This document shows positions 1-64,000 of a DNA stretch of 64,000 bases, one piece after another. The notes below the pieces were generated by a model, which worked only from the letters and a program-made list of their open reading frames with translations, was not told where the DNA came from and did not search any database. Every line of letters starts with the position of its first letter. The first letter of the stretch is position 1. Origin of the DNA: Actinomycetes bacterium (GTDB lineage: Bacteria; Actinomycetota; Actinomycetes; S36-B12; GCA-2699445). A program made the position numbers and the translations under genes. Where the stretch lies: positions 1-64,000 of the forward strand of contig JAHZLH010000044.1 in assembly GCA_022599915.1 (NCBI GenBank), given 5' to 3'.

Positions 1-159
1 ACCAGCGCCAAGGCCGCTCCGAAGAAGCCCGCCGCCAAGCGCACCACCAGCGCCAAGGCTGCCCCGAAGAAGCCCGCCGCCAAGCGCACCACCAGCGCCA
101 AGGCTGCCCCGAAGAAGCCCGCCGCCAAGCGCACCACCAGCGCCAAGGCTGCCCCGAAG
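1..159 (+). repeat. 45-bp in-frame tandem repeat
   Basis: Three full units (1-45, 46-90, 91-135) and 24 bases of a fourth (136-159) are nearly identical at the DNA level, the first unit differing at two positions (gccgct against gctgcc). Each unit encodes 15 residues rich in Lys, Ala and Pro. Near-identity, including third positions, suggests recent duplication or slippage; more copies may lie left of the window. Confidence 0.95.
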
Positions 160-501
160 GCGAAGCAGTCGACCACTGCTGCCGAGAACGGTGGCAGCGC
201 GAAGAGCATCGCCGCCGTCGAGGGCGGCGTTCGCGTGTGGTTTGAGCGGCTGTCTGATTTCCAGGTGCCGAGCTGGGAACTGCCTTCATTCGAGCTACCG
301 AGCCTTGATCTGCCCACTATTGAGTTGCCCGAGGTGGAACTACCCAGCCGGGATGATGTCCGGGTAAAGGTTGTGCAGGTGCTAGACGATATCCAGGACG
401 CAGTCATGGCCGCGCCGAACCGGGCGCAAGAGATTGTGGTTGATCTGCGCGAATCGGTGACCAAGTCGGTCGTATTGATTCGTGAGGCCGCGGGTATCTG
501 A
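1..501 (+). CDS. C-terminal part of a Lys/Ala/Pro-repeat, HbhA/histone-H1-like protein (5' end outside window)
   Basis: The reading frame is open from the first base and ends at TGA 499-501, so this is the C-terminal 166 residues of a longer protein. Residues 1-53 are a 15-residue repeat (TSAKAAPKKPAAKRT) typical of basic tails that bind DNA or polyanions. The next part has a run of xLPxxxLP turns (WELPSFELPSLDLP), then an amphipathic helix to the end. A DUF2516 gene follows, as it does behind hbhA in mycobacteria (from memory), so this may be the positional counterpart of heparin-binding hemagglutinin. The basic repeat being followed by about 110 more residues is unlike HbhA, where it is terminal. 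An internal GTG at 235 is probably not the start. Confidence 0.7.
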   Translation, partial: TSAKAAPKKPAAKRTTSAKAAPKKPAAKRTTSAKAAPKKPAAKRTTSAKAAPKAKQSTTAAENGGSAKSIAAVEGGVRVWFERLSDFQVPSWELPSFELPSLDLPTIELPEVELPSRDDVRVKVVQVLDDIQDAVMAAPNRAQEIVVDLRESVTKSVVLIREAAGI

Positions 502-688
502 TCCGTTCGGTTGCGGCGCTTCGCAGCAGTGCTGCGCTGCTGCCGGTGACCAGGGAGTCGATGCTGACAACCGGTGCGCCGACGCTGTCGTTGAGTTCGA
601 TTAGTGACGTCGAGGATTGATGTCAGTGGCAATGTCGGCTGTCCCGCGGCGTTGCCATCAGGTAGGTTCGCATCGGAGGTAGGTCGTC

Positions 689-967
689 GTGCTGTTGTCA
701 GGTCTGCAAAATCTCGTTGACTGGGTGCTCTTTGGGCTGTTTGCGATTATCAAGATCTGGGCCTTCGTTGACTGCCTACGGCAGTCCGAGCGTGCATTCC
801 CAGCAGTGGGACGCCAGTCGAAGCTGTTGTGGCTCATTTTGACCGGGATCGCAGCGTTGACGGGCCTGGCAGTCGGCCCGCTTAACCTCATTGGGATCGC
901 CGGCCTCGTTGTCGCGCTGGTCTATCTCTTCGACGTGAAGGTGAAAGTCGGCGAGATCAGTCGCTAA
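689..967 (+). CDS. DUF2516 family small membrane protein
   Basis: A 92-residue protein of unknown function with two or three hydrophobic segments (about residues 8-27, 47-65 and 66-84) separated by a short basic loop carrying an SERAFPAVGRQ stretch. Length and pattern fit the actinobacterial DUF2516 family. GTG at 689 is chosen because GGAGGT lies at 675-680, eight bases upstream. It follows the Lys-rich repeat protein on the same strand by 187 bases, a pairing I recall from mycobacteria (hbhA and the next gene). Role is not known; the family assignment is from pattern memory. Confidence 0.8.
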   Translation: MLLSGLQNLVDWVLFGLFAIIKIWAFVDCLRQSERAFPAVGRQSKLLWLILTGIAALTGLAVGPLNLIGIAGLVVALVYLFDVKVKVGEISR

Positions 968-1038
968 TACGGTGCGACTTCCCCACTGACCATCCCGGTC
1001 GGCGAGCCGGTATGGCTCTGTTAGCCCAAAGTGCTCGG

Positions 1039-2682
1039 CTAACCCAGCAGCACGTCGTCAGCGTCCACGATTGCGTAGGCATATCCCTGTTCTGCTAGGA
1101 ATCGCTGTCGCTTGGCGGCGAACTCGGCGTCAACGGTTTCCCGGGTCACGATCGAGTAGAAGTGAGCGGTACGGCCGTCTGATTTGGGTCGCAGCACTCG
1201 ACCTAGCCGTTGCGCCTCCTCCTGGCGGGAGCCGAAAGTTCCGGAAATCTGAATGGCGACGGTGGCTTCCGGTAGGTCCACCGAAAAGTTTGCGACCTTC
1301 GACACCACCAGTACTTGGATTTCACCTTCGCGGAACTCGCCAAACATTCGCTCGCGCTCCTTGACTGGAGTCTTGCCGGTGACCAACGGAACCTCGAGAT
1401 CGCTGGAAATCTGTTCTAGTTGATCCAAGTACTGTCCGATGATTAAGACCTGCTCGCCTGCGTGGCGGTCTAATAGCGCTCGGACTACCCGAATCTTTTC
1501 CGGGGCATGAGCGGCTAGTCGGTAGCGATCCTCGAACTCAGCAGTGGCATAAAGAGTTCGATCGTGCTCTGACAGCGAGACGCGCACCTCGGTGCAATCT
1601 GCGGGCGCAATCCAGCCCTGGGCCTCGATTTCCCGCCAGGGCGCGTCGTATCGCTTGGGTCCGATCAGGCTGAAGACGTCCTTTTCGCGGCCGTCCTCCC
1701 TAATCAGCGTGGCAGTGAGGCCGAGTCGACGTCGAGCCTGAATGTCTGCGGTGAATCGGAACACCGGCGCCGGCAGTAGGTGGACTTCGTCGTAGACGAT
1801 CAGACCCCAGTCGCGAGCATCAAAGAGATCCAAGTGCTGGTATTCGCCGCCGCGGCGGGTAGTCAGTACCTGGTAGGTGGCGATCGTGACTGGGCGAATT
1901 TCCTTGCGGGCGCCGGAGTATTCGCCGATCTCCTCATCAGTCAGCGAGGTGCGGCGAAGCAACTCGGCCTTCCATTGCCGTGCGGCCACGGTGTTGGTCA
2001 CCAGAATCAAGGTGGTGGCGCTGAGCTCCGCCATAGCGGCCGCACCGACGATGGTCTTACCGGAGCCACAGGGCAGCACTACAACGCCGGAGCCACCGGC
2101 AAGGAAGCCGGCTACCGCTTGGCTCTGGTAGTCCCGCAAATCCCATTCTTGGTCGTCCAAAGCGATCTCGTGACGTTCGCCGTCGACGTATCCCGCCAAA
2201 TCCTCCGCTGGCCAGCCCAATGTGATCAGGACCTGCTTTAGGCGACCCCGCTCGCTGGGATGAATACGAACGGTTTCGTCGTCCAGTCGGTCACGGACCA
2301 GCGGCTGCATCTTCTTGCTGCGCAACACCTCGGTCAAGATCGCGGGTTCAGTTGTGGAGAGTACGAGACCGTGAGTTGGATGATTTTGCAGCGTCATCCG
2401 GCCGTAGCGGGCCATAGTCTCCGCGACGTCCACAAGCAAGCCGTTGGCAACTGGGAATCGGCTGTAGCGAATCAGTACGTCGACAACCTGCTCCGCGTCG
2501 TAGCTGGCGGCACCGGCGTTCCAGAGCCCGAGATCAGTGATCCGATAGGTGTGGATGTGCTCTGGGGATCGCTCTAGTTCCGCGAACGGGGCGATGTCGT
2601 TGCGGCACTGCTCAAACTGCTCGTGGTCAACCTCGAGGAGCAGAGTCTTGTCGCTTTGGACTATCAGCGGGCCATCGGTCAT
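1039..2682 (-). CDS. XPB/ERCC3-type DNA helicase (superfamily 2)
   Basis: A 547-residue SF2 helicase of the bacterial XPB class, expected to unwind DNA 3'-5' in repair. Walker A (GSGKT) is near residue 207, the DEVH box near 299, the SAT-like motif III is GLTATL, and the C-terminal RecA domain carries motif VI as QRLGRVLRPK. About 180 residues precede the first RecA domain, as in the family. ATG at 2682 is preferred to one six codons upstream (2700) because GAGGG stands before it and no Shine-Dalgarno precedes the upstream ATG. The gene upstream on the same strand is the helicase-associated protein, its usual actinobacterial partner, 59 bases away, so they are probably co-transcribed. Confidence 0.93.
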   Translation of the reverse strand: MTDGPLIVQSDKTLLLEVDHEQFEQCRNDIAPFAELERSPEHIHTYRITDLGLWNAGAASYDAEQVVDVLIRYSRFPVANGLLVDVAETMARYGRMTLQNHPTHGLVLSTTEPAILTEVLRSKKMQPLVRDRLDDETVRIHPSERGRLKQVLITLGWPAEDLAGYVDGERHEIALDDQEWDLRDYQSQAVAGFLAGGSGVVVLPCGSGKTIVGAAAMAELSATTLILVTNTVAARQWKAELLRRTSLTDEEIGEYSGARKEIRPVTIATYQVLTTRRGGEYQHLDLFDARDWGLIVYDEVHLLPAPVFRFTADIQARRRLGLTATLIREDGREKDVFSLIGPKRYDAPWREIEAQGWIAPADCTEVRVSLSEHDRTLYATAEFEDRYRLAAHAPEKIRVVRALLDRHAGEQVLIIGQYLDQLEQISSDLEVPLVTGKTPVKERERMFGEFREGEIQVLVVSKVANFSVDLPEATVAIQISGTFGSRQEEAQRLGRVLRPKSDGRTAHFYSIVTRETVDAEFAAKRQRFLAEQGYAYAIVDADDVLLG

Positions 2683-2741
2683 CGAACCATTGTCCCTCAT
2701 TGGCGCGCGAGCGACCTTTCGGTACCGATTTGGTCGAGGTG

Positions 2742-4913
2742 CTAGCCACCGTGCGTGCTGGCGGCCGTGACACGGGCGAAGGGCACCACGCGGATCTCAC
2801 TGCTAGTGAGATCGAACGCGCACACTTCACCGTCGGAGACTGCCAGCGGCTCAACTAGGTGTGTCTGCGGTGTGCCGTCGTCGTCGCTAAACCGGAGCCA
2901 CAGCTGCTCGTGGGACAACGAAGCGCGGTTGAACAACGCGCGCAGATCGGCGGCGGGTAATGGCTGCAGATCGTTGGGCGGGTGAAGTTCCGGATGATGT
3001 CGCTGCTCGACCCGACGCAGTGAACTCACGATCCGGTGGGGATCTGGCATTGACCCGCTGCTCCCTGAGGCTGCCCGGGCGGGGGCCGCCAACGGAGCGC
3101 TGCTGCCAGTGTCCTCGAGTACTTCGTGACCAAGTTGTTTGATCAAGCGGACTAACTCGGCTGCCGGCACCTGAGATCCCAGTACTCCGGGCGCGAGGAG
3201 TTGCAGACCACATTCCGCCAAGGCTGGATCTTGGACCAATGAGGCCGCGACTTTCTCATCACAACGCACGACCGCGGCCAGTGAAACAACCGAGATGGCG
3301 GCACGTTGCCGATCGGTATCCGTGAGGAGGACTTCCAGTGCCTGCGGAATCGGGGTCTTGGATAATCCAGCGAGCCACTCCAAAACCTCCTGGGCAGTTT
3401 CTCCTTCGCCGATGGCTCGCCGCACCGATTCGGGAGTAAAGCGGACCACCGCGCCCGCCCCGCTAGATTCGGTTTCTGCTAATCCCGCCAGTCGGCGCTC
3501 TACCGCTCGTGGCAGCGGACCTAGGGCAGTAGCCGTGAGATCCGCCTGCAAAATCAAGTCGGGAGATAGTGCAGGGAGGGCGGATCCGATCAGTGGCGCT
3601 AGCGCAACCGGATCGGCAGCAACCAGTAGTTGCTGAGTCGCTGCACTAGCTCCGGCAACGGTCACTAGGCCAAGCATGCGGGCTTCGCTGAGGACAGCTG
3701 CTAGCTCGGTGGCCGCGATCGGATGACGAGGCCGGGACCACGCTAGCCATTCCAGAGTGTGTTGCGGGGCTACCGCTACAGCCGCGCGCAGTACCTGCCG
3801 GCGTTGCGTCTCCGCTGCTGGATCCGGTCGCAGACTCAAAACAGCGGCTGGGTCAGAACTCGGAGTCTGCGGCAACGACAGCCAAGCCACCACTAGCGCC
3901 GCCCAGCGCTGCTCGCGGGGGAGTGTGCCAGCATCCTGGAAAGAGGTTGTCGGCAGTAGCTGACGTGAGCCGTCGTCATCTAGCCAGCCCAGTTCCCAAC
4001 ATAACGAGACGACGAGCGCGAGGTCGCCCGCTGCGAGATCAGTGGCGATAAGTGCCTCCTGCCAATCACGACTGCGCAAGGCGCCGTTGGCCTGTCGGGT
4101 GAGGGGTTGTCGAGTCGTGAGATCTACGAGACGGTCCACGGCTCGAAGGAGCTGGTCAGCCACATGGCCGGTATCACGTTCGGCATCCGCAACCGCGTCT
4201 CCGGAATCCTCCTCGGCGAAGGTGGGTGGATGCAAGGGTGGCTCTTGGATCAGCAATCCGTTCCGAACTGCCAGCGCCACGGTACGGGACAGCACGAGTT
4301 CTCCGGTGTCGTCGGCGGCAAGTAGCTTTCTTTCAGTTAGCCAGTCGATCACCGCTTGGTCGAGTGGTCTGTCTGGATGCAGCGGTCGCACCTGCCAAGC
4401 CAGCTGTTGGATCTTCTCCGCCACCTCGGCTGGCGCCGCGGCTAGTTCGTTCAGTAACCATTGCGGCTCTGCTGCAATCCGGGAAATGCCGCTAGCGTGG
4501 CCTCGATCCCGTGGCTCGAGGCCGCAGGGTGTTCTGCCGACAATCTCGCGCACGGCTGAGGGCACGCGCAGGTCTGCGGTACTGCCCCAGAGCAGCGCCC
4601 GCTGTATGAGGGCCGTCACGATGATGTCCAGTTGGGAATCAGCTGCTACTTGATCGAGACCCGCGCTGAGGTCGGTGATATCAAAGCGGCCGGCTCCTGC
4701 TAGCGCACAGGCTGCTTCGAGAACTGCCAATTCGCCGGCAGTAGTGTCGGCCATTGCCTGCAGCGCGCTTGCTGCGGTATTAGCTCGCATCGCGAGGTCG
4801 GCGAAGGACTTCGGAATGGGTTGAAGCAGATCAGGCCGCGACTGCAGCAGGGTGGCGATGCTTGCGTCACTGCGCCGACGTAGGTCGTCGGCCAAACTGC
4901 GCGGTACGGACAT
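2742..4913 (-). CDS. Helicase-associated (XPB/Ssl2-like) domain protein
   Basis: A 723-residue protein without a Walker motif. It matches the large actinobacterial proteins that carry a helicase C-terminal-like region (PF13625-type) and sit beside XPB helicase. The N-terminus (SLADDLRRRSDASIATLL) and LRPDL-type helices resemble the winged-helix repeats of that family. The central part is long, Ala/Leu-rich and helical; the last 100 residues contain a PLPAADLRALFNRA segment and a beta-rich end suited to nucleic-acid binding. Function is not established; pairing with XPB suggests a loading or regulatory subunit in DNA repair. A 16-bp palindrome lies 48 bases before the start. Confidence 0.8.
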   Translation of the reverse strand: MSVPRSLADDLRRRSDASIATLLQSRPDLLQPIPKSFADLAMRANTAASALQAMADTTAGELAVLEAACALAGAGRFDITDLSAGLDQVAADSQLDIIVTALIQRALLWGSTADLRVPSAVREIVGRTPCGLEPRDRGHASGISRIAAEPQWLLNELAAAPAEVAEKIQQLAWQVRPLHPDRPLDQAVIDWLTERKLLAADDTGELVLSRTVALAVRNGLLIQEPPLHPPTFAEEDSGDAVADAERDTGHVADQLLRAVDRLVDLTTRQPLTRQANGALRSRDWQEALIATDLAAGDLALVVSLCWELGWLDDDGSRQLLPTTSFQDAGTLPREQRWAALVVAWLSLPQTPSSDPAAVLSLRPDPAAETQRRQVLRAAVAVAPQHTLEWLAWSRPRHPIAATELAAVLSEARMLGLVTVAGASAATQQLLVAADPVALAPLIGSALPALSPDLILQADLTATALGPLPRAVERRLAGLAETESSGAGAVVRFTPESVRRAIGEGETAQEVLEWLAGLSKTPIPQALEVLLTDTDRQRAAISVVSLAAVVRCDEKVAASLVQDPALAECGLQLLAPGVLGSQVPAAELVRLIKQLGHEVLEDTGSSAPLAAPARAASGSSGSMPDPHRIVSSLRRVEQRHHPELHPPNDLQPLPAADLRALFNRASLSHEQLWLRFSDDDGTPQTHLVEPLAVSDGEVCAFDLTSSEIRVVPFARVTAASTHGG

Positions 4914-4960
4914 GCCTTGACGATATTCCCCTCGCCGCGACGACGCAGCAAGGTGTCCGG

Positions 4961-4976
4961 CCCTGAACGTTCAGGG
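4961..4976. promoter_or_regulatory. Perfect 16-bp palindrome, possible operator
   Basis: The sequence CCCTGAACGTTCAGGG is a perfect palindrome without a loop, lying between the groEL terminator and the helicase-associated gene, 48 bases before that gene's ATG. It could be a dimeric repressor site in that gene's promoter, or a second hairpin behind the groEL terminator. It does not match the actinobacterial LexA box as I know it. Confidence 0.45.
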
Positions 4977-4980
4977 AACG

Positions 4981-5018
4981 ACGAAGGGCCCACTCCCCAG
5001 CGGGAGCGGGCCCTTCGT
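4981..5018 (-). terminator. Hairpin terminator of groEL
   Basis: Arms ACGAAGGGCCC (4981-4991) and GGGCCCTTCGT (5008-5018) pair perfectly over 11 bp. An inner CTCCC/GGGAG stem extends the hairpin across most of the loop. It lies 17 bases past the groEL stop. There is no long U tract, as is common in high-GC actinobacteria. Confidence 0.85.
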
Positions 5019-5034
5019 TCGTAGGGTGTCGGGA

Positions 5035-6762
<1,728 letters not shown>

Positions 6763-6788
6763 TCACGAATCTACGACAATCCGGTTAG

Positions 6789-6815
6789 GTGGCACTCGCG
6801 GTGTGCGAGTGCTAA
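6789..6815 (-). promoter_or_regulatory. CIRCE operator (HrcA site) of groEL
   Basis: The inverted repeat is GTGGCACTC-N9-GAGTGCTAA on the top strand, against the consensus TTAGCACTC-N9-GAGTGCTAA. The right arm is perfect and the left arm differs at the two or three outermost positions. It lies just downstream of the groEL -10 box, the usual position for HrcA repression. No hrcA is in this window. Confidence 0.92.
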
Positions 6816-6820
6816 CACCA

Positions 6821-6849
6821 TGATTAGCACTGTACCCCAGTGAGTGCAA
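6821..6849 (-). promoter_or_regulatory. Vegetative promoter of groEL
   Basis: On the minus strand TTGCAC (6849-6844) and TAATCA (6826-6821) are separated by 17 bases, a good housekeeping-sigma promoter. Transcription would start near 6814, inside or at the edge of the CIRCE element, leaving a leader of about 140 nt. Confidence 0.65.
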
Positions 6850-7209
6850 GCCCCTATCAACGGCACAAGCCAACGGTCGGTCATCCTTCGCTCGCCGCTG
6901 AATTCGCGCCATGAACGACCGCGGCTCGGACAGTCAACAGATCGATCGGAAAAGAGCGATTCCGGTGCGCCGAAGGTCGGACACGCGTCCGCTGCACTGA
7001 GCAGGGTGGTTGATGGCCCAATTATGGCGCTCAGCAGTACAGCTCCGGTTGCGGTCTTCCCCGAGTCGCCCCCCCAAGGACGGTCGCTACCGGCTCGCGT
7101 CAATCGCGTGGGCGTCCTTCGCGCACTCGCCCCACCAACTGCGTTCTGGCGTGACAGAATCAAAGTAGGTGATGTAACCGGGCGCTGCGTCGTCGGAGCG
7201 GAGGACATG
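6850..7209. other. 360-bp intergenic stretch without a recognised gene
   Basis: Both strands have open frames here (145 residues on the minus strand and an upstream extension of the gene at 7210), but their residues look like translated non-coding DNA and neither has a ribosome site. The stretch probably holds the promoter of the small gene at 7210; I cannot place its hexamers with confidence. Confidence 0.5.
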
Positions 7210-7470
7210 ATGAGTAGGCACCAAGGGAAGCGTGAAGATCCCGCCGATGACGTCGTGCAGGAGCTCTACAACGAAATCTCGGCCGACCTGGGCACTGATG
7301 GCCCAGTGGAGACCTTCGGGCACCCAGAAGAAAACGTCGTCGGGCGACTAGTGGAGGAAGGCGAGGGTGCTCACCCCGACGTCACCGCCGAGGCGTTGGC
7401 GACCGATAGTCACGACACCAGTGACCTATCCGCCGAAGAAGCGGCGATTCACCTAATACAGGAAGACTAG
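7210..7470 (+). CDS. Small acidic hypothetical protein
   Basis: An 86-residue acidic protein I do not recognise. The first half has DDVVQELYNEISADLG, probably helical; the end is DLSAEEAAIHLIQED. No signal peptide or membrane segment is visible. Two ATGs stand side by side at 7207 and 7210; GGAGG at 7200-7204 favours 7210, since spacing to 7207 would be only two bases. The same frame stays open for another 120 codons upstream but that part looks non-coding. It is convergent with the sulfur-carrier gene. Confidence 0.6.
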   Translation: MSRHQGKREDPADDVVQELYNEISADLGTDGPVETFGHPEENVVGRLVEEGEGAHPDVTAEALATDSHDTSDLSAEEAAIHLIQED

Positions 7471-7522
7471 AAACTTCCGCCAGGCAGATCTGCCACCAGT
7501 GGGCTGGACTCAGCGGGCCGGT

Positions 7523-7807
7523 TCAGCAACCACCAGCGACGGCTGGGATTACCGCGATGGCCGCGGTCTCAGTCAGTGGCGTGGCTAGACCGCCGGCGAA
7601 GCGCACGTCCTCGTCATCCACGTAGACGTTGACGAAGCGGCGCAGTTCACCGGAATCATCCAGGATGCGGGCGGTGATGCCTGGGGCTGCTGCTTCCAGC
7701 GAATCAAGAGCGCTGGAAAGCGTTGCACCGGCATCAGCGAGGGTCAACTCTCCCGCTCCGTCGGTGTAGGTACGCAGGATGGTCGGTATGCGAACGGTTA
7801 CGGCCAT
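7523..7807 (-). CDS. Ubiquitin-like sulfur-carrier protein (MoaD/ThiS/CysO family) ending Gly-Gly-Cys
   Basis: A 94-residue beta-grasp protein (begins MAVTVRIPTILRTYTDG, ends IPAVAGGC). In this family the C-terminal Gly-Gly is adenylated and turned into a thiocarboxylate that donates sulfur. It resembles mycobacterial CysO in the RRFVNVYVDDEDVRF and TPLTETAAIAVIPA segments. Unlike mature CysO it has one extra residue, Cys, after Gly-Gly, so a JAMM-type peptidase would have to remove it first, as known for QbsE and HcyS precursors. ATG 7807 has GGAG six to seven bases upstream; an ATG four codons earlier is too close to any ribosome site. It follows the threonine-synthase-family gene by 72 bases and is probably under the same SAM riboswitch. 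Confidence 0.9.
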   Translation of the reverse strand: MAVTVRIPTILRTYTDGAGELTLADAGATLSSALDSLEAAAPGITARILDDSGELRRFVNVYVDDEDVRFAGGLATPLTETAAIAVIPAVAGGC

Positions 7808-7879
7808 AGTTTTCTCCAATGGTTGTCCGGGCCAAGAGTCGGCCCGGGTGTTGGTTGGTTGTGTTTGTTGCTTGCTGGT

Positions 7880-9157
7880 CTAGTTCAGGGCTTCTCGTAC
7901 TTCGGTGACGCGGGGTTCGATCACGGCGGTGGGACCGACGGAGTCAGCCACCGCGTCTAAGGTCTTGAGGCCGTCACCGGTGTTGAGAAGTACCGTCTCA
8001 GCGTCGGATGACGCGGCGCCGGACGCTAGCAGGCTCTGGAAGGTAGCCAGCGTGACCCCGCCAGCGGTCTCGGCAAAGATTCCTTCGGTTTCGGCTAACA
8101 ACTTGATAGCGGAAACAATCGCTGGATCGCTCACGCTTCCAATCGCCCCACCAGTACGGCGTACGGCGTCGAGCGCATACGGGCCATCGGCAGGGTTGCC
8201 AATTGCCAGACTCTTGGCAATCGTGTTGGGTTTCACCGGTCGCACGACCTGTTCGCCTTCGCTAAAGGCCGTGGCCACGGGGTTGCAGCCATTCGCTTGG
8301 GCTCCGAAGACGCAATAGCGAGATTGTTCGATGAGACCCAATTTCGTGAGTTCCCGCCACGACTTGTCGACCTTGGTCAGTAGCGATCCGGAAGCCACCG
8401 GAATGACGACCTGGTCCGGGGTCCGCCAGCCCAGTTGCTCGGCGATCTCGTATCCCAGTGTCTTGGAGCCTTCGGCGTAGTAGGGCCGCAAGTTGACGTT
8501 CACGAACCCCCAGTTAGCGGTCACCGGATCGCCGATGAGTTCGCTACAGAGCCGGTTGACGTCGTCGTAGTTACCCTCAACCGCCAGTAGCTTGCCGCCG
8601 TAGGTGGCGGTAGTGACCGTCTTCCCCGCCTCCAGGTTGGCGGGAATCAGTACTACCGAGTCCTGTCCGGCACGAGCCGCAGCGGCTGCCACCGCATTGG
8701 CCAGGTTGCCGGTTGAAGCGCACGCCAACGTAGTAAAGCCCAGCCGGCGTGCGGCGGACTGCGCCACCGCAACCACACGGTCCTTGAATGAGTGCGTCGG
8801 GTTACCGCTGTCGTCCTTGACCCACAGCGGGGCGGTCATGCCTAGTCGATCAGCCAGATTGTCGGCTCTCACTAGCTTTGTCATGCCTGGAGCCAGGTTT
8901 GCTTCGTCCTTGGCGTTGGGCGCTACCGGCAGCAATTGCGAATATCGCCACAGCGACTGCGGACCGGCCGCAATCGATTCTCGCGTGATTCCAGCGAAGT
9001 CGTACGAGACTTCTAGCGGGCCGAAACACTCGATGCAGGCGTAAGCCGCTCCCAATGGGTATTGCGCCGCACATTCGCGACAGGTAAGCGAGGTGGCCTG
9101 CCCGAAACTGGGGGCAGCGGATACCTCGGTAGTAGGTGCAGTGGAGATAGTTGTCAT
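7880..9157 (-). CDS. thrC: Threonine synthase-family PLP enzyme (threonine synthase or O-phosphohomoserine-dependent homocysteine synthase)
   Basis: A 425-residue fold-type II PLP enzyme. An N-terminal zinc ribbon (CRECAAQYPLG, CIECFGP) is followed by the PLP lysine in NPTHSFKDR, the STGN phosphate/substrate loop, and a glycine-rich segment (VASGSLL). Family members turn O-phosphohomoserine into threonine. Its control and neighbour argue for a sulfur role: a SAM-I riboswitch directly covers its ribosome site, and the next gene is a sulfur carrier of the CysO type. By analogy with CysM-CysO it might make homocysteine from O-phosphohomoserine and a protein thiocarboxylate; I recall, unchecked, a Streptomyces report of such an enzyme. 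hom and thrB, usual partners of housekeeping thrC, are absent nearby. Family assignment is firm; substrate is open. Confidence 0.88.
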   Translation of the reverse strand: MTTISTAPTTEVSAAPSFGQATSLTCRECAAQYPLGAAYACIECFGPLEVSYDFAGITRESIAAGPQSLWRYSQLLPVAPNAKDEANLAPGMTKLVRADNLADRLGMTAPLWVKDDSGNPTHSFKDRVVAVAQSAARRLGFTTLACASTGNLANAVAAAAARAGQDSVVLIPANLEAGKTVTTATYGGKLLAVEGNYDDVNRLCSELIGDPVTANWGFVNVNLRPYYAEGSKTLGYEIAEQLGWRTPDQVVIPVASGSLLTKVDKSWRELTKLGLIEQSRYCVFGAQANGCNPVATAFSEGEQVVRPVKPNTIAKSLAIGNPADGPYALDAVRRTGGAIGSVSDPAIVSAIKLLAETEGIFAETAGGVTLATFQSLLASGAASSDAETVLLNTGDGLKTLDAVADSVGPTAVIEPRVTEVREALN

Positions 9158-9165
9158 GAAGACCC

Positions 9166-9258
9166 CTCATCTTTCCCGGGTGGGACGGATTTGGCACCAA
9201 TCGCTAGGACGGTTGCCGGGGCTTCATCGGGCCGTTTCCCTCTGCCCCTCTGGATGAG
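9166..9258 (-). promoter_or_regulatory. SAM-I (S-box) riboswitch, probably translational
   Basis: Read on the minus strand from 9258, the order is CTCATC, CAGAG, GAGGGAAACGGCCC, GATGAAGCC, CGGCAACC, GGTGCCAAATCC and GATGAG, which follows the SAM-I consensus block by block, including the GGCAACC and GGTGC-AA signatures. P1 is formed by CTCATC (9258-9253) and GATGAG (9171-9166). The ribosome site GAGGGG (9168-9163) shares its first three bases with the 3' strand of P1, five bases before ATG 9157. SAM binding would therefore hide it. No separate terminator stem is seen. Confidence 0.93.
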
Positions 9259-9303
9259 ACTGTTTAGTTGTGGTGGGGCGGTGCGCATCAGCGCTACGCC
9301 TGC

Positions 9304-9332
9304 CTGACACTGTACTAGTAGTGCAGTTAATT
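9304..9332 (+). promoter_or_regulatory. Possible promoter of gpgS
   Basis: CTGACA (9304-9309) and TTAATT (9327-9332) are 17 bases apart, giving a start near 9339, about 27 bases before the gpgS ATG. The match is moderate and not tested. Confidence 0.4.
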
Positions 9333-9365
9333 ATGAAGGGCTGCCATCGCTGGAAGGGTTGTCAC

Positions 9366-10331
9366 ATGCAGGCTGAAGCGCGTGAGTGGTTTGCCGCTCG
9401 CACGTCGGCTGCTGCTGATTGGCCGCTAACTGATCTCCTTGCTGCCAAGGGAGATCAAAAGGTCGATGTCATTCTTCCCGCGCAAGATGAGGCCGCGACA
9501 GTTGGCAAGATCGTCGCGGAGGTGCGAGCGCAGTTGATGCAACCTACCTGCGGGCTGGTCGACACCCTCGTCGTTGTGGACTCGGGAAGTGTCGACGAGA
9601 CGGCCGAGGTGGCAGCCGCAGCTGGGGCGCGAGTAGCCAGTATTCACGAGGTACTCCCCGACATCCCTGCACGGGACGGCAAGGGTGAGGCCATGTGGCG
9701 GGGGCTAGCAGCAACCTCGGGAGACCTAGTGGTCTTTGTCGATGCTGATCTGCGGTCCTTCACTGCGGAATACGTGATGGGATTACTTGGGCCGCTGCTG
9801 CTGGTCGATGACGTGCAACTAGTCAAGGCGGTCTACGATCGGCCGCTGATCACTGAGCAGACTCGAATAGCAGCGGGTGGTGGTCGAGTGACCGAGATCA
9901 TGGCTCGGCCGTTGATCAATGCATTGTGGCCGGAATTGGCCGGAGTTGCTCAGCCGCTGTCTGGTGAGTACGCAGCTCGGCGCACATTACTGGAATCGCT
10001 GACTTTCCCGTGTGGCTACGGCGTGGAGATAGGGGTGCTGGTCGATACCTACGAGCGGTACGGGTTGGCGGGAATTGCTCAGGTAGACCTTGGCCAGCGG
10101 CAGCACGAGCATCAAGATGCCAGCCAACTATCGCGCATGTCTGCGCAGGTACTGCACGCGGCACTCACCAGAATCGATGCTGCGGGCAAGGTCTACGCCG
10201 CACCCGAGCAGGTCACGCTGCCGTCATTTAGCCATGACGAAGCCGGATTCGGTCTCTCTGTGAACAACGTTCAGACTAGTGAGCGGCCACCATTGCGCTC
10301 GTTGGGTGCCTACCGAGATCGAACTCGGTAG
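9366..10331 (+). CDS. gpgS: Glucosyl-3-phosphoglycerate synthase (GT81)
   Basis: A 321-residue GT-A fold glycosyltransferase that joins glucose from a nucleotide-glucose to 3-phosphoglycerate, the first step to glucosylglycerate and, in mycobacteria, methylglucose lipopolysaccharide. Family signatures in order: VILPAQDEAATVGKI, DSGSVDETAEVAAAAGA, DGKGEAMWRGL, the metal-binding VFVDADLRSF, and LSGEYAARR followed by GYGVEIGVLVD. GGAAGGG at 9352-9358 supports ATG 9366; the open frame runs further upstream across the likely promoter. No gpgP phosphatase is adjacent; gpmA at 32.9 kb is the glycolytic mutase. The stop codon lies inside a hairpin. Confidence 0.95.
   Translation: MQAEAREWFAARTSAAADWPLTDLLAAKGDQKVDVILPAQDEAATVGKIVAEVRAQLMQPTCGLVDTLVVVDSGSVDETAEVAAAAGARVASIHEVLPDIPARDGKGEAMWRGLAATSGDLVVFVDADLRSFTAEYVMGLLGPLLLVDDVQLVKAVYDRPLITEQTRIAAGGGRVTEIMARPLINALWPELAGVAQPLSGEYAARRTLLESLTFPCGYGVEIGVLVDTYERYGLAGIAQVDLGQRQHEHQDASQLSRMSAQVLHAALTRIDAAGKVYAAPEQVTLPSFSHDEAGFGLSVNNVQTSERPPLRSLGAYRDRTR
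10310..10331. terminator. Hairpin at the gpgS stop codon
   Basis: CTACCGAG (10310-10317) and CTCGGTAG (10324-10331) form a perfect 8-bp stem with a 6-base loop that includes the stop codon. It lies between convergent genes, so it may end both transcripts. No U tract follows. Confidence 0.5.
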
Positions 10332-10369
10332 TTGGGTCGATACTACCCGACGAGCAAGAGCGCTTGCGA

Positions 10370-10666
10370 CTAGCTGCGATGACCCGCAGACCGAGCTTCT
10401 TGCCGCGCCTGCCGGAGCCGCCGGAGCCGCCGCACCAGTACTGGATCAGCGTTCAACGCCGCTTCGGTGTCGATGAGTCGGTTGAGTGTTTGGTAGTACC
10501 GAGTGGCACTGAAATCGAACTGTTCGCGGATGGCATCTTCTTTCGCGCCCCCGAAACGCCACCAGCCTCGCTCGAAGTCCAGAATCCGGAGTTCCAGTTC
10601 GCTGAGTTCGGCTCCACTACCAGCCCCGACGATTTCGGAACCCATGACTGCCGTAGTGGTGCTCAT
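10370..10666 (-). CDS. DUF3263 family protein
   Basis: A 98-residue actinobacterial protein. The core LRILDFERGWWRFGGAKEDAIREQF with FSATRYYQTLNRLID is the DUF3263 signature and reads like a helix-turn-helix: ATRYYQTLNRLID would be the recognition part. The C-terminus is basic (RRLRRLRQARQEAR), consistent with DNA binding. The first 20 residues are low-complexity. Role is unknown; in other actinobacteria the family often lies near LytR-type genes (from memory), which are not seen here. Confidence 0.88.
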   Translation of the reverse strand: MSTTTAVMGSEIVGAGSGAELSELELRILDFERGWWRFGGAKEDAIREQFDFSATRYYQTLNRLIDTEAALNADPVLVRRLRRLRQARQEARSAGHRS

Positions 10667-10957
10667 CAGTCTTCCCCATCTCTCCAGAGATTCGTCTGGC
10701 GTCTTCGCGGTTGCCTTAATGGCGGTTGCGAGTTTCGCTCGATCTCGAGGCGTACCCCGCCACCAGCGAGATATCTACATACTAAGGGGCGGCTCCGACA
10801 TCGTCGTTAGCGCGACACCCGCCGATAGAAAATCAGGCAGTCGGTGATTATCGCCTTGCCTGTTCGGGGAACGGGGAACGGGGAACGGGGAACGGGGAAC
10901 GGGGAACGGGGAACGGGGAACGGGGAACGGGGAACGGGGAACGGGGATATCCGAAGA
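10667..10957. other. Intergenic stretch with a G-rich 7-bp array
   Basis: The 290 bases between DUF3263 and the CPBP gene hold no convincing gene. Open frames crossing it translate the array as FPVPRSP repeats, a by-product of a 7-bp period. The upstream part should contain the DUF3263 promoter; I see no clear hexamers. Confidence 0.5.
10866..10947 (+). repeat. Array of eleven perfect GGGGAAC 7-mers with G-quadruplex potential
   Basis: Positions 10866-10942 are eleven identical copies of GGGGAAC and 10943-10947 a partial twelfth. This gives twelve GGGG tracts spaced by AAC on the plus strand, well above the four needed for a G-quadruplex. The array starts 11 bases beyond the CPBP stop codon, in its 3' untranslated region, where the transcript would read GUUCCCC and the G strand would be the template. 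Confidence 0.97.
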
Positions 10958-11713
10958 TTAGGATTTCGGGTCGCGTCCAGAGACCCGCCGAGCGAAGAGG
11001 TAACCCCAGCCGTTGGTAGACCAGTGCAGCCCCATGGGGGGCAGCAGTGAGCCGGTTCCGATCCGTAGCAGCGAGAAGATGAACCCGCCGATGGCGGTGG
11101 TGATGACTGATCCCACGATGGCGATGATGCGGGCCCGGTTGCCACCCACTTCACCGATGCGCTGGTTCCGCAGATGGAGGTCCAGCGAGGGCAGGATGTG
11201 CCACAAACCAAAGAGCAGCGCTGACAACACCGTGGCCCAGCCGACGCCATAGCGGCGGGCCAGCATCGCCCAGAGCACCGCCCGAAAGGCAATCTCCTCA
11301 AACAACACAGTTCCGAATGGCAGTTCGACGAGTGCCTGCCAGAACAAGCGTGGCAACGACAGTCCCGCAATGTTGTTGTCCCGGAAAGCCTCGCGAGTGC
11401 GCCGCCAGATTGATCCGATCGCGTAGACCGCGAAAACGATCGCCATCAGGCCAGCGCCCCAAATGGCACCGGAGATCCATGTATTGGGCGCGAGACCAAG
11501 ATCTCCCCAGGTGCAACCGTCCAACAGTCCCAGCGCGAGTACGACTACGGACCCGCCCAGCGTCCAGAACAGGTAATAGCTCTGAATGGCTTTGTTTGCA
11601 GCGACGTTGATCATCAACATCAGCACGACGACCGCAATGACCGGCCAGATGGGCAGCCCGGTTTCGATCTGGGGCAGTTGAACACCCCAAGAGGTCAGCC
11701 ACTCGTCGAGCAC
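10958..11713 (-). CDS. CPBP family intramembrane metalloprotease
   Basis: A 251-residue polytopic membrane protein of the CPBP/Abi family (relatives of Rce1 and bacteriocin-immunity proteins). The motifs of the proposed active site are visible: EEIAFRAVLWAML (EExxxR) near residue 140, and later FGLWHILPSLDLH supplying His. Hydrophobic segments lie near residues 24-44, 48-66, 80-104, 125-145, 155-175 and 195-220. Its substrate cannot be told. The ATG at 11713 is preceded by AGGAGGTT. It is the first gene of its strand group and its stop is followed by the GGGGAAC array. Confidence 0.88.
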   Translation of the reverse strand: MLDEWLTSWGVQLPQIETGLPIWPVIAVVVLMLMINVAANKAIQSYYLFWTLGGSVVVLALGLLDGCTWGDLGLAPNTWISGAIWGAGLMAIVFAVYAIGSIWRRTREAFRDNNIAGLSLPRLFWQALVELPFGTVLFEEIAFRAVLWAMLARRYGVGWATVLSALLFGLWHILPSLDLHLRNQRIGEVGGNRARIIAIVGSVITTAIGGFIFSLLRIGTGSLLPPMGLHWSTNGWGYLFARRVSGRDPKS

Positions 11714-11791
11714 AGAACCTCCTAAGGACAGGGGGCGGATGTCACCGCCCGTAGACGTGGTGAGTTGTGGGTTCCCGATCTTGAGCTGTGG

Positions 11792-12202
11792 CTACTCGCC
11801 GCCGACGCGAGCGTTGACCAGTTCCTCAGTGCAGGTGTCGATCTGATCTCGTTCCGCCTCGGAGAGGTTGGGGTTACCAGCAATCTCGAGAGCGACCTCA
11901 CTGAGTTCTTGACTGCGTTGGACGAGTTCCTCCGCCTTACCGGCGTCGTTTGGATTGTCGAGAAAATCCCGGTATTCCTGTACGGATTCACTAACCTGCT
12001 GGCAATACTCATCAGCAGATGTACTCGCACCACTGGTGCCGTCACCAGTGTCGATCTCGCCCTCGGCCTCCGGGGCGAAGGTTGGCGTTGAGTCAGCCGA
12101 ATCGGTTGACTCCGCGGAGTCGCTGCTGGAACAGCCAGAAAGCGCCATGATGATTACCAGGCCAGCGGCCGAGGCAAGTTGAAAGCGATTCTTCAGCGTC
12201 AT
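11792..12202 (-). CDS. Secreted lipoprotein of unknown function
   Basis: A 136-residue lipoprotein. The signal peptide runs to the lipobox LSGC, so the Cys would be acylated after export. A Ser/Asp/Glu/Thr-rich linker follows, then a small domain with two further Cys (EYCQQV and DTCTEEL) that could form one disulfide. GGAG stands six bases before ATG 12202, so the in-frame ATG four codons upstream (12214) is not used. I do not recognise the mature domain. The methyltransferase gene is divergent. Confidence 0.8.
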   Translation of the reverse strand: MTLKNRFQLASAAGLVIIMALSGCSSSDSAESTDSADSTPTFAPEAEGEIDTGDGTSGASTSADEYCQQVSESVQEYRDFLDNPNDAGKAEELVQRSQELSEVALEIAGNPNLSEAERDQIDTCTEELVNARVGGE

Positions 12203-12309
12203 TGCGCACTCCAAATGAGTGGTTTGTCGTGGACAGTTGTCCTGAGCATAGTTGCCAATAGCTTCGATGGGTTCGCCGACCGGAAAACCTGCTCTGAGAA
12301 GGTGTGGAC

Positions 12310-13068
12310 ATGGCAGTGGATTGGCAGCGATATCTAACGCGGTATCACCACGATCACCCCGGAATTACTGAGCGAGTGCTAGCGCGGAGTAGCAATGGGG
12401 CCAATCGCAATCCGTATCAATGGTTGATCGAGGCACTGCCAGTCGCGCCCACCACCGTGGTGGATTTGGGGGCCGGAAGCATGCCGCTGCGCCCAACGCT
12501 GCCTGTGACAACTCGCTACCTCGGCATTGATCGCAGTCCGGCCGAGTTGCAACGTGGTCGCAGCATCGGGCGACGGGTGGCTGTTGCGGCAGACATGAGT
12601 CACTTGCCGGTCGGGTCGGGAGCGGTAGACGTGGTGGTGTCCTCCATGGCGCTGATGTTGGCAGAACGGCTGGACCTGGTGATGGCCGAGATCGCGCGGG
12701 TGCTGCGCCCAAGTGGAGTACTGGCAATGATGCTGCCCACGCCCTGGCCACTACGAATCTCAGATATCGAACCTCTAGTGCGGCTCAGTATTCCGTTACG
12801 CGGACCTGGCGCGATGCCGCAGGTAGTGTCGGTCAGCCGGATTCGCCGTGAGTTGGCGGAAGCGGGACTAGTGGTGACGGATGTTGCCCGGGAAAGGTTT
12901 GGTTTCCGATTGCTGCAGCCCGCCGATGCGGCCTTGGCGGTGTCAGCGCTGTATACCCCTGGCCGCAGCCAGGCCGCCAAGGATCGAGCGGTAGCTAGTC
13001 TGTGCAGACTGCGGATAGGGACCGAACTACCGGTTCCGCTACTACGGGTCGTCGCGCAACGCCGGTGA
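12310..13068 (+). CDS. SAM-dependent class I methyltransferase
   Basis: A 252-residue methyltransferase of the Methyltransf_11/25 type. Motif I is VVDLGAGSMPLRP, the acidic residue ending strand 2 is in YLGIDRSP, and the post-II region is ADMSHLPVGSGAVDVVVSSMAL, then RVLRPSGVLAM. The substrate is unknown; the C-terminal 90 residues may bind it. Two in-frame start codons compete: GTG 12304, only one base from the GAGAAGG ribosome site, and ATG 12310, seven bases from it; the second is better. No linked biosynthetic genes. Confidence 0.85.
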   Translation: MAVDWQRYLTRYHHDHPGITERVLARSSNGANRNPYQWLIEALPVAPTTVVDLGAGSMPLRPTLPVTTRYLGIDRSPAELQRGRSIGRRVAVAADMSHLPVGSGAVDVVVSSMALMLAERLDLVMAEIARVLRPSGVLAMMLPTPWPLRISDIEPLVRLSIPLRGPGAMPQVVSVSRIRRELAEAGLVVTDVARERFGFRLLQPADAALAVSALYTPGRSQAAKDRAVASLCRLRIGTELPVPLLRVVAQRR

Positions 13069-13095
13069 TGCCGACTTGGTCGCGGTGGCGTGCTG

Positions 13096-13719
13096 CTAGG
13101 TAGTTGCCGAAAGTTCTGCGGCGCCGAAGGAGACGCTGAACCGATCGCACCAGATGGACACGCTGCTGAGTTGATCGAGGTCCACTTTTGTCGGGATCTT
13201 GTAGTTCTGATTGCCGATGTTGCCCTTGAGTGGTCCGAGGTCGACATGTTCATCGTCATCGAATACGAACCAGCCGTCGGTGCCAGGGACGACTGGGGCA
13301 GCCGCTAGCCACACCTTTAGATCCGGGCCATTGCTCGTTTCAAAATTCTCCAACCGCAGGACCCGATCACCGTCGGGGAGTTCCACAACCTTGGCCGTGC
13401 CGGTGGTCTGGTGTTCGTGGCTAATGAACTTGCCCTTCGCAACAACTTTTGGTGCTGGCTCGGGTTCGGGGGCTGCGCTACTCGTAGGATTCGGAGAAGT
13501 GGTTTGCGACGTGGGTGCAGCCTCATCAACTACGTCATCTACGAAGAGTTTCCAGGGCTGAAACAGCCACGCACCCGCCGCGAGACCAGCGATAAGGAAG
13601 ATGACGATTGGTGCGATGACTATCGGCCGGAGCCAAGTGTCGCGCCAACTGTAGTTCTGGTTGGCAGTTTCAGTGGTTCCGATATCGCCAGGATCCTGCT
13701 CGTCCACGATTTCCTCCAT
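13096..13719 (-). CDS. Membrane-anchored DM13-domain protein
   Basis: A 207-residue protein with a cytosolic N-terminus, one membrane segment (IVIAPIVIFLIAGLAAGAWL), a Pro/Thr/Ser-rich linker, then a DM13 domain. The domain shows the characteristic LENFETSNGPDLKVWLAA, the DLGPLKGNIGNQNYKIP strand pair, and SVSIWCDRFSVSFG ending with the conserved Cys. DM13 is proposed to take part in extracellular redox or electron transfer. ATG 13719 with GGAAG upstream is preferred to GTG 13731; both are possible. It is divergent from pstS and shares its control region, so phosphate control is conceivable. Confidence 0.85.
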   Translation of the reverse strand: MEEIVDEQDPGDIGTTETANQNYSWRDTWLRPIVIAPIVIFLIAGLAAGAWLFQPWKLFVDDVVDEAAPTSQTTSPNPTSSAAPEPEPAPKVVAKGKFISHEHQTTGTAKVVELPDGDRVLRLENFETSNGPDLKVWLAAAPVVPGTDGWFVFDDDEHVDLGPLKGNIGNQNYKIPTKVDLDQLSSVSIWCDRFSVSFGAAELSATT

Positions 13720-13838
13720 CACCACTTCCACGGTACCCGTCGAAGTAGTTGCGGTGAAGACAACGTCAGGCGACGTGTAGGGAAACTGCGTGCGAGGATT
13801 TGGTGGCGTTGGGTTCGGTCACTACCTGAGCACTGTTT

Positions 13839-13867
13839 CTTCGTTGATCGTTCGTCCGCAGTTCACC
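13839..13867 (+). promoter_or_regulatory. PHO box upstream of pstS
   Basis: Three 7-mers lie head to tail at an exact 11-base period: CTTCGTT (13839-13845), GTTCGTC (13850-13856) and GTTCACC (13861-13867). The last is identical to the actinobacterial PhoP/RegX3 direct-repeat unit GTTCACC and the spacing is the canonical one. It is 84 bases before the pstS start, positioned for activation. Confidence 0.8.
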
Positions 13868-13950
13868 TTTTCAGATGTTGGTGTTGGGTTGGCTTCTCCT
13901 ACGCTCTCGGTATCGATCAAGAGATCTGATTTACACATTTGGAGGTAAGG

Positions 13951-15045
13951 GTGAAGATCACCCCATTTGCTCGGGCGACTGTCCTAGCAGCAGCCGGAAT
14001 CCTGGCACTCTCAGCATGTTCAGAGAGCGGCTCAACGGACGCTGATGGCGGCTCGACACTAGATATTGATTGTGCCAGCGGCACGCTAAGCTCCGAGGGC
14101 TCGTCGGCCCAGGGCAACGCAATGACCGAGTGGATTAAGCAGTACCAACTGGCTTGCCCCGACGCCACGGTCAACTACAACCCCACTGGCTCGGGTGCTG
14201 GCATTCAGCAGTTCCTTGCTGGTCAGGTGGCGTTTGCTGGCTCTGACTCGGCTTTGGACGCTGAAGACAGCGAAGTTGCTGATGCGAAAGAGCGCTGCGA
14301 AGGTAACGACGCATGGAACCTACCGATGGTGGTTGGACCAGTTGCCGTTGCATACAACGTCGAGGGTCTCGACAAGTTGGTGCTGAATTCCGAGGTAACC
14401 GCGGATATCTTCTCCGGAAAGATCAAGAAGTGGAACGATCCAGCTATTGCCGATCTCAACGCGGGAGCCTCGCTACCTGACGCCCCGATCACGGTGTTCT
14501 ACCGTTCCGATGAGTCAGGTACCACGCAAAACTTTGCTCAGTACCTGAATGCGGCGGCACCGAAGGCTTGGCCGGATGAACCCAGCAAGAGCTGGACCGG
14601 GACCGGCGAGGGCAAGGAAAAGTCCGCTGGTGTGCAAACCGCCACGGTTCAGAACAACAACTCCATTACCTACGTGGAGTGGTCCTACGCTCGCGACGGC
14701 GGTCTGGGTATCGCCGAAATCGATAACGGCTCTGGTCCGGTCGTGCTCTCCGGCGAGAGCGCTGGCAAGACACTCGACGCTAGCGAGGTCGTAGGTTCTG
14801 GCAACGATATCGAGATGGAGATTGACTACAGCACCTCCGAACCGGGCGCATACCCGATCGTGCTGGTGACCTACGAGATCGCCTGCTCTGCCGGATTGAG
14901 CGAAGAGGATTCCAAGCGGGTTAAGGCCTTCTTGACCTACACCGCATCCGACGATGGTCAGAGTGTGTTGGACGCACTGGGCTACGCTGCCCTGCCGCCC
15001 ACGGTCGCCGATAAGGTGCGCACCGCAGTGGCTGCCTTGCAGTAG
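13951..15045 (+). CDS. pstS: Phosphate-binding lipoprotein PstS
   Basis: A 364-residue lipoprotein that captures phosphate outside the membrane and delivers it to PstCAB. After a short signal peptide the lipobox is LSAC. Phosphate-loop motifs follow: SSEGSSAQGNAM, VAFAGSDSALD and FYRSDESGTTQNFAQYL. GTG 13951 is supported by GGAGG five bases before it (13941-13945). It is the first gene of pstSCAB, with a PHO box upstream and a very strong hairpin just after the stop. Confidence 0.97.
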   Translation: MKITPFARATVLAAAGILALSACSESGSTDADGGSTLDIDCASGTLSSEGSSAQGNAMTEWIKQYQLACPDATVNYNPTGSGAGIQQFLAGQVAFAGSDSALDAEDSEVADAKERCEGNDAWNLPMVVGPVAVAYNVEGLDKLVLNSEVTADIFSGKIKKWNDPAIADLNAGASLPDAPITVFYRSDESGTTQNFAQYLNAAAPKAWPDEPSKSWTGTGEGKEKSAGVQTATVQNNNSITYVEWSYARDGGLGIAEIDNGSGPVVLSGESAGKTLDASEVVGSGNDIEMEIDYSTSEPGAYPIVLVTYEIACSAGLSEEDSKRVKAFLTYTASDDGQSVLDALGYAALPPTVADKVRTAVAALQ

Positions 15046-15052
15046 GTTCGTT

Positions 15053-15092
15053 GTCCCGGACGGGATCGCCCCACCGCGATCCCGTCCGGGAC
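15053..15092 (+). terminator. Strong intra-operon hairpin between pstS and pstC
   Basis: GTCCCGGACGGGATCGC (15053-15069) and its complement (15076-15092) form a perfect 17-bp stem with a 6-base loop, seven bases past the pstS stop. No U tract follows, so it may attenuate rather than stop transcription and protect pstS mRNA, giving more binding protein than permease. Confidence 0.85.
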
Positions 15093-15222
15093 ATCACTGT
15101 TGTGAGCGGCAAAGTAACAACAGTCACAAAATATTGTTCGGCTTGCTGAACCACCAGCCCTATCGGGTTTAGGCTCGCTCTAGCAGCGCCTAGCCCCCTT
15201 TTACAAACAACCACGAGGACCA

Positions 15223-16197
15223 ATGAGCACGACGACTGACCAAGACCCGGACGACGTTCTGCTCAGGCAGACCGGTCGTACTGGAGACCGAGTCATTGGG
15301 TTCTTGGCGAGCGGCTCGGGAATCCTGGTCATCGCTACCGTCGTTGCGGTAGGTGTCTTCCTGTTATGGCAGGCAATTCCCTCGATTCTGGCGGATCAGG
15401 TTCCCTTCTTGACCTCGCGGGAATGGAATGTCCAAAATCCAGATGATCTTCGTTTTGGCATCCTGGACCTAGCCTGGACCACGATCCTCAGTTCGGTTAT
15501 GGCCATGGTGATCGCGGTACCTATCGCCATTGGCATTGCCATCTTCATTACGCAGTACGCACCGCGACAAATCGCCAAGCCGATAGCTTCCCTGGTCGAT
15601 CTGCTTGCTGCGGTTCCCTCCATCGTCTATGGCCTGTGGGGCATTCAAGTCTTCGCGCCGGCGATGAAGCCGTTCGGCGACTGGCTGAGTGAAACCGTTG
15701 GCTGGTTCCCGCTGTTCGCTCCTGGGCTGACCTCACCGGGGACGGTGTACTCCATCGGTTTGGTACTTGCGATCATGATCCTGCCGATCATCACGGCGAT
15801 CAGTCGCGAGGTCTATGACCAGACGCCCTTGCTGCACAAGGAAGCGGCACTCGCGCTCGGTGCCACCAAATGGGAAATGGTGCGTACCACGGTGTTGCCC
15901 TTCGGCCGCCCGGGCGTGATCTCCGCATCCATGTTGGGCCTCGGTCGAGCACTGGGTGAAACTATGGCGGTTGTCATCATCCTCTCCAAGCCGGCACCGG
16001 GGAGTGAGTTCAATCCATCGATCTTTGCTGGTGGTGAAACCTTCGCGTCCAAAATCGCCAACAACGCGGCTGAGTTCGACTCACCAGAAAAGACTGGCGC
16101 CTACATCGCAGCTGGTCTGGTGCTGTTCGTGATGACCTTCATCGTGAACGCCATCGCGCGATCCATCATCGCCAAGCGCAAGGACTTCACCGAATGA
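15223..16197 (+). CDS. pstC: Phosphate ABC transporter permease PstC
   Basis: A 324-residue inner-membrane permease with about six segments. It has the binding-protein-dependent transport loop (EAALALGATKWEMVRTTVLP, an EAA motif) that contacts PstB. Start ATG 15223 follows a purine-rich stretch with GAGGA. It overlaps pstA by four bases (ATGA), so the two subunits are translationally coupled. The 177-base gap from pstS contains the strong hairpin and possibly a secondary promoter. Confidence 0.97.
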   Translation: MSTTTDQDPDDVLLRQTGRTGDRVIGFLASGSGILVIATVVAVGVFLLWQAIPSILADQVPFLTSREWNVQNPDDLRFGILDLAWTTILSSVMAMVIAVPIAIGIAIFITQYAPRQIAKPIASLVDLLAAVPSIVYGLWGIQVFAPAMKPFGDWLSETVGWFPLFAPGLTSPGTVYSIGLVLAIMILPIITAISREVYDQTPLLHKEAALALGATKWEMVRTTVLPFGRPGVISASMLGLGRALGETMAVVIILSKPAPGSEFNPSIFAGGETFASKIANNAAEFDSPEKTGAYIAAGLVLFVMTFIVNAIARSIIAKRKDFTE

Positions 16198-17102
16198 GCA
16201 CCACTGCGCAGCAACGGAACAGTCCGGAGTCTCCCTCCTCGTTGACCCCGGTTACCGGCCGTCGACGATTGGTCGACCGCATGATGCGCGTCGTGGTCTT
16301 CTGCGCTTTCTTGCTTGCGATCATCCCGCTGGTCTGGGTGCTGTGGATCACCATAAGCCGAGGTATCTCGTTGGTGATTACCCCCGAGTGGTGGACCACC
16401 TCCATGCGCAATGTGGGTCCCAACGACTACGGCGGCGGTGCCGCGGCGGCGATCCAGGGCACCTTGATGCAAGCGGGAATCGCCACGCTCATTGCGGTGC
16501 CAGTAGGGGTGCTGGCGGGAATCTACTTGGTGGAGTATCACGACAAGCCGTTCGTGAAGCCGGCATCTTTCATGACTGATGTGTTGACCGGTATTCCCTC
16601 GATCGTTTCCGGACTTTTCATCTACGCGCTTTTCATCACCACCCTCGGTTTCAACCGGATGGGCTTACTGGTGTCACTGGCGCTGGCGCTATTGATGGTC
16701 CCGGTGGTAGTGCGTGGCACTGAGGAGATGCTGCGGATCGTTCCCAACGAATTGCGCGAAGCTTCCTACGCGCTCGGAGTGTCGCGGTACAAGACCATCA
16801 CCAAAGTGGTGCTTCCCACCGCCATGAGCGGAATCATTACGACGATCATGTTGGGTATCGCCCGAATTATGGGAGAGACCGCTCCGTTGCTGATTCTGGT
16901 CGGCTACACCGCTTCACTCAACCCTAATCCTTTCCAAGGCGAGCAGGCGGCACTGCCGCTGATGATCAATGTTGAACGCGGCAATCCGCTGCCCCCCGGC
17001 CAAGAGCGGGCTTGGGCAGCCGCGCTCACCCTTATCCTGATAGTGATGCTGCTCAATATCGGAGCCAGATTCATCAGCCGCTTCAGTGGAATCAAGAGGT
17101 AG
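16194..17102 (+). CDS. pstA: Phosphate ABC transporter permease PstA
   Basis: A 302-residue partner permease of PstC with a conserved EAA loop ([21 protein letters not shown]) and a typical PstA core ([16 protein letters not shown]). The first 20 residues are hydrophilic and cytosolic. It begins within the pstC stop codon and ends eight bases before pstB, in keeping with one transcript. Confidence 0.97.
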
Positions 17103-17110
17103 CGAAAACA

Positions 17111-17887
17111 ATGTCGAAAACCATCGAGGCAACAAACGTCAACGTCTACTACGGCAAATTCCTCGCTGTCGAAGGCGTATCGATGCACATCGCCAAGAAC
17201 GCAGTCACCGCCTTCATCGGACCCTCCGGTTGCGGCAAAACCACCTTCATCCGCTCGCTCAACCGGATGATTGAAACTATCCCCGGTGGCCGGGTTGAGG
17301 GTCGCATCGAGATGAATGGGGTCAACATTCTCGATGAAGAGGTAGATCCAGTAGCGGTACGTCGTGATGTGGGGATGGTATTCCAACGTCCCAATCCCTT
17401 CCCCACTATGAGCATTTTCGAGAATGTCGTGGCGGGTCTGAAACTGAATGGCATCAAGAGTAAACAGGTGCTGCGCGATACCGCGGAGGAGGCGTTGCGC
17501 AGCGCGAATCTGTGGGATGAGGTGAAGGATCGCCTCGATCGTCCCGGGGCTGGCCTGTCTGGCGGTCAGCAGCAACGACTCTGTATTGCCCGAGCGATTG
17601 CGGTGAAGCCGGACGTTTTGCTGATGGATGAGCCGTGCTCAGCCCTAGATCCGATTTCTACGCTAGCCATTGAGGATTTGATCATGAATCTCAAGCGGGA
17701 ATACACCGTGGTGATCGTGACCCACAACATGCAGCAGGCTAGTCGGGTTAGTGACACCACAGCGTTCTTCACGCTGTCAGCGGTGGGAGAACCGGGTCAT
17801 CTCATTGAGATGGGGACGACTGAAAAGATATTCAGTACTCCGACTGAAAAGGCCACCGAGGATTACATTACTGGCAGATTCGGCTAG
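17111..17887 (+). CDS. pstB: Phosphate ABC transporter ATP-binding protein PstB
   Basis: A 258-residue ATPase that powers phosphate uptake. Walker A is GPSGCGKTT, the Q-loop is in VFQRPNPFP (a PstB hallmark), the signature is LSGGQQQR, Walker [13 protein letters not shown], and the switch His is in [13 protein letters not shown] 17111 is chosen by homology with [15 protein letters not shown]; the frame is open further upstream inside pstA. Last gene of pstSCAB; phoU is not here but beside senX3 at 30.2 kb. Confidence 0.98.
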
Positions 17888-18233
17888 TTCGCCGGAAGGT
17901 GTGGCGGCTCGCGAGGCAGTCGTCGTCAGTGAAAAGTATGGATGTGTAGTCGGGCCATTTGCGTGCCGTTGAGTGGCTGTGCGGTGGCGTATGAGGTGGG
18001 AAGAATCCGGCGGAAAAGCCGTGGTCGACGATCATTCTCGTCACCACTGAACTGCCGATGCAGGTAGGTCAGAATGGAACTCATGGTTCACCTCGAAGAA
18101 TAGGTAACTCTAGGGTACTTCAAGGTTAACAAAAAGTGAATAGCAGATCGATGAATCGTCACAATCAGGCATCTCGGACATATTGAAAGAGTTCGATCTG
18201 CGTCGCTAAATCTGTGGTGGCGGTCCGCCTGGA
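17888..18233. other. 346-bp stretch without a gene
   Basis: Between the convergent pstB and subtilase genes there is no convincing reading frame. It is more AT-rich around 18110-18200 than its surroundings. A single GTTCACC 7-mer occurs at 18086-18092 without a repeat partner, so I do not call a PHO box. No clear terminator stem is visible. Confidence 0.5.
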
Positions 18234-19808
18234 TTAGTTCTTGTCGGTTCGCAGTGAAAGCTTGACCTTGGGGCCGTAACCGAAAGTGTTCCTCGCCCGC
18301 ACTTCTACTGGGTATTTCTTGCCGGATTTGAGTTTTGACCAGGTCCACTTGTAATGGTTCTTCTTGCTGGACTTGAGTTTCTTGGCCTTCTTCGCTTGCC
18401 AGCCCTGCCACTTGCCGCCTAGCTTGATTCTGGTTTGGTACTTGGTGATTTTCGTGCCGCCATCGCTCTTGGGAACTTTCCACGTTGCGGTCGCGCTGTT
18501 GGAAGTGGTTTTGCCTGACTTCAGTTTCCGAACTTTCCCCGGTGTCTGATACGGCAATACCGGCACCTGTCGCTCGATATATGCCAGCCGGTTCGGGCTG
18601 CCCGGTTTACTCAAAGACAGCGTTCCGGTGGTCGCGGACTTGGCTACGAGATTGGTGATATCCGCAGCGTCTGCGGTGGGATAGAGGCTCCACAACACAG
18701 CGGCCACTCCGCTGACTGCTGGCGCTGCCATGGAGGTTCCGGAGAGGACGTTCTCCTGCCCCAGCAACCCCACCGAAGAAATCCCAACACCCGGAGCCCA
18801 AGTGTCCAGACATGAACCGTAGTTGGAAAATCCGGCTTGCCGATCTCTGGGATCGGTGGCGCCGACCGTGATCACTGCTGGCTCGCTCGCGGGTGATTGG
18901 GTGCAGGCATTGGCAGTGTCGTTTCCGGCGGCCGCTACCGTCAGGATCCCGCGGGAAACCGTTTCTGCGATGGCCGCATCCATTAGGTCACTTGTCGGGC
19001 CACCAAAACTCGCGTTGATGATCGCCGGACGTTCCACGTTCTCCGCGATCCAGTTCAGCGCCAGGAGCAGTCCGGAGCTTTGGCCTTGACCAGCACAGTT
19101 CAAGACTCTCACCGAATGAACGATGGCCTGTTTCGCAACCCCATACGTTGTGGAGAGTGCGGTGCCTGCCACATGGGTACCGTGCCCCTGACAGTCATAG
19201 GCGGAGTTCGCGACAGTGGGTAGGTAGACACCCTGGCCGACGCGGCCAGCAAACTCCGGCAGGTTGACGTTGACCCCGGAATCAACCACATAGACATGCA
19301 CACCCGCGCCCGTGCCGACCGGATCAAAGATCCCATCCAGCGGCAGTGAACGTTGGTTGATCCGGCTGAGATTCCAATATGGGGTGGCTGTTGTTGCTGT
19401 GGTCGCGGATGGCGTGGAGGCGGTAATGGTGTGGTTGCGCTCAACCTTTCGAATCAGCGGAGACTTGCGAAGCCGCTGGAGTTGTTTGCTGTTGAGGTCG
19501 ACGGCTGCGCCGTTGAAGATCGGACCCCGCACGCCAGCAATATCTTCCTTAGCCAGCCGGGCGCCAGCTCGGCGCAGTATGCTGCGCGTTGATCCGTTGG
19601 CGAATCCGGCGAACTTCACGAGGAAACTTCCTTGGCTATCACCAAGAACCCGGCCGCTTCCATTCTTTTCGCCCGTGCCAATGTCCCCGCTGAAGGTGGC
19701 TGATTCGGTCGGAGGAACGGGAGCGGCCACCGCATGTGGCGCCAACAATCCAAGACCGATGAGAGCGGTCGGAAACAGGATTTTCCAGCTGAGCGACTCT
19801 GACAACAT
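18234..19808 (-). CDS. Secreted subtilisin-like serine protease (S8) with C-terminal FN3 domain
   Basis: A 524-residue exported protease. A signal peptide ends at the APHAVAA region, an I9-like propeptide follows to about residue 125, then the S8 domain with Asp176 (VVDSGVN), His209 (GHGTHVAGT), oxyanion Asn296 (AAAGND) and Ser359 (SGTSMAAP). The spacing resembles proteinase-K-type enzymes. Residues 425-524 form a Lys-rich fibronectin III domain (PKSDGGTKITKYQ, VRARNTFGYGP). An extracellular scavenging or processing role is likely. The Lys-rich tail is unusual and also occurs in the secreted nuclease at 20.9-21.9 kb. Confidence 0.93.
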   Translation of the reverse strand: MLSESLSWKILFPTALIGLGLLAPHAVAAPVPPTESATFSGDIGTGEKNGSGRVLGDSQGSFLVKFAGFANGSTRSILRRAGARLAKEDIAGVRGPIFNGAAVDLNSKQLQRLRKSPLIRKVERNHTITASTPSATTATTATPYWNLSRINQRSLPLDGIFDPVGTGAGVHVYVVDSGVNVNLPEFAGRVGQGVYLPTVANSAYDCQGHGTHVAGTALSTTYGVAKQAIVHSVRVLNCAGQGQSSGLLLALNWIAENVERPAIINASFGGPTSDLMDAAIAETVSRGILTVAAAGNDTANACTQSPASEPAVITVGATDPRDRQAGFSNYGSCLDTWAPGVGISSVGLLGQENVLSGTSMAAPAVSGVAAVLWSLYPTADAADITNLVAKSATTGTLSLSKPGSPNRLAYIERQVPVLPYQTPGKVRKLKSGKTTSNSATATWKVPKSDGGTKITKYQTRIKLGGKWQGWQAKKAKKLKSSKKNHYKWTWSKLKSGKKYPVEVRARNTFGYGPKVKLSLRTDKN

Positions 19809-20226
19809 CCACCCCGATCCAGCCAGTGGCTACCGCGACGAGTACTACCTGCCTGGCGGTCCTCGAGCCAGAACAAATGCGACTACCGGTGCCGTGGGCA
19901 CAACGGGTGCCGTGGACATAACGGGTGCCTTGGGTACATCGCTCAGGCTATACCACCAGTCGGTTGAGCGTCTCCCGCTTGAGGGCGGCCACCTCTCAAG
20001 TTCTCTCCGCAGCCTCACCCTCGGTGCCGAGATAGTGATGGCTGAGCTGCCCCGTGATTCAGTCTTGCTTGCTAGCCCAATAGATCTAGTTGGGCGGGTA
20101 CGTGTCGATTAGGTCAATGGTCACCGAACGCGCTGGATGTGATGCAGCAGACAGCAAGGGGTTTGCCTACGGGATGCACCCAGAGCCACACTGGAGAAGG
20201 AGATAGTTATAGGACCGAGGGGGTGG
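19809..20226. other. 418-bp divergent intergenic region
   Basis: It separates the minus-strand subtilase from the plus-strand pentapeptide protein and must hold both promoters, which I cannot place. A long plus-strand frame crosses it but begins antisense to the subtilase and has no ribosome site. The one structured element is an 18-bp triple repeat. Confidence 0.5.
19885..19938 (+). repeat. Three imperfect 18-bp tandem repeats
   Basis: Units at 19885-19902, 19903-19920 and 19921-19938 share the frame ACGGGTGCCGTGGGCACA, with one to three differences each. They lie about 80-130 bases upstream of the subtilase start and may be regulator sites or slippage products. Confidence 0.8.
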
Positions 20227-20907
20227 ATGATGGCGGCTTGGCCAAGGACTAAGGATACGGTCCGACCCTGCCCTTTCTGTAAGTCAGCGCTGGGGGTCGG
20301 TGCAACTTCCTGCCATCGGTGTGGGTTCCCATTGGCAGACTTGAGCGCGTCACTACTGCTGGAAGAGCCCGTGCTCCACGCTCGTCGGCAGCCATCACGT
20401 CCAAATGCAGTATTGGGTCGGCTGACGCAGGAGCGAAAAGCTATTGCAGTCGCTATTGCGGTAGTTCTGGTCTCGTTGCTCGGACTTAGTCTCACGGCTG
20501 ATTATCGAGGCCCGGATTATTCCGGTCAGGACCTCGTTGGTATGTCCTTGTCATCACCGCAACGTGATTTGGTTGGGGCCGACTTCACGCAGGCGAACCT
20601 GGAGTACGCAGACCTTTCTAGCCAGGATCTGTTCGCTGCCGACTTTGCTAGTGCAAATCTGGGTTCGGCAAACTTGCGTGGCGCAGAAGCCGTCGCAACG
20701 AGTTTTCGAGACGCCAACTTGGCCTACGCCCGACTCGCAGCTGCGCAGTTGACCGGTGCGGACTTTGCCGGAGCTGATCTCACGGGAGCTGATCTCACGG
20801 GAGCAGATCTCGCGGAAGCCAATATCACCAGCGCCTATCGGTGTCGGACTGTCATGCCGGACGAATCGATCGACAGCACCGACTGCGGCACCGTAACTAG
20901 TCGATAG
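20227..20907 (+). CDS. Zinc-ribbon, membrane-anchored pentapeptide-repeat protein
   Basis: A 226-residue protein in three parts. Residues 15-33 form a double-CxxC zinc ribbon (CPFCKS, CHRCGF). A hydrophobic segment near 77-95 (AVAIAVVLVSLLGLSL) should cross the membrane. From about residue 105 to 200 runs a pentapeptide-repeat helix (ADFTQANLEYADL, ADLTGADLTGADL). Two short Cys-bearing stretches end it (YRCRTV, TDCGTV). The repeat part would be outside the cell if the ribbon is cytosolic. ATG 20227 or 20230 may be used; GAGGGGG lies at 20218-20224. Function unknown. Confidence 0.85.
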   Translation: MMAAWPRTKDTVRPCPFCKSALGVGATSCHRCGFPLADLSASLLLEEPVLHARRQPSRPNAVLGRLTQERKAIAVAIAVVLVSLLGLSLTADYRGPDYSGQDLVGMSLSSPQRDLVGADFTQANLEYADLSSQDLFAADFASANLGSANLRGAEAVATSFRDANLAYARLAAAQLTGADFAGADLTGADLTGADLAEANITSAYRCRTVMPDESIDSTDCGTVTSR

Positions 20908-20943
20908 CAGCGATGTACGTGAACCGGTGCCTTGGAAACCTAG

Positions 20944-21945
20944 TCAGGAAAGCTTGATGACGGCACGAACCATGTTGTGATCCGACCCGTGGTACTTCTT
21001 ATCGAATTTCCCGTTCTTCTTCAGGTTGAGAACGATCTCGTATTTCTTTGGCTTGGGTATGCCTTTGGAGTAGATGACGTCAATCTTGGGTGAGCCGTTG
21101 TTGTAATAGCGCGGCTTCGGCGGAAAGCCGTCCCACTTGGAGTCCTGACCGGTCTTGTTGATCGTTCCGTAGTTCGTGTTGATGGCCTTCTTTGCCTTCT
21201 CCGCGTTCGTGTACCCCTGCTTGTTCCAGATCTTTTGCGGCGTGGGGTTTTCCTTGCCCAGAGTTGCGTTCACATCCCCCATGAAGAGTTGAATCGGCGC
21301 CGGGCCACCGATCTGTGCCAAGTGCTGGTCGACCCACTTGGGCAGGCCTTTGGCCATGTCATTGCGCGCGGCTCTGGCCTGCTCTGCCAGCTTTGGCTCT
21401 TGCTTGTGCTGAGGCGGAAGATGCAGCGAAACCGCGAAGATTCGCTTGCCGGTCTTGAGGTGCTCAAGTAGGGCGTAGCCGAGCGGACGGTCCTTCACAT
21501 CATCGTCGTAGTGATCCGGCGATGTGAACGCCGACGGTTCGACCGATCCGATACCTCCTTCAGGAAGGAGCCTGAAGGTTGCTGTCCGGTAGAAGATTCG
21601 GTTGGCGCAGGAGACTGGCCGACAGCGATCGCTTCCTACCGGGGCAATCTGGTAGCCCTGGTCGGCAAGCTCGGCTTCGAATTCTTTAGCGGTGCCGTCG
21701 TAGTCGTCTACTTCCTGAAGCGCGAGCAACTGGGGTTTGGCCTTTTCAATGGTTCGAAGAATCTTCTTTTTGCGCTCCGGCCAGGTTCCGCCAACATCGC
21801 CACACGTCTTTGGGCGACAGATGTTGTAGGTCGCGATCTCGACTTTTTCGGCTGAGCCAGCCTGTGCTGGAGCCACGGCGGTGATGAGGCTGCCCACCAA
21901 GAAGACAGCCGAGAGTGACGCAATCGTGACGCGCAGTGATTTCAT
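20944..21945 (-). CDS. Secreted endonuclease/exonuclease/phosphatase (EEP) family protein
   Basis: A 333-residue exported protein of the DNase I/sphingomyelinase fold. The signal peptide ends near APAQAG. Catalytic elements are YNICRP, ALQEVDD (metal-binding Glu), SLHLPPQ, GDVNATLG (Asp/Asn) and the final GSDHNMVRA (Asp/His). Two Cys pairs (CRPKTC, CRPVSC) may form disulfides. The C-terminus is Lys-rich. It may degrade extracellular DNA or phosphodiesters to release phosphate, though no PHO box is seen upstream. Confidence 0.88.
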   Translation of the reverse strand: MKSLRVTIASLSAVFLVGSLITAVAPAQAGSAEKVEIATYNICRPKTCGDVGGTWPERKKKILRTIEKAKPQLLALQEVDDYDGTAKEFEAELADQGYQIAPVGSDRCRPVSCANRIFYRTATFRLLPEGGIGSVEPSAFTSPDHYDDDVKDRPLGYALLEHLKTGKRIFAVSLHLPPQHKQEPKLAEQARAARNDMAKGLPKWVDQHLAQIGGPAPIQLFMGDVNATLGKENPTPQKIWNKQGYTNAEKAKKAINTNYGTINKTGQDSKWDGFPPKPRYYNNGSPKIDVIYSKGIPKPKKYEIVLNLKKNGKFDKKYHGSDHNMVRAVIKLS

Positions 21946-22033
21946 GACTGCAAGTTAGCATGCCCCGTGGCCTATCTCTTTTCTCTTTCTGACAGCAAAG
22001 GAGGGGGATGGCTCGCGACATCTCTGTCGAGAC

Positions 22034-22109
22034 TGGAGCCGGCGAGGGGACTCGAACCCCTAACCACCTGTTTACAAGACAGGTGCGCTGCCAATTGCGC
22101 CACGCCGGC
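22034..22109 (-). tRNA. tRNA-Thr (UGU anticodon)
   Basis: Read on the minus strand from 22109: acceptor GCCGGCG, D arm GCGC, anticodon stem CCTGT/ACAGG with loop CTTGTAA (anticodon TGT, reads ACA), T arm AGGGG TTCGAGT CCCCT, acceptor CGCCGGC, discriminator T. CCA is encoded (22036-22034). All stems pair fully. Confidence 0.97.
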
Positions 22110-22199
22110 GATGCCCCGATTGTAGGGGAGGTAAGCGACGTAGTGGGCTTCGGCTTCCGGAGGGCAATGCCAGCCCTGCTCGCGGTCTGATCCGGTGGG

Positions 22200-23126
22200 C
22201 TAGCCGTTGCGCAACCGGTCCAGTGCGATGGCGGTAGCCGTGGACGCATTAAGTGACTCAGTAGTTGCCAGGATCGGGATGGTGACAAGCAGGTCACACT
22301 TTGATGCCACCAGACGGGAAAGGCCATCGGCTTCACTTCCAACAACCAGTGCTACCGGACGATCCAGGATGTCTGCGTCCACGCTGTGCAGCGGTGTTCC
22401 GCCAGCAGCTGCTAGCCCCACGACCAAATAGTCCGCCTTTTGCAAGGAGGAGATGGACTGAGACAAGTTAGTTACCCGAGCGACAGGTAAACGGGCGAGT
22501 GCGCCTGCAGAGGCTCGCCAGGCTGCTGCCGTGACCCCGGCTGCTCGGCGGTTGGGTATCACGAGGCCAGCCGCACCAAAGGCGGCCGCGCTGCGTGCGA
22601 TTGCGCCTAGGTTGCGGCCATCTTGTAAATGATCCAGCACTACGATGATGGGTTGGCTGTCATCCTTAGGGGCGTTGCCGATTGCGTCGTGCAACTGCGC
22701 GTAGTCGAACGGGGCCACCTGCAAGGCGATGCCTTGATGGGGCAAGCCATCGGCCAGGCGATCCAAATCTTTCTTGTTCTTCACCACCACGGGGATGCCG
22801 GCGCCGGTTGCTGTGGCGCGAGCCCGCGTGATCCGGGAGTCATCTCCGATCGACTCGGCAATCACCAACTCGATTCCTGGTATGCCAGCAGCCAGTGCAT
22901 CGTCTACTGCGTTGCGGCCGAGGATCACCTCTCGACGAGTCGCTGCCTCCCGGTCCTTGCTGGACCGTCGCTGTGCTTTTCGGGCAGCAGGATGACCTGT
23001 CCGATCCTCGGCTTTCGGGGTTGGGCCTTTTCCTTCTAGGCCACGACGCCGTTGTCCGCCCGAGCCGGTACTCGGTTGATTCTTCTTCTTGCGAGTCGCA
23101 CCCGGTCGCGACGAGTTGCCTGCCAT
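22200..23126 (-). CDS. rlmB: 23S rRNA 2'-O-methyltransferase RlmB (SpoU/TrmH family)
   Basis: A 308-residue SPOUT enzyme that methylates G2251 of 23S rRNA in the peptidyl-transferase centre. A basic, disordered N-terminus (about 75 residues) precedes the substrate-binding domain (VILGRNAVDDAL), then the knotted domain with LDHLQDGRNLGAIARSA, VIPNRRAAGVT and the C-terminal LVVGSEADGLSRLV, LNASTATAIAL. ATG 23126 begins one base after the cysS stop, so the two are coupled; the longer frame from 23210 overlaps cysS and is rejected. Confidence 0.95.
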   Translation of the reverse strand: MAGNSSRPGATRKKKNQPSTGSGGQRRRGLEGKGPTPKAEDRTGHPAARKAQRRSSKDREAATRREVILGRNAVDDALAAGIPGIELVIAESIGDDSRITRARATATGAGIPVVVKNKKDLDRLADGLPHQGIALQVAPFDYAQLHDAIGNAPKDDSQPIIVVLDHLQDGRNLGAIARSAAAFGAAGLVIPNRRAAGVTAAAWRASAGALARLPVARVTNLSQSISSLQKADYLVVGLAAAGGTPLHSVDADILDRPVALVVGSEADGLSRLVASKCDLLVTIPILATTESLNASTATAIALDRLRNG

Positions 23127-23127
23127 A

Positions 23128-24525
23128 TCAGTTCCCAGTCTCGTCGAACGACCAAGTGGAACCATCGGCGCCGTCTTCAATGACCAGTCCGGCATCGGTA
23201 AGTCGCGCACGAATCTGATCAGCCGTGGCGAAGTCCTTTTCGCTTCGGGCCATTGCCCGCTGTTCCAATAGGTAGTTGACGACGTTGTCTAGTGCTGCCT
23301 CACCGCGGTTGTCGCCGGCTGCCGCCCACATGGGGTCGAGCGGATCTACTCCCAGAATACCGGCCATGGCGCGGACCTGTCCCACGGCTTTGGTAGCGTC
23401 TTGGCCTTGTGCTAGCGCCTCATTCCCTCGGGTGACCTGTTCGTGCAGTACTGCAAGGGCCGCTGGCACTCCCAAGTCGTCATCCAGCGCCACTGCGAAC
23501 TCGTCCGGTACTGGGAAAGCAGTGGGATCCACGCCACCAGTAGCTGACGTCGCCCGGCGCACAAAGGACTCGATCCGGCGGAATCCAGCGGCTGCTTCGT
23601 CGAGAGCCTGAGGTGAAAACTCCAGCATCGAGCGGTAGTGAGCAGAGCCCATGTAGTAGCGCAGTTCGACCGGGCGGACACGCTTGACTAACTCGCTGAC
23701 CAGCAGCGAGTTACCCAACGACTTGCTCATTTTCTCGCCGGCCGTGGTTACCCAGCCGTTGTGCATCCAGTAGCGGGCGAATCCATCTCCCGCCGCACGT
23801 GATTGGGCGACTTCGTTCTCGTGATGAGGGAAGACCAGATCTAGGCCACCACCGTGGATATCGAATTCGGCACCACAGTACTTGACTGCCATGGCGGAGC
23901 ACTCCAAGTGCCAACCCGGGCGGCCCGGCCCCCATGGGGTCGGCCACGACGGTCCGCCTTCTCGTGCCCCTTTCCACAGTGCGAAATCCTGGGGATCGCG
24001 TTTGGCGGTCGACTTGGAATCGGACGCGGTCTGCATATCGTCCAGTCGCTGACCGCTGAGTTTGCCGTAGTCGGCGAAGGAGCCCACATCGAAATACACG
24101 TCGCCGTCGTCGGTTGCGTAGGCGTGACCTGCATCAATGAGGCGCTGCATCAGCACGACCATCTCCGGAATATGACCGGTTGCTCGTGGCTCGTAGCTGG
24201 GTGGGAGTACCCCCAACAGTCGGTAGGCGTCGGAGAAGCGCTGTTCGTGTAGGTAGGCCCACGCCCACCATTCCTCATTTGCTGCAGCTGATTTGGTCAG
24301 GATCTTGTCATCGATGTCGGTGACGTTTCGGACCAGTGTTACCTCGTAGCCGTTGTGGCTGAGCCATCGTCGCAGGATGTCGAAGGCGATGGCTGAACGC
24401 ATATGTCCGATGTGTGGGTCTGACTGCACGGTGGCACCGCAGACATAGATCGAAGCCTGACCCGGTGTAACCGGTACAAACTCGCGCAGGCTTCGCGAGG
24501 CGGTGTCATGGATGTGCAACGTCAC
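23128..24525 (-). CDS. cysS: Cysteinyl-tRNA synthetase
   Basis: A 465-residue class Ia enzyme that charges tRNA-Cys. The HIGH motif appears as PHIGHMR, the zinc site uses YVCGATV, WHLECSA and HHENE, and KMSKS is exact ([10 protein letters not shown]). The C-terminal DALR-type helices are present. It is a true CysS and not MshC, the mycothiol ligase, because the order and context (ispDF-cysS-rlmB) match the housekeeping locus. Confidence 0.97.
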
Positions 24526-24562
24526 TCGTTAAGGCTAGCGAGACTGATCCGCCGCCGATGCG

Positions 24563-25045
24563 TTAGGCGGCACGAATTGCCACGAGTGCGGTGGCAATGG
24601 CTGCTAGACCCTCCCCGCGACCAGTCAATCCCAGGCCGTCAGAGGTGGTGGCGCTGACATGGACGTGGCAGCCGACCGCTAGTGACATGGACTCGCAGGC
24701 TTCTGTTCGTCGTGGCGCGAAGCGCGGATGGTTACCGATGATCTGGATGGAGATGTTTTGTGGCGAATGACCGGCTGCGCGCAGTCGAGTCGCAGTTTCT
24801 GCCAGCAGCCTGGATCCGCTGGCACCGGCCAGTTCGGGTTCATCCACACCGAAGTTGGATCCGAGATCGCCCATGCCAGCAGCGGCAAAGAGGGCATCGC
24901 AGGCGGCATGAGCAGCGACATCACCATCGCTATGGCCTACCAACCCGGGTTCATCGGGCCAAGACAACGTCGCAAGCATCAGCGGCGTGGCGCTGTCGTA
25001 GCGATGGACATCTACGCCAATGCCTACCCGCAGATCAGTGAACAC
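24563..25045 (-). CDS. ispF: 2-C-methyl-D-erythritol 2,4-cyclodiphosphate synthase
   Basis: A 160-residue trimeric enzyme of the MEP isoprenoid pathway. Metal ligands are in GIGVDVHRY (Asp/His) and the conserved [23 protein letters not shown] and the end [13 protein letters not shown] complete the signature. GTG 25045 has GGAGG eight bases upstream and gives the family's usual length; it overlaps the ispD end by 11 bases, so the pair is coupled. Confidence 0.97.
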
Positions 25046-25727
25046 GCCCCGACCTCCGCCGCACGATCGCTTCGGCGACAAGGAGATCAATAGGTCGGGT
25101 GACCTTCATCGCCTCCTCATCGCCTGGCACTACCAACACCGGTTCTCCTAGCAGTTCGACCAGTCCAGCATCGTCAGTCGCCTCCACCCGATCCACTGAT
25201 AGCGCTGCGCGCAGTAAATCGGCCGTGAAACCTTGTGGTGTCTGTGCCGCACGCAGTTCATTTCTGTCAACGGTGCGAATAACTTGCCCTGCCGCATCGA
25301 CTTCTTTGATGGTGTCCACCACGGGGACGACCGGGACTACCGCACCCGCTCCGCCAGAGACTGCATTAATCACCCGGTCGATGACATCCACTGGAACTAG
25401 CGGTCGAGCTGCGTCGTGGACCAGAACGATACTGCAGTGCAGAGGCAAAGCTGCCAGCCCACGGCGGACCGATCCGGTGCGAGATTCGCCACCGGCAACG
25501 ATGTCCACGTTGGCTGCTACTCCCAGCCCGGTCAGTAGAGATGTGGTTGCCGCCAGTTGGTCCGGTGGAGCTGAAACAACAATGTGTTCGACTGCCCGGC
25601 TCGCTGCCATCGCTCGAACCGCGTGTTCCAGCAGGGTGGATCCGGCAAGCATCCGCAGCGCCTTCGGTTGTCCACCGCCCATTCGTTCGCCGCGCCCGGC
25701 AGCGGGGATGATGCAGCCAACACTCAT
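25035..25727 (-). CDS. ispD: 2-C-methyl-D-erythritol 4-phosphate cytidylyltransferase
   Basis: A 230-residue nucleotidyltransferase that makes CDP-methylerythritol from CTP and MEP. The CTP loop is [16 protein letters not shown], with [11 protein letters not shown] and later [11 protein letters not shown]. Its ATG shares one base with the stop of the PIN/TRAM gene (TGATG), and its end overlaps ispF, placing it in the carD-side operon. Confidence 0.97.
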
Positions 25728-26800
25728 CAGGAGCTCCTCAGTTGTGCAAATGCCATACGTCCGTTCGAGGTCATCAGCACGCTAGTGACCTCGACGTCAA
25801 CGTCACCACCGATCTTCGCGTGACTGTCTTCCACCACAACCATGGTGCCATCATCGAGATAACCGACTCCTTGACCAGCCTCTTTGCCTTCCCGAATCAG
25901 GCGGACGGACACAGTTTCGCCAACTGTCACCGGCGGACGCAGTGCGATCGAAAGCGCGTGGAGATTTTGAACCTGCACGCCGGACACCTGGGCGACTCGC
26001 GCGAGACCGGTATCGGTGGTCAGCAGGGCGTAGTCATTGCGAAGTGCCAACTGGACGAGTTTTGCGTCGGTATCAACTACCTCGGGAACTTCATCCGGAA
26101 TCACCTGCAGTTCAATACCAGAGGTGCGTCGCAGTACCTCAAGGGTGTCTAGCCCGCGCCGGCCCTTCGCCCGCCGAGTTTCTTCGGAGGTATCAGCAAG
26201 TTGCTGTAACTCGTCCAACACTGGTTGGCAGACCACGATCCGGCCAAGCCCAAAACCGGCCTTGGCGACATCCACAATTCGGCCATCGATTGCCACTGAG
26301 GTGTCGAGTAGTCGGACCGGATGAGATTGGCGACCCCCGGCCTTGGCTCCGGCAACGCTGAGCACTGCTTCTCGTCGGCGCTGCGCCACGGTGAAGCCGA
26401 AGGCGCCCGCCAAGACCACGATGAAAGCGAAAATGGTCAGCCCAACTAGAGGCTCGGCCACTAGAAAGATTGGCCACACCACAATGGAGGCGAGAACGCT
26501 ACCGACGACTGCACCGATCGTGCCGGATACAAGTTCTTCAGGAGTTATGCCGTCCAGCGCTCGATCTCCTCGGTCGAGCACCTTGACGAGATAGCGAGCC
26601 AGCGCGCCCCCCAACGAGTAACCGAGCCCGCCCCCAATGATCAGCCCCAACATTGGAGCGGTGAAAATCCCCAAGACTTCAGCATTGGGGTCGTCCACGA
26701 TGCTGCTGGCGATCTGCACACCGACCGCGCCGCCGAAGACCACGACTAGGAGACGCAATATCTCGACGATAAAGCCGTTCTTTTTGACTGCAGGACTCAC
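25727..26800 (-). CDS. Membrane PIN/TRAM domain protein (YacL-like)
   Basis: A 357-residue protein with four hydrophobic segments in the first 130 residues, then a PIN nuclease-fold domain and a C-terminal TRAM domain. Acidic PIN residues are in LLDTSVAIDGRI, DELQQL, DTDAKLVQLA and LLTTDTGLA, so an RNase active site looks intact. TRAM (VSVRLIREGKEAGQGVGYLDDGT) may bind RNA. Orthologs stand between carD and ispD in many actinobacteria; the cellular role is not established. Confidence 0.93.
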   Translation of the reverse strand: MSPAVKKNGFIVEILRLLVVVFGGAVGVQIASSIVDDPNAEVLGIFTAPMLGLIIGGGLGYSLGGALARYLVKVLDRGDRALDGITPEELVSGTIGAVVGSVLASIVVWPIFLVAEPLVGLTIFAFIVVLAGAFGFTVAQRRREAVLSVAGAKAGGRQSHPVRLLDTSVAIDGRIVDVAKAGFGLGRIVVCQPVLDELQQLADTSEETRRAKGRRGLDTLEVLRRTSGIELQVIPDEVPEVVDTDAKLVQLALRNDYALLTTDTGLARVAQVSGVQVQNLHALSIALRPPVTVGETVSVRLIREGKEAGQGVGYLDDGTMVVVEDSHAKIGGDVDVEVTSVLMTSNGRMAFAQLRSS

Positions 26801-26824
26801 AAGGTCAGTGTGTAGCCCATGAGG

Positions 26825-27307
26825 CTAGGAAGCCAGTACCTCGTCGAGAAGGGCCTCGGCTTTGTCCTCATTGGTGTCTTCAGCTAGTGCTAATTCGCTG
26901 ACCAGAACCGCACGTGCCTTGGTTAACATGCGTTTTTCGCCGGCGGATAGGCCACGATCTTGGTCCCGTCGCCAGAGGTCTCGGATGACCTCCGCCACGC
27001 GAACTACGTCGCCGGAGGCCAATTTCTCCAGGTTCGCCTTATAGCGCCGAGACCAGTTGGTGGGCTCCTCGACGTAGGGCTTCCGGAGGACCTCAAACAC
27101 CTCATCGAGGCCTTCGGAGTTGACGACATCTCGCACCCCGACCAAGTCAACATTTTGTGCTGGGACCCGGACGATGAGATTGCCCTGATGGACTTGCAGC
27201 ACCAAGATTTCTAGATCTTTTCCGTTGACGTTTTTGTGCTCGATCGCATTGATCTCAGCAGCTCCGTGATGCGGATAGACGACGGTGTCGCCGACTTTGA
27301 ACGTCAT
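26825..27307 (-). CDS. carD: RNA polymerase-binding transcription factor CarD
   Basis: A 160-residue global regulator that stabilises open promoter complexes. The N-terminal RID domain ([17 protein letters not shown]) binds the RNA polymerase beta subunit; the C-terminal helical part ([17 protein letters not shown]) has the conserved Trp that inserts at the upstream edge of the -10 element. It heads the group PIN/TRAM-ispD-ispF-cysS-rlmB on the minus strand, 24 bases before the PIN gene. Confidence 0.97.
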
Positions 27308-27515
27308 GCGCAGAAACCCCTTCCCGGGTTACCAGAGTAACACGCGCACCTGTTGCATCCGAAGGCGAAGACTGGCGCTAGGCAGCGACGTTGATCTTGG
27401 TCCGAGACGAGATGGCCGACAAACACCGGCAACTTGTCCTCCTCCTTGAGTGGTCGTGTAGTGGCGGCGAGCTAGGTTGGCTAGTCTGGCGACGAGTTAC
27501 TACGAGGAGGCGTCT

Positions 27516-28052
27516 GTGAATCGCTCCGCCATCATGCTTGCCGCAGTCGCGCTGGTGCTGGCCCCCATTGCTACGGGTTGTGCCACCGGTGATGATGCGG
27601 CAACGAAGGTGCAAGGCCGGTCCGGTGATGGGATCGCAATTGAAGTTGAAGGCATGCTGATCGACAACGCCACCATTGTGGCCGGCAATCCTGGCTCGGG
27701 CAAAGCGGCGTTCCTCGGCACGCTGTACAACCCCACGAGTAATGAAGATGCGCTGATCAGCATCAAGGCGGGAGACAGCCAGGCGGAACTATTGCCGGAG
27801 CCGATCCCGGTAGCCGGGATGTCGGCAGCGAAGGTGATGGCTGGTACGGACCAGCAGGCGCTGTTCTCGGACTTTGAGGTACCGCCCGGTGCATATACCG
27901 ACCTGACGCTAGTTTTTGAGTCCGCAGCGAGTGCCCAGTTCGAAGCGCTGGTGGTGGCTCCTTACGGGGCCTACGTCACGGCTGCACCGGAGGGCACCGA
28001 CGAGGTCGTCAAGAAGGTCGAGGAGCACTCCGGCGGTCACGGCGGCGAGTAG
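27516..28052 (+). CDS. LpqE-like lipoprotein
   Basis: A 178-residue lipoprotein with lipobox IATGC and an Ig-like beta domain (IEVEGMLIDNATIV, FEVPPGAYTDLTLVFE). The fold and placement divergent from carD suggest LpqE of mycobacteria, which occupies the same position (from memory). The copper-chaperone-like family PCuAC is a distant alternative, but no Met/His copper site is evident apart from a His-Gly tail (HSGGHGGE). GTG 27516 has GAGGAGG five bases upstream, which rules out the longer frame. Confidence 0.75.
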   Translation: MNRSAIMLAAVALVLAPIATGCATGDDAATKVQGRSGDGIAIEVEGMLIDNATIVAGNPGSGKAAFLGTLYNPTSNEDALISIKAGDSQAELLPEPIPVAGMSAAKVMAGTDQQALFSDFEVPPGAYTDLTLVFESAASAQFEALVVAPYGAYVTAAPEGTDEVVKKVEEHSGGHGGE

Positions 28053-28079
28053 CAGTTACCGCGTTGGGTTGGCTGCGCT

Positions 28080-28098
28080 GGTGGCGGGAAGAGCCACC
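28080..28098. terminator. Hairpin between lipoprotein and regX3
   Basis: GGTGGC (28080-28085) and GCCACC (28093-28098) make a 6-bp stem with a 7-base loop between two converging genes. It could stop transcription from either side; no U tract. Confidence 0.4.
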
Positions 28099-28099
28099 G

Positions 28100-28801
28100 T
28101 TAGGCAGAACTAGGCCCGGGCTCGAACTTGTAGCCCAAACCGCGGATGGTCACGAGTAACTGCGGCGCGCTGGGGTCTTGTTCCATTTTGGAGCGCAGCC
28201 GCTTTACGTGGACGTCCAGCGTCTTGGTGTCGCCGACATAATCGGCGCCCCACACCCGTTCAATCAACTGGGCACGAGTGAGTACGCGACCGGCGTTGCG
28301 GGCGAAGAGCGCGAGAAGGTCGAACTCCTTTAGTGGCAGGTTCACCGGTTCCCCGTGAATAGTGACTTCATGTCGTTCCACATCGATGTGAACCGGGCCA
28401 GCGGCGATGACCAACTCATTCTCTTCCGCGTCGATTTCTTGCTGTCCGCGACGTAGCACTGCCTTGATTCTGGCAGTCAGTTCGCGGCTAGAAAATGGCT
28501 TGGTGACGTAGTCGTCGGCACCCAGCTCTAATCCGACGACCTTGTCAACCTCGCTGTCCTTTGCGGTCAGCATGATGATCGGAACCCGTGATGTCTTGCG
28601 GATCATCTGGCATAACTCGGTGCCCGACATCCCGGGGAGCATGAGATCGAGCAGAATCAGATCGGTACCTTCGCTCAGGAACGCAGCCATTGCTGCGTTG
28701 CCATCCGCTACTGCCTGAACCTCGAAGCCTTCACGACGCAACATGAAAGAAACGGCATCGCGGATGGAATCCTCATCCTCCACGATCAGAACTCGGGTCA
28801 T
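28100..28801 (-). CDS. regX3: Response regulator RegX3 (OmpR/PhoB family)
   Basis: A 233-residue phosphate-responsive activator. The receiver has the acidic pair in VEDEDSIRD, phospho-acceptor Asp in ILLDLMLPG and Lys in MLTAKDSE; the C-terminal winged helix ends YVGDTKTLDVHVKRLRSKME. The kinase gene senX3 is 35 bases upstream on the same strand. Its likely target here is the GTTCACC-type box at pstS. Confidence 0.95.
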   Translation of the reverse strand: MTRVLIVEDEDSIRDAVSFMLRREGFEVQAVADGNAAMAAFLSEGTDLILLDLMLPGMSGTELCQMIRKTSRVPIIMLTAKDSEVDKVVGLELGADDYVTKPFSSRELTARIKAVLRRGQQEIDAEENELVIAAGPVHIDVERHEVTIHGEPVNLPLKEFDLLALFARNAGRVLTRAQLIERVWGADYVGDTKTLDVHVKRLRSKMEQDPSAPQLLVTIRGLGYKFEPGPSSA

Positions 28802-28836
28802 GACACTCCTTTTGCGTTATCCGGTGGTAGACAAAC

Positions 28837-30096
28837 CTAGGCAGGTTCGGATTCTTTCTGGTACTCGGGCAGTCGCAGGGTGAAGGTGGCTCCCTCGCCG
28901 GTCGCCGACCAGACCTGCACGTCGCCACCGTGGTTACTACAGACGTTGCGCACGATGGACAGACCCAGTCCGGTGCCACCAGTTACTCGGGATCGAGCCG
29001 CATCGACGCGATAGAACCGTTCGAAGATTCGGTCTTGCTCGGCTTCGGGAATACCGATTCCCTGGTCGGTAACGGAGATTTCGATCATGGCCCCGCGCTT
29101 TCGGCTCGCGACGACGACTTGCGTATGGGGTGGGCTGTAGGCGATCGCGTTGGACAAGACGTTGCCCACTGCGGCGACCAATTGTCCCAGATCGCCGTAG
29201 ATCCAGAGTTCCGGTTCGGTGGTGAGGGTCAACTCGATGGAGTTGGCTTTTGCTGTTTCCCGGACAAAGTCCAACGCGTCTTCAATGATTGACGTCGCGG
29301 AGACAACCTGTGCCTCCAACAGTGGGTCCTCACCTTGTAGCCGTGACAAGTGAATGACATCGTTGATGAGGTTGGAAAGTCGAGTCGCTTCGATCTGCAT
29401 TTTTTCAGCAAAATGGCTGACGGCTTCTGGATCGTCGCGGGCGGCGACTAGGGCCTCTGCGAGCAGCGTAACCGCGCCAACGGGTGTCTTGAGTTCGTGG
29501 CTGATGTTCGCAATGAAGTCACGTCGTACGGCTAGTACTCGATTCTCTTCCGTGAGGTCATCAATGACGAGGAGCACCCAGTCGCCCCCGAGCGGAACTG
29601 CGCGAACACTCAGCTGCCAAATCCCTACATTCATGGGTGGGCGAGGAATCGAGACTTCTCGAACTGCCAATTTGCCGGTCGCGCGAACAAGAGCGGCGCA
29701 GTCGGATATGGGTCGGTAGGCAACTCGCTTGCGTCGGACGAGTCGCGATTCTGCCGCTTCCTCGGAGGCGTAGTGCAACCGGTCATTTTCGTCTACGAGG
29801 AGCAAAGTCCCAGGGAGCTGCCGAATGATGCTGAGCAGTTGTTCGCTGGGTTGGGAGTTTTGCACTCCACCAACCGCCGGTTCAGTGGAACTACCGTCAC
29901 CGTCGCCGGTGGCGGACCTCCCAAAGATGCGACGGGATCGCTTGCGCGGGTCTGCGATGGCAGCAGCCTTTCCTAGTGGATGTTGGTCTAGCAGGAGTTT
30001 GCGCGACAGGCTGCCAACAGCGCAAGTGACAGCGGAGTCTGCGGGCCAGGTTTTTTCGAGGTCATGCCAAACGTTAGTTTTGCCGTAACGCGTCAT
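28837..30096 (-). CDS. senX3: SenX3-like sensor histidine kinase without visible membrane segments
   Basis: A kinase of up to 419 residues. After a PAS-like region (LLLVDENDRLHYASEEAAE) come the phospho-acceptor helix NISHELKTPVGAV, the N box NVLSNAIAYSP, DQGIGIP and GGTGLGLSIV. It pairs with regX3. SenX3 normally starts with two membrane segments; this chain shows none, and its first 85 residues are hydrophilic and look poorly conserved. The ATG at 30096 lacks a ribosome site; a later start, for example GTG inside a VGGVQN stretch about residue 79, is possible. PhoU is divergent, as expected for phosphate sensing through PhoU/Pst. Confidence 0.88.
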   Translation of the reverse strand: MTRYGKTNVWHDLEKTWPADSAVTCAVGSLSRKLLLDQHPLGKAAAIADPRKRSRRIFGRSATGDGDGSSTEPAVGGVQNSQPSEQLLSIIRQLPGTLLLVDENDRLHYASEEAAESRLVRRKRVAYRPISDCAALVRATGKLAVREVSIPRPPMNVGIWQLSVRAVPLGGDWVLLVIDDLTEENRVLAVRRDFIANISHELKTPVGAVTLLAEALVAARDDPEAVSHFAEKMQIEATRLSNLINDVIHLSRLQGEDPLLEAQVVSATSIIEDALDFVRETAKANSIELTLTTEPELWIYGDLGQLVAAVGNVLSNAIAYSPPHTQVVVASRKRGAMIEISVTDQGIGIPEAEQDRIFERFYRVDAARSRVTGGTGLGLSIVRNVCSNHGGDVQVWSATGEGATFTLRLPEYQKESEPA

Positions 30097-30132
30097 TCAC
30101 CCAAACGGCGCAGAAACCCCGCTCACTGGCGA

Positions 30133-30160
30133 TTGACAGGCTCTAGACTGATACTGAACT
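30133..30160 (+). promoter_or_regulatory. Probable phoU promoter
   Basis: A perfect -35 hexamer TTGACA (30133-30138) is followed after 16 bases by TGAACT (30155-30160), a moderate -10. Transcription would start near 30167, 60 bases before the phoU ATG. Confidence 0.5.
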
Positions 30161-30226
30161 TAGATGCGGGGGTTTCTAGGACGCTTAAGTCCTAGACCGA
30201 TGCCTGAGCATGATGGGAGGCGCTCC

Positions 30227-30910
30227 ATGCGGGATCGCTTCCGGCGCGATTTATCTGACGTCGACCGAGACTTGGTCGAGATGACCCATGCGGTTGGAAC
30301 CGCTATCCGGCAGGCCACGAAGGCGCTGTTAGAGGCCGATTTGGAACTGGCCGAATCGGTGATTGCGGCTGACGCCAACGTTGACTTGCTGGCCTCTGAA
30401 ATCGATGCGCGCTGCAGTGATCTCGCTGCCAGACAGCAACCTGTTGCTGCTGATCTGCGAGTGGTCATGAGCGGTATTCGTATCTCGATGTCGGTTGAAC
30501 GCATGGGCGATCTCGCCAAGCACGTGGCTAAGCAAGTGCGTCTTCGCTACCCGAAGTCGAGCATCCCCGACGAGTTGGGCTCAGTCTTCGCGGAGATGGG
30601 TGACTTGGCAGAAGGGGTCGCCTTTGCCGCTGGTGATCTCATCCTGTCTCGTGACTTGGTCGCGTTGGCCACCATCGGTCGCTATGACGATCAGATGGAT
30701 GCCTTGCATCGGCAACTGTTCCGCATCGTTTTGTCGCCGGATTGGTCGCACGGAGTGGAGGAGGCCATTGACGTGACGCTGCTGTCCCGGTACTACGAGC
30801 GCTTTGCCGACCATGCCGTGACGGTGGCGCGACGGGTGGCTCACATTGCGACGGGTGACCCGTACGAATCAATCACAGTTCCCAGCGAAGTGGACGTCTC
30901 GCAGCCCTAG
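30227..30910 (+). CDS. phoU: Phosphate signalling protein PhoU
   Basis: A 227-residue, all-helical protein of two three-helix bundles that links Pst transport with kinase activity. Metal-binding family motifs appear as EIDARCSDLAARQQP and HAVTVARRVAHIATGD. ATG 30227 has GGGAGG six bases upstream; the open frame from 30164 is rejected. It is divergent from senX3-regX3 and followed by mshA. Confidence 0.95.
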   Translation: MRDRFRRDLSDVDRDLVEMTHAVGTAIRQATKALLEADLELAESVIAADANVDLLASEIDARCSDLAARQQPVAADLRVVMSGIRISMSVERMGDLAKHVAKQVRLRYPKSSIPDELGSVFAEMGDLAEGVAFAAGDLILSRDLVALATIGRYDDQMDALHRQLFRIVLSPDWSHGVEEAIDVTLLSRYYERFADHAVTVARRVAHIATGDPYESITVPSEVDVSQP

Positions 30911-30936
30911 CGGTTTCTGAACTCCCCGGTGCAGTG

Positions 30937-30962
30937 GGAATGATTCTGCTGCCGCAACGGTT
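30937..30962 (+). promoter_or_regulatory. SigR/SigH-type promoter upstream of mshA
   Basis: GGAAT (30937-30941, inside GGGAAT) and GTT (30960-30962) are exactly 18 bases apart, the consensus for the actinobacterial thiol-stress sigma factor. The start would be near 30969, about 19 bases before the mshA ATG and upstream of its GGAGG. Confidence 0.75.
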
Positions 30963-30987
30963 GTTGTCGGTGGTGGAAGGAGGCGGT

Positions 30988-32265
30988 ATGCCCCACACTC
31001 GGCCGCACCGAATCGCGATGATTTCAATGCACACTTCACCGCTTGCCTCCCCCGGAGTTGGCGATGCCGGTGGAATGAATGTTTATCTGGCCGAGGTCTC
31101 GCGTCAACTTGCCGCTGCGGGTAATGAAGTCGACATCTTCACCAGGAGAACTTCAGCCGAGTTGGCTGATCGGCAACGGTTGGCAACGGGGGTGCAGGTT
31201 CACAACATCGGTGGCAGCGAAATCGCCTCGAAAGAGAAAAACGACCTTCCCGAGGTTCTGCAAAACTTCACTGCCGGCGTGCTTGAACGAGCCGCAGAAA
31301 TCCCGGAACTTCGGTACGACGCTGTCCATGCGCACTACTGGCTCTCGGGGCCAGTGGCCCAAGCCGTCGCTCCGATCTGGAACGTCCCGATCATCGCCAG
31401 TATGCATACGCTGGGGGCGGCCAAAAACTTGGCTCGACAACAGCCGCCTGAGCCGGCGCACCGACTGCGGGTAGAGCAGCAACTTGTCGAGGCCGCTGAT
31501 GTGTTGGTCGCCAATACCCCTGCTGAGCGGCAGGACCTGATGCTGTTGACTGGCGCCGATCCGGAACGAGTTTTGGTAGTGCCGCCCGGTGTGAATCACG
31601 AGTCCTTTCACCCTGGTGACCAGTGGGCCGCGAGGATGCAGTTAGGCCTTCCGGTAGATCGACGCATTTTGTTGTTCGTTGGCCGATTGCAACCGCTGAA
31701 GGGGCCAGATATCGTCATCCGCTCGGTCGCTGAACTCGTTCGAGAGCGGCCATCGTTGCGGAATGAGGTACATCTCGTGGTGTGTGGCGGGCCATCGGGA
31801 GTTGGGCCGGGCTATTTGCAAGAACTGCATGAGCTAGCGATGGCAACCGGTATTGCCGACCTCGTGGAGTTTCGCCCACCAGCCACGGCGAGCCGGTTGG
31901 TCGACCTTTATCGCAGTGCAGACGTACTGCTAATGCCCTCCCGATCGGAATCATTCGGACTGGTCGCGTTGGAATCGCAAGCCGCTGGGACGCCGGTGGT
32001 GGCCGCCCGAGTTGGTGGCCTCACAAGTTCAGTAGCCCCCGGCAGCAGTGGTCTACTCGTTGACGGCCACGATCCCGTTGATTGGGCGGCGGCTATTGAT
32101 CGGCTGCTCGCCCAGCCAGAGTTACTGGCCGCCCTCACTGCTGGTGGACTGGCCCATGCCTCCCAGTTTGACTGGAGCCTTACTGCGGCTGGTTTAGCGG
32201 CTGGATATCGGCGGGCGATCGCTGGGAATGGCGTCGACGTCGTGGAGTCGGCAAACTACGAATGA
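30988..32265 (+). CDS. mshA: D-inositol-3-phosphate glycosyltransferase (mycothiol biosynthesis)
   Basis: A 425-residue GT4 enzyme that transfers GlcNAc to inositol-3-phosphate, the first step of mycothiol. The N-terminal domain has SMHTSPLASPGVGDAGGMNV (acceptor site) and HAHYWLSG; the C-terminal GT-B domain has VGRLQPLKGPD and MPSRSESFGLVALESQAAGTPVVA with the catalytic-site Glu residues. GGAGG lies seven bases before ATG 30988. A SigR-type promoter precedes it. Cytosolic; overlaps the YbjN gene by four bases. Confidence 0.96.
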   Translation: MPHTRPHRIAMISMHTSPLASPGVGDAGGMNVYLAEVSRQLAAAGNEVDIFTRRTSAELADRQRLATGVQVHNIGGSEIASKEKNDLPEVLQNFTAGVLERAAEIPELRYDAVHAHYWLSGPVAQAVAPIWNVPIIASMHTLGAAKNLARQQPPEPAHRLRVEQQLVEAADVLVANTPAERQDLMLLTGADPERVLVVPPGVNHESFHPGDQWAARMQLGLPVDRRILLFVGRLQPLKGPDIVIRSVAELVRERPSLRNEVHLVVCGGPSGVGPGYLQELHELAMATGIADLVEFRPPATASRLVDLYRSADVLLMPSRSESFGLVALESQAAGTPVVAARVGGLTSSVAPGSSGLLVDGHDPVDWAAAIDRLLAQPELLAALTAGGLAHASQFDWSLTAAGLAAGYRRAIAGNGVDVVESANYE

Positions 32266-32822
32266 TGAAAGATCATGCCACCGATGCCGCGGAGCAAATC
32301 CGACAGTTTCTGTCAGATGCGGGACTAGAGCCAGAGACGACTGATGAGAGCACGCTGGTGGTGCAGTTGCCAGGTGAACGCAAATTGCAGACCACCGTCT
32401 CGATCCGCATCGGCGCACACGGGGTTAGCCTGAATGCTTTTGTGGCGCGCCATCCCGACGAAAATATGGCTGGGGTCTACCGCTGGCTGTTGGAGCAGAA
32501 CCGGCGAATGGGGGCGGCCCATTACTGTGTGGATCATCTCGGCGACGTCTATCTGACGGCCAAGATTCCGATGGCGGCCCTGTCTGCTGAGGCTTTCGAT
32601 CAGGCACTAGGAACAATTTTGAAACATGCCGATGGTGACTTCAACGCGATTCTGGAGCGTGGGTTCCGCTCTTCGATTGAGCGGGAATGGCGCTGGCGGC
32701 TCTCTCGGGGTGAGCCCACCGAGAATCTGGCAGCTTTTCGGCATCTAGCGCCGGCAGATGTCCCCGGAAGTCCTACTGCTGGGTCGGCAGATAAGGATTC
32801 GTCGGGAGAGGTGCCCGGCTAA
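32262..32822 (+). CDS. YbjN domain-containing protein
   Basis: A 186-residue protein of the YbjN/type III secretion chaperone-like fold (VSIRIGAHGVSLNAFVARHP, YRWLLEQNRRMGAAHYCVDHLGDVYLTAKIP). Similar genes sit between mshA and gpm in mycobacteria, so co-expression with mycothiol synthesis is conserved, but its function is unknown. It begins in the ATGATGA overlap with the mshA stop. The last 25 residues are disordered. Confidence 0.88.
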   Translation: MMKDHATDAAEQIRQFLSDAGLEPETTDESTLVVQLPGERKLQTTVSIRIGAHGVSLNAFVARHPDENMAGVYRWLLEQNRRMGAAHYCVDHLGDVYLTAKIPMAALSAEAFDQALGTILKHADGDFNAILERGFRSSIEREWRWRLSRGEPTENLAAFRHLAPADVPGSPTAGSADKDSSGEVPG

Positions 32823-32850
32823 CCGCGGGTGACTGCGGCACCATAGGAAC

Positions 32851-33609
32851 ATGAGCACTGCTGATATGACGCTGGTCCTTCTCCGACACGGTCAAAGCGA
32901 TTGGAATGCCAAGAATCAGTTCACGGGTTGGGTGGATGTAGATCTGACTGAGACAGGTCGGGCGGAAGCGGAGCGGGGTGGCCAGTTACTAGCTGAGCAG
33001 GAACTACATCCTGATGTGCTGCATACCTCGTTGCTACGCCGAGCTATCCGAACTGCTGAAATCGCGCTCCACGCGGCAGATCGGCCGTGGATTCCGGTGC
33101 GGCGGCACTGGCGACTAAACGAGCGACACTATGGCGCGTTGCAGGGCAAGAACAAGGCGGAAACGCTTGAGCAGTTTGGGGAAGATCAGTTCATGGAGTG
33201 GCGCCGCTCCTACGACACACCGCCGCCGCCGATTGAGCCGGACGATCCCTGGGCGCAGACTGGTGATCCCCGCTATGCGCGACTTGCTCCGGAGGAACTG
33301 CCAGCGACCGAGTGCTTGGCCGATGTTGTGGATCGCATGTTGCCGTACTGGTACGACGCCATCATCCCTGACCTGCGCGATGGGCGAACTGTGCTGGTGA
33401 CCGCCCACGGGAACTCGCTGCGAGCCATGGTGAAACACCTAGACAACATTTCCGATGCTGACATTGTGGGGCTGAACATCCCCACCGGCATTCCGCTGGT
33501 GTACCGGTTGGATGCCAACCTGCGCCCGACGGTCCCTGGCGGTGAGTACCTAGACCCGGCAGCTGCCGCGGAAGCGGCCGCAGCGGTTGCAGCGCAAGGA
33601 AGAAAATGA
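32851..33609 (+). CDS. gpmA: 2,3-bisphosphoglycerate-dependent phosphoglycerate mutase
   Basis: A 252-residue glycolytic enzyme interconverting 3- and 2-phosphoglycerate. The phospho-His motif is [37 protein letters not shown] and the second His in [11 protein letters not shown] complete the active site. The Ala-rich tail is typical of actinobacterial homologs. It overlaps larE by four bases. Confidence 0.97.
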
Positions 33610-34502
33610 CAGCTGCCGCTGACGGAGCCGTACTGGAGCAGCGGCTGGCAAATCTCCAACGAGAGTTGACTGGCTACTCCGGGCTGCTAGTTGCCTTTAG
33701 TGGCGGAGCTGACTCCGCTTTCCTGCTCGCAGCTGCCGTTCGAGCTAGCGGTGAAGTCCTAGCAGCTACCTCTACCAGTGAATCGCTTGCTTCCGGAGAG
33801 TGGGCGGCCGCGGCAAGGTTTGCGGCGGAGTTGGGTGTAGAACACGTCCAAGTGTCAACGCAGGAACTGGATCGTCCCGGCTACACCGCCAACGGTCCTG
33901 ATCGGTGTTATCACTGCAAGTCGGAACTGCTGGATACGTTGCAAGAAATAGCCGCAGTGCGAGGTCTTGGAGCGGTCGCGACCGGCACCAACGCCGATGA
34001 TCTCCAACAGCCGCACCGCCCGGGACTGTTGGCCGCTAGTCAGCGAGGTGTGGTGACCCCACTGGCGAACGCTTCCTTGACCAAAGCAAACATCCGGGCG
34101 GCTTCGCGAAAGTGGCAGCTCCCCACTTGGGACAAACCGCAGGCCGCCTGTCTGGCGAGTCGACTGGCCTATGGTGTGCCGGTCGATGCGAAACGCCTCG
34201 CGCGGGTAGACCAAGCCGAGATTGGCGTCCGTGCCGCGCTAGCTGCCGCTGATATTTTCTCGGAAAACGTACGGGTCCGAGATTTGGGTGACTCCGCCAG
34301 TATCGAACTGGATGCCGGAGCAGTTGCTGCCGCGACAGCGACTCCAGAGATCACGGCAGCGGCGCTGGCGGCGGGTTTCACCGCCGTCGTTGTCGATGCG
34401 CGCGGATTCCGCAGTGGTTCCCTTAATGAATCGTTGCTTCCCGGACAACGAGTGGCTTGGCAACCGGGAGGCTCGTCATGGGACCTTCCGGTGGTGGACT
34501 AG
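33606..34502 (+). CDS. larE: LarE-like ATP-dependent sulfur transferase
   Basis: A 298-residue PP-loop (N-type) enzyme. The loop is [22 protein letters not shown] and the [11 protein letters not shown] segment, with the Cys equivalent to the sacrificial Cys of LarE, are present. LarE uses its own cysteine sulfur to thiolate nicotinate for the nickel-pincer cofactor of lactate racemase. LarB, LarC and a racemase are not in this window, so the acceptor here is uncertain. It is translationally coupled to gpmA. Confidence 0.88.
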
Positions 34503-34548
34503 ATTGTGACAGTGGCGCAGCAAGCGTCGCAGTAGTCAGGAGGTCCTC

Positions 34549-34950
34549 GTGCCCACCGGAAGCGTCAGGTTCTTCAATGCCGAAAAAGGTTTCGGCTTCA
34601 TCAGCACCGACGATGACGAGGATGTTTTCGTCCACATCACCGCGATGCCAACGGGTACCACTGATGTGCGTCCTGGAACGAAGGTCGACTTCAGTGTGGC
34701 GGAAGGCCGCAAAGGCCGGCAGGCGCTCTCGGTGAAGATTCTGGACGCGCCAGCATCGGTCAGCAAGGCCAAGCGTCGTGCGCCGCAGGAGTTTGCTGGC
34801 ATCGTGCAGGACGTCGCCAAGCAACTCGATGATGTGGCCGTGCAACTGGGCGGAAACGATTCCGATGCTGCTGGTCGATACCCGGATGACGCCACTGCCA
34901 AGCGATTGGCCACCATCCTGCGCCGAATCGCGGACGAACTAGACGTCTAG
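34549..34950 (+). CDS. Cold-shock domain protein with C-terminal extension
   Basis: A 133-residue protein. Residues 1-66 are a cold-shock domain with RNP1 KGFGFI and RNP2-like DVFVHI. The remaining half, with APQEFAGIVQDVAKQLDDVA, is a helical extension found in actinobacterial CspB-type proteins, which bind single-stranded nucleic acid. GTG 34549 follows AGGAGG by six bases. It faces DUF2771 and DUF3027 genes, a conserved grouping. Confidence 0.93.
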   Translation: MPTGSVRFFNAEKGFGFISTDDDEDVFVHITAMPTGTTDVRPGTKVDFSVAEGRKGRQALSVKILDAPASVSKAKRRAPQEFAGIVQDVAKQLDDVAVQLGGNDSDAAGRYPDDATAKRLATILRRIADELDV

Positions 34951-34964
34951 CCGACCCAGAAGCG

Positions 34965-34993
34965 CAGCGGGCGCTTTGGGGGCGCAGCCGCTG
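34965..34993. terminator. Hairpin between converging genes
   Basis: CAGCGG (34965-34970) pairs with CCGCTG (34988-34993) and GCGC (34971-34974) with GCGC (34982-34985), leaving an AG bulge. It lies past the cold-shock gene stop and just before the DUF2771 stop, so it may act in both directions. Confidence 0.45.
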
Positions 34994-35000
34994 TAAGCGT

Positions 35001-35456
35001 TTACGAGCCGGTACTGGGCTCCAGGGTGACTAACCAGGCCCCTTTGGTGCCACTCGTACCGCCGGCAACTATCTGCAGATTGATGGTCTGCGGTGGTGTC
35101 GCGTAAGGGAGTCGGTAGTAATTCTCGTAAATCGGGGTAGTAGTGACCGGCTGGCCACTCACCCGGATTTGCCAGCCTGCCTCGGCAACGACTGGGTCAA
35201 CGCTAATTCCAAAGGTGCTGCCTGGTTGGGTGGGCAAAGTCGGCAACCCGTCGCTTCGGGTACCGGCCAAGATGTCCTCTGCGCAAGTACGCGAATCCAA
35301 TGGCTCGTCGTCAAAGGACCAGCACTGCGCGGGAACATATTTGCTGTCCGAGCCAGACCATACGGTGACCGCAGGTGGCGGCTTTTCGCAACTGGTGATC
35401 ATTGCGCTGGCTACGGTAACTGCCGCGATGGCTCCGGTTGCCCTGGCCCAACCCAT
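35001..35456 (-). CDS. DUF2771-like lipoprotein
   Basis: A 151-residue exported lipoprotein with lipobox ITSC. The mature part has two Cys (AQCWSF, SRTCAED) and an Ig-like fold suggested by GSTFGISVDPVVAEAGWQIRVSG and INLQIVAGG. Size, features and position between a cold-shock gene and DUF3027 fit the DUF2771 family. Function unknown. Confidence 0.78.
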   Translation of the reverse strand: MGWARATGAIAAVTVASAMITSCEKPPPAVTVWSGSDSKYVPAQCWSFDDEPLDSRTCAEDILAGTRSDGLPTLPTQPGSTFGISVDPVVAEAGWQIRVSGQPVTTTPIYENYYRLPYATPPQTINLQIVAGGTSGTKGAWLVTLEPSTGS

Positions 35457-35521
35457 GCTGTCCTCCTGAGGTCCTAGTCAGGCTACCGGGCGGGCGCTAG
35501 TAGCCTGCGCACTGCCCGTGT

Positions 35522-36310
35522 TCAGGAGTGACCCAAATCCAACTCATCAATGGCGACTTCGTCTAACGCCGCTTGTGGCCGACCCGAGTGCACCACTCGG
35601 GGCACTGCCTCGGAGTGAGCACCGCAACCATGCTCAAAGGAGACTACTTGGCCGTCGGCGTTGGCGATCCGATTCGAGCAGACCCCGAAGGCCTGGCCGA
35701 GCGGACCGCCGATAGTAAGCAACCAACCGCAACTGCCACACTGGGCCGGCGCGGATCGGGACTCTGCGTTAGCGGGTCCCGCGCTGCTCTTGTACCAGCG
35801 TGTTGCTGCGCTCTCTCGACCGAAAGCCGAAAGCACCCGACGGCGTTGCAGAAATGGTTCCCAGTTCACCGGATGCAGTGGTCCGGGATCGAGTTCCGCG
35901 GCCAGGTCATCTTCGCCCGACCAGCCTGCTGCCAACCGGGGTTCGTCAGGATCGGTTGGCGCGACACTGCCTGGCGATAGATCTCCGGCTTGCAGCCGCT
36001 GAGACCACGGCACCCACTTCGGTGCCAGCAGTGCTTCATCGCCAGGGGACATGAACACTTCGTCGACAGTTACCTTCTTGGATCGGGGTGCGCGAGTTAC
36101 CGTGACCCGCCACTCCCAACCGTGATAGCCCGACAGAGTACAACTGAACCGGTGGGCAACAAGTCGATCTTCTTGGGCTTCGATACCGAGGTGCACGGCA
36201 ACGGCTTCCGGGCCGCCATCCTCAATCACCGCCGCCAGCGCCAAGTCAACTGCTGCAGCACAAATAGGGTCCGGGATGCCGACGTCGACCGCCGGCAGTT
36301 TTGTGGTCAT
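35522..36310 (-). CDS. DUF3027 family protein
   Basis: A 262-residue soluble actinobacterial protein. It has the family features HRFSCTLSGYHGWEWRVTVTRAP, WVPWSQRLQAGDLSPGS and a zinc-ribbon-like pair CGSCGW with CSNR and HGCGAH further on. It probably binds zinc; its role is unknown. Together with the cold-shock and DUF2771 genes it forms a conserved actinobacterial neighbourhood. Confidence 0.88.
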   Translation of the reverse strand: MTTKLPAVDVGIPDPICAAAVDLALAAVIEDGGPEAVAVHLGIEAQEDRLVAHRFSCTLSGYHGWEWRVTVTRAPRSKKVTVDEVFMSPGDEALLAPKWVPWSQRLQAGDLSPGSVAPTDPDEPRLAAGWSGEDDLAAELDPGPLHPVNWEPFLQRRRVLSAFGRESAATRWYKSSAGPANAESRSAPAQCGSCGWLLTIGGPLGQAFGVCSNRIANADGQVVSFEHGCGAHSEAVPRVVHSGRPQAALDEVAIDELDLGHS

Positions 36311-36328
36311 GGCTCAGATTGTCTCAGG

Positions 36329-36598
36329 TCACGACAGACTGAGGAAAAGCTTCTCTAGGCGTTCCTGATCCATGGGGGGCTCGTCACCGACTGCCTCGGC
36401 AGCGGCACATTGCCGCATACCTTCGGTGACTATGCGAATGCCGGCACTGTCAATCGCCTTAGAGACTGCAGCGACTTGCACCAGAACGTCGCTGCAGTCG
36501 CGACCTTCCTCGATCATGTTGAGGATGCCGCGAATCTGACCCTGCGCCCGGTTCAACCGATTAGTGATTTCGGTGCGGCACTCGTCTTCGATGTTCAT
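36329..36598 (-). CDS. CsoR/CstR-family repressor lacking the copper-binding His
   Basis: An 89-residue all-helical DUF156 repressor (ITNRLNRAQGQIRGILNMIE). CsoR copper sensors use Cys-His-Cys. Here the two Cys are kept (Cys35 in GRDCSDV, Cys64 in GMRQC) but the His position, four before Cys64, is Gly60. A Cys-Cys pair without His is the pattern of persulfide-sensing CstR-type members, so sulfide or persulfide sensing is more likely than copper. An extra Cys7 is near the N-terminus. It follows the IdeR-like gene by 38 bases. Confidence 0.88.
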   Translation of the reverse strand: MNIEDECRTEITNRLNRAQGQIRGILNMIEEGRDCSDVLVQVAAVSKAIDSAGIRIVTEGMRQCAAAEAVGDEPPMDQERLEKLFLSLS

Positions 36599-36636
36599 GA
36601 TTATCGTTCTCGCTTCCGGCTAGCTGTTAGTTTTAC

Positions 36637-37326
36637 CTATTTTTTTGGCAAAACCAAGACATGGCGGGCAATTTCGTCGTCCAGTTCGGCGCGACCGCTA
36701 GCTGTTGACAGCGTAATCCGGTCCTGCTGCCGTTGACACTCGACGAGAGCGCCAGCCTGCACGCCTGCTTGTTGAAAAGCCCCCATCGTCGCAGCAGTAG
36801 ATTGCGCGGTCTCATCAATGCGTTGCACGACAGCGGGGCGGACTTCGTCGTCCGCCCACGAGGCCAAATCAGTGGTGCCTTCGGGAAGTTCCGCTGAACT
36901 GTCGGGAAGGTCCAACTCAGAAAGAGCAGGAATAGGATTTCCGAACGGAGATTTGGTGGGATTACCGAGAAGTTCCAGCATCCGGCGCTCGACTTCATCA
37001 CTCATGACATGCTCCCAACGGCATGCTTCCTCGTGAACATGCTCTGGATCTAGCTTGAGTAGATCCATCAGCATGCATTCCGCGAGTCGATGCTTACGCA
37101 TGACGCGAGCTGCTCGCTCGTGGCCGGCGTCGCTGAGTTCGATTCGGCGGTCGGCTGCGACCCGAAGCAAGCCGTCGCGCTCCATCCGGGCGACTGTCTG
37201 CGACACGGTAGGGCCGCTTTGGGAGAGTCGTTCCGCGATGCGGGCACGCAGCGGCGGCGTGCCTTCCTCCTCGAGTTCGTAGATGGTCCGCAGATACATC
37301 TCTGTGGTGTCGATCAGGTGGCTCAT
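36637..37326 (-). CDS. ideR: Iron-dependent regulator IdeR/DtxR
   Basis: A 229-residue DtxR-family repressor that controls iron uptake with Fe(II). It begins MSHLIDTTEMYLRTIYELEE, close to IdeR; the helix-turn-helix is LSQSGPTVSQTVARMERDGL. Metal ligands are seen in RKHRLAE and HEEACRWEHVM (Cys, Glu, His), and a C-terminal SH3-like domain is present. The Cys at the primary metal site and the SH3 domain favour IdeR over MntR. ATG 37326 is chosen by family length; the longer frame to 37494 overlaps the photolyase gene. Divergent from photolyase. Confidence 0.9.
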   Translation of the reverse strand: MSHLIDTTEMYLRTIYELEEEGTPPLRARIAERLSQSGPTVSQTVARMERDGLLRVAADRRIELSDAGHERAARVMRKHRLAECMLMDLLKLDPEHVHEEACRWEHVMSDEVERRMLELLGNPTKSPFGNPIPALSELDLPDSSAELPEGTTDLASWADDEVRPAVVQRIDETAQSTAATMGAFQQAGVQAGALVECQRQQDRITLSTASGRAELDDEIARHVLVLPKK

Positions 37327-37446
37327 CGCGGGCGTGCCCGTGCCTTTCTGGCTGGTTCCGCTCTTATTGTGACGGTATTCGGCGGCCATGGGTAGTCCCG
37401 TCGCGCTCATCGTGCCCTCGGCGGCCCCCCGGCGTACGGTAGGCGC

Positions 37447-38799
37447 GTGAATAAAGTGGTGTGGTTTCGGCGGGATCTGCGGCTGGTAGACCATGGCGCC
37501 CTCGCGGCGGCTGCCGCCACGGCGGAACCAACAGTTCCGCTCTTCGTCATAGATCCGGCAATCTGGTCAACCGCCGGCCCCCGGCGCCGCAGCAGGTTGG
37601 CAGTGTCGCTCAAGTCCCTGGACGAAGGAATCCGCGATCTCGGTGGGTCAGGTCTAGTAGTGCGAACGGGCAACCCCCGGGTCGAAGTCCCTGCCGTGGC
37701 AACGGCAGCCGGGGCGACGACGGTATTTCACACCGCAGAAAGCACGCCCTATGGGACGGCCCGAGATGCAGCAGTGGGCGAAGAACTGACCGCGGCCGGT
37801 ATTGGATTCGAACCAGCGGATACCCCCTTTTTGCACGCGCCCGGTGAGATTCGGACCGGGAGCGGTTCGGGCTACTCCGTATTTACTCCCTATTACCGAT
37901 CGTGGTCGGCGAGGCCCACACCCTCCCCGATTGAGGTTCACCAGATGTCATTCGTGACTGATATGAGCGGCGATGCGTTGCCTGAGCCGGAAGTCGCCGT
38001 CGTCGGGGGAGAAGGCCTAGCGCTAGCCGAGTTGCGCGCTTTCATCGCCGATAGAATTACCTCCTACGGATCGCAGCGGAATCGTCCCGACTTGGCCGCA
38101 ACTAGTCGGCTGGGTGCAGCGCTACATTTTGGCGAATTGCACCCACGGACTATCGTCGCGGCAGCGGGCGGTTCGGGGGAAGCTTTCGTCCGGCAACTAT
38201 GTTGGCGGGACTTTTACGCGGATGTTTTGCACCGGTTGCCTCATGCGCGAGAAGAAAATATCGACCAGCGTTTCGATGTGGTGCCCTGGCAGCAGGGTCC
38301 AGCAGCCGATCAGATGTTCGAACTTTGGTCGGCCGGCAAGACAGGCTATCCCTTCGTAGATGCTGGTATGCGACAACTGGTGCAGACCGGCTGGATGCAC
38401 AATCGAGTCCGGATGGTGGTGGCTTCTTTCCTCACTAAGGATCTGATCATCGATTGGCGACGAGGCGCCCGATTCTTTCTGCAGCATCTCGAGGACGGCG
38501 ACGTTGCTAACAACGCGCTCGGCTGGCAATGGACCGCCGGCACTGGCACTGACGCTGCTCCTTACTTCCGGGTATTTAACCCAGTGCTACAGGGGTTGAA
38601 GTTCGATCCTGATGGCGACTATGTGCGGACTTTCGTTCCGGAACTAGCCCATCTTTCGGGCTCCGCCGCGCACGAGCCGTGGCGGTATCCGGATGGGTAC
38701 TCCCACGGCTACTGCGAGCGCATGGTGGATCACGCACAGGCCCGAGAAGAGGCCTTGCACATTTACGAAGCCGTGAAAGGTGGTTCGGCTGCGAAGTAG
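37447..38799 (+). CDS. phrB: Deoxyribodipyrimidine photolyase
   Basis: A 450-residue light-driven repair enzyme for pyrimidine dimers. The N-terminal alpha/beta domain (VVWFRRDLRLVDH) would bind an antenna; the FAD domain has RQLCWRDFYADVLHR, VDAGMRQLVQTGWMHNRVRMVVASFLTKDLIIDWR split over conserved helices, and DGDVANNALGWQWTAGTGTDAAPYFRVFNP. This is the CPD class I pattern. GTG 37447 is supported by alignment with the family start only. An organism exposed to light is implied. Confidence 0.95.
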   Translation: MNKVVWFRRDLRLVDHGALAAAAATAEPTVPLFVIDPAIWSTAGPRRRSRLAVSLKSLDEGIRDLGGSGLVVRTGNPRVEVPAVATAAGATTVFHTAESTPYGTARDAAVGEELTAAGIGFEPADTPFLHAPGEIRTGSGSGYSVFTPYYRSWSARPTPSPIEVHQMSFVTDMSGDALPEPEVAVVGGEGLALAELRAFIADRITSYGSQRNRPDLAATSRLGAALHFGELHPRTIVAAAGGSGEAFVRQLCWRDFYADVLHRLPHAREENIDQRFDVVPWQQGPAADQMFELWSAGKTGYPFVDAGMRQLVQTGWMHNRVRMVVASFLTKDLIIDWRRGARFFLQHLEDGDVANNALGWQWTAGTGTDAAPYFRVFNPVLQGLKFDPDGDYVRTFVPELAHLSGSAAHEPWRYPDGYSHGYCERMVDHAQAREEALHIYEAVKGGSAAK

Positions 38800-38852
38800 C
38801 CACGGCTCGCCCCGTCGAGCTCCCGGCTACTGCAGGCGCCCGGTGGCACACT

Positions 38853-39704
38853 ATGGCAATGGACACGCCGGCTCTGGAGTCGACAGCAACCGTTGCGGTG
38901 CTGTCCCAGAAGGGCGGGGTCGGCAAGACCACGGTGACGTTGGGACTCGTGGGTGCTGCCCAGCGCGCAGGCATGAAGACACTTGTTGTTGATTTGGACC
39001 CTCAAGCCAACGCAACCATGTGGCTCGGTCCAGGTGACATTCCACTATCCGCAAGCGATGTACTGGCAGATGGCCGCCGCGGGATCGCGGCAGAGGCGGT
39101 CTTGGCGACCTCATGGGGCTCAGATGTTGCGCTGATCGCAGCGGATCGCGCGCTCACCCATCGCAACGTTGTGGGTACTGCCCACAACGTACGCAGACTG
39201 CGCCGCAGTTTGAACGGTGCAGTGGGTGCATTCGATCTGGTGCTGGTGGATTGTCCACCTTCTATTGGTGAACTGACTCGCAATGGGCTCGTGGCGGCCG
39301 ATGGTGCACTCATCGTTACCGAGGCAGGATTCTTCGCCCTCAACGGGGCGCAGGAAGCTTACGATTCCATCCGGGTAGTCGCTACGGCTCTCAATCCGGA
39401 TCTGTCCCCGCTCGGCATCGTTGTCAATCGGGTTCGACCACTCAACCGGGAACAGTCTTTCCGGTTGAACGAACTGCGCGAGGTCTACCCGGACTTGGTT
39501 CTCGACCCAACCGTTCCGGAACGTTCGGCAGTTCAGCGCGCACAGGGCGCTGGCGTGCCGATTCAGCAGGGAGGTCGCGGAAGTAGAGAACTGACCAAGA
39601 TCTTCGACCGCTTGCTGGCGCAAACCCTTAACCGTGTGGAAGAAAGTCGGCAAGGCGGCGCCGACTCGACCCCGGCCGCGACCGTCGGCCTAGGAGGAAA
39701 GTAG
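38853..39704 (+). CDS. ParA-family ATPase
   Basis: A 283-residue (281 if ATG 38859 is used) Walker-type ATPase. The deviant Walker A is KGGVGKTT, Walker A' VVDLDPQANAT, Walker B LVLVDCPPSIGE. It lacks the N-terminal HTH of plasmid ParA, like chromosomal Soj and cargo-positioning ATPases. The ribosome site is weak. The next gene, two bases on, encodes a small basic protein with a ribbon-helix-helix-like end, a plausible partner. Not in the parAB-oriC context, so its cargo is unknown. Confidence 0.9.
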   Translation: MAMDTPALESTATVAVLSQKGGVGKTTVTLGLVGAAQRAGMKTLVVDLDPQANATMWLGPGDIPLSASDVLADGRRGIAAEAVLATSWGSDVALIAADRALTHRNVVGTAHNVRRLRRSLNGAVGAFDLVLVDCPPSIGELTRNGLVAADGALIVTEAGFFALNGAQEAYDSIRVVATALNPDLSPLGIVVNRVRPLNREQSFRLNELREVYPDLVLDPTVPERSAVQRAQGAGVPIQQGGRGSRELTKIFDRLLAQTLNRVEESRQGGADSTPAATVGLGGK

Positions 39705-39706
39705 CC

Positions 39707-40216
39707 ATGACCCAGCCCCGGCCAGCCTTACGACGCGCCCCGGATGCAGAAGTCCATCCCGCTTTGGTGATCCTGCCCGACGCTGGATCGGCCACAGTCG
39801 TACTGCCCGAACAGCAGTCGGCGCAGGGCGACCTAGCAGTGGAAAAGAAGAGCAAGACCAAATCGGACAAGCGCAAGAAGAGCAAAGCCAAGAAGGCCAA
39901 GTTGGACAAGGGCAAGTCCAATAAGAGCAAGAAAAGCAAAGCGGCGAAGGGCAACAAGCCCGACCGTTCCTCGAGTATCTCCGACCCTGCGACTAGTTCT
40001 AGCCCAGCCGGAACCGTGGGGAAGTTTCGTGGTGCTGGTCGCGCCACCTCAGACGTTTTAATCGGAGCGCCAGTGAAACGCTCCACCTTGAAGGCCCGAA
40101 TTCCTGCGGAAATTCACTCGGAACTGCGGAGCGCTGCTGCGGGTTCGGGAGCGGACGTCGACGAACTAGTGACCGAAATCCTAGCCGGCTGGCTGGCCGC
40201 ACCAGAGCGATGGTAG
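39707..40216 (+). CDS. ParA partner: Lys-rich linker and RHH-like domain
   Basis: A 169-residue protein I do not recognise by name. Residues 46-85 are a very Lys/Ser-rich linker; residues 120-165 (KRSTLKARIPAEIHSELRSAAAG, then VDELVTEILAGWL) look like a ribbon-helix-helix DNA-binding or dimer domain. AGGAGG lies seven bases before ATG 39707. It starts two bases after parA and overlaps pdxH by seven bases. The design resembles small ParA-stimulating proteins (ParG or McdB-like), which is inference. Confidence 0.7.
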   Translation: MTQPRPALRRAPDAEVHPALVILPDAGSATVVLPEQQSAQGDLAVEKKSKTKSDKRKKSKAKKAKLDKGKSNKSKKSKAAKGNKPDRSSSISDPATSSSPAGTVGKFRGAGRATSDVLIGAPVKRSTLKARIPAEIHSELRSAAAGSGADVDELVTEILAGWLAAPERW

Positions 40217-40899
40217 CCGAAGATCGGGGCGCTAGTTCCTCGGCAACATTGCGGGCCAGAGTCCAATACGAAACCGAAGGGCTACGTGAATCGGAGATCG
40301 CTGACACCCCGTTGGCGCAACTATCTCGATGGTTACAGCAAGCCGCTAGTGCAGGAGTTGCGGAACCCAACGCCATGAGTTTTGCTACCTGTGGGCCAGA
40401 CGGGCCCCAGGTGCGGATTGTGCTCGCCAAAGATCTGCTCGGCAGTGGTATCACCTTCTTCACGAATCTGGAGTCCGCGAAAGCCCGAGACCTGGATGAA
40501 AGTCCCCGAGCCGCAGCGGTGTTCGCCTGGCTGCCACTGCATCGACAAGTACGGTTTCGGGGTCCAGTGGTAGAGCTGTCCCGAGCGGAAAGTGGCGCCT
40601 ACTTCGCCACCAGGCCGCGAGGTTCGCAGATTGGTGCTTGGGCTTCACCGCAATCCCATCCGATTGCAACCCGGGAAGAACTGCTGGCGCAGGTGGCGGA
40701 GATCGAGCGACGATTTCCGGAAGAGAGCGAAATTCCGCTACCCGACCATTGGGGTGGCTACCGCATCCTTCCGATCGCCATGGAGTTCTGGCAGGGCCAG
40801 CCGTCCCGGCTGCACGATCGACTGCGTTTCGATGCCTGTGTCGACGACGCCCAGTTGGATGATCCGAGTGGCTGGACGCTCACTCGGTTGGCGCCATAA
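40210..40899 (+). CDS. pdxH: Pyridoxine/pyridoxamine 5'-phosphate oxidase
   Basis: A 229-residue FMN enzyme making PLP. FMN and substrate residues lie in PDGPQVRIVLAKDL, GITFFTNLESAKARDL and QVRFRGPVVELSR; the C-terminal signature WGGYRILP and FWQGQPSRLHDRLRF is exact. It may supply PLP for the nearby serC. Overlaps the preceding gene by seven bases. Confidence 0.96.
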   Translation: MVAEDRGASSSATLRARVQYETEGLRESEIADTPLAQLSRWLQQAASAGVAEPNAMSFATCGPDGPQVRIVLAKDLLGSGITFFTNLESAKARDLDESPRAAAVFAWLPLHRQVRFRGPVVELSRAESGAYFATRPRGSQIGAWASPQSHPIATREELLAQVAEIERRFPEESEIPLPDHWGGYRILPIAMEFWQGQPSRLHDRLRFDACVDDAQLDDPSGWTLTRLAP

Positions 40900-41016
40900 T
40901 TCAACCCGGTGAGGTGCCGGGAACTAAGAGAATCGAGTACCGGTGTTCCGCTGCGCCGAGTAATCGGGTTGAATCAGAGGCGGAGCGAAAACAGCGAGAG
41001 CTGGGAGGACCTGCTC

Positions 41017-42132
41017 ATGTCGGAGTTTGTGCCGGGACTAGAAGGCGTGATCGCCTTCGAGACGGAGATTGCCGAACCGGACAAGGATGGCGGCTCCCTG
41101 CGGTATCGCGGGGTGGACATCGAGGATCTGGTGGGGCGGGTCTCCTTTGCCAATGTCTGGGGGCTGTTGGTCGATAATGAGTTCAACCCAGGGCTGCCGC
41201 CTGCTGAGCCGTACCCAATCCCGATTCACTCGGGTGACGTTCGTGTAGACGTGCAGTCGGCCATCGCCATGCTGGCACCAGCTTGGGGGTTGCGACCGCT
41301 GTTGGATGTTGATGACAACACTGCACGGGAAAACCTCGCCCATGTCTCAGTGATGGCGATGTCATTCGTTGCTCAGTCGGCACGAGGAATTGGCGTGCCG
41401 ATGGTGCCACAGGCGCAGATTGACACCGCTAGTTCCATCGTGGAACGCATGATGATTCGGTGGCGCGGTGAACCGGATCCCGCCCATGTGAAAGCCGTGG
41501 ATGCCTATTTTGTCTCGGCGGCTGAACATGGGATGAATGCCTCCACTTTCACCGGTCGGGTGATCGCCTCCACCGGGGCAGATGTCGCTGCTGCGATCTC
41601 GGGAGCGATAGGAGCCATGTCTGGGCCGCTACACGGTGGTGCGCCTTCCCGAGTTCTGGGAATGATTGAAGCAATTGAACAATCCGGCGACCCCGACGGC
41701 TATGTAAGTGGTGTGTTGGATCGGGGCGAGCGGCTGATGGGATTCGGCCACCGGGTGTACCGGGCCGAGGATCCGCGTGCTCGAGTGCTGCGGCGAACGG
41801 CGCGGGAACTGGACGCGCCGCGATTCGAGGTAGCGGAAGCACTGGAAAAGGCGGCTCTTGCCGAGCTACGGGATCGTCGTCCTGATCGCGTGCTGGAGAC
41901 CAACGTCGAGTTCTGGGCGGCGATCGTGTTGGACTTCGCGCAGGTTCCGCCGCACCTCTTTACCTCGATGTTTACCTGTGCTCGGCTGGCCGGTTGGAGC
42001 GCCCACATTCTGGAGCAAAAGAAGACCGGCCGACTCATCCGACCGTCAGCCCGGTACGTGGGTCCCCGCCCGCGTCGACCAGAACAGGTTCCCGGCTGGG
42101 ACCCGGCGCTGGTCAACGAAACAGTCAGCTAG
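41017..42132 (+). CDS. citA: Citrate synthase (CitA type)
   Basis: A 371-residue citrate synthase. The catalytic His residues are in GPLHGGAPSR and MGFGHRVYR and the Asp in the VLDFAQVP region; LIRPSARYVGP is a family end motif. It corresponds to the second, shorter actinobacterial enzyme (CitA) seen near serC in mycobacteria. GGGAGG lies nine bases before ATG 41017, so the 36-codon upstream extension is not coding. It condenses acetyl-CoA with oxaloacetate, though 2-methylcitrate activity is possible. Confidence 0.93.
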   Translation: MSEFVPGLEGVIAFETEIAEPDKDGGSLRYRGVDIEDLVGRVSFANVWGLLVDNEFNPGLPPAEPYPIPIHSGDVRVDVQSAIAMLAPAWGLRPLLDVDDNTARENLAHVSVMAMSFVAQSARGIGVPMVPQAQIDTASSIVERMMIRWRGEPDPAHVKAVDAYFVSAAEHGMNASTFTGRVIASTGADVAAAISGAIGAMSGPLHGGAPSRVLGMIEAIEQSGDPDGYVSGVLDRGERLMGFGHRVYRAEDPRARVLRRTARELDAPRFEVAEALEKAALAELRDRRPDRVLETNVEFWAAIVLDFAQVPPHLFTSMFTCARLAGWSAHILEQKKTGRLIRPSARYVGPRPRRPEQVPGWDPALVNETVS

Positions 42133-42256
42133 TCGCTCAGGGTGCCTGGTCCGTCACACGGCCATGAGCCGGTTGTGTCGGCTGGGGTGGGTTCGCCTAC
42201 CGTAGAGGTCTGGCCCGACTTTGGGTTGATTCACCTGAGCTGAAGGGGGCGCCACC

Positions 42257-43387
42257 ATGGCTGCTGCTGATGTCAACGTCGATATTCCCCAGGAATTGCT
42301 GCCCGCGGACGGTCGCTTCGGTGCGGGACCGTCGAAAGTGCGCGCGGAGCAAGTTGAAGCGCTGCAAGCTGCCGCCCCCGACCTGTTGGGAACCAGTCAC
42401 CGGCAGAAGGCCGTGAAATCACAGGTCGGGCGCACCCGCGAGGGCCTCAAAGAACTGTACGGATTGCCGGATGATTACGAAGTGGTGTTGGGTAACGGCG
42501 GTTCCACAGCCTTCTGGGAGATCGCGGTGTTTGGTCTGATCAAGGATCGCTCCCAGTTCTGCTCGTTCGGTGAGTTTGGTTCCAAGTTTGCGAAGTCCGC
42601 GGCGGCGGCACCCTTTCTCGGTGAGGTGGATTTGCGAACCTCCGAGCCGGGTACGGCTCCGGAGTTCGAGCCGCAGCCGGGGATCGACGTCTATGCCACC
42701 CCGCACAATGAGACCTCCACGGGTGTGGCGATCACGCCAACTCGAGTAGCGCAAGAAGGGGCACTGACCTTGTTCGACGCCACCTCTGCCGCAGCAGGGC
42801 TGGCCGTTAGTGCCACGGATTTCGATGTCTACTACTTCGCGCCGCAGAAGGGCTTCGCCTCTGAGGGTGGCATGTGGTTCGCGCTGATGTCTCCGGCAGC
42901 GTTGGAGCGAGCGCGGGAAATCAAAGCATCTGACCGATATATTCCACCGTTCCTCGACCTAGTAACCGCCATGGACAACTCCGCAAAGGATCAGACCTAC
43001 AACACGCCTTCGGTGTCGACGCTGTTCCTGATGGCAGAGCAACTGGACTGGTTCAACTCCCAGGGTGGATTGGACTGGTGCGTTGCACGAACTGCCGATA
43101 GCGCCGGTCGGCTCTATGGCTGGGCCGAGGCCAATCCGTTGACCTCGCCCTACGTTTCCGATCCGGCCTTGCGCTCCAACGTCGTGGGTACGATTGATTT
43201 TGCTGAATCTGTGGATGCGGCAGCCTTGGCTGCGACATTGCGTGCCAATGGCATTTTGGACACCGAGCCCTACCGCAAGTTGGGTCGAAATCAGCTACGA
43301 ATTTCCATGTATCCCGCGGTGGAACCGGAGGATGTGACTGCCTTGACACAGTCCATCGACTACGTACTACAGCAGTGGGGCGCATGA
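42257..43387 (+). CDS. serC: Phosphoserine aminotransferase (actinobacterial type)
   Basis: A 376-residue fold-type I PLP enzyme, second step of serine synthesis. It begins with DGRFGAGPSKVR, has LGNGGSTAFWE, and the PLP lysine in YYFAPQKGFASEGGMW. The length and these motifs fit the mycobacterial SerC class. It stands 124 bases after citA with its own GGGGGC-type ribosome region. Confidence 0.96.
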   Translation: MAAADVNVDIPQELLPADGRFGAGPSKVRAEQVEALQAAAPDLLGTSHRQKAVKSQVGRTREGLKELYGLPDDYEVVLGNGGSTAFWEIAVFGLIKDRSQFCSFGEFGSKFAKSAAAAPFLGEVDLRTSEPGTAPEFEPQPGIDVYATPHNETSTGVAITPTRVAQEGALTLFDATSAAAGLAVSATDFDVYYFAPQKGFASEGGMWFALMSPAALERAREIKASDRYIPPFLDLVTAMDNSAKDQTYNTPSVSTLFLMAEQLDWFNSQGGLDWCVARTADSAGRLYGWAEANPLTSPYVSDPALRSNVVGTIDFAESVDAAALAATLRANGILDTEPYRKLGRNQLRISMYPAVEPEDVTALTQSIDYVLQQWGA

Positions 43388-43445
43388 TTCTGCGGCATAA
43401 ATGGCAGAGCTCTTCGTATTCGCACCCAACACGGCTTAGCCTGTG

Positions 43446-44075
43446 ATGGTGAGTGACGTGAAGTTTGAGCCTAGGCACACCGCTGCCGAGCGGGTGCCGC
43501 CGGAAGTCCCGCACCATCCCAAGATCCTGACGGTGGGGGCTGCAGTAGCCCTGGCATCGCTGGGACTGATGTTGTTGTGGTTCTGGTCGGTCAACACTGG
43601 CCAGGGCGTGATCCTGACCGCCGAGCAGCAGCGCGCCGCCGAGACTCAGGCGAACCGAGACGCTGAGGCAGATGCAGCAGCAGCGGCGGATAAGACCGAA
43701 GCTGACTTGGACCGTGAAGCGGAAACCGAGGCTGGCGGCAAGGATAAGAAGAAGGACAAGAGCAAGAAAGGTGCGCCACCACCAGCTCCGGCCGCAAGCG
43801 AGACGGCGACCAACGAAGTGGTCTTGAGCAACTACGCCATTCTTTCGCAGCAGGGCGTGCTGGCTATCAGCGGGGATCTGCAAAACGTTTCCGGTGAAGA
43901 GCTCTACGGCACGCTGAAAGCGTACGTTTACCTGGATGGCGAGGCGATCGCCACGGCTACTGGTGACGTGAACGCGCTCGCGCCGGGCGCTACGGAGAAC
44001 ATCACGCTGCAAAGCGGCTCCGACTATGTGCCGGGCGAGAAGGTTGTGCTGCTGAAGTACAAACCGAGCAAGTAG
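43446..44075 (+). CDS. Membrane-anchored FxLYD-like domain protein
   Basis: A 209-residue protein with one membrane segment (LTVGAAVALASLGLMLLWFW, about 28-47), a long acidic then Lys-rich linker (QANRDAEADAAAAADKTEAD, KDKKKDKSKK), and a C-terminal beta domain with GDLQNVSGEELYGTLKAYVYLDGE, the FxLYD pattern of surface proteins. No clear ribosome site; start could be GTG 43443, ATG 43446 or GTG 43449. Function unknown; likely extracytoplasmic. Confidence 0.78.
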   Translation: MVSDVKFEPRHTAAERVPPEVPHHPKILTVGAAVALASLGLMLLWFWSVNTGQGVILTAEQQRAAETQANRDAEADAAAAADKTEADLDREAETEAGGKDKKKDKSKKGAPPPAPAASETATNEVVLSNYAILSQQGVLAISGDLQNVSGEELYGTLKAYVYLDGEAIATATGDVNALAPGATENITLQSGSDYVPGEKVVLLKYKPSK

Positions 44076-44103
44076 CGAACCGCTACCGCGCAACTACGAC
44101 GTT

Positions 44104-44190
44104 ATGGGACCCCGATCAAGGCGCATACTCACGCTAATAGTGCTGGGGTTGCTGGTGCTGTTGATCTTTGCCGGCGCAGTGCTTCGCTAG
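44104..44190 (+). CDS. Possible 28-residue single-pass membrane peptide
   Basis: ATG 44104 to TAG 44190 encodes 28 residues: a short basic head (GPRSRR) and one hydrophobic helix (LTLIVLGLLVLLIFAGAVL). Small membrane peptides of this form are common in actinobacteria. It fills part of a 200-base gap between co-directional genes. No good ribosome site is seen, so chance is not excluded. Confidence 0.4.
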   Translation: MGPRSRRILTLIVLGLLVLLIFAGAVLR

Positions 44191-44278
44191 TGGCCGCGAC
44201 TGCGAAGTTTGATCAAGAGCACGCTTCGCAGAACTACCTCCGATCCAATCCGGTAGCCTGCCAGCGAGGAGGAGCACC

Positions 44279-44542
44279 ATGGCTGAAGATGGCAACTGGC
44301 CGCAAGAGGTCACACCGCTCGACGTAGATGGCGTAGGTGCCATCGCTGTTGGCACGGTGCTCTGGCTGGTTGCGCTAGTAGTGCTGCTGTTCTTCCGCGA
44401 GGATCTCGTGGCCAGCGACAGTGAGTGGTGGATCTGGGTGGCCGCTGCCGGTTTCGGGCTGGGTCTTCCCGGCTTGTGGTACACCCGTCGACGCCGATCG
44501 GTCTACCAGACCGCCGCTGATCGGGCGGAATCCAACCAGTGA
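44279..44542 (+). CDS. DUF2530 family membrane protein
   Basis: An 87-residue protein with two membrane segments (about 19-39 and 50-66) and a cytosolic RRRR motif (WYTRRRRSVY). The VTPLDVDGV start and the Trp-rich second segment (SEWWIWVAAAGFGLGLPG) fit DUF2530. GAGGAGG lies before ATG 44279. It overlaps the SDR gene by four bases. Confidence 0.85.
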   Translation: MAEDGNWPQEVTPLDVDGVGAIAVGTVLWLVALVVLLFFREDLVASDSEWWIWVAAAGFGLGLPGLWYTRRRRSVYQTAADRAESNQ

Positions 44543-45336
44543 GCGCTGCCAATGTCTTGGCAATTGGCTGCCTGGCAGATCGATCAGTCTGGGTATCTGG
44601 TGCTGGCTCCGGTATTGGTCGGGAAATCGCCATCGTGCTCGCTGGATTGGGCGCCCAAGTTGTGTGCGTAGGTCGGCGGTTGGACCCGCTGGCCGAGACG
44701 GTAGCTCGCATTGAACAGGCTGGTGGGGTAGCTCTGGCGCAATCCACCGACGTTCGCGATGAAGAATCAGTTGCCAGTGCAATCACGGCGGCAATAGCGG
44801 AATTTGGCACGATCGATTCGATCGTCAACAACGCTGGTGGTCAGTTTTTGTCGCCTGCGGAAAGCATCACCGAGAAGGGATTTCGAGCCGTCACCCGGCT
44901 GAATCTGGATGCGGTGTGGCGGGTGACCACTCAGATCGCCAGCCGCTGCATGATTCCGGCTGGCTACGGCAAGGTGGTGTCCATCACGATGACCCCCCGC
45001 CGTGGCCTGCCCGGTATGGCGCACTCCTCTGCTGCTCGGGCTGGCGTGGAAAGTCTCACGGCTACCTGGGCCCAGGAATGGGCAAGATACGGCATTCGTA
45101 CTGCGGCTGTTGCACCAGGAATTGTGCTCACCGAGGCCTGGCAAGAGAACTATGGCCTCGATCCAGATCAGGTAGGTGCAGTGATCCCGCTCGGTCGAAT
45201 GCAGCGCCCAGATGAGGTCGCCGCACTGGTGGCATTCCTGATTTCACCGGCTGGTGACTACATCACCGGGCAAACGCTGGTGGCCGATGGCGGTTGGGAT
45301 TTGGCCGGACCAGCCAGTGCAATGACCGGAAAGTAG
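44539..45336 (+). CDS. Short-chain dehydrogenase/reductase with HxxxR in place of YxxxK
   Basis: A 265-residue SDR with the cofactor loop GAGSGIGREI and NNAG. The active-site Ser is in VSITMT, but where YxxxK is expected the sequence is HSSAARAG, giving His and Arg. Such replacement occurs in trans-2-enoyl-CoA and 2,4-dienoyl-CoA reductases of the PECR/DECR branch, so an acyl-CoA substrate is more likely than an alcohol. GTG 44539 lies in the overlap with DUF2530. Confidence 0.85.
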   Translation: MSAANVLAIGCLADRSVWVSGAGSGIGREIAIVLAGLGAQVVCVGRRLDPLAETVARIEQAGGVALAQSTDVRDEESVASAITAAIAEFGTIDSIVNNAGGQFLSPAESITEKGFRAVTRLNLDAVWRVTTQIASRCMIPAGYGKVVSITMTPRRGLPGMAHSSAARAGVESLTATWAQEWARYGIRTAAVAPGIVLTEAWQENYGLDPDQVGAVIPLGRMQRPDEVAALVAFLISPAGDYITGQTLVADGGWDLAGPASAMTGK

Positions 45337-45404
45337 CGGACGAGTTGGGGCGCAATCGTCACCCCAATTTGGCGCTGCTGCCCGCGGTAGGCGACAGTGG
45401 AGTG

Positions 45405-46103
45405 ATGGAAGGCCCCAATCCCGCCCAACCGGCTACTGACAGGTACGCCTATCCACCATCGCCGCAACCAGGTCAGTCCCCCGGCGTCGCAGAAACTGGG
45501 CAGCCTACTGTCGCGGCTAGCGGATCTCCATTGTGGGCGCAGTTGGTGTTCTGGCTCAGCGTTGGTCTCATTGCCTTGGCATCGCTGGCGTTGATGGCAG
45601 ATTGGACCGCTCGAAATATTGAGATGGTTCGGATGCTCAATGCGATCGAAGCCTCCGAGAATCAGATGAAGGTAGCGCAAGATGCCATCCTGTCTCAGGT
45701 CCCAGATGATCCGCGGGATGCCGATTTGGCAGATGACAAGCAGCTGAAGGCAGCTGCGGCGGCCGGTCGCGATGAGGTTGCTGCCGCCGGTGAAGCAGCC
45801 AGGGGGTTGTCTTTTTTCCCTTGGCACAGCGAACTGATCGCTGCCCAAGGAGCCTACTTAGCCCACAACCAGGCTTGGGTGGACTACTTGGCAGCAGGAG
45901 CGGCGGACCCACGCACCATGTTCGATGATCAGGATGATATCGAGCCCACCTGGCGGGAGGCAGAAGTGCGGGTTGAGGCGGCTGTGCCGCTGTTGCCTTG
46001 GCCACGGATCAACTACCGGGTCAATGAAATCTTCGCCAATGAAACTCCGGGCGGATCAGTCACCGCTGCCCCGCTGCCGGGTTTTGCACTGATGCGCAGC
46101 TAA
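45405..46103 (+). CDS. Hypothetical membrane protein
   Basis: A 232-residue protein I do not recognise. A Pro-rich N-terminus of about 50 residues is followed by one membrane segment (AQLVFWLSVGLIALASLALMA) and a helical domain (IEASENQMKVAQDAIL, AGEAARGLSFFPWHSELIAAQGAYLAHNQAW). GGAG stands before ATG 45405; an upstream in-frame start would overlap the SDR gene. Convergent with mrp. Confidence 0.75.
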   Translation: MEGPNPAQPATDRYAYPPSPQPGQSPGVAETGQPTVAASGSPLWAQLVFWLSVGLIALASLALMADWTARNIEMVRMLNAIEASENQMKVAQDAILSQVPDDPRDADLADDKQLKAAAAAGRDEVAAAGEAARGLSFFPWHSELIAAQGAYLAHNQAWVDYLAAGAADPRTMFDDQDDIEPTWREAEVRVEAAVPLLPWPRINYRVNEIFANETPGGSVTAAPLPGFALMRS

Positions 46104-46112
46104 CCGGGTCGA

Positions 46113-47246
46113 TCAGCTACCTGTGGGAGTCACGCCCAGACTCATCCCCGCTAGACCTCGCTTCTTTGCCGCCAACTGGTCGGCAATACCGATGATCGCT
46201 GCGCCCGCAGGTGAATCCGATGCAGCGGAGACGAGCGGTTTGCCGCCGTCGCCGCCTTCCCGCAGACGGATGTCAAAGGGGACCCGGCCGAGAAGTGGCA
46301 CCTCGGTGCCCAGCGCCTGGCTGAGCGAGGATGCGACGGTGTCGCCGCCGCCGGCGCCGAACAGATCGGTCGGCTCACCACAGTGCGGACATGGGAAAGC
46401 ACTCATGTTTTCGATGACGCCAGCTAGCTTCTGATGAGTCTGCTGCGCCAGCATGCCCGCCCGTACCGCGACTTCGGCCGCGGCCTGCTGTGGGGTCGTA
46501 ACCACGAGCAACTCGGCGGTGGGCAGTAGTTGTGCCGTGGAGATGGCAACATCGCCAGTCCCGGGGGGTAGATCAAGGAGCAGCACATCTAAATCACCCC
46601 ACCACACGTCAGTCAGGAACTGCTCAAGGGCTCGATGCAACATCGGACCGCGGAAAGCGACCGGTTCGGCCGTACCCCCGGGCTTGAACGGGAGCATGGA
46701 GATGGAGCGGACCCCATTGGCTTCGGGGGGAAGCAGCATGCCGTCTACGACAGTCGGGGGGCGATCGACGCCCAGCATCCCCGGGATGGAATGACCATAG
46801 ATGTCGGCATCGAGTAGACCCACGGTCTGCCCTTTTGCAGCGAGTGCCACGGCGAGATTCACCGTGATCGAGGACTTGCCGACACCGCCCTTTCCAGAGG
46901 CCACCGCGAAAATCTTGGTGAGTGAGCCTGGTCGGTTGAAGGGGATTTCCTTCGTTGGGCCTCGAAGTTGCTCCCGCAGCGCAGTGCGTTGTTCATCGGA
47001 CATGACGTCCAACTGCACGGCAACGTCGGCGACGCCGGGCACGGTCGAGACTGCTGCAGTGACTCTTTGAATTATTTCGGTCTTGAGTGGGCAGCCACTG
47101 ACGGTTAGCAGCACGGTTACCTCGACTCGCCCACCGTCTATGTCAACGGAACCGACCATGCCCAAATCGGTGATCGGTCGGCGAATTTCGGGGTCATCTA
47201 CGGTCGCCAAGGCGGACATGATCGCTTCGCGGTCAACAGCTGTCAT
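46113..47246 (-). CDS. mrp: Mrp/NBP35 iron-sulfur cluster carrier ATPase
   Basis: A 377-residue ApbC/Mrp protein. An N-terminal MIP18 (DUF59) domain (TVDDPEIRRPITDLGMV) precedes a P-loop ATPase with GKGGVGKSS, DADIYGHSIPGMLG and DLPPGTGD. The cluster-binding CPHC motif is present (MSAFPCPHCGEPTDLFG). It carries Fe-S clusters to apo-proteins in the cytosol. Divergent arrangement with nothing shared; convergent with the preceding gene. In mycobacteria mrp is also near a CBS/MgtE-N gene. Confidence 0.95.
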   Translation of the reverse strand: MTAVDREAIMSALATVDDPEIRRPITDLGMVGSVDIDGGRVEVTVLLTVSGCPLKTEIIQRVTAAVSTVPGVADVAVQLDVMSDEQRTALREQLRGPTKEIPFNRPGSLTKIFAVASGKGGVGKSSITVNLAVALAAKGQTVGLLDADIYGHSIPGMLGVDRPPTVVDGMLLPPEANGVRSISMLPFKPGGTAEPVAFRGPMLHRALEQFLTDVWWGDLDVLLLDLPPGTGDVAISTAQLLPTAELLVVTTPQQAAAEVAVRAGMLAQQTHQKLAGVIENMSAFPCPHCGEPTDLFGAGGGDTVASSLSQALGTEVPLLGRVPFDIRLREGGDGGKPLVSAASDSPAGAAIIGIADQLAAKKRGLAGMSLGVTPTGS

Positions 47247-47314
47247 AGGCCAAGGCTAAGCGGGGCCGGGTTAATGCGCTTGCGCCGGTCCCGGAAGAGC
47301 GATGGCGAGGTTCG

Positions 47315-47854
47315 CTATTCCGCAGTCTCGTCAGTGTTGGTTTCCTCGGCGACAAGTTCCCGAATCTCGTCTAGCACGCTGCGTAGTTCGCCACGAACAT
47401 AGTCTCGAGTGGCGCTTTCACCCAACGCCATTCGTAGTGCGGCGACTTCGCGGACGAGGTACTCAGTGTCGGCTAGCAATCGCTCGCTGCGATCGCGATC
47501 CTCACTCCACTGGACTCGGTCACGATCATCCTGGCGGTTCTGTGCCAACAAAATCAGCGGTGCCGCGTAGGACGCCTGCAACGACAAGAGCAAGGTGAGA
47601 AAGATGAAGGGATAGGGGTCTGGGGCGGAGCCGGGAGATCGGGTGAGCACGATCACGACATTCAAGGCGATCCATACTGCGATGAATAGGGTCATCCAGA
47701 TGATGAAGCGCCAGGTTCCTAGGAAGCGGGCGACTCGTTCGCTGAAACGACCTACTCGTTCGGGGTCATATTGCAGCCGTAGGCCCGGGCCGCGGTCCAT
47801 GGGCTCATCAAGACGCCGCTCTGACTGTTTCTTTCGTAGTGGACGATCAACCAT
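47315..47854 (-). CDS. DUF1003 family membrane protein
   Basis: A 179-residue protein with two membrane segments (FIIWMTLFIAVWIALNVVIV and FIFLTLLLSLQASYAAPLILL) and the DUF1003 hallmark ASYAAPLILLAQNRQ. Cytosolic ends are charged; the C-terminal helix is acidic. It overlaps the MgtE-N/CBS gene by eight bases, so the two are coupled. Function unknown, possibly ion transport with its partner. Confidence 0.92.
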   Translation of the reverse strand: MVDRPLRKKQSERRLDEPMDRGPGLRLQYDPERVGRFSERVARFLGTWRFIIWMTLFIAVWIALNVVIVLTRSPGSAPDPYPFIFLTLLLSLQASYAAPLILLAQNRQDDRDRVQWSEDRDRSERLLADTEYLVREVAALRMALGESATRDYVRGELRSVLDEIRELVAEETNTDETAE

Positions 47855-49112
47855 CTGTACTCACCCCCCGAGCGAATTCGGAATCCTCGTCGCGCCAGTC
47901 TTCGGGCAGCATGTGATCGACGAGGTCGTCGACCGTGACCGCCCCGAGCAGATGGTCACTGTCATCGACAACCGCCACGGCTACCAAGTTGTAGGTGGCG
48001 AAGTAGCGAGCCACTTGGCCTAGCGGAGTCTGCGGTCGAATGGGCTCCAGTTCGGAGTCGATGACACTTACGACTAGTTGTGACGGCGGTTCCCGCAGCA
48101 GCGCCTGAATATGCGCCGATCCGAGGAACTGTCCGGTGGGCGATTCCAACGGTGGGCGCACGACGTAGACCTGAGCCGCCAAGGACGGTGGCAGGGCGAA
48201 GTCGCGAACTCGAGCCAATGCATCGGCGATAGTGGCGTCGGGTCCCACGATCACCGGTTCCGTGGTCATGAGTCCGCCAGCGGAGTCCTCGTCATAGCGC
48301 AGCAACAGCCGGATGTCGTCCGCTTCCTCGTCTTCCATGCGCTGCAGCAGACTGGTGCGTTGGCTTAACGGCAGCTCCAAGACGAGGTCGGTGGCATCGT
48401 CTGGATCCATCTCCTCCAAGACGTCCGCGGCCCGCTCTAAGTCAAGACCGGACAAGATGCTGGCGGCGTTCTCCTCGTTGAGTTCCCCTAATACTTGCGC
48501 CAATCGGGTGTCCTCCAGTGAAGCTGCGACCTCTTGTCGGCGGTTGTCGGGCAGGTCTTGCAGCATGCTCGCCACATCAGGCGGTCGCAGTGCGTCCACG
48601 CTGGCCAATAGGGCCTCGGTTCCCTGCCCTTTGACGCCCCGATGTAGACCGGTGACCTCATCCCACCCGACGATGAACGACTGCCCTTTACGGCGGAAGC
48701 CACCGCCTTGTTTTACGTAGAACTTGGTGATGTCCCAGTCACGGGTAGGGCTCTTTTCGATAGCGACGTCCACAATGCTGGCTTTGCCGCCATCCTCGTG
48801 CAGTTTGACCGTGCGATCCAAGAGCTCACCGATCACCAGAGTCTCGGAGCGGCGTTTCTCGAATCGACGTAGGTTGACGAGGCCGGAGACTACGACCTGG
48901 TTCGCGGCGAAAGAACGCACCCGACCGATCGGTAGGAAGATGCGTCGACGAGGAGGTACTTCTACGAGCACCCCCAAGACTCGGGGCGGTCGCTGTTCGC
49001 TGAACAACGACACGACAAAGTCTCGCACCCGCCCCACCTGGTCTCCGTTGGGATCGAAAACTGGCACTCCGGACAGGCGCGCGACAAAGATTCGAGTCGT
49101 TGGGCCGCTCAC
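47847..49112 (-). CDS. MgtE N-terminal/CBS domain protein without transport domain
   Basis: A 421-residue soluble protein. Two PRC-barrel-like halves (ARLSGVPVFDPNGDQVGRVRDFVVSL; SFIVGWDEVTGL) come first, then the MgtE N-domain (DLPDNRRQEVAASLED, LGELNEENAASILSGLDLERAADVLEEMDPDDATDLV) and a CBS pair (LMTTEPVIVGPDATIADAL; VVDDSDHLLGAVTVDDLVDHMLP). No membrane segments, unlike MgtE channels. It may sense magnesium or nucleotides and regulate the coupled DUF1003 membrane protein. Confidence 0.9.
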   Translation of the reverse strand: MSGPTTRIFVARLSGVPVFDPNGDQVGRVRDFVVSLFSEQRPPRVLGVLVEVPPRRRIFLPIGRVRSFAANQVVVSGLVNLRRFEKRRSETLVIGELLDRTVKLHEDGGKASIVDVAIEKSPTRDWDITKFYVKQGGGFRRKGQSFIVGWDEVTGLHRGVKGQGTEALLASVDALRPPDVASMLQDLPDNRRQEVAASLEDTRLAQVLGELNEENAASILSGLDLERAADVLEEMDPDDATDLVLELPLSQRTSLLQRMEDEEADDIRLLLRYDEDSAGGLMTTEPVIVGPDATIADALARVRDFALPPSLAAQVYVVRPPLESPTGQFLGSAHIQALLREPPSQLVVSVIDSELEPIRPQTPLGQVARYFATYNLVAVAVVDDSDHLLGAVTVDDLVDHMLPEDWRDEDSEFARGVSTDG

Positions 49113-49219
49113 GTTTGCAGGCTAGTGGGAAATCAGCCGAAAGTGGGCGTTCCGGGCAAGCCGACCGCTAGATCCCGTTCGCTCGGTCACTTCCGCGTAG
49201 AAAGCGATTACATAGGGGA

Positions 49220-50131
49220 GTGGACGCAGGTAGATCAGGGCAGCGGCAGGAATCGGCGCAGTTCGTCATGTTGGCGGTTGCCGTTATCGCGGTTTCGATG
49301 GCCGCCCCGATCGTGGTTGCCTGCGGCGCGCCAGCGCTCGCCATCGCGTTTTGGCGGTGCGCCCTCGGTTCAGCTGCCACATTTTCCTGGCTATTGCTGC
49401 GCCGGCGTTGGGATATGCGGCGAGTCCGGAGTCGTTGGCTACTGCTCGCCGGACTCGCGCTGGCGATTCACTTTGCCGCCTGGATTCCGTCACTGCGGTT
49501 AACTTCGGTGGCGGCGGCCACCGCCTTGGTTGCCACCGTGCCGATCTGGACGGCGCTCATCGCCCGAGTAGTGGGTCAACAGATTCGCTGGCAAGTCTGG
49601 CTCGGCATCGGTTGCGCGATGCTGGGTGTGCTGTTGCTGACCGGGGTAGATGCGTCTCGCGGTTCCGCGGCACTAGTCGGTGATGGTCTGGCCCTGCTGG
49701 GTGGGGTGGCAGCCGCCGGATACCTCTCGGCAGGTGCTCGAGTTCGGCGGCTGCTGCCAGCTGCGGAGTACAACGCCGCCGTCTATGGTTTGGCCGCGGG
49801 GGCGTTGTTGCTAATCTGCCTCGCGGTGGATGTGCCGCTGTTCGGCTATTCCATGCGTGATTGGCTGCTGATCGGGCTCATGACGTTATTGGCACAACTA
49901 CTCGGGCATTCGCTGGTGAACGTTGTGCTGCGGCATTTGTCCGCAACGGTCGTGGGCCTTGCCCTATTGCTTGAGGTCCCCGGTGCGATCTTGGTGGCAG
50001 CGGTTTGGCTGGGTCAGTTGCCGCAGGCAACTATTATCCCTGCGATTGCCTGCATTTTGGTGGGATTGGCCGTAGTCATGCTGGGCGACGGGCGACGGCA
50101 ACTGTCCGGTCGGCCAACGCCTAGCGCATGA
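49220..50131 (+). CDS. EamA/DMT-superfamily transporter
   Basis: A 303-residue membrane protein with about ten hydrophobic segments in two EamA halves; each half has the family's end pattern (ATALVATVPIWTALIARVV and LSATVVGLALLLEVPGAILVAAVWLG). It probably exports amino acids or other metabolites; substrate not predictable. GTG 49220 overlaps its GGGGA ribosome site closely, so an internal ATG at 49268 is an alternative. Confidence 0.9.
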   Translation: MDAGRSGQRQESAQFVMLAVAVIAVSMAAPIVVACGAPALAIAFWRCALGSAATFSWLLLRRRWDMRRVRSRWLLLAGLALAIHFAAWIPSLRLTSVAAATALVATVPIWTALIARVVGQQIRWQVWLGIGCAMLGVLLLTGVDASRGSAALVGDGLALLGGVAAAGYLSAGARVRRLLPAAEYNAAVYGLAAGALLLICLAVDVPLFGYSMRDWLLIGLMTLLAQLLGHSLVNVVLRHLSATVVGLALLLEVPGAILVAAVWLGQLPQATIIPAIACILVGLAVVMLGDGRRQLSGRPTPSA

Positions 50132-50142
50132 TCCGGGTTGGC

Positions 50143-50436
50143 CTAGTCGCGGACGACAACCTCCCACGCAGCCACGTGGCGGTTGGCGAGGAAGCCGCTT
50201 AGGCGTCCCATGATTTTGCTCAGGTAGTCACTCTCTTCGGAGGTGGCTTTCTCGGCAGCCTCAGACTCCCAAACGGTGACTGTTTGAGCTCGATTTCGAT
50301 CTCGATCAATAAGCAAACTGGTGCTGATGTGCCCAGCCTGGCCCTCGATCATGGGCTGAATTTCGTCCTGAAAGATTTTCAAGGCTTCGTCTAGCCTTCC
50401 GGGAACAACATTCGCCGTGATGGTGCGTGCGTACAT
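50143..50436 (-). CDS. Antibiotic biosynthesis monooxygenase (ABM) domain protein
   Basis: A 97-residue dimeric ferredoxin-like protein (MYARTITANVVPGRLDEALKI, QTVTVWESEAAEKATSE). The ABM fold serves quinone or haem oxygenases and stress proteins; no cofactor residues can be named. GGAGGT lies nine bases before ATG 50436; the longer frame from 50700 is antisense to an upstream promoter region and lacks a ribosome site. Confidence 0.85.
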   Translation of the reverse strand: MYARTITANVVPGRLDEALKIFQDEIQPMIEGQAGHISTSLLIDRDRNRAQTVTVWESEAAEKATSEESDYLSKIMGRLSGFLANRHVAAWEVVVRD

Positions 50437-50702
50437 CGCGAGGTACCTCCTAGTGACGAGGCTAGAGGTTTCGCCACCTCGGTCGCTTCGCAACGCGCGA
50501 TTTTCATGAAGTTGTCCGTTCTGTCCGAAAGCCAAGCCGCAATGACCGTTGCGGAATGGCACCAAGCCGCCAAAGCCGGTAGTTGACCGGGGCAACCGGG
50601 GGTGGTGCTCGGTGGCAACAGGTGCGACGGATACCGTGGAGTGCTGGCTGCGCCACTGCGAGCGCGCCGTTTCCCAGTAGGAATCCTCATCAAGGAGCAT
50701 CC

Positions 50703-51677
50703 ATGAGCGAAGAAACCACCGCCCAGTCGCTGCGTCCCCGCAGGTCGAACCTTGCTGTCCCGGGCTCTAGCCCGAAGATGCTCGAGAAGGCCAAGGGCCT
50801 GCCGGCAGATCAGATCTTCATGGATTTGGAGGACTCGGTCGCACCTATCGCTAAGGCTGACGCCCGCAAGAATGTGGTTGCCGCGCTCAACGAAGGTGGC
50901 TACGAAGACAAGGTGCGCGTGGTGCGAGTCAATGACCTCACAACGCAATGGACCTACCAAGACGTGACCGAGATTGTCGAGAATGCTGGCAACAATCTGG
51001 ATTGCATCATGTTGCCCAAGGTTCAGACAGCTGCCCAGGTGCAGTGGCTAGACATGACTCTGACCCAAATCGAGAAGACCATGGGCTTTGAGTTGGGGCG
51101 TATCGGGGTTGAAGCTCAGATCGAGAATGCCTTGGGCTTGGTGAACGTGGATGACATCGCCCAGGCATCCCCCCGGGTCGAGACCATCATCTTTGGGCCC
51201 GCTGACTTCATGGCCAGTATCAACATGAAGTCTCTGGTGGTGGGCGAGCAGCCGCCTGGTTACACCGAGGGCGATGCTTACCACTACATCCTGTCGCGCA
51301 TCCTCATGGCCGCTCGTGCCTATGACAAGCAGGCGATCGACGGCCCCTACCTGCAAATCAAAGATGTTGATGGCTATCGCCGGGTGGCGGAGCGCAGTGC
51401 TGCGCTGGGCTTTGATGGCAAGTGGGTGCTCCACCCCGGCCAGGTCGAAGCAGCCAACGAGGTCTACAGCCCGCGCCAGGAAGATTACGATCACGCTGAA
51501 CTGATCTTGGATGCCTACTCCTACTACACCTCAGCGGAGGGTGGTGCCCGCGGCGCAGTGATGCTTGGCGACGAGATGATCGATGAAGCAAGCCGCAAGA
51601 TGGCGCTGGTGATTGCTGGCAAAGGTCGGGCCGCTGGGATGCAGCGCACCAAGACCTTCACCCCACCGGAGAGCTGA
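50703..51677 (+). CDS. Malyl-CoA lyase/CitE-like HpcH/HpaI aldolase
   Basis: A 324-residue TIM-barrel lyase. RRSNLAVPGSSPKMLEKAKG, the metal/substrate segment FMDLEDSVAP, MLPKVQ, GVEAQIENALGLVNVDDIA (catalytic Glu) and FGPADFMASI fit L-malyl-CoA/beta-methylmalyl-CoA lyase (Mcl) better than short CitE. It would cleave malyl-CoA to acetyl-CoA and glyoxylate. AAGGAG lies before ATG 50703. No other ethylmalonyl-CoA or hydroxypropionate genes are nearby, so the pathway is open. Confidence 0.88.
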   Translation: MSEETTAQSLRPRRSNLAVPGSSPKMLEKAKGLPADQIFMDLEDSVAPIAKADARKNVVAALNEGGYEDKVRVVRVNDLTTQWTYQDVTEIVENAGNNLDCIMLPKVQTAAQVQWLDMTLTQIEKTMGFELGRIGVEAQIENALGLVNVDDIAQASPRVETIIFGPADFMASINMKSLVVGEQPPGYTEGDAYHYILSRILMAARAYDKQAIDGPYLQIKDVDGYRRVAERSAALGFDGKWVLHPGQVEAANEVYSPRQEDYDHAELILDAYSYYTSAEGGARGAVMLGDEMIDEASRKMALVIAGKGRAAGMQRTKTFTPPES

Positions 51678-51697
51678 GCAAGTCGCTGGGGCAGATC

Positions 51698-52444
51698 GTG
51701 TGCGGACGTTACGCGGCGAGCCGAGATAAGGCTGCTCTGATTGAGGAATTCGAGGTCGAACGTTCGACGGAGCGGGAGCTACCAACGGATTACAACGTGG
51801 CCCCGACCAAGGATGTCTACATCGTTGCTGACCGAACTCCGGCTGACGAGGACAAACCGACACGAGAACTAGCGATCGCTCGCTGGGGACTGGTGCCCAG
51901 TTGGGCCAAGGATGTCGCCATCGGATCGCGGATGATCAATGCTCGGGCTGAGACGCTCACGGAGAAGCCGTCATATCGACGGGCGGTGAGTCGCCGACGG
52001 TGTCTGGTTCCTGCTGATGGCTACTACGAGTGGTACTCACCGACCGAGCCGGATGCTCCGGTGGGCAAGAGCGGCAAACCCCGCAAGCAGCCTTATTACA
52101 TCCACCCAGCCGATGGCGGGGTCTTGGCCATGGCAGGGTTGTACGAGTTCTGGCGGAACCCAGAGTTGCCCGACGACGATCCAACGGCCTGGCTGCGCAC
52201 CACCACCATCATCACCACCGCCGCCACTGATGAACTGGGCCGGATTCATGATCGAATGCCACTGATGGTTCCCGCGGCGGCTTGGAACGATTGGTTGAAC
52301 CCCGACATGACCGATGGCGGTGAGGCGGTAGCTTCGCTGGGAGAAGTGCCGCTGGGTCGGTTGCGCAGTGATGCGGTGAGCACCGCGGTAAACAGCGTGC
52401 GCAATACCGGACCGGAACTGACCGAACCCATCCCGGCAGAGTGA
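51698..52444 (+). CDS. yedK: SRAP (HMCES/YedK) abasic-site protein
   Basis: A 248-residue protein that crosslinks to abasic sites in single-stranded DNA through Cys2, exposed after Met removal (MCGRYA). The other active-site residues are present: Asn in DYNVAPT, Asn/Arg in MINARAET, Glu in GYYEWY and His in RIHDRMPL. GTG 51698 is the only start that places Cys at position 2, so it is firm. Follows the lyase gene by 20 bases. Confidence 0.95.
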   Translation: MCGRYAASRDKAALIEEFEVERSTERELPTDYNVAPTKDVYIVADRTPADEDKPTRELAIARWGLVPSWAKDVAIGSRMINARAETLTEKPSYRRAVSRRRCLVPADGYYEWYSPTEPDAPVGKSGKPRKQPYYIHPADGGVLAMAGLYEFWRNPELPDDDPTAWLRTTTIITTAATDELGRIHDRMPLMVPAAAWNDWLNPDMTDGGEAVASLGEVPLGRLRSDAVSTAVNSVRNTGPELTEPIPAE

Positions 52445-52495
52445 TCCGTCGCCAGCGGTGAGTGGTGCGATGGTGATGGCCTGAAGGAGCAGAGT

Positions 52496-53311
52496 ATGAA
52501 TCGAGTAGTCATCATCACTGGCGGAGCGTCTGGAATCGGTGCCGGTCTAGTTCGTTCGCATGCCGCGGACGGCGATATTGTGCTCGCCGCAGACATAGAC
52601 GTTGCTGGCCTAGCCACAGTGGGCCAGTTACCCGGGGTTGAAGCTGTCGAACTCGACGTACGCGACGCTAGGGCAGTGCAAGTTGTCGTGGACGAGGCTG
52701 TACGAAAGCATGGCCGGTTGGACGTGATCTATAACAATGCTGGTATCGGCATAGGCGGTCGCACCGAGGATTTCGCGTTAGCTCACTGGGATCGCGCAAT
52801 CGATGTCAACCTGCGTGGGGTGGTGCATGGGGTGCATGCGGCGCTGCCGCATCTACTTCGGCAAGGGCACGGCCAGGTAGTGAATACTGCCTCGCTGGCC
52901 GGACTACTGCCAGCTCCGGGGCTAGCGCCCTACGCGGCCACGAAGCACGCAGTGGTGGGTCTGACACTCGCGCTCAATGTGGAGTACGCCGAGCGCGGGG
53001 TGGTCTTTACTGCGGTATGTCCAGGATTTACTGATACCCCCATTCTCGATAAGTACAGCCCGGCTGACCTGCCATCCGTACCGCGGCCGGTAAATCCTCG
53101 CCGGATTGCTGAGGCAACTCCGGGCGGGATCTATCCACTGGAGAAGTTGATCGTCGACATCCGAACCGGGGTGGCGGCCAAAGAAGCCATCATCGTGTCG
53201 CCGGCTACGGCGAGGCGAGCTTGGCGACTATATCGGTGGGCACCGGGTCGTATCCTGCGCATATTCCAGCGGCAGGCGGGTCGAGCGCAACAGAAGTTGC
53301 GGGGTCGGTAG
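52496..53311 (+). CDS. Short-chain dehydrogenase/reductase
   Basis: A 271-residue classical SDR with TGGASGIGAG, NNAGIG, Ser in NTASLAG and YAATK (intact YxxxK). The C-terminal 60 residues are basic and extended (RAWRLYRWAPGRILRIFQRQAG), as in SDRs acting on lipids. AAGGAG lies before ATG 52496. Substrate unknown. Confidence 0.9.
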   Translation: MNRVVIITGGASGIGAGLVRSHAADGDIVLAADIDVAGLATVGQLPGVEAVELDVRDARAVQVVVDEAVRKHGRLDVIYNNAGIGIGGRTEDFALAHWDRAIDVNLRGVVHGVHAALPHLLRQGHGQVVNTASLAGLLPAPGLAPYAATKHAVVGLTLALNVEYAERGVVFTAVCPGFTDTPILDKYSPADLPSVPRPVNPRRIAEATPGGIYPLEKLIVDIRTGVAAKEAIIVSPATARRAWRLYRWAPGRILRIFQRQAGRAQQKLRGR

Positions 53312-53343
53312 CGAACTGGCTCGCTTAGCGGGAGGATGGCGGG

Positions 53344-54048
53344 GTGCCCACTCCTGACGACCAAGAAGAGATTGAAACAACGGTTGGCATTGCTCGAGTG
53401 AGTTTCTTCCGGGTTCCCACTGGTGTGCCCCGTGCGCTGGTCGTGCTCGGTCACGGTGCCGGCTCGGGGATCGGCAGCTGGGACTTACAGGACCTGGCAG
53501 GTAAGCTGCCGGCGAGTGGGATTGAAGTCGCCCTGTTCGAACAACCCTGGGTGGTGGCCGGGAAGAAAGTTGCCCCCGCACAGTCTCGGGTTGACGCCGC
53601 ATTCCGCGAAGGTGTGACGTCGCTACGGCGCTCGGGGGAAGCGCTACGGCGACTCATCGTGGGTGGTCGTAGTTCTGGCGGTCGTATTGCCTGCCGCACC
53701 GCAGCAGACATCGAGGCTGATGGGGTGCTCTGTTTGGCCTTTCCACTACATCCACCTGGCAAACCAACACCTGATCGATCGGACGAGTTGGCTAAGGTTG
53801 CCCAGCAACTCCCGGTGACCGTGGTGCAAGGGGCTCGGGATCCGTTTGGGTCGGCCACCGAGTTGGCTCAGTCGCTCCAGACGGCCGATTCCCCGGCGCT
53901 GACTGTCGCTATCCCGTGGGCTGACCACAGCCTCAAGGTGAAGAAAAAGGCCCCCGTCACTCAGGAAGAAGTTGGATTGGTGCTGGCGCGGGCTGCAAGG
54001 CATGCCGCTGTCGGGCGGCAACAGCGACGAGGCCTCTTTTCGGCCTAG
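53344..54048 (+). CDS. Alpha/beta hydrolase (KANL3/Tex30-like)
   Basis: A 234-residue hydrolase. The oxyanion region is [13 protein letters not shown], the nucleophile elbow GGRSSGGRI with Ser, the acid in QGARDPFG and His in WADHSLKV, so the triad is complete. It matches the dienelactone-hydrolase-like Tex30 family; substrate unknown. GTG 53344 follows GGGAGG by eight bases. Its end is 36 bases before the SigR promoter. Confidence 0.85.
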
Positions 54049-54084
54049 TGCGGTCGATCAAGACCTCACGCTGGTGTTGGGTCC

Positions 54085-54110
54085 GGAATATCTGCGCTTG
54101 CGGCACTGTT
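54085..54110 (+). promoter_or_regulatory. SigR-type autoregulatory promoter
   Basis: GGAAT (54085-54089) and GTT (54108-54110) are 18 bases apart, the exact spacing expected for SigR/SigH. Transcription should start near 54117-54118, about 146 bases before the likely TTG start and two or three bases before an in-frame GTG at 54120. Confidence 0.8.
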
Positions 54111-54263
54111 ACGAGAGGTGTGAAGACGTCCACGATTCTCGGGAATGCGTCAGCCACCCATGCTGCCGTGCGGTTGGGGCCTTGCCCAGCGCCCGCGATG
54201 CAAAGAGGCACCGGACCGAAAGGGTCCGTAGTGTGGGGGTCGAGTACTGGGAATGGAGATCCT

Positions 54264-54911
54264 TTGCCAGCAGATAGTGAGACTCAGAGCGATTCGGCGT
54301 CGGAGCCGGAGCGGCGCGGACCTGCCGGCGAGACGGCTGAGGAGCGCAAAGCGCGGTTTGAGCGAGATGCTTTGCCATTTCTCGACCCGCTCTACGGAGC
54401 AGCGCTGCGAATGACGCGCAACCCGGCTGATGCGGAAGATCTCGTGCAGGAAACCTTTGTGAAGGCCTACCGAGCTTTCGGCAGTTATCGGGACGGCACC
54501 AACCTCAAAGCCTGGTTGTTCCGGATCCTGACGAATCAGTACATCAACATCTATCGACAGAAACAGCGTCGTCCGCAGTCGGTGGGGGGCGGCGACGTCG
54601 AAGACTGGCAAGTGCCCTCCAATCACACCCCGACGGAAGGGCTGCGGGGTGCGGAGGAAGAGGCAATGGCACGCCTTACCGATTCCGACATCATCGACGC
54701 GATGCTCGCGCTGCCGGAGGATTTCCGATTGGCGGTATATCTGGCCGACGTCGAGGGCTTTGCCTACAAGGAAATCGCAGAGATCATGGACACTCCCGTC
54801 GGCACTGTAATGTCTCGCCTACATCGCGGCCGCAGGCAGTTGCGAGAACTGTTGGGTGAGTACGCGGCTGATCGGGGTTTGGTGGCTACGTCAACGGAGG
54901 TGGACACATGA
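54264..54911 (+). CDS. sigR: SigR/SigH-type ECF sigma factor (thiol-oxidative stress)
   Basis: A 215-residue group-4 sigma factor. Region 2 is [30 protein letters not shown] and [21 protein letters not shown]; region 4 is [40 protein letters not shown], nearly identical in style to mycobacterial SigH. TTG 54264 is chosen because GGAG (54255-54258) stands five bases before it and the product has SigH's length. The frame is open upstream to 54048, allowing a longer isoform. It overlaps the anti-sigma gene by four bases. Confidence 0.93.
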
Positions 54912-55240
54912 GTTGCGCTGACGATGCCGACTGCGCCGAAGTGCTTGATGCTGTTTACGAGTACCTGCACGCTGAGATAGATGCCGGCCGGGCCGAGCAG
55001 ATCCGATCGCATCTCGACGATTGCTCGTCCTGCCTGCGACAGTTTGGCCTCGAAAAGTCAGTACAAGAACTGATTGCGCGTTCTTGCGGCTGCACGGATG
55101 CGCCAGAGTCGTTGCGCCGTCGCATCTTGCAGCAAATCACGGAAATCCGGGTCACCGGAACCTCGATGACGGCACCAGGGCAGTATTACGCCGAAACAAC
55201 CGTGGAAGTGAATCGGCGGATTGTCGACCCGGAACGCTAG
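54908..55240 (+). CDS. rsrA: RsrA-like redox-sensing anti-sigma factor
   Basis: A 110-residue zinc-binding anti-sigma factor. The ZAS motif is intact: Cys9, His35, Cys39 and Cys42 (SHLDDCSSC). Oxidation of these Cys to a disulfide would expel zinc and free SigR. Further Cys are in SCGCTDAP and at position 3. ATG 54908 lies in the TGA overlap of sigR. The last 25 residues are not part of the domain. Confidence 0.93.
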
Positions 55241-55247
55241 TCGGGGA

Positions 55248-55275
55248 GTGGGCTGACCTCACCCGGCCAGCCCAC
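55248..55275. terminator. Terminator hairpin between rsrA and bL37
   Basis: GTGGGCTG (55248-55255) and CAGCCCAC (55268-55275) form a perfect 8-bp stem with a 12-base loop between converging genes; a short T run follows on the plus strand. Confidence 0.6.
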
Positions 55276-55287
55276 GATTTCGATGGA

Positions 55288-55362
55288 TCAGGCGTTGGGA
55301 CGCTTGCCGCCGTTGGCCTTGTTCTTCTTGCGGGAACGGCGCTTACGGGCTCGTTTGCTCAT
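55288..55362 (-). CDS. Ribosomal protein bL37
   Basis: A 24-residue, extremely basic peptide starting MSKRARKRRSRKKNK and ending GGKRPNA. It matches the actinobacterial large-subunit protein bL37 first seen in mycobacterial ribosome structures. GGGAGA lies four bases before ATG 55362. Gene callers often miss it because of its size. Its place beside the sigR locus may be conserved, which I have not checked. Confidence 0.88.
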   Translation of the reverse strand: MSKRARKRRSRKKNKANGGKRPNA

Positions 55363-55525
55363 GTTTCTCCCAAAAATATCTGCGGTAGGACTCAGGTATA
55401 CCCCCCAAGTATGCGATACATAGTGAGGGAGGACTTCCTGCGGTCGCGAATTGCCGCGGGAAGCCCGGCGGTGAGATCGTATCAGCGAGCCCACCCAGCA
55501 GACACGAGAAGAGAAAGGGTTCGAC

Positions 55526-56779
55526 GTGACGCAGCCCGCGGCTGACCTGCCGCCAGTAGCAGGAGACCCGCCTCCGGCGCCGTCACCGGCGCCGGCAGCA
55601 CCGGCGGCACCGGCAGCGGAGCCACCTGCGGCAGCACCAGCTCCCGCAGAGTTACCGCCGGAGTGGCAGAAAAAGCCAGATCAATCAGACCCTAATCGAG
55701 CCCCCATCTCGGTGTTGCCGTTCCTGCGAGCCCTGGTTGAGTCCGGCGGCTCAGATCTGCATTGCAAGGTTGGCTCGCCACCACGGATTCGGGTAGATGG
55801 CCGATTGCGTCGACTAGAAGCCGATGTGCTCAATGCTAAGGACACCCAGCACATGGTTCATGAGGTGTTGCGAAGCGATCTGGTTGCCTCGTTCGATAAC
55901 ACCAATGAAGCTGACTTCGCCTATGCGATGGAGGGCGTTGGTCGGTTCCGCGTGAACGCGTTCCGGCAGCGAGGCACCGCGGGGCTGGTCTTTCGAGCGG
56001 TGTCTGAGGGCGCGATTCCCCTGACGGCTCTGGATCTGCCCGAGGCAGTAGCGCCGTTGGCCCTCGAACCCCGAGGCCTAGTGCTGGTGACGGGTCCGAC
56101 CGGTTCGGGTAAGACCACCACCTTGTCGGGCATGGTCGACTACATCAACCAGAATCGGGAAGTACATATCGTCACCATCGAGGACCCGATCGAGGTTGTG
56201 CATGAGGACAAGGTCGCGATGGTGAATCAGCGCGAGGTCCACGTAGATACCGAAGATTTCTCCACCGCCATGCGAGCGGCGATGCGGCAAGACCCCGACG
56301 TGATTTTGGTCGGTGAGATGCGTGATCAAGAGACAGTGCGGGCTGCGATTTCGGCTGCTGAGACTGGTCACTTCGTGATGTCGACGCTCCACACGGTGGA
56401 TGCGGAAGAGACCATCACCCGCATCATCGATTTCTTCCCACCCCACGAGCAAACGCAGGTTCGGCTCAGCCTGTCTGGTGCCCTGCGCGGGATTTTATGT
56501 CAGCGGCTAGTGCCCAAATCTGCGGGCAGTGGGCGAGCGGTCGCCATGGAGATCTGCGTGAATACCGGGCGAGTGGCTGAGGCGATCGCTGACTCCGACA
56601 AGACCTCCACCATTGGTCAACTGGTGGCCGAAGGCGGCTACTACGGTATGCAGACCTTCGATCAGCACCTCACCCGGCTGTTTTCCGATGGGCACATCAC
56701 CTTGGACTCGGCGCTGGCGTCGTCGACCAACCCCCACGACCTCATTGTGGAGTTGCGCCGGCTCGGCCTGGTGCAGTGA
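55526..56779 (+). CDS. PilT-type secretion/retraction ATPase
   Basis: A 417-residue ATPase. A Pro/Ala-rich N-terminus of about 45 residues precedes the PilT N-domain (LRALVESGGSDLHCKVGSPPRIRVDG) and the RecA core with Walker A GPTGSGKTTT, Asp box IVTIEDPIEVVH, Walker B ILVGEMRDQETV and the His box TGHFVMSTLHT. AIRNRIID-type PilT end is seen as TITRIIDFFPP. PilT retracts type IV pili. No pilin, PilB or PilC gene is in this window. GTG 55526 is the likely start. Confidence 0.93.
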   Translation: MTQPAADLPPVAGDPPPAPSPAPAAPAAPAAEPPAAAPAPAELPPEWQKKPDQSDPNRAPISVLPFLRALVESGGSDLHCKVGSPPRIRVDGRLRRLEADVLNAKDTQHMVHEVLRSDLVASFDNTNEADFAYAMEGVGRFRVNAFRQRGTAGLVFRAVSEGAIPLTALDLPEAVAPLALEPRGLVLVTGPTGSGKTTTLSGMVDYINQNREVHIVTIEDPIEVVHEDKVAMVNQREVHVDTEDFSTAMRAAMRQDPDVILVGEMRDQETVRAAISAAETGHFVMSTLHTVDAEETITRIIDFFPPHEQTQVRLSLSGALRGILCQRLVPKSAGSGRAVAMEICVNTGRVAEAIADSDKTSTIGQLVAEGGYYGMQTFDQHLTRLFSDGHITLDSALASSTNPHDLIVELRRLGLVQ

Positions 56780-56794
56780 CGCGGGCGGGCCGAA

Positions 56795-57184
56795 GTGGAG
56801 TTGCCGAACCCAGCAGATGCGACTGCGCAGTTGCTTTTCCGAGTATCTGACTCTGACACTGCGGTAGCGCTGGGTAGCGGGGACGTCGAGGTGCTTGCCA
56901 CCCCGCGAGCCATCGCTTGGGCGGAAGCAGCCACTTGTGCGGCGGTGAGCGAGTTCCTGCCGTCAGATGACACCACAGTGGGTACGGCGGTACAGGTTGA
57001 GCATTTGTTGCCTAGCGAAGTGGGGAGTGTCGTCTCGGCGACAGCCAGAGTTTCTAGAATTTCGGGGCGACGAGTGGTCTTCGCCGTTGAACTGGTTAAC
57101 GATCGAGGAGACGTTGTGCTGGCTGGCACCATTACGCGCGTCGTCGTGGCTCGCGAGCGATTCACTCCGGCTGCTGCAGACTAG
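56795..57184 (+). CDS. Hot-dog thioesterase (FlK-like)
   Basis: A 129-residue single hot-dog domain. ATPRAIAWAEAATCAAVSEFLPSDDTTVG and VEHLLPSEVGSVVSATARV resemble fluoroacetyl-CoA thioesterase-type proteins, in which Thr, Glu and His form the active site; here Glu (AEAAT) and His (VEHLL) are present. A general short acyl-CoA thioesterase role is likely. GTG 56795 starts 15 bases after pilT. Confidence 0.82.
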   Translation: MELPNPADATAQLLFRVSDSDTAVALGSGDVEVLATPRAIAWAEAATCAAVSEFLPSDDTTVGTAVQVEHLLPSEVGSVVSATARVSRISGRRVVFAVELVNDRGDVVLAGTITRVVVARERFTPAAAD

Positions 57185-57197
57185 TTACCTCGACCGG

Positions 57198-58889
57198 TCA
57201 CACCCCGGTGGTGCTGCGTGGGTAGGCAACGCCTGGATCCGTGAGCACATTCACCAAGTAGGGCACATTCGCGGCCAATGCTCGATCCAATGCCGGGCCA
57301 ATCTGCCGGGGATCTGAAACAGTCTCACCTGCGCCGCCGAGGGCTTTAACCACATCGTCGTAGCGTGTGGGCTGTAAATCGGCAGCCACGTCGTATCCGT
57401 ACAAGAACTGCATCGGATGTTTCTCTAGCCCCCATGCGCTGTTGTTTCCTACCACCATGACCACCGGGAGGTTGTGACGAACCAATGTATCGACATCGGG
57501 GAGCGAGAACCCCGCAGCGCCATCACCCATCAGCAGGATGACGGGACTGTTCGGTCGGGTTACTCGGGCAGCCATGGCGTAACCCAAGCCCGTCCCTAGA
57601 CAGCCGTAGGGTCCCGGATCCAACCAGTTGCCGGGTTGGGCTGGTTGGAGGAATCTGCCCGCGAACGAGACGAAGTCGCCGCCATCTCCGATGACAATGG
57701 TGTCATCGGTCAGCCGCGGTATGAGTTCGCCGTAGATCCGGGCCGGGTGAATGGGATCAGCATCACTGGCGAGTAGGGCGGCATCGGCAGCGATTGCGGC
57801 GAGGTGCTGCTCTCGGAGTCGGGTGCGCCAGGGATGCCGGGCTTCGATCTGACCTGAGAAATGGCTTCGGATACTCGCAAGCGTCGGTTCGATGGGGCCG
57901 GCAGCCGAAGCCACAAGATCGACGTGCTGAGCAATTTGGCTGGGGGCATCCACGATATGGACAACCTCGGCAGGTGGATTGCCGGCACGACCACCAAACG
58001 ACCCGAACCCGAGCCGGAAATCCAACGGGGCACCTACGACAACGACGAGATCTGCTTCGGCCAAGGCAGTGCTACGAGCTCTAGTGACCAGTCCCGGATG
58101 ATCTGGTGGCAGAATTCCGCGCCCCATGCCGTTGGCGATCACGGGAAGATCTAATTCGGTGGCAAAGTCGCGGGCGGTGTTATCCGCCCTACCCATCCAG
58201 ACATCAGAGCCGAGGATCAGTACCGGTCGTGCAGCGCTGGCAAGCAGCGCTGCAATCCGACTCGCCTGCTCATCATCGGTGGCTTGCCGGGGGCTGTCGA
58301 TCGTTGTCACCGACGCAGTGCTCTCTGTGAAGAGCGCATCCATCGGGATGTCCAGAAACACGGGTCCGCGATGGGGGCTATTGGCCAACTGAAAGGCCTC
58401 CGTGACCGCTTGGCCAATGAGGGTGGGTTCGACGATGGTGGCAGCGCGTTTGGTGACCGTGTCCAAGATAGGTGGATGATCGAGTTCCTGCAGCGCTCCA
58501 CTTCCCCAGCGGTTCCCGGGTGCCCGACCACCCACAACCACCATGGGGGAACCGTTGAACCAGGCCCCGGTGATGGCGCTGACGGTATTCGTGACGCCGG
58601 GGCCAGCAGTAACGACGGCTAGCCCTGGCGTACGGGTGAGCTTTCCGGTCGCTTCGGCTGCGAAGGCGGCGGTGGCCTCATTCCGTACGTCCAGCAACCG
58701 CATCGGTCCAGCGCCTCCCGTCAAGATCTGGTCCCGGCCGCCCACTGCTGCGTCGTAGAGCGGGAACACATGGGCACCGGAGAGCGTCCACATCACTTGC
58801 TGACCGGCAGCGACCGCTGCCGAGACGGCGTGGCTGCCGCCATGTCCACTAATTTCGGAAGGAACCGCTGAATCGCGCTGCTCTGCCAT
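57198..58889 (-). CDS. Thiamine-diphosphate enzyme, acetolactate synthase large-subunit-like
   Basis: A 563-residue ThDP enzyme of the ALS/oxalyl-CoA decarboxylase group. The N-domain has the catalytic Glu in VRNEATAAFAAEATGKLT and TAGPGVTN; the C-domain ThDP motif is MGDGAAGFSLPDVDTLVRHNLPVVMVVGNN. It resembles mycobacterial IlvG, an orphan ALS-like gene. There is no ilvN or ilvC here, so a role in valine synthesis is doubtful; a 2-hydroxyacyl-CoA lyase/oxalyl-CoA decarboxylase-type reaction is an alternative. Confidence 0.88.
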   Translation of the reverse strand: MAEQRDSAVPSEISGHGGSHAVSAAVAAGQQVMWTLSGAHVFPLYDAAVGGRDQILTGGAGPMRLLDVRNEATAAFAAEATGKLTRTPGLAVVTAGPGVTNTVSAITGAWFNGSPMVVVGGRAPGNRWGSGALQELDHPPILDTVTKRAATIVEPTLIGQAVTEAFQLANSPHRGPVFLDIPMDALFTESTASVTTIDSPRQATDDEQASRIAALLASAARPVLILGSDVWMGRADNTARDFATELDLPVIANGMGRGILPPDHPGLVTRARSTALAEADLVVVVGAPLDFRLGFGSFGGRAGNPPAEVVHIVDAPSQIAQHVDLVASAAGPIEPTLASIRSHFSGQIEARHPWRTRLREQHLAAIAADAALLASDADPIHPARIYGELIPRLTDDTIVIGDGGDFVSFAGRFLQPAQPGNWLDPGPYGCLGTGLGYAMAARVTRPNSPVILLMGDGAAGFSLPDVDTLVRHNLPVVMVVGNNSAWGLEKHPMQFLYGYDVAADLQPTRYDDVVKALGGAGETVSDPRQIGPALDRALAANVPYLVNVLTDPGVAYPRSTTGV

Positions 58890-58925
58890 GATCCGACGTT
58901 ACTAGGGGGATGGCATAAGACTGCA

Positions 58926-59819
58926 GTGAGTCGCGAATCGGTGGTTTACTGTGTCAGCCTAATTGGTATGTCTGCCGGCTCAGTCGCGATCGTCACCTGT
59001 GTCAGCCTGCCAGAGCCTGATCCCGATCAGGACCTATTGCTGGCAGCCCTTGCGTCCGCTGGCGTCGACGCGAAATTAGTTGCCTGGGATGATCCCAACG
59101 TCCGCTGGGCGGATTTTCAACTGGCTGTCCTCCGCTCCACATGGAATTACATTCAGGATCTGCCGGCCTTCCTCGATTGGATCCGACACACATCGAAGCT
59201 GACGCAGTTACTGAATCCTGCGGAAGTGGTGCTGGCGAATAGCCATAAGCGCTACCTGATCGAGCTAGCTGATCGTGGTCTGCCGGTCGTGCCGACGAGC
59301 TATTGGCCGAAAGGTGCTGATGTGAGTTTGGCGGCGGTGATGGCAGAACAGGGTTGGGATGATGTGGTGGTCAAGCCTGCGGTTGGTGCGGGTTCGTACC
59401 TGACCGAAAGATTTGATGTGGCGACGGCGGCGGCTGGTGAACAGTTTTGGTCGCGCGCGATAGCCCAACGAGAGCTGCTGGTTCAGCCATATCTGCCATC
59501 GGTGGCTCAGTACGGCGAGCGCTGTCTTATCTGGATTGCTGGTGAGTTCACTCATGCGGTCCGAAAGAATCCTCGACTAGGAGACGCCGAGGAGTCGGTG
59601 TCTGATGCGCTCACTATGTCCTCGGATGAACTTCGGGTAGCTGAGCAGGCGTTAGCAACCGTAGCCCACGAGTTGCTCTACGGGCGAGTGGACCTCATCC
59701 GCGACTCAGCGGATGAACCTCTCATCGCTGAGATCGAACTGATCGAGCCGTCGTTGTTTCTGCAGCAGTCACCTGCTGCACTAGCTCGACTCGTGGCAGC
59801 TATCTCGGCAAGGTTCTAG
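58926..59819 (+). CDS. ATP-grasp domain protein
   Basis: A 297-residue (283 from ATG 58968) protein with a RimK/GshB-like ATP-grasp core: ANSHKRYLIELADRGLPVVPT, VVKPAVGAGSYLT (ATP-binding Lys/Gly loop), LLVQPYLPSV, GERCLIWIAGEFTHAVRK and IAEIELIEPSLFL with the metal-binding acids. Such enzymes join a carboxylate to an amine or thiol with ATP. Substrate unknown. Two starts are possible and neither has a strong ribosome site. Confidence 0.82.
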   Translation: MSRESVVYCVSLIGMSAGSVAIVTCVSLPEPDPDQDLLLAALASAGVDAKLVAWDDPNVRWADFQLAVLRSTWNYIQDLPAFLDWIRHTSKLTQLLNPAEVVLANSHKRYLIELADRGLPVVPTSYWPKGADVSLAAVMAEQGWDDVVVKPAVGAGSYLTERFDVATAAAGEQFWSRAIAQRELLVQPYLPSVAQYGERCLIWIAGEFTHAVRKNPRLGDAEESVSDALTMSSDELRVAEQALATVAHELLYGRVDLIRDSADEPLIAEIELIEPSLFLQQSPAALARLVAAISARF

Positions 59820-59848
59820 CAGACCGCCGATGGCCTTATTCTCGGATT

Positions 59849-61348
59849 GTGGCTACCTGGGAGAGCATCGTTCGCTCCCGTACCGAACTCGGTACGGCGG
59901 CGACAGAGCGACTGCGACTGCTGATCGGAGAATGGTCGCTGCTGGCAGATCTGGGGTTCGCTGACTTTGTGCTCTTCGTGCGGACCTGGGACGGAGCCGG
60001 CTGGATCGCCATCGCTCATGTTCGGCCGACAACCGCTCCCACAATGCTGGCTGAGGATCCGGTGGGGCTGTTCGTGCCACGATCCCGAGCAGCCCCGCTT
60101 GAGCAAGCGTTGCAGTCCGGGGCACCAGTTGTCTGCAGTCCGCCGGCACAACTAGATCACGCAACGGAAGTTGGTGCCATTGCCACGATTCCAGTGCCAT
60201 TCAGCAACAGCAGGATTGCGGTGTTAGCCCAGTACTCGGGCATCGAGCAGCAGCAGATCGGCGAGATGGAACGCAACTATCTGGCGGCTTGCGATGCGCT
60301 CTTGGAAAGAGTGGCGGCCGGGAGTTTTCCCCAGCCGAATAGTGAGTCCATGAGCGCGGCGGCTCCGCGGGTGGGCGATGGAATTGTCCGGCTCGACGCT
60401 GCCGGACGAGTGGGCTACGCCAGCCCCAATGCCCGAACCTGTTTGCGGCGGCTAGGGGTCTCGGAGCAACTGCAGGGGGCCTCGTTTGCGGAGTTACTCG
60501 GCCGGTTAGGTCGAAACTATGGACCGATGGCACGAACCGTTCGGCGGATATCGCGCGGGGAAGAGGTCGGCGCAGCAGAGTTGGCCACGTCCGTCGCCAC
60601 CGCCTCACTGCGTTCGGTACCCCTGGGAGGAGCTGGATCTGGTGGCGGGGCAGTGGTGCTGCTGCGTGACATCACGGAACTGCGCCGTCAAGAACAGGCA
60701 CTGCTGTCAAAAGACGCCACAATCCGAGAAATCCACCACCGGGTCAAGAACAACCTGCAAACCGTCGGCGCGCTGCTGCGGCTGCAGGCCCGTCGCTTGC
60801 CTCCCGGTAGCGCACGGGCGGCACTCTCAGATGCCATGACTCGGGTGACCACAATCGCGTTGGTTCATGAGTCGCTGGCGCACAGCCCGGGAGAACAGGT
60901 CGATTTCGATGAGATTTCCCCGCAGATTCTGACTATGGCCCGAGATGTAGCCGCAGCCAACAATCAGCCGATGCCGCGGATAGCCGTCTCAGGTTCTGCT
61001 GGCGTACTGCCGTCGGAACTCGCCACGCCGTTGGCCATGGTGCTGTCGGAGTTGCTCCTCAACGCGATGGAGCATAGCGGCGCTGAACGGATCTGGGTGG
61101 AGTATCGCCGCTTGGATCGCGTAGTCGGGCTGACCATATTGGACGATGGCGTTGGGTTTGATCCCGCGCAGGCACAGGGGCTGGGTCTGGAAATCGTTCG
61201 GACCCTAGTGATGGATCAGTTGCGAGGTGAACTCGAGATCAGCAGCGCTGGCGAGACACCTTGGCCGCGGCCGCTCACAGCGGAGTTGGATAGTGATAGT
61301 CGGGTCGCAACGACGCGGGTAAAAGTGGTGTGCCCGCTGGCGTTGTAG
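59849..61348 (+). CDS. PdtaS-like cytosolic histidine kinase (HisKA_2 family)
   Basis: A 499-residue soluble kinase: GAF-like domain at about 1-150, PAS domain (GIVRLDAAGRVGYASPNA) at 175-280, then a HisKA_2 box with the phospho-His in REIHHRVKNNLQTV and a HATPase with LSELLLNAMEHSG and DDGVGFD. It corresponds to mycobacterial PdtaS, which signals through the RNA-binding antiterminator PdtaR. It lies next to whiB1, the same neighbours as in mycobacteria. GTG 59849 is the probable start. Confidence 0.93.
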   Translation: MATWESIVRSRTELGTAATERLRLLIGEWSLLADLGFADFVLFVRTWDGAGWIAIAHVRPTTAPTMLAEDPVGLFVPRSRAAPLEQALQSGAPVVCSPPAQLDHATEVGAIATIPVPFSNSRIAVLAQYSGIEQQQIGEMERNYLAACDALLERVAAGSFPQPNSESMSAAAPRVGDGIVRLDAAGRVGYASPNARTCLRRLGVSEQLQGASFAELLGRLGRNYGPMARTVRRISRGEEVGAAELATSVATASLRSVPLGGAGSGGGAVVLLRDITELRRQEQALLSKDATIREIHHRVKNNLQTVGALLRLQARRLPPGSARAALSDAMTRVTTIALVHESLAHSPGEQVDFDEISPQILTMARDVAAANNQPMPRIAVSGSAGVLPSELATPLAMVLSELLLNAMEHSGAERIWVEYRRLDRVVGLTILDDGVGFDPAQAQGLGLEIVRTLVMDQLRGELEISSAGETPWPRPLTAELDSDSRVATTRVKVVCPLAL

Positions 61349-61355
61349 CCAGTAA

Positions 61356-61607
61356 CTAGGCCAGCTTGGCGCGAGCGCGGGCGCGACGCCGCTTCAACGA
61401 GCGACGCTCGTCTTCGGACATGCCACCCCAGACACCAGCATCTTGGCCGGTCTCGATCGCCCAGTTGAGGCAGACTTCCTGCACCTTGCAGTCCTGACAC
61501 ACCTGCTTTGCAATCTCGATCTGAGCGAGCGCGGGACCGGTGTTCCCAATCGGGAAAAACAGCTCGGGCTCTTCATCCCGACATGCCGATACGTGGCGCC
61601 AGTCCAT
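61356..61607 (-). CDS. whiB1: WhiB1-type iron-sulfur transcription factor
   Basis: An 83-residue Wbl protein with Cys9, Cys37, Cys40 and Cys46 holding a [4Fe-4S] cluster that reacts with nitric oxide. The GVWGG turn (AGVWGGMSEDERR) binds region 4 of the housekeeping sigma factor; the tail (KRRRARARAKLA) is basic. ATG 61607 gives WhiB1's length and spacing; an earlier start at 61628 adds seven residues and has no better site. Convergent with the PdtaS-like gene. Confidence 0.96.
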   Translation of the reverse strand: MDWRHVSACRDEEPELFFPIGNTGPALAQIEIAKQVCQDCKVQEVCLNWAIETGQDAGVWGGMSEDERRSLKRRRARARAKLA

Positions 61608-61906
61608 GAGGCCTCCTCTGCCGCACAAGCGGCTGCTGACGTTGCAGTGGGCAGGGCGCTGCCAAGCAGATATCTACGGTGAGATACGCTCAGAAGCCGG
61701 AACCCGGCCCATCTACTGGGGCTTACTTCCAGTGCCTTAAGGTTGTCAGGAGACGCCGGTCGCCACAAGGGCCTAGGTCTGGTGGTTCGCCCAGATGAGT
61801 GTCGCGTTCGTCACACCTACCTCGCTCTGCGTGCTCTTTGTGGCGCATTGCGTCCGTTTTCCCGCAGAAAACCCAGATTCCGTCGGTGGGGTTGTCCAGT
61901 CGCTTG
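61608..61906. promoter_or_regulatory. whiB1 leader and promoter region
   Basis: This 299-bp gap has no gene. On the minus strand TAGATA (61676-61671) is a good -10 about 64 bases before whiB1, without a clear -35. Next to it is TGAG-N5-CTCA (61680-61692), an imperfect CRP-like dyad; CRP-type control of whiB1 is known in mycobacteria, but this match is weak. Confidence 0.35.
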
Positions 61907-62347
61907 TTAGCGATCAACCCCGGGCTGAGCGTCTGGCGGTGAGCTGGTGTCAGGTGCGCTCCGGCCGGCGATGAGAGCCAGCAGCCCAACAACGGCGGAC
62001 AAGCACGCCACAAGAGCGGCCAGCCGAGGCTCGGTAGCAGATGAGCCGAAGAGCACCGGCAGCGCAGCCGCCAGCGCTAGTCCTTGGATAACGACAAAAG
62101 GTACAGAGCTCCACGAGGCTCCCCGCCAGCGGCCGATCGCAACGACAACGATGCCAGCCCCCAACAGGGCGAAGGTGATGATCTCTGCCACGACTCCAGT
62201 ACTTGAGGCCACCGCTTCCGGACCCTCGGCACCACGAGTTACCGCCAGCACTGCGATCGTGATGGCGTACCCCAACAAGAACGCTGCTTGTATCGCGGCA
62301 GTGATTGCTGTGATCCGGTTTGTCGTCAATCCCGAGACTGTTGCCAC
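61907..62347 (-). CDS. Hypothetical integral membrane protein
   Basis: A 146-residue protein with four membrane segments (about 16-36, 50-72, 80-98 and 107-126), small loops and a disordered tail (SAPDTSSPPDAQPG). A comparable gene stands near whiB1 in mycobacteria (from memory). Function unknown. Divergent from the lipid kinase with 32 bases between them. Confidence 0.8.
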   Translation of the reverse strand: MATVSGLTTNRITAITAAIQAAFLLGYAITIAVLAVTRGAEGPEAVASSTGVVAEIITFALLGAGIVVVAIGRWRGASWSSVPFVVIQGLALAAALPVLFGSSATEPRLAALVACLSAVVGLLALIAGRSAPDTSSPPDAQPGVDR

Positions 62348-62379
62348 GGTCCTAGGCTACGGGCGGATAGGGTCAGTGC

Positions 62380-63303
62380 ATGCGCGGACTCCTAGTAGTC
62401 AATCCCAAGGCGACGACGACCAACGATCGAGTCCGGGAAGTGATCATCCATGCGTTGGCTGCCACGGTAGATCTCGACGTGGCCATTACTGACCACCGCG
62501 GACACGCGAAGGAACTTGGCGAACGAGCGCTGCGCGACAAGCTGGATGTCGTAGTGACGTTGGGTGGTGACGGCACAATCAACGAGGTCGTCAACGGCAT
62601 CCTGGCTGACGGGCCGGGACCGCAGGTGCCTGTGTTGGCCACCGTTCCGGGTGGTTCAGCCAACGTGCTGGCCCGCTCAACAGGACTGCCCCGCGATCCG
62701 GTGGAGGCCACCGGCGTATTGATCGCCGGAATCGAAGACGAACGATTCCGTACGATCAGCGCCGCGACTGCCAATGATCGTTGGTTCACCATGAATGTTG
62801 GCATGGGCTTGGACGCCGAGATAATCGCGAGTATGGAAGAGGCGCGAGGGCGGGGGAAACGGGCTAGTCCCACTCGATACTTCATGACAACCCTGCGGGA
62901 GTACTTTTCTCGCACGGATCGCAAAGAACCAGCGATCACGATTCAGCGCGAAGGCGAGGAAGACATGGATCATGTCTTTTTGGCCATCGTGCAAAACGCC
63001 GCCCCTTGGACCTTTTTCGGGGGGCTGCCGGTGAATCCCAATCCAGAAGCCAGTTTTGACCGTAATCTGGACGTCTTTGCCATCCGCGATCTCCGAGTGA
63101 TTCCGTCGTTGCGATGGACTCGACGACTACTCATGGGCAGCAGTGCCGGTTCTGCCAATGGGCTGTATGTGGGACGTGATCTTGGGGACCTGAGTCTCGT
63201 CGCGGATCGACCCACTGCGGTTCAACTCGATGGCGAAGGTCTTGGTGAGATGACCGAACTGTGCATCCGCTCGGTGCCGCGAGCGCTGCGAATAGTTGTC
63301 TGA
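62380..63303 (+). CDS. Diacylglycerol/lipid kinase (DagK family)
   Basis: A 307-residue lipid kinase. The nucleotide loop is LGGDGTINEVVNG, preceded by LVVNPKATTT; PGGSANVLARSTGLP and the C-terminal VQLDGEGLGEM are family signatures. It phosphorylates diacylglycerol or a related lipid at the membrane. Located between a membrane protein and a stress sigma factor, with no obvious operon. Confidence 0.92.
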   Translation: MRGLLVVNPKATTTNDRVREVIIHALAATVDLDVAITDHRGHAKELGERALRDKLDVVVTLGGDGTINEVVNGILADGPGPQVPVLATVPGGSANVLARSTGLPRDPVEATGVLIAGIEDERFRTISAATANDRWFTMNVGMGLDAEIIASMEEARGRGKRASPTRYFMTTLREYFSRTDRKEPAITIQREGEEDMDHVFLAIVQNAAPWTFFGGLPVNPNPEASFDRNLDVFAIRDLRVIPSLRWTRRLLMGSSAGSANGLYVGRDLGDLSLVADRPTAVQLDGEGLGEMTELCIRSVPRALRIVV

Positions 63304-63309
63304 GAACGG

Positions 63310-64000
63310 CTAGTAGTCGTTCCCCATCTCGGCGCGCAGCCTGGCCAGCGTCCGGTTGAGCAAGCGGGAAACATGCATCTGCGAAATCCCAAGTTCAGCT
63401 GCAATGTCGGCTTGGGTCTTGTTCTGGAAGAACCGCATCATCAAGATGGCCTGTTCTCGCTCCGGTAGTGCGGCTAGTAGCGGCTTGAGCGTTTCTCGAT
63501 TGTCAACGCCCGCAATGGCGGTATCCACCGAACCCAGAACGTCTTGGAGCGATCCAGGGTGTTGATCATCGTCGTTGTCGCCAGCGCCGCCGTCGAGGGA
63601 AGCGGTGGCATAGGCCTGGGCGGAATCCAAGCCCTCCAATACTTCGTCCTGTGACACATCCAGTCGTTCTGCTATCTCAGCGACGGTGGGCGATCGCCCG
63701 AGTTCCTGAGACAGATCAGCGGTCGCGCGACCGATGGTGATGCGCAGCTCCTGCAGACGACGTGGTACCCGAATCGCCCAACCCCGATCCCGAAAATGCC
63801 GCTTGATCTCGCCGACGATGGTGGGCGTGGCGAAGGTGGACAACTCAACGCCGCGGGTGGGATCGAATCGATCAACCGCATTGATCAGCCCTACAGTGCC
63901 CACCTGGACGAGATCATCCAGCGGCTCGCCCCGATCTCGGAAACGGCGAGCCAAATATTCCACTAGCGGCAGGTTCATCGTGACGAGTTCATCGCGGACC
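63310..64000 (-). CDS. SigF/SigB-type (group 3) sigma factor, 5' end beyond window
   Basis: The frame runs to the right edge; an internal ATG at 63978 is not the start because RDELVTMNLPLV continues the region 2 helix upstream. Region 2 has EPLDDLVQVGTVGLINAVDRFD; region 3 RDRGWAIRVPRRLQEL; region 4 LPEREQAILMMRFFQNKTQADIAAELGISQMHVSRLLNRTLARLR. These fit general-stress SigB/SigF/SigG. No anti-sigma gene is visible in the part seen. Confidence 0.93.
   Translation of the reverse strand, partial: VRDELVTMNLPLVEYLARRFRDRGEPLDDLVQVGTVGLINAVDRFDPTRGVELSTFATPTIVGEIKRHFRDRGWAIRVPRRLQELRITIGRATADLSQELGRSPTVAEIAERLDVSQDEVLEGLDSAQAYATASLDGGAGDNDDDQHPGSLQDVLGSVDTAIAGVDNRETLKPLLAALPEREQAILMMRFFQNKTQADIAAELGISQMHVSRLLNRTLARLRAEMGNDY

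What the first reader, a model, noticed from the sequence alone, without database searches (positions are those of the whole stretch)
7523..9157. Candidate protein-thiocarboxylate route to homocysteine: ThrC-family enzyme plus sulfur carrier
The ThrC-family gene and a CysO/MoaD-like carrier are adjacent and share the SAM riboswitch. CysM-CysO makes cysteine from O-phosphoserine by the same logic. O-phosphohomoserine is the ThrC substrate, so replacing its phosphate with sulfur would give homocysteine. I recall, unchecked, a similar Streptomyces system. hom and thrB are absent here.
Basis: inference. Interest (0 to 1): 0.85.

Follow-up and report, generated by a model that had tools for sequence, protein, structure and literature searches.

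The report
MetM–MetO homocysteine route, SAM-riboswitch controlled
This is a two-gene unit in which a relative of threonine synthase and a small sulfur-carrying protein very probably make homocysteine, the precursor of methionine; the same route was described in Streptomyces in 2024, so it is real and well supported but not new.

Summary
On the minus strand there is a SAM-I riboswitch (9164-9260), a ThrC-family gene (7880-9157) and a CysO-like sulfur carrier (7523-7807, ending AVAGGC). In 148 genomes of the class, orthologues (60-81% identical to the window protein) occur in 105, and all 105 have the SAM-I riboswitch just upstream. Fifty-nine of these lack MetX, and 58 of those also lack MetA; only 5 of 148 genomes have neither the ThrC2 nor MetX. 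The same riboswitch-enzyme-carrier unit is in named Streptomyces species. It matches metM-metO of S. albulus (Hasebe et al. 2024), which I could read only as cited in PMC12172450. Two corrections: this genome also has metY-metX, under a different riboswitch class (SAM-IV), so the route is a second one here, not a gap-filler; and the chemistry would be a gamma-replacement, not CysM's beta-replacement. Side observations: the carrier's extra C-terminal Cys recurs in other lineages, and in 26 genomes MetM has no neighbouring MetO while a CysO lies beside cysM.

The parts
9164..9260 (-). SAM-I riboswitch aptamer (RF00162)
   Evidence: 76.3 bits, E 3.7e-16, full length; upstream of 105 of 105 orthologues
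9163..9168 (-). Likely ribosome-binding site GAGGGG, five of six bases inside the 3' strand of riboswitch helix P1, 5 bases before the ATG
   Evidence: sequence and Rfam alignment; translational off-switch inferred
7880..9157 (-). metM (ThrC-family, PLP-dependent; probable O-phosphohomoserine-dependent homocysteine synthase), 425 aa, with N-terminal CxxC...CxxC motif
   Evidence: TIGR00260 263 bits; orthologues 60-81% identical in 105 of 148 genomes; conserved columns
7523..7807 (-). metO, CysO/MoaD-like sulfur carrier, 94 aa from ATG, ending PAVAGG-Cys
   Evidence: PF02597 49.6 bits; CysO 3dwg E 5e-23; separated from CysO by one starred branch (95) in the carrier tree
7526..7528 (-). extra Cys codon (TGC) between the GG motif and the stop
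   Evidence: sequence GGT GGT TGC TGA; same tail in 14 of 77 adjacent carriers and 18 of 81 named loci

Best explanation
The unit is a member of the MetM-MetO methionine route. MetO is adenylated and thiocarboxylated at its C-terminal Gly-Gly by the single MoeZ-type E1-rhodanese protein of this genome, probably after the extra C-terminal Cys is removed by the single JAMM peptidase. MetM (the ThrC homologue) takes O-phosphohomoserine from the Hom-ThrB branch, eliminates phosphate through its PLP, and lets the MetO thiocarboxylate add at the gamma carbon, giving MetO-homocysteine and, after hydrolysis (perhaps by the same JAMM peptidase), free homocysteine. SAM shuts the operon off through the SAM-I riboswitch, whose P1 helix covers the ribosome-binding site. 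Shown here: genes, riboswitch, genome context, conservation, complementarity with MetX/MetA. Reported for Streptomyces, seen here only through a citing paper: MetM as homocysteine synthase, metO as a sulfur-carrier gene. Inferred: the E1 and peptidase steps, tail removal, gamma-addition in this organism.
For: Second thrC in hom-thrC-thrB. SAM-I riboswitch upstream of 105 of 105 orthologues, 103 of them within 104 bp and two at 290-300 bp. 59 MetM-positive genomes lack MetX, 58 of those also lack MetA, and only 5 of 148 genomes lack both MetM and MetX (Fisher p 4e-7, not corrected for kinship); MetX presence changes 26 times on the MetM tree. Three such genomes have no strong Cys/Met-metabolism PLP enzyme at all. 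One E1-rhodanese, one JAMM peptidase and two ThiS-type carriers in the genome. Same unit in Streptomyces. Literature: PMC12172450, citing Hasebe et al. 2024.
Against: No enzyme assay or mutant in this organism. The primary paper could not be opened. The genome also has MetY and MetX, so the pair is not needed to explain methionine prototrophy here. 26 orthologues have no adjacent carrier. A cyanobacterial homologue with 51.6% identity to MetM and a metO-like neighbour was assigned threonine synthase/deaminase activity (PMC12172450), so homology alone does not fix the activity.
Confidence: 0.9

Rival explanations
1. A second, SAM-repressed threonine synthase; the carrier serves something else.
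For: Scores as thrC (TIGR00260 above cut-off); a cyanobacterial homologue has threonine synthase activity (PMC12172450).
Against: SAM control in 105 of 105 orthologues would starve threonine when methionine is plentiful; hom-thrC-thrB already present here; it stands in for MetX/MetA across the class.
Confidence: 0.05
2. A homocysteine synthase that mainly uses free sulfide in the cell; MetO is an accessory or low-sulfide donor.
For: Whole families keep MetM and its riboswitch without an adjacent MetO; in these genomes the best-matching carrier lies beside cysM.
Against: MetO is adjacent in 77 of 105 loci and separates from CysO by a supported branch; Hasebe et al. are recalled (from memory) to report thiocarboxylated MetO as donor.
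Confidence: 0.2
3. A cysteine or cysteate synthase-like enzyme acting on O-phosphoserine.
For: The carrier resembles CysO; ThrC-family members include a cysteate synthase (TIGR03844, 53 bits, far below its cut-off).
Against: The genome has cysE-cysK and cysO-cysM; regulation is by SAM; the substitution pattern seen is with MetX (no such test was made for cysteine genes).
Confidence: 0.03

Closest known systems
MetM-MetO of Streptomyces albulus (Hasebe, Adachi, Maruyama, Hamano 2024, Appl Environ Microbiol 90:e01247-24; read only as cited in PMC12172450)
   Same: ThrC-like enzyme, sulfur-carrier gene metO, SAM riboswitch upstream; Streptomyces-group orthologues are 61-66% identical to the window protein.
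   Different: Here the genome also has MetY-MetX under SAM-IV, and MetO has a Cys after GG, which also occurs in some Streptomyces.
CysM-CysO-Mec of Mycobacterium tuberculosis
   Same: Carrier thiocarboxylate as sulfur donor to a fold-type II PLP enzyme with a phosphorylated substrate (established knowledge); carrier homologous (CysO 3dwg).
   Different: Beta-replacement on O-phosphoserine; a separate CysO-CysM pair exists in the same genome; MetO and CysO split by a supported branch.
HcyS/HcyD with MetY of Wolinella succinogenes (Krishnamoorthy and Begley 2011, as cited in PMC5764234)
   Same: Protein thiocarboxylate route to homocysteine; there (from memory) a residue after GG is trimmed by a metalloprotease, as proposed here for the Cys.
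   Different: There (from memory) the enzyme is a MetY-type sulfhydrylase on an acylhomoserine, not a ThrC homologue on O-phosphohomoserine.
Threonine synthase ThrC (own copy at G000:C26; PDB 2zsj, 6cgq, 1uim, 2d1f)
   Same: Same family and PLP motif SFKDR; same substrate proposed.
   Different: ThrC1 STGNTSAS versus MetM STGNLAxx, and MetM-specific N-terminal CRxC...CxxC and NTGxGLKT motifs.

Membership tests
MetM-MetO route | ThrC-family enzyme distinct from the hom/thrB-linked ThrC | tested here: met
   second thrC in hom-thrC-thrB; against a Streptomyces orthologue the window protein is 64% identical, ThrC1 33%
MetM-MetO route | SAM riboswitch upstream (as for S. albulus metM) | tested here: met
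MetM-MetO route | Adjacent sulfur carrier ending in GG or a processable GG-X | tested here: met
   the tail is GGC, so maturation would be needed (inference)
MetM-MetO route | E1 to form the thiocarboxylate | tested here: met
   one ThiF-rhodanese protein in the genome
MetM-MetO route | Homocysteine formed from O-phosphohomoserine and MetO-COSH | not testable with these tools
   needs an assay
MetM-MetO route | Direct orthology to the S. albulus MetM sequence | tested here: inconclusive
   that sequence was not retrieved; 79 other Streptomyces loci and one Kitasatospora locus were
Threonine synthase (ThrC) | Linked to hom/thrB | tested here: not met
   linkage is with riboswitch and carrier; a hom/thrB-linked ThrC exists elsewhere
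Threonine synthase (ThrC) | Makes threonine and is needed for it | not testable with these tools
   needs an assay or a mutant
CysO-CysM | Carrier beside cysM and a JAMM peptidase gene | tested here: not met
   that operon is at G000:C15, a different locus
HcyS/HcyD pathway | MetY-type enzyme with dedicated carrier and protease in one locus (from memory) | tested here: not met
   the genome's only carrier matches lie at C15 and C44 and its only JAMM match at C15, while metY-metX is at C61

The most novel reading that the evidence does not exclude
In several actinobacterial families MetM works without its own MetO and draws sulfur from the cysteine-route carrier CysO, so one thiocarboxylated carrier feeds both cysteine and homocysteine synthesis; in the window's genome the cell keeps two homocysteine routes, each controlled by a different SAM riboswitch class (SAM-I for MetM-MetO, SAM-IV for MetY-MetX).
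Probability: 0.45. Interest if true: 0.45.

Novelty: new member of a known kind. Interest (0 to 1): 0.35.

Why it matters
It shows that the 2024 Streptomyces route is spread across much of the class, is always under SAM-I control in the sample, and seems to replace homoserine acylation in many lineages. Genes annotated 'threonine synthase' here are probably homocysteine synthases, which matters for auxotrophy predictions and for annotation.

Tried and rejected
Primary paper not held. Idea that MetM fills a missing homocysteine route in this genome: rejected, metY-metX is present. Idea that the GGC tail is an assembly error: rejected, it recurs as GG-TGC-TGA in many genomes. Idea that CysO tails are extended only where MetO is absent: rejected, 18 of 20 CysO from MetO-containing genomes also have tails. 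RNA folding of the leader was uninformative (z -0.29); the covariance-model match is the evidence. The plasmid collection gave only a Nonomuraea replicon, which carries the same unit. An 80-handle limit was met by repeating the class draw instead.

Full report
Observation. The window holds, on the minus strand and in this order, a SAM-I riboswitch (9164-9260), a ThrC-family gene (7880-9157) and a ThiS/MoaD-type carrier (7523-7807 from its likely ATG). The carrier is closest among solved structures to M. tuberculosis CysO, E 5e-23, and ends PAVAGGC. The likely ribosome-binding site GAGGGG lies almost wholly inside the 3' strand of riboswitch helix P1, 5 bases before the start codon, so SAM binding should block translation; this is an inference.

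The rest of the genome (2.44 Mb, 98.65% complete). cysE-cysK is at C17. A true cysO-cysM operon with a JAMM peptidase is at C15. There is one E1 protein with a rhodanese domain and only two ThiS-type carriers, CysO and this one. A full metY-metX pair is at C61 (PRK07812 812 bits; MetX_acetyl_MTB 541 bits), preceded by a SAM-IV riboswitch (RF00634, 96 bits). The organism therefore has two candidate routes to homocysteine, each behind a different class of SAM riboswitch.

Class-wide survey. In 148 genomes of the class, the ThrC2 has orthologues at 60-81% identity in 105 (107 pass E 1e-50, but G007 and G073 have only distant homologues, 41% and 34%). Every one of the 105 has a SAM-I riboswitch upstream, at 7-104 bases in 103 and 290-300 in two. 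MetX is present in 84 genomes (four weak hits excluded). Both: 46; ThrC2 only: 59; MetX only: 38; neither: 5 (G007, G010, G071, G073, G126). Fisher p is 4e-7 without correction for kinship. MetX presence changes 26 times on the ThrC2 tree, so the pattern is not one event. Of the 59, one has MetA; of the 5, G071 has MetA. Three of the 59 (G093, G019, G038) have no strong Cys/Met-metabolism PLP enzyme; G038 is the one with MetA. This is what a replacement for acylhomoserine-dependent homocysteine synthesis would look like. Some of the genomes are draft assemblies, so single absences are weak.

Link to known work. PMC12172450 states that Hasebe et al. [quoted passage not shown] albulus, a sulfur-carrier gene metO, and a role in preventing methionine auxotrophy. 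The paper itself is not held. From memory, marked as such: MetM converts O-phosphohomoserine to homocysteine using thiocarboxylated MetO. Named Streptomyces and Kitasatospora loci carry the same unit: the riboswitch was found in all 20 loci tested (18 Streptomyces, one Kitasatospora, one Nonomuraea) and the carrier in all 81. Price et al. 2018 (PMC5764234) noted that at least one more homocysteine pathway remained to be found.

Mechanism. Shown: gene content and conservation. Inferred: E1 thiocarboxylation of MetO, gamma-elimination of phosphate from O-phosphohomoserine, gamma-addition of the thiocarboxylate, and release of homocysteine by hydrolysis. CysM does a beta-replacement, so the analogy covers the sulfur donor only. 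Against ThrC1, MetM keeps SFKDR and STGN but has its own conserved stretches (STGNLA, NVNxRPxYxEGSKT, NTGxGLKT and an N-terminal CRxC...CxxC).

Carrier variation. MetO and CysO fall on two sides of one starred branch (support 95; short proteins, many forks unresolved). MetO is adjacent in 77 of 105 loci; two of the other 28 sit at contig ends. In the other 26 genomes the best-matching CysO/MetO-like carrier lies beside cysM, so MetM may use CysO there; a few of these genomes have a second, weaker carrier elsewhere. The Cys after GG recurs (14 of 77; 18 of 81 named loci), in the named loci always as GG-TGC-TGA, compatible with a 3-base repeat duplication; the presence of any tail changes 8 times on the MetM tree. 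CysO often carries longer tails, and in L137, L155 and L157 the tail repeats the VTILPAVAGG or VTVLPAVAGG end. Tails imply trimming before E1 can act, presumably by the JAMM peptidase.

Verdict. Novel points are modest: two SAM riboswitch classes on two homocysteine routes in one genome, MetM without MetO, and recurrent carrier tails.

Noticed in passing
G000:C61, L015:6997-7102 (-): SAM-IV riboswitch (RF00634, 96 bits) upstream of metY-metX, a different SAM riboswitch class from the SAM-I on metM-metO.
   Followed up: partly
L137, L155, L157 (CysO loci): CysO has a C-terminal tail that repeats its own VTILPAVAGG/VTVLPAVAGG end after the first Gly-Gly.
   Followed up: partly
L243-L262 (CysO loci): Most CysO in this class carry short tails after AVAGG (18 of 20), while most MetO end at GG.
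   Followed up: yes
loci of genome families f11, f13, f17, f20, f24, f31, f33, f35: MetM with its SAM riboswitch but no adjacent MetO; in several loci (e.g. L041, L059-L061) groEL follows.
   Followed up: partly
G010, G073, G126: Genomes in the sample with neither MetM, MetX nor MetA; assembly gaps or another homocysteine route.
   Followed up: no
window 5035-6672 (-): groEL lies downstream of metM-metO, as in several relatives.
   Followed up: no
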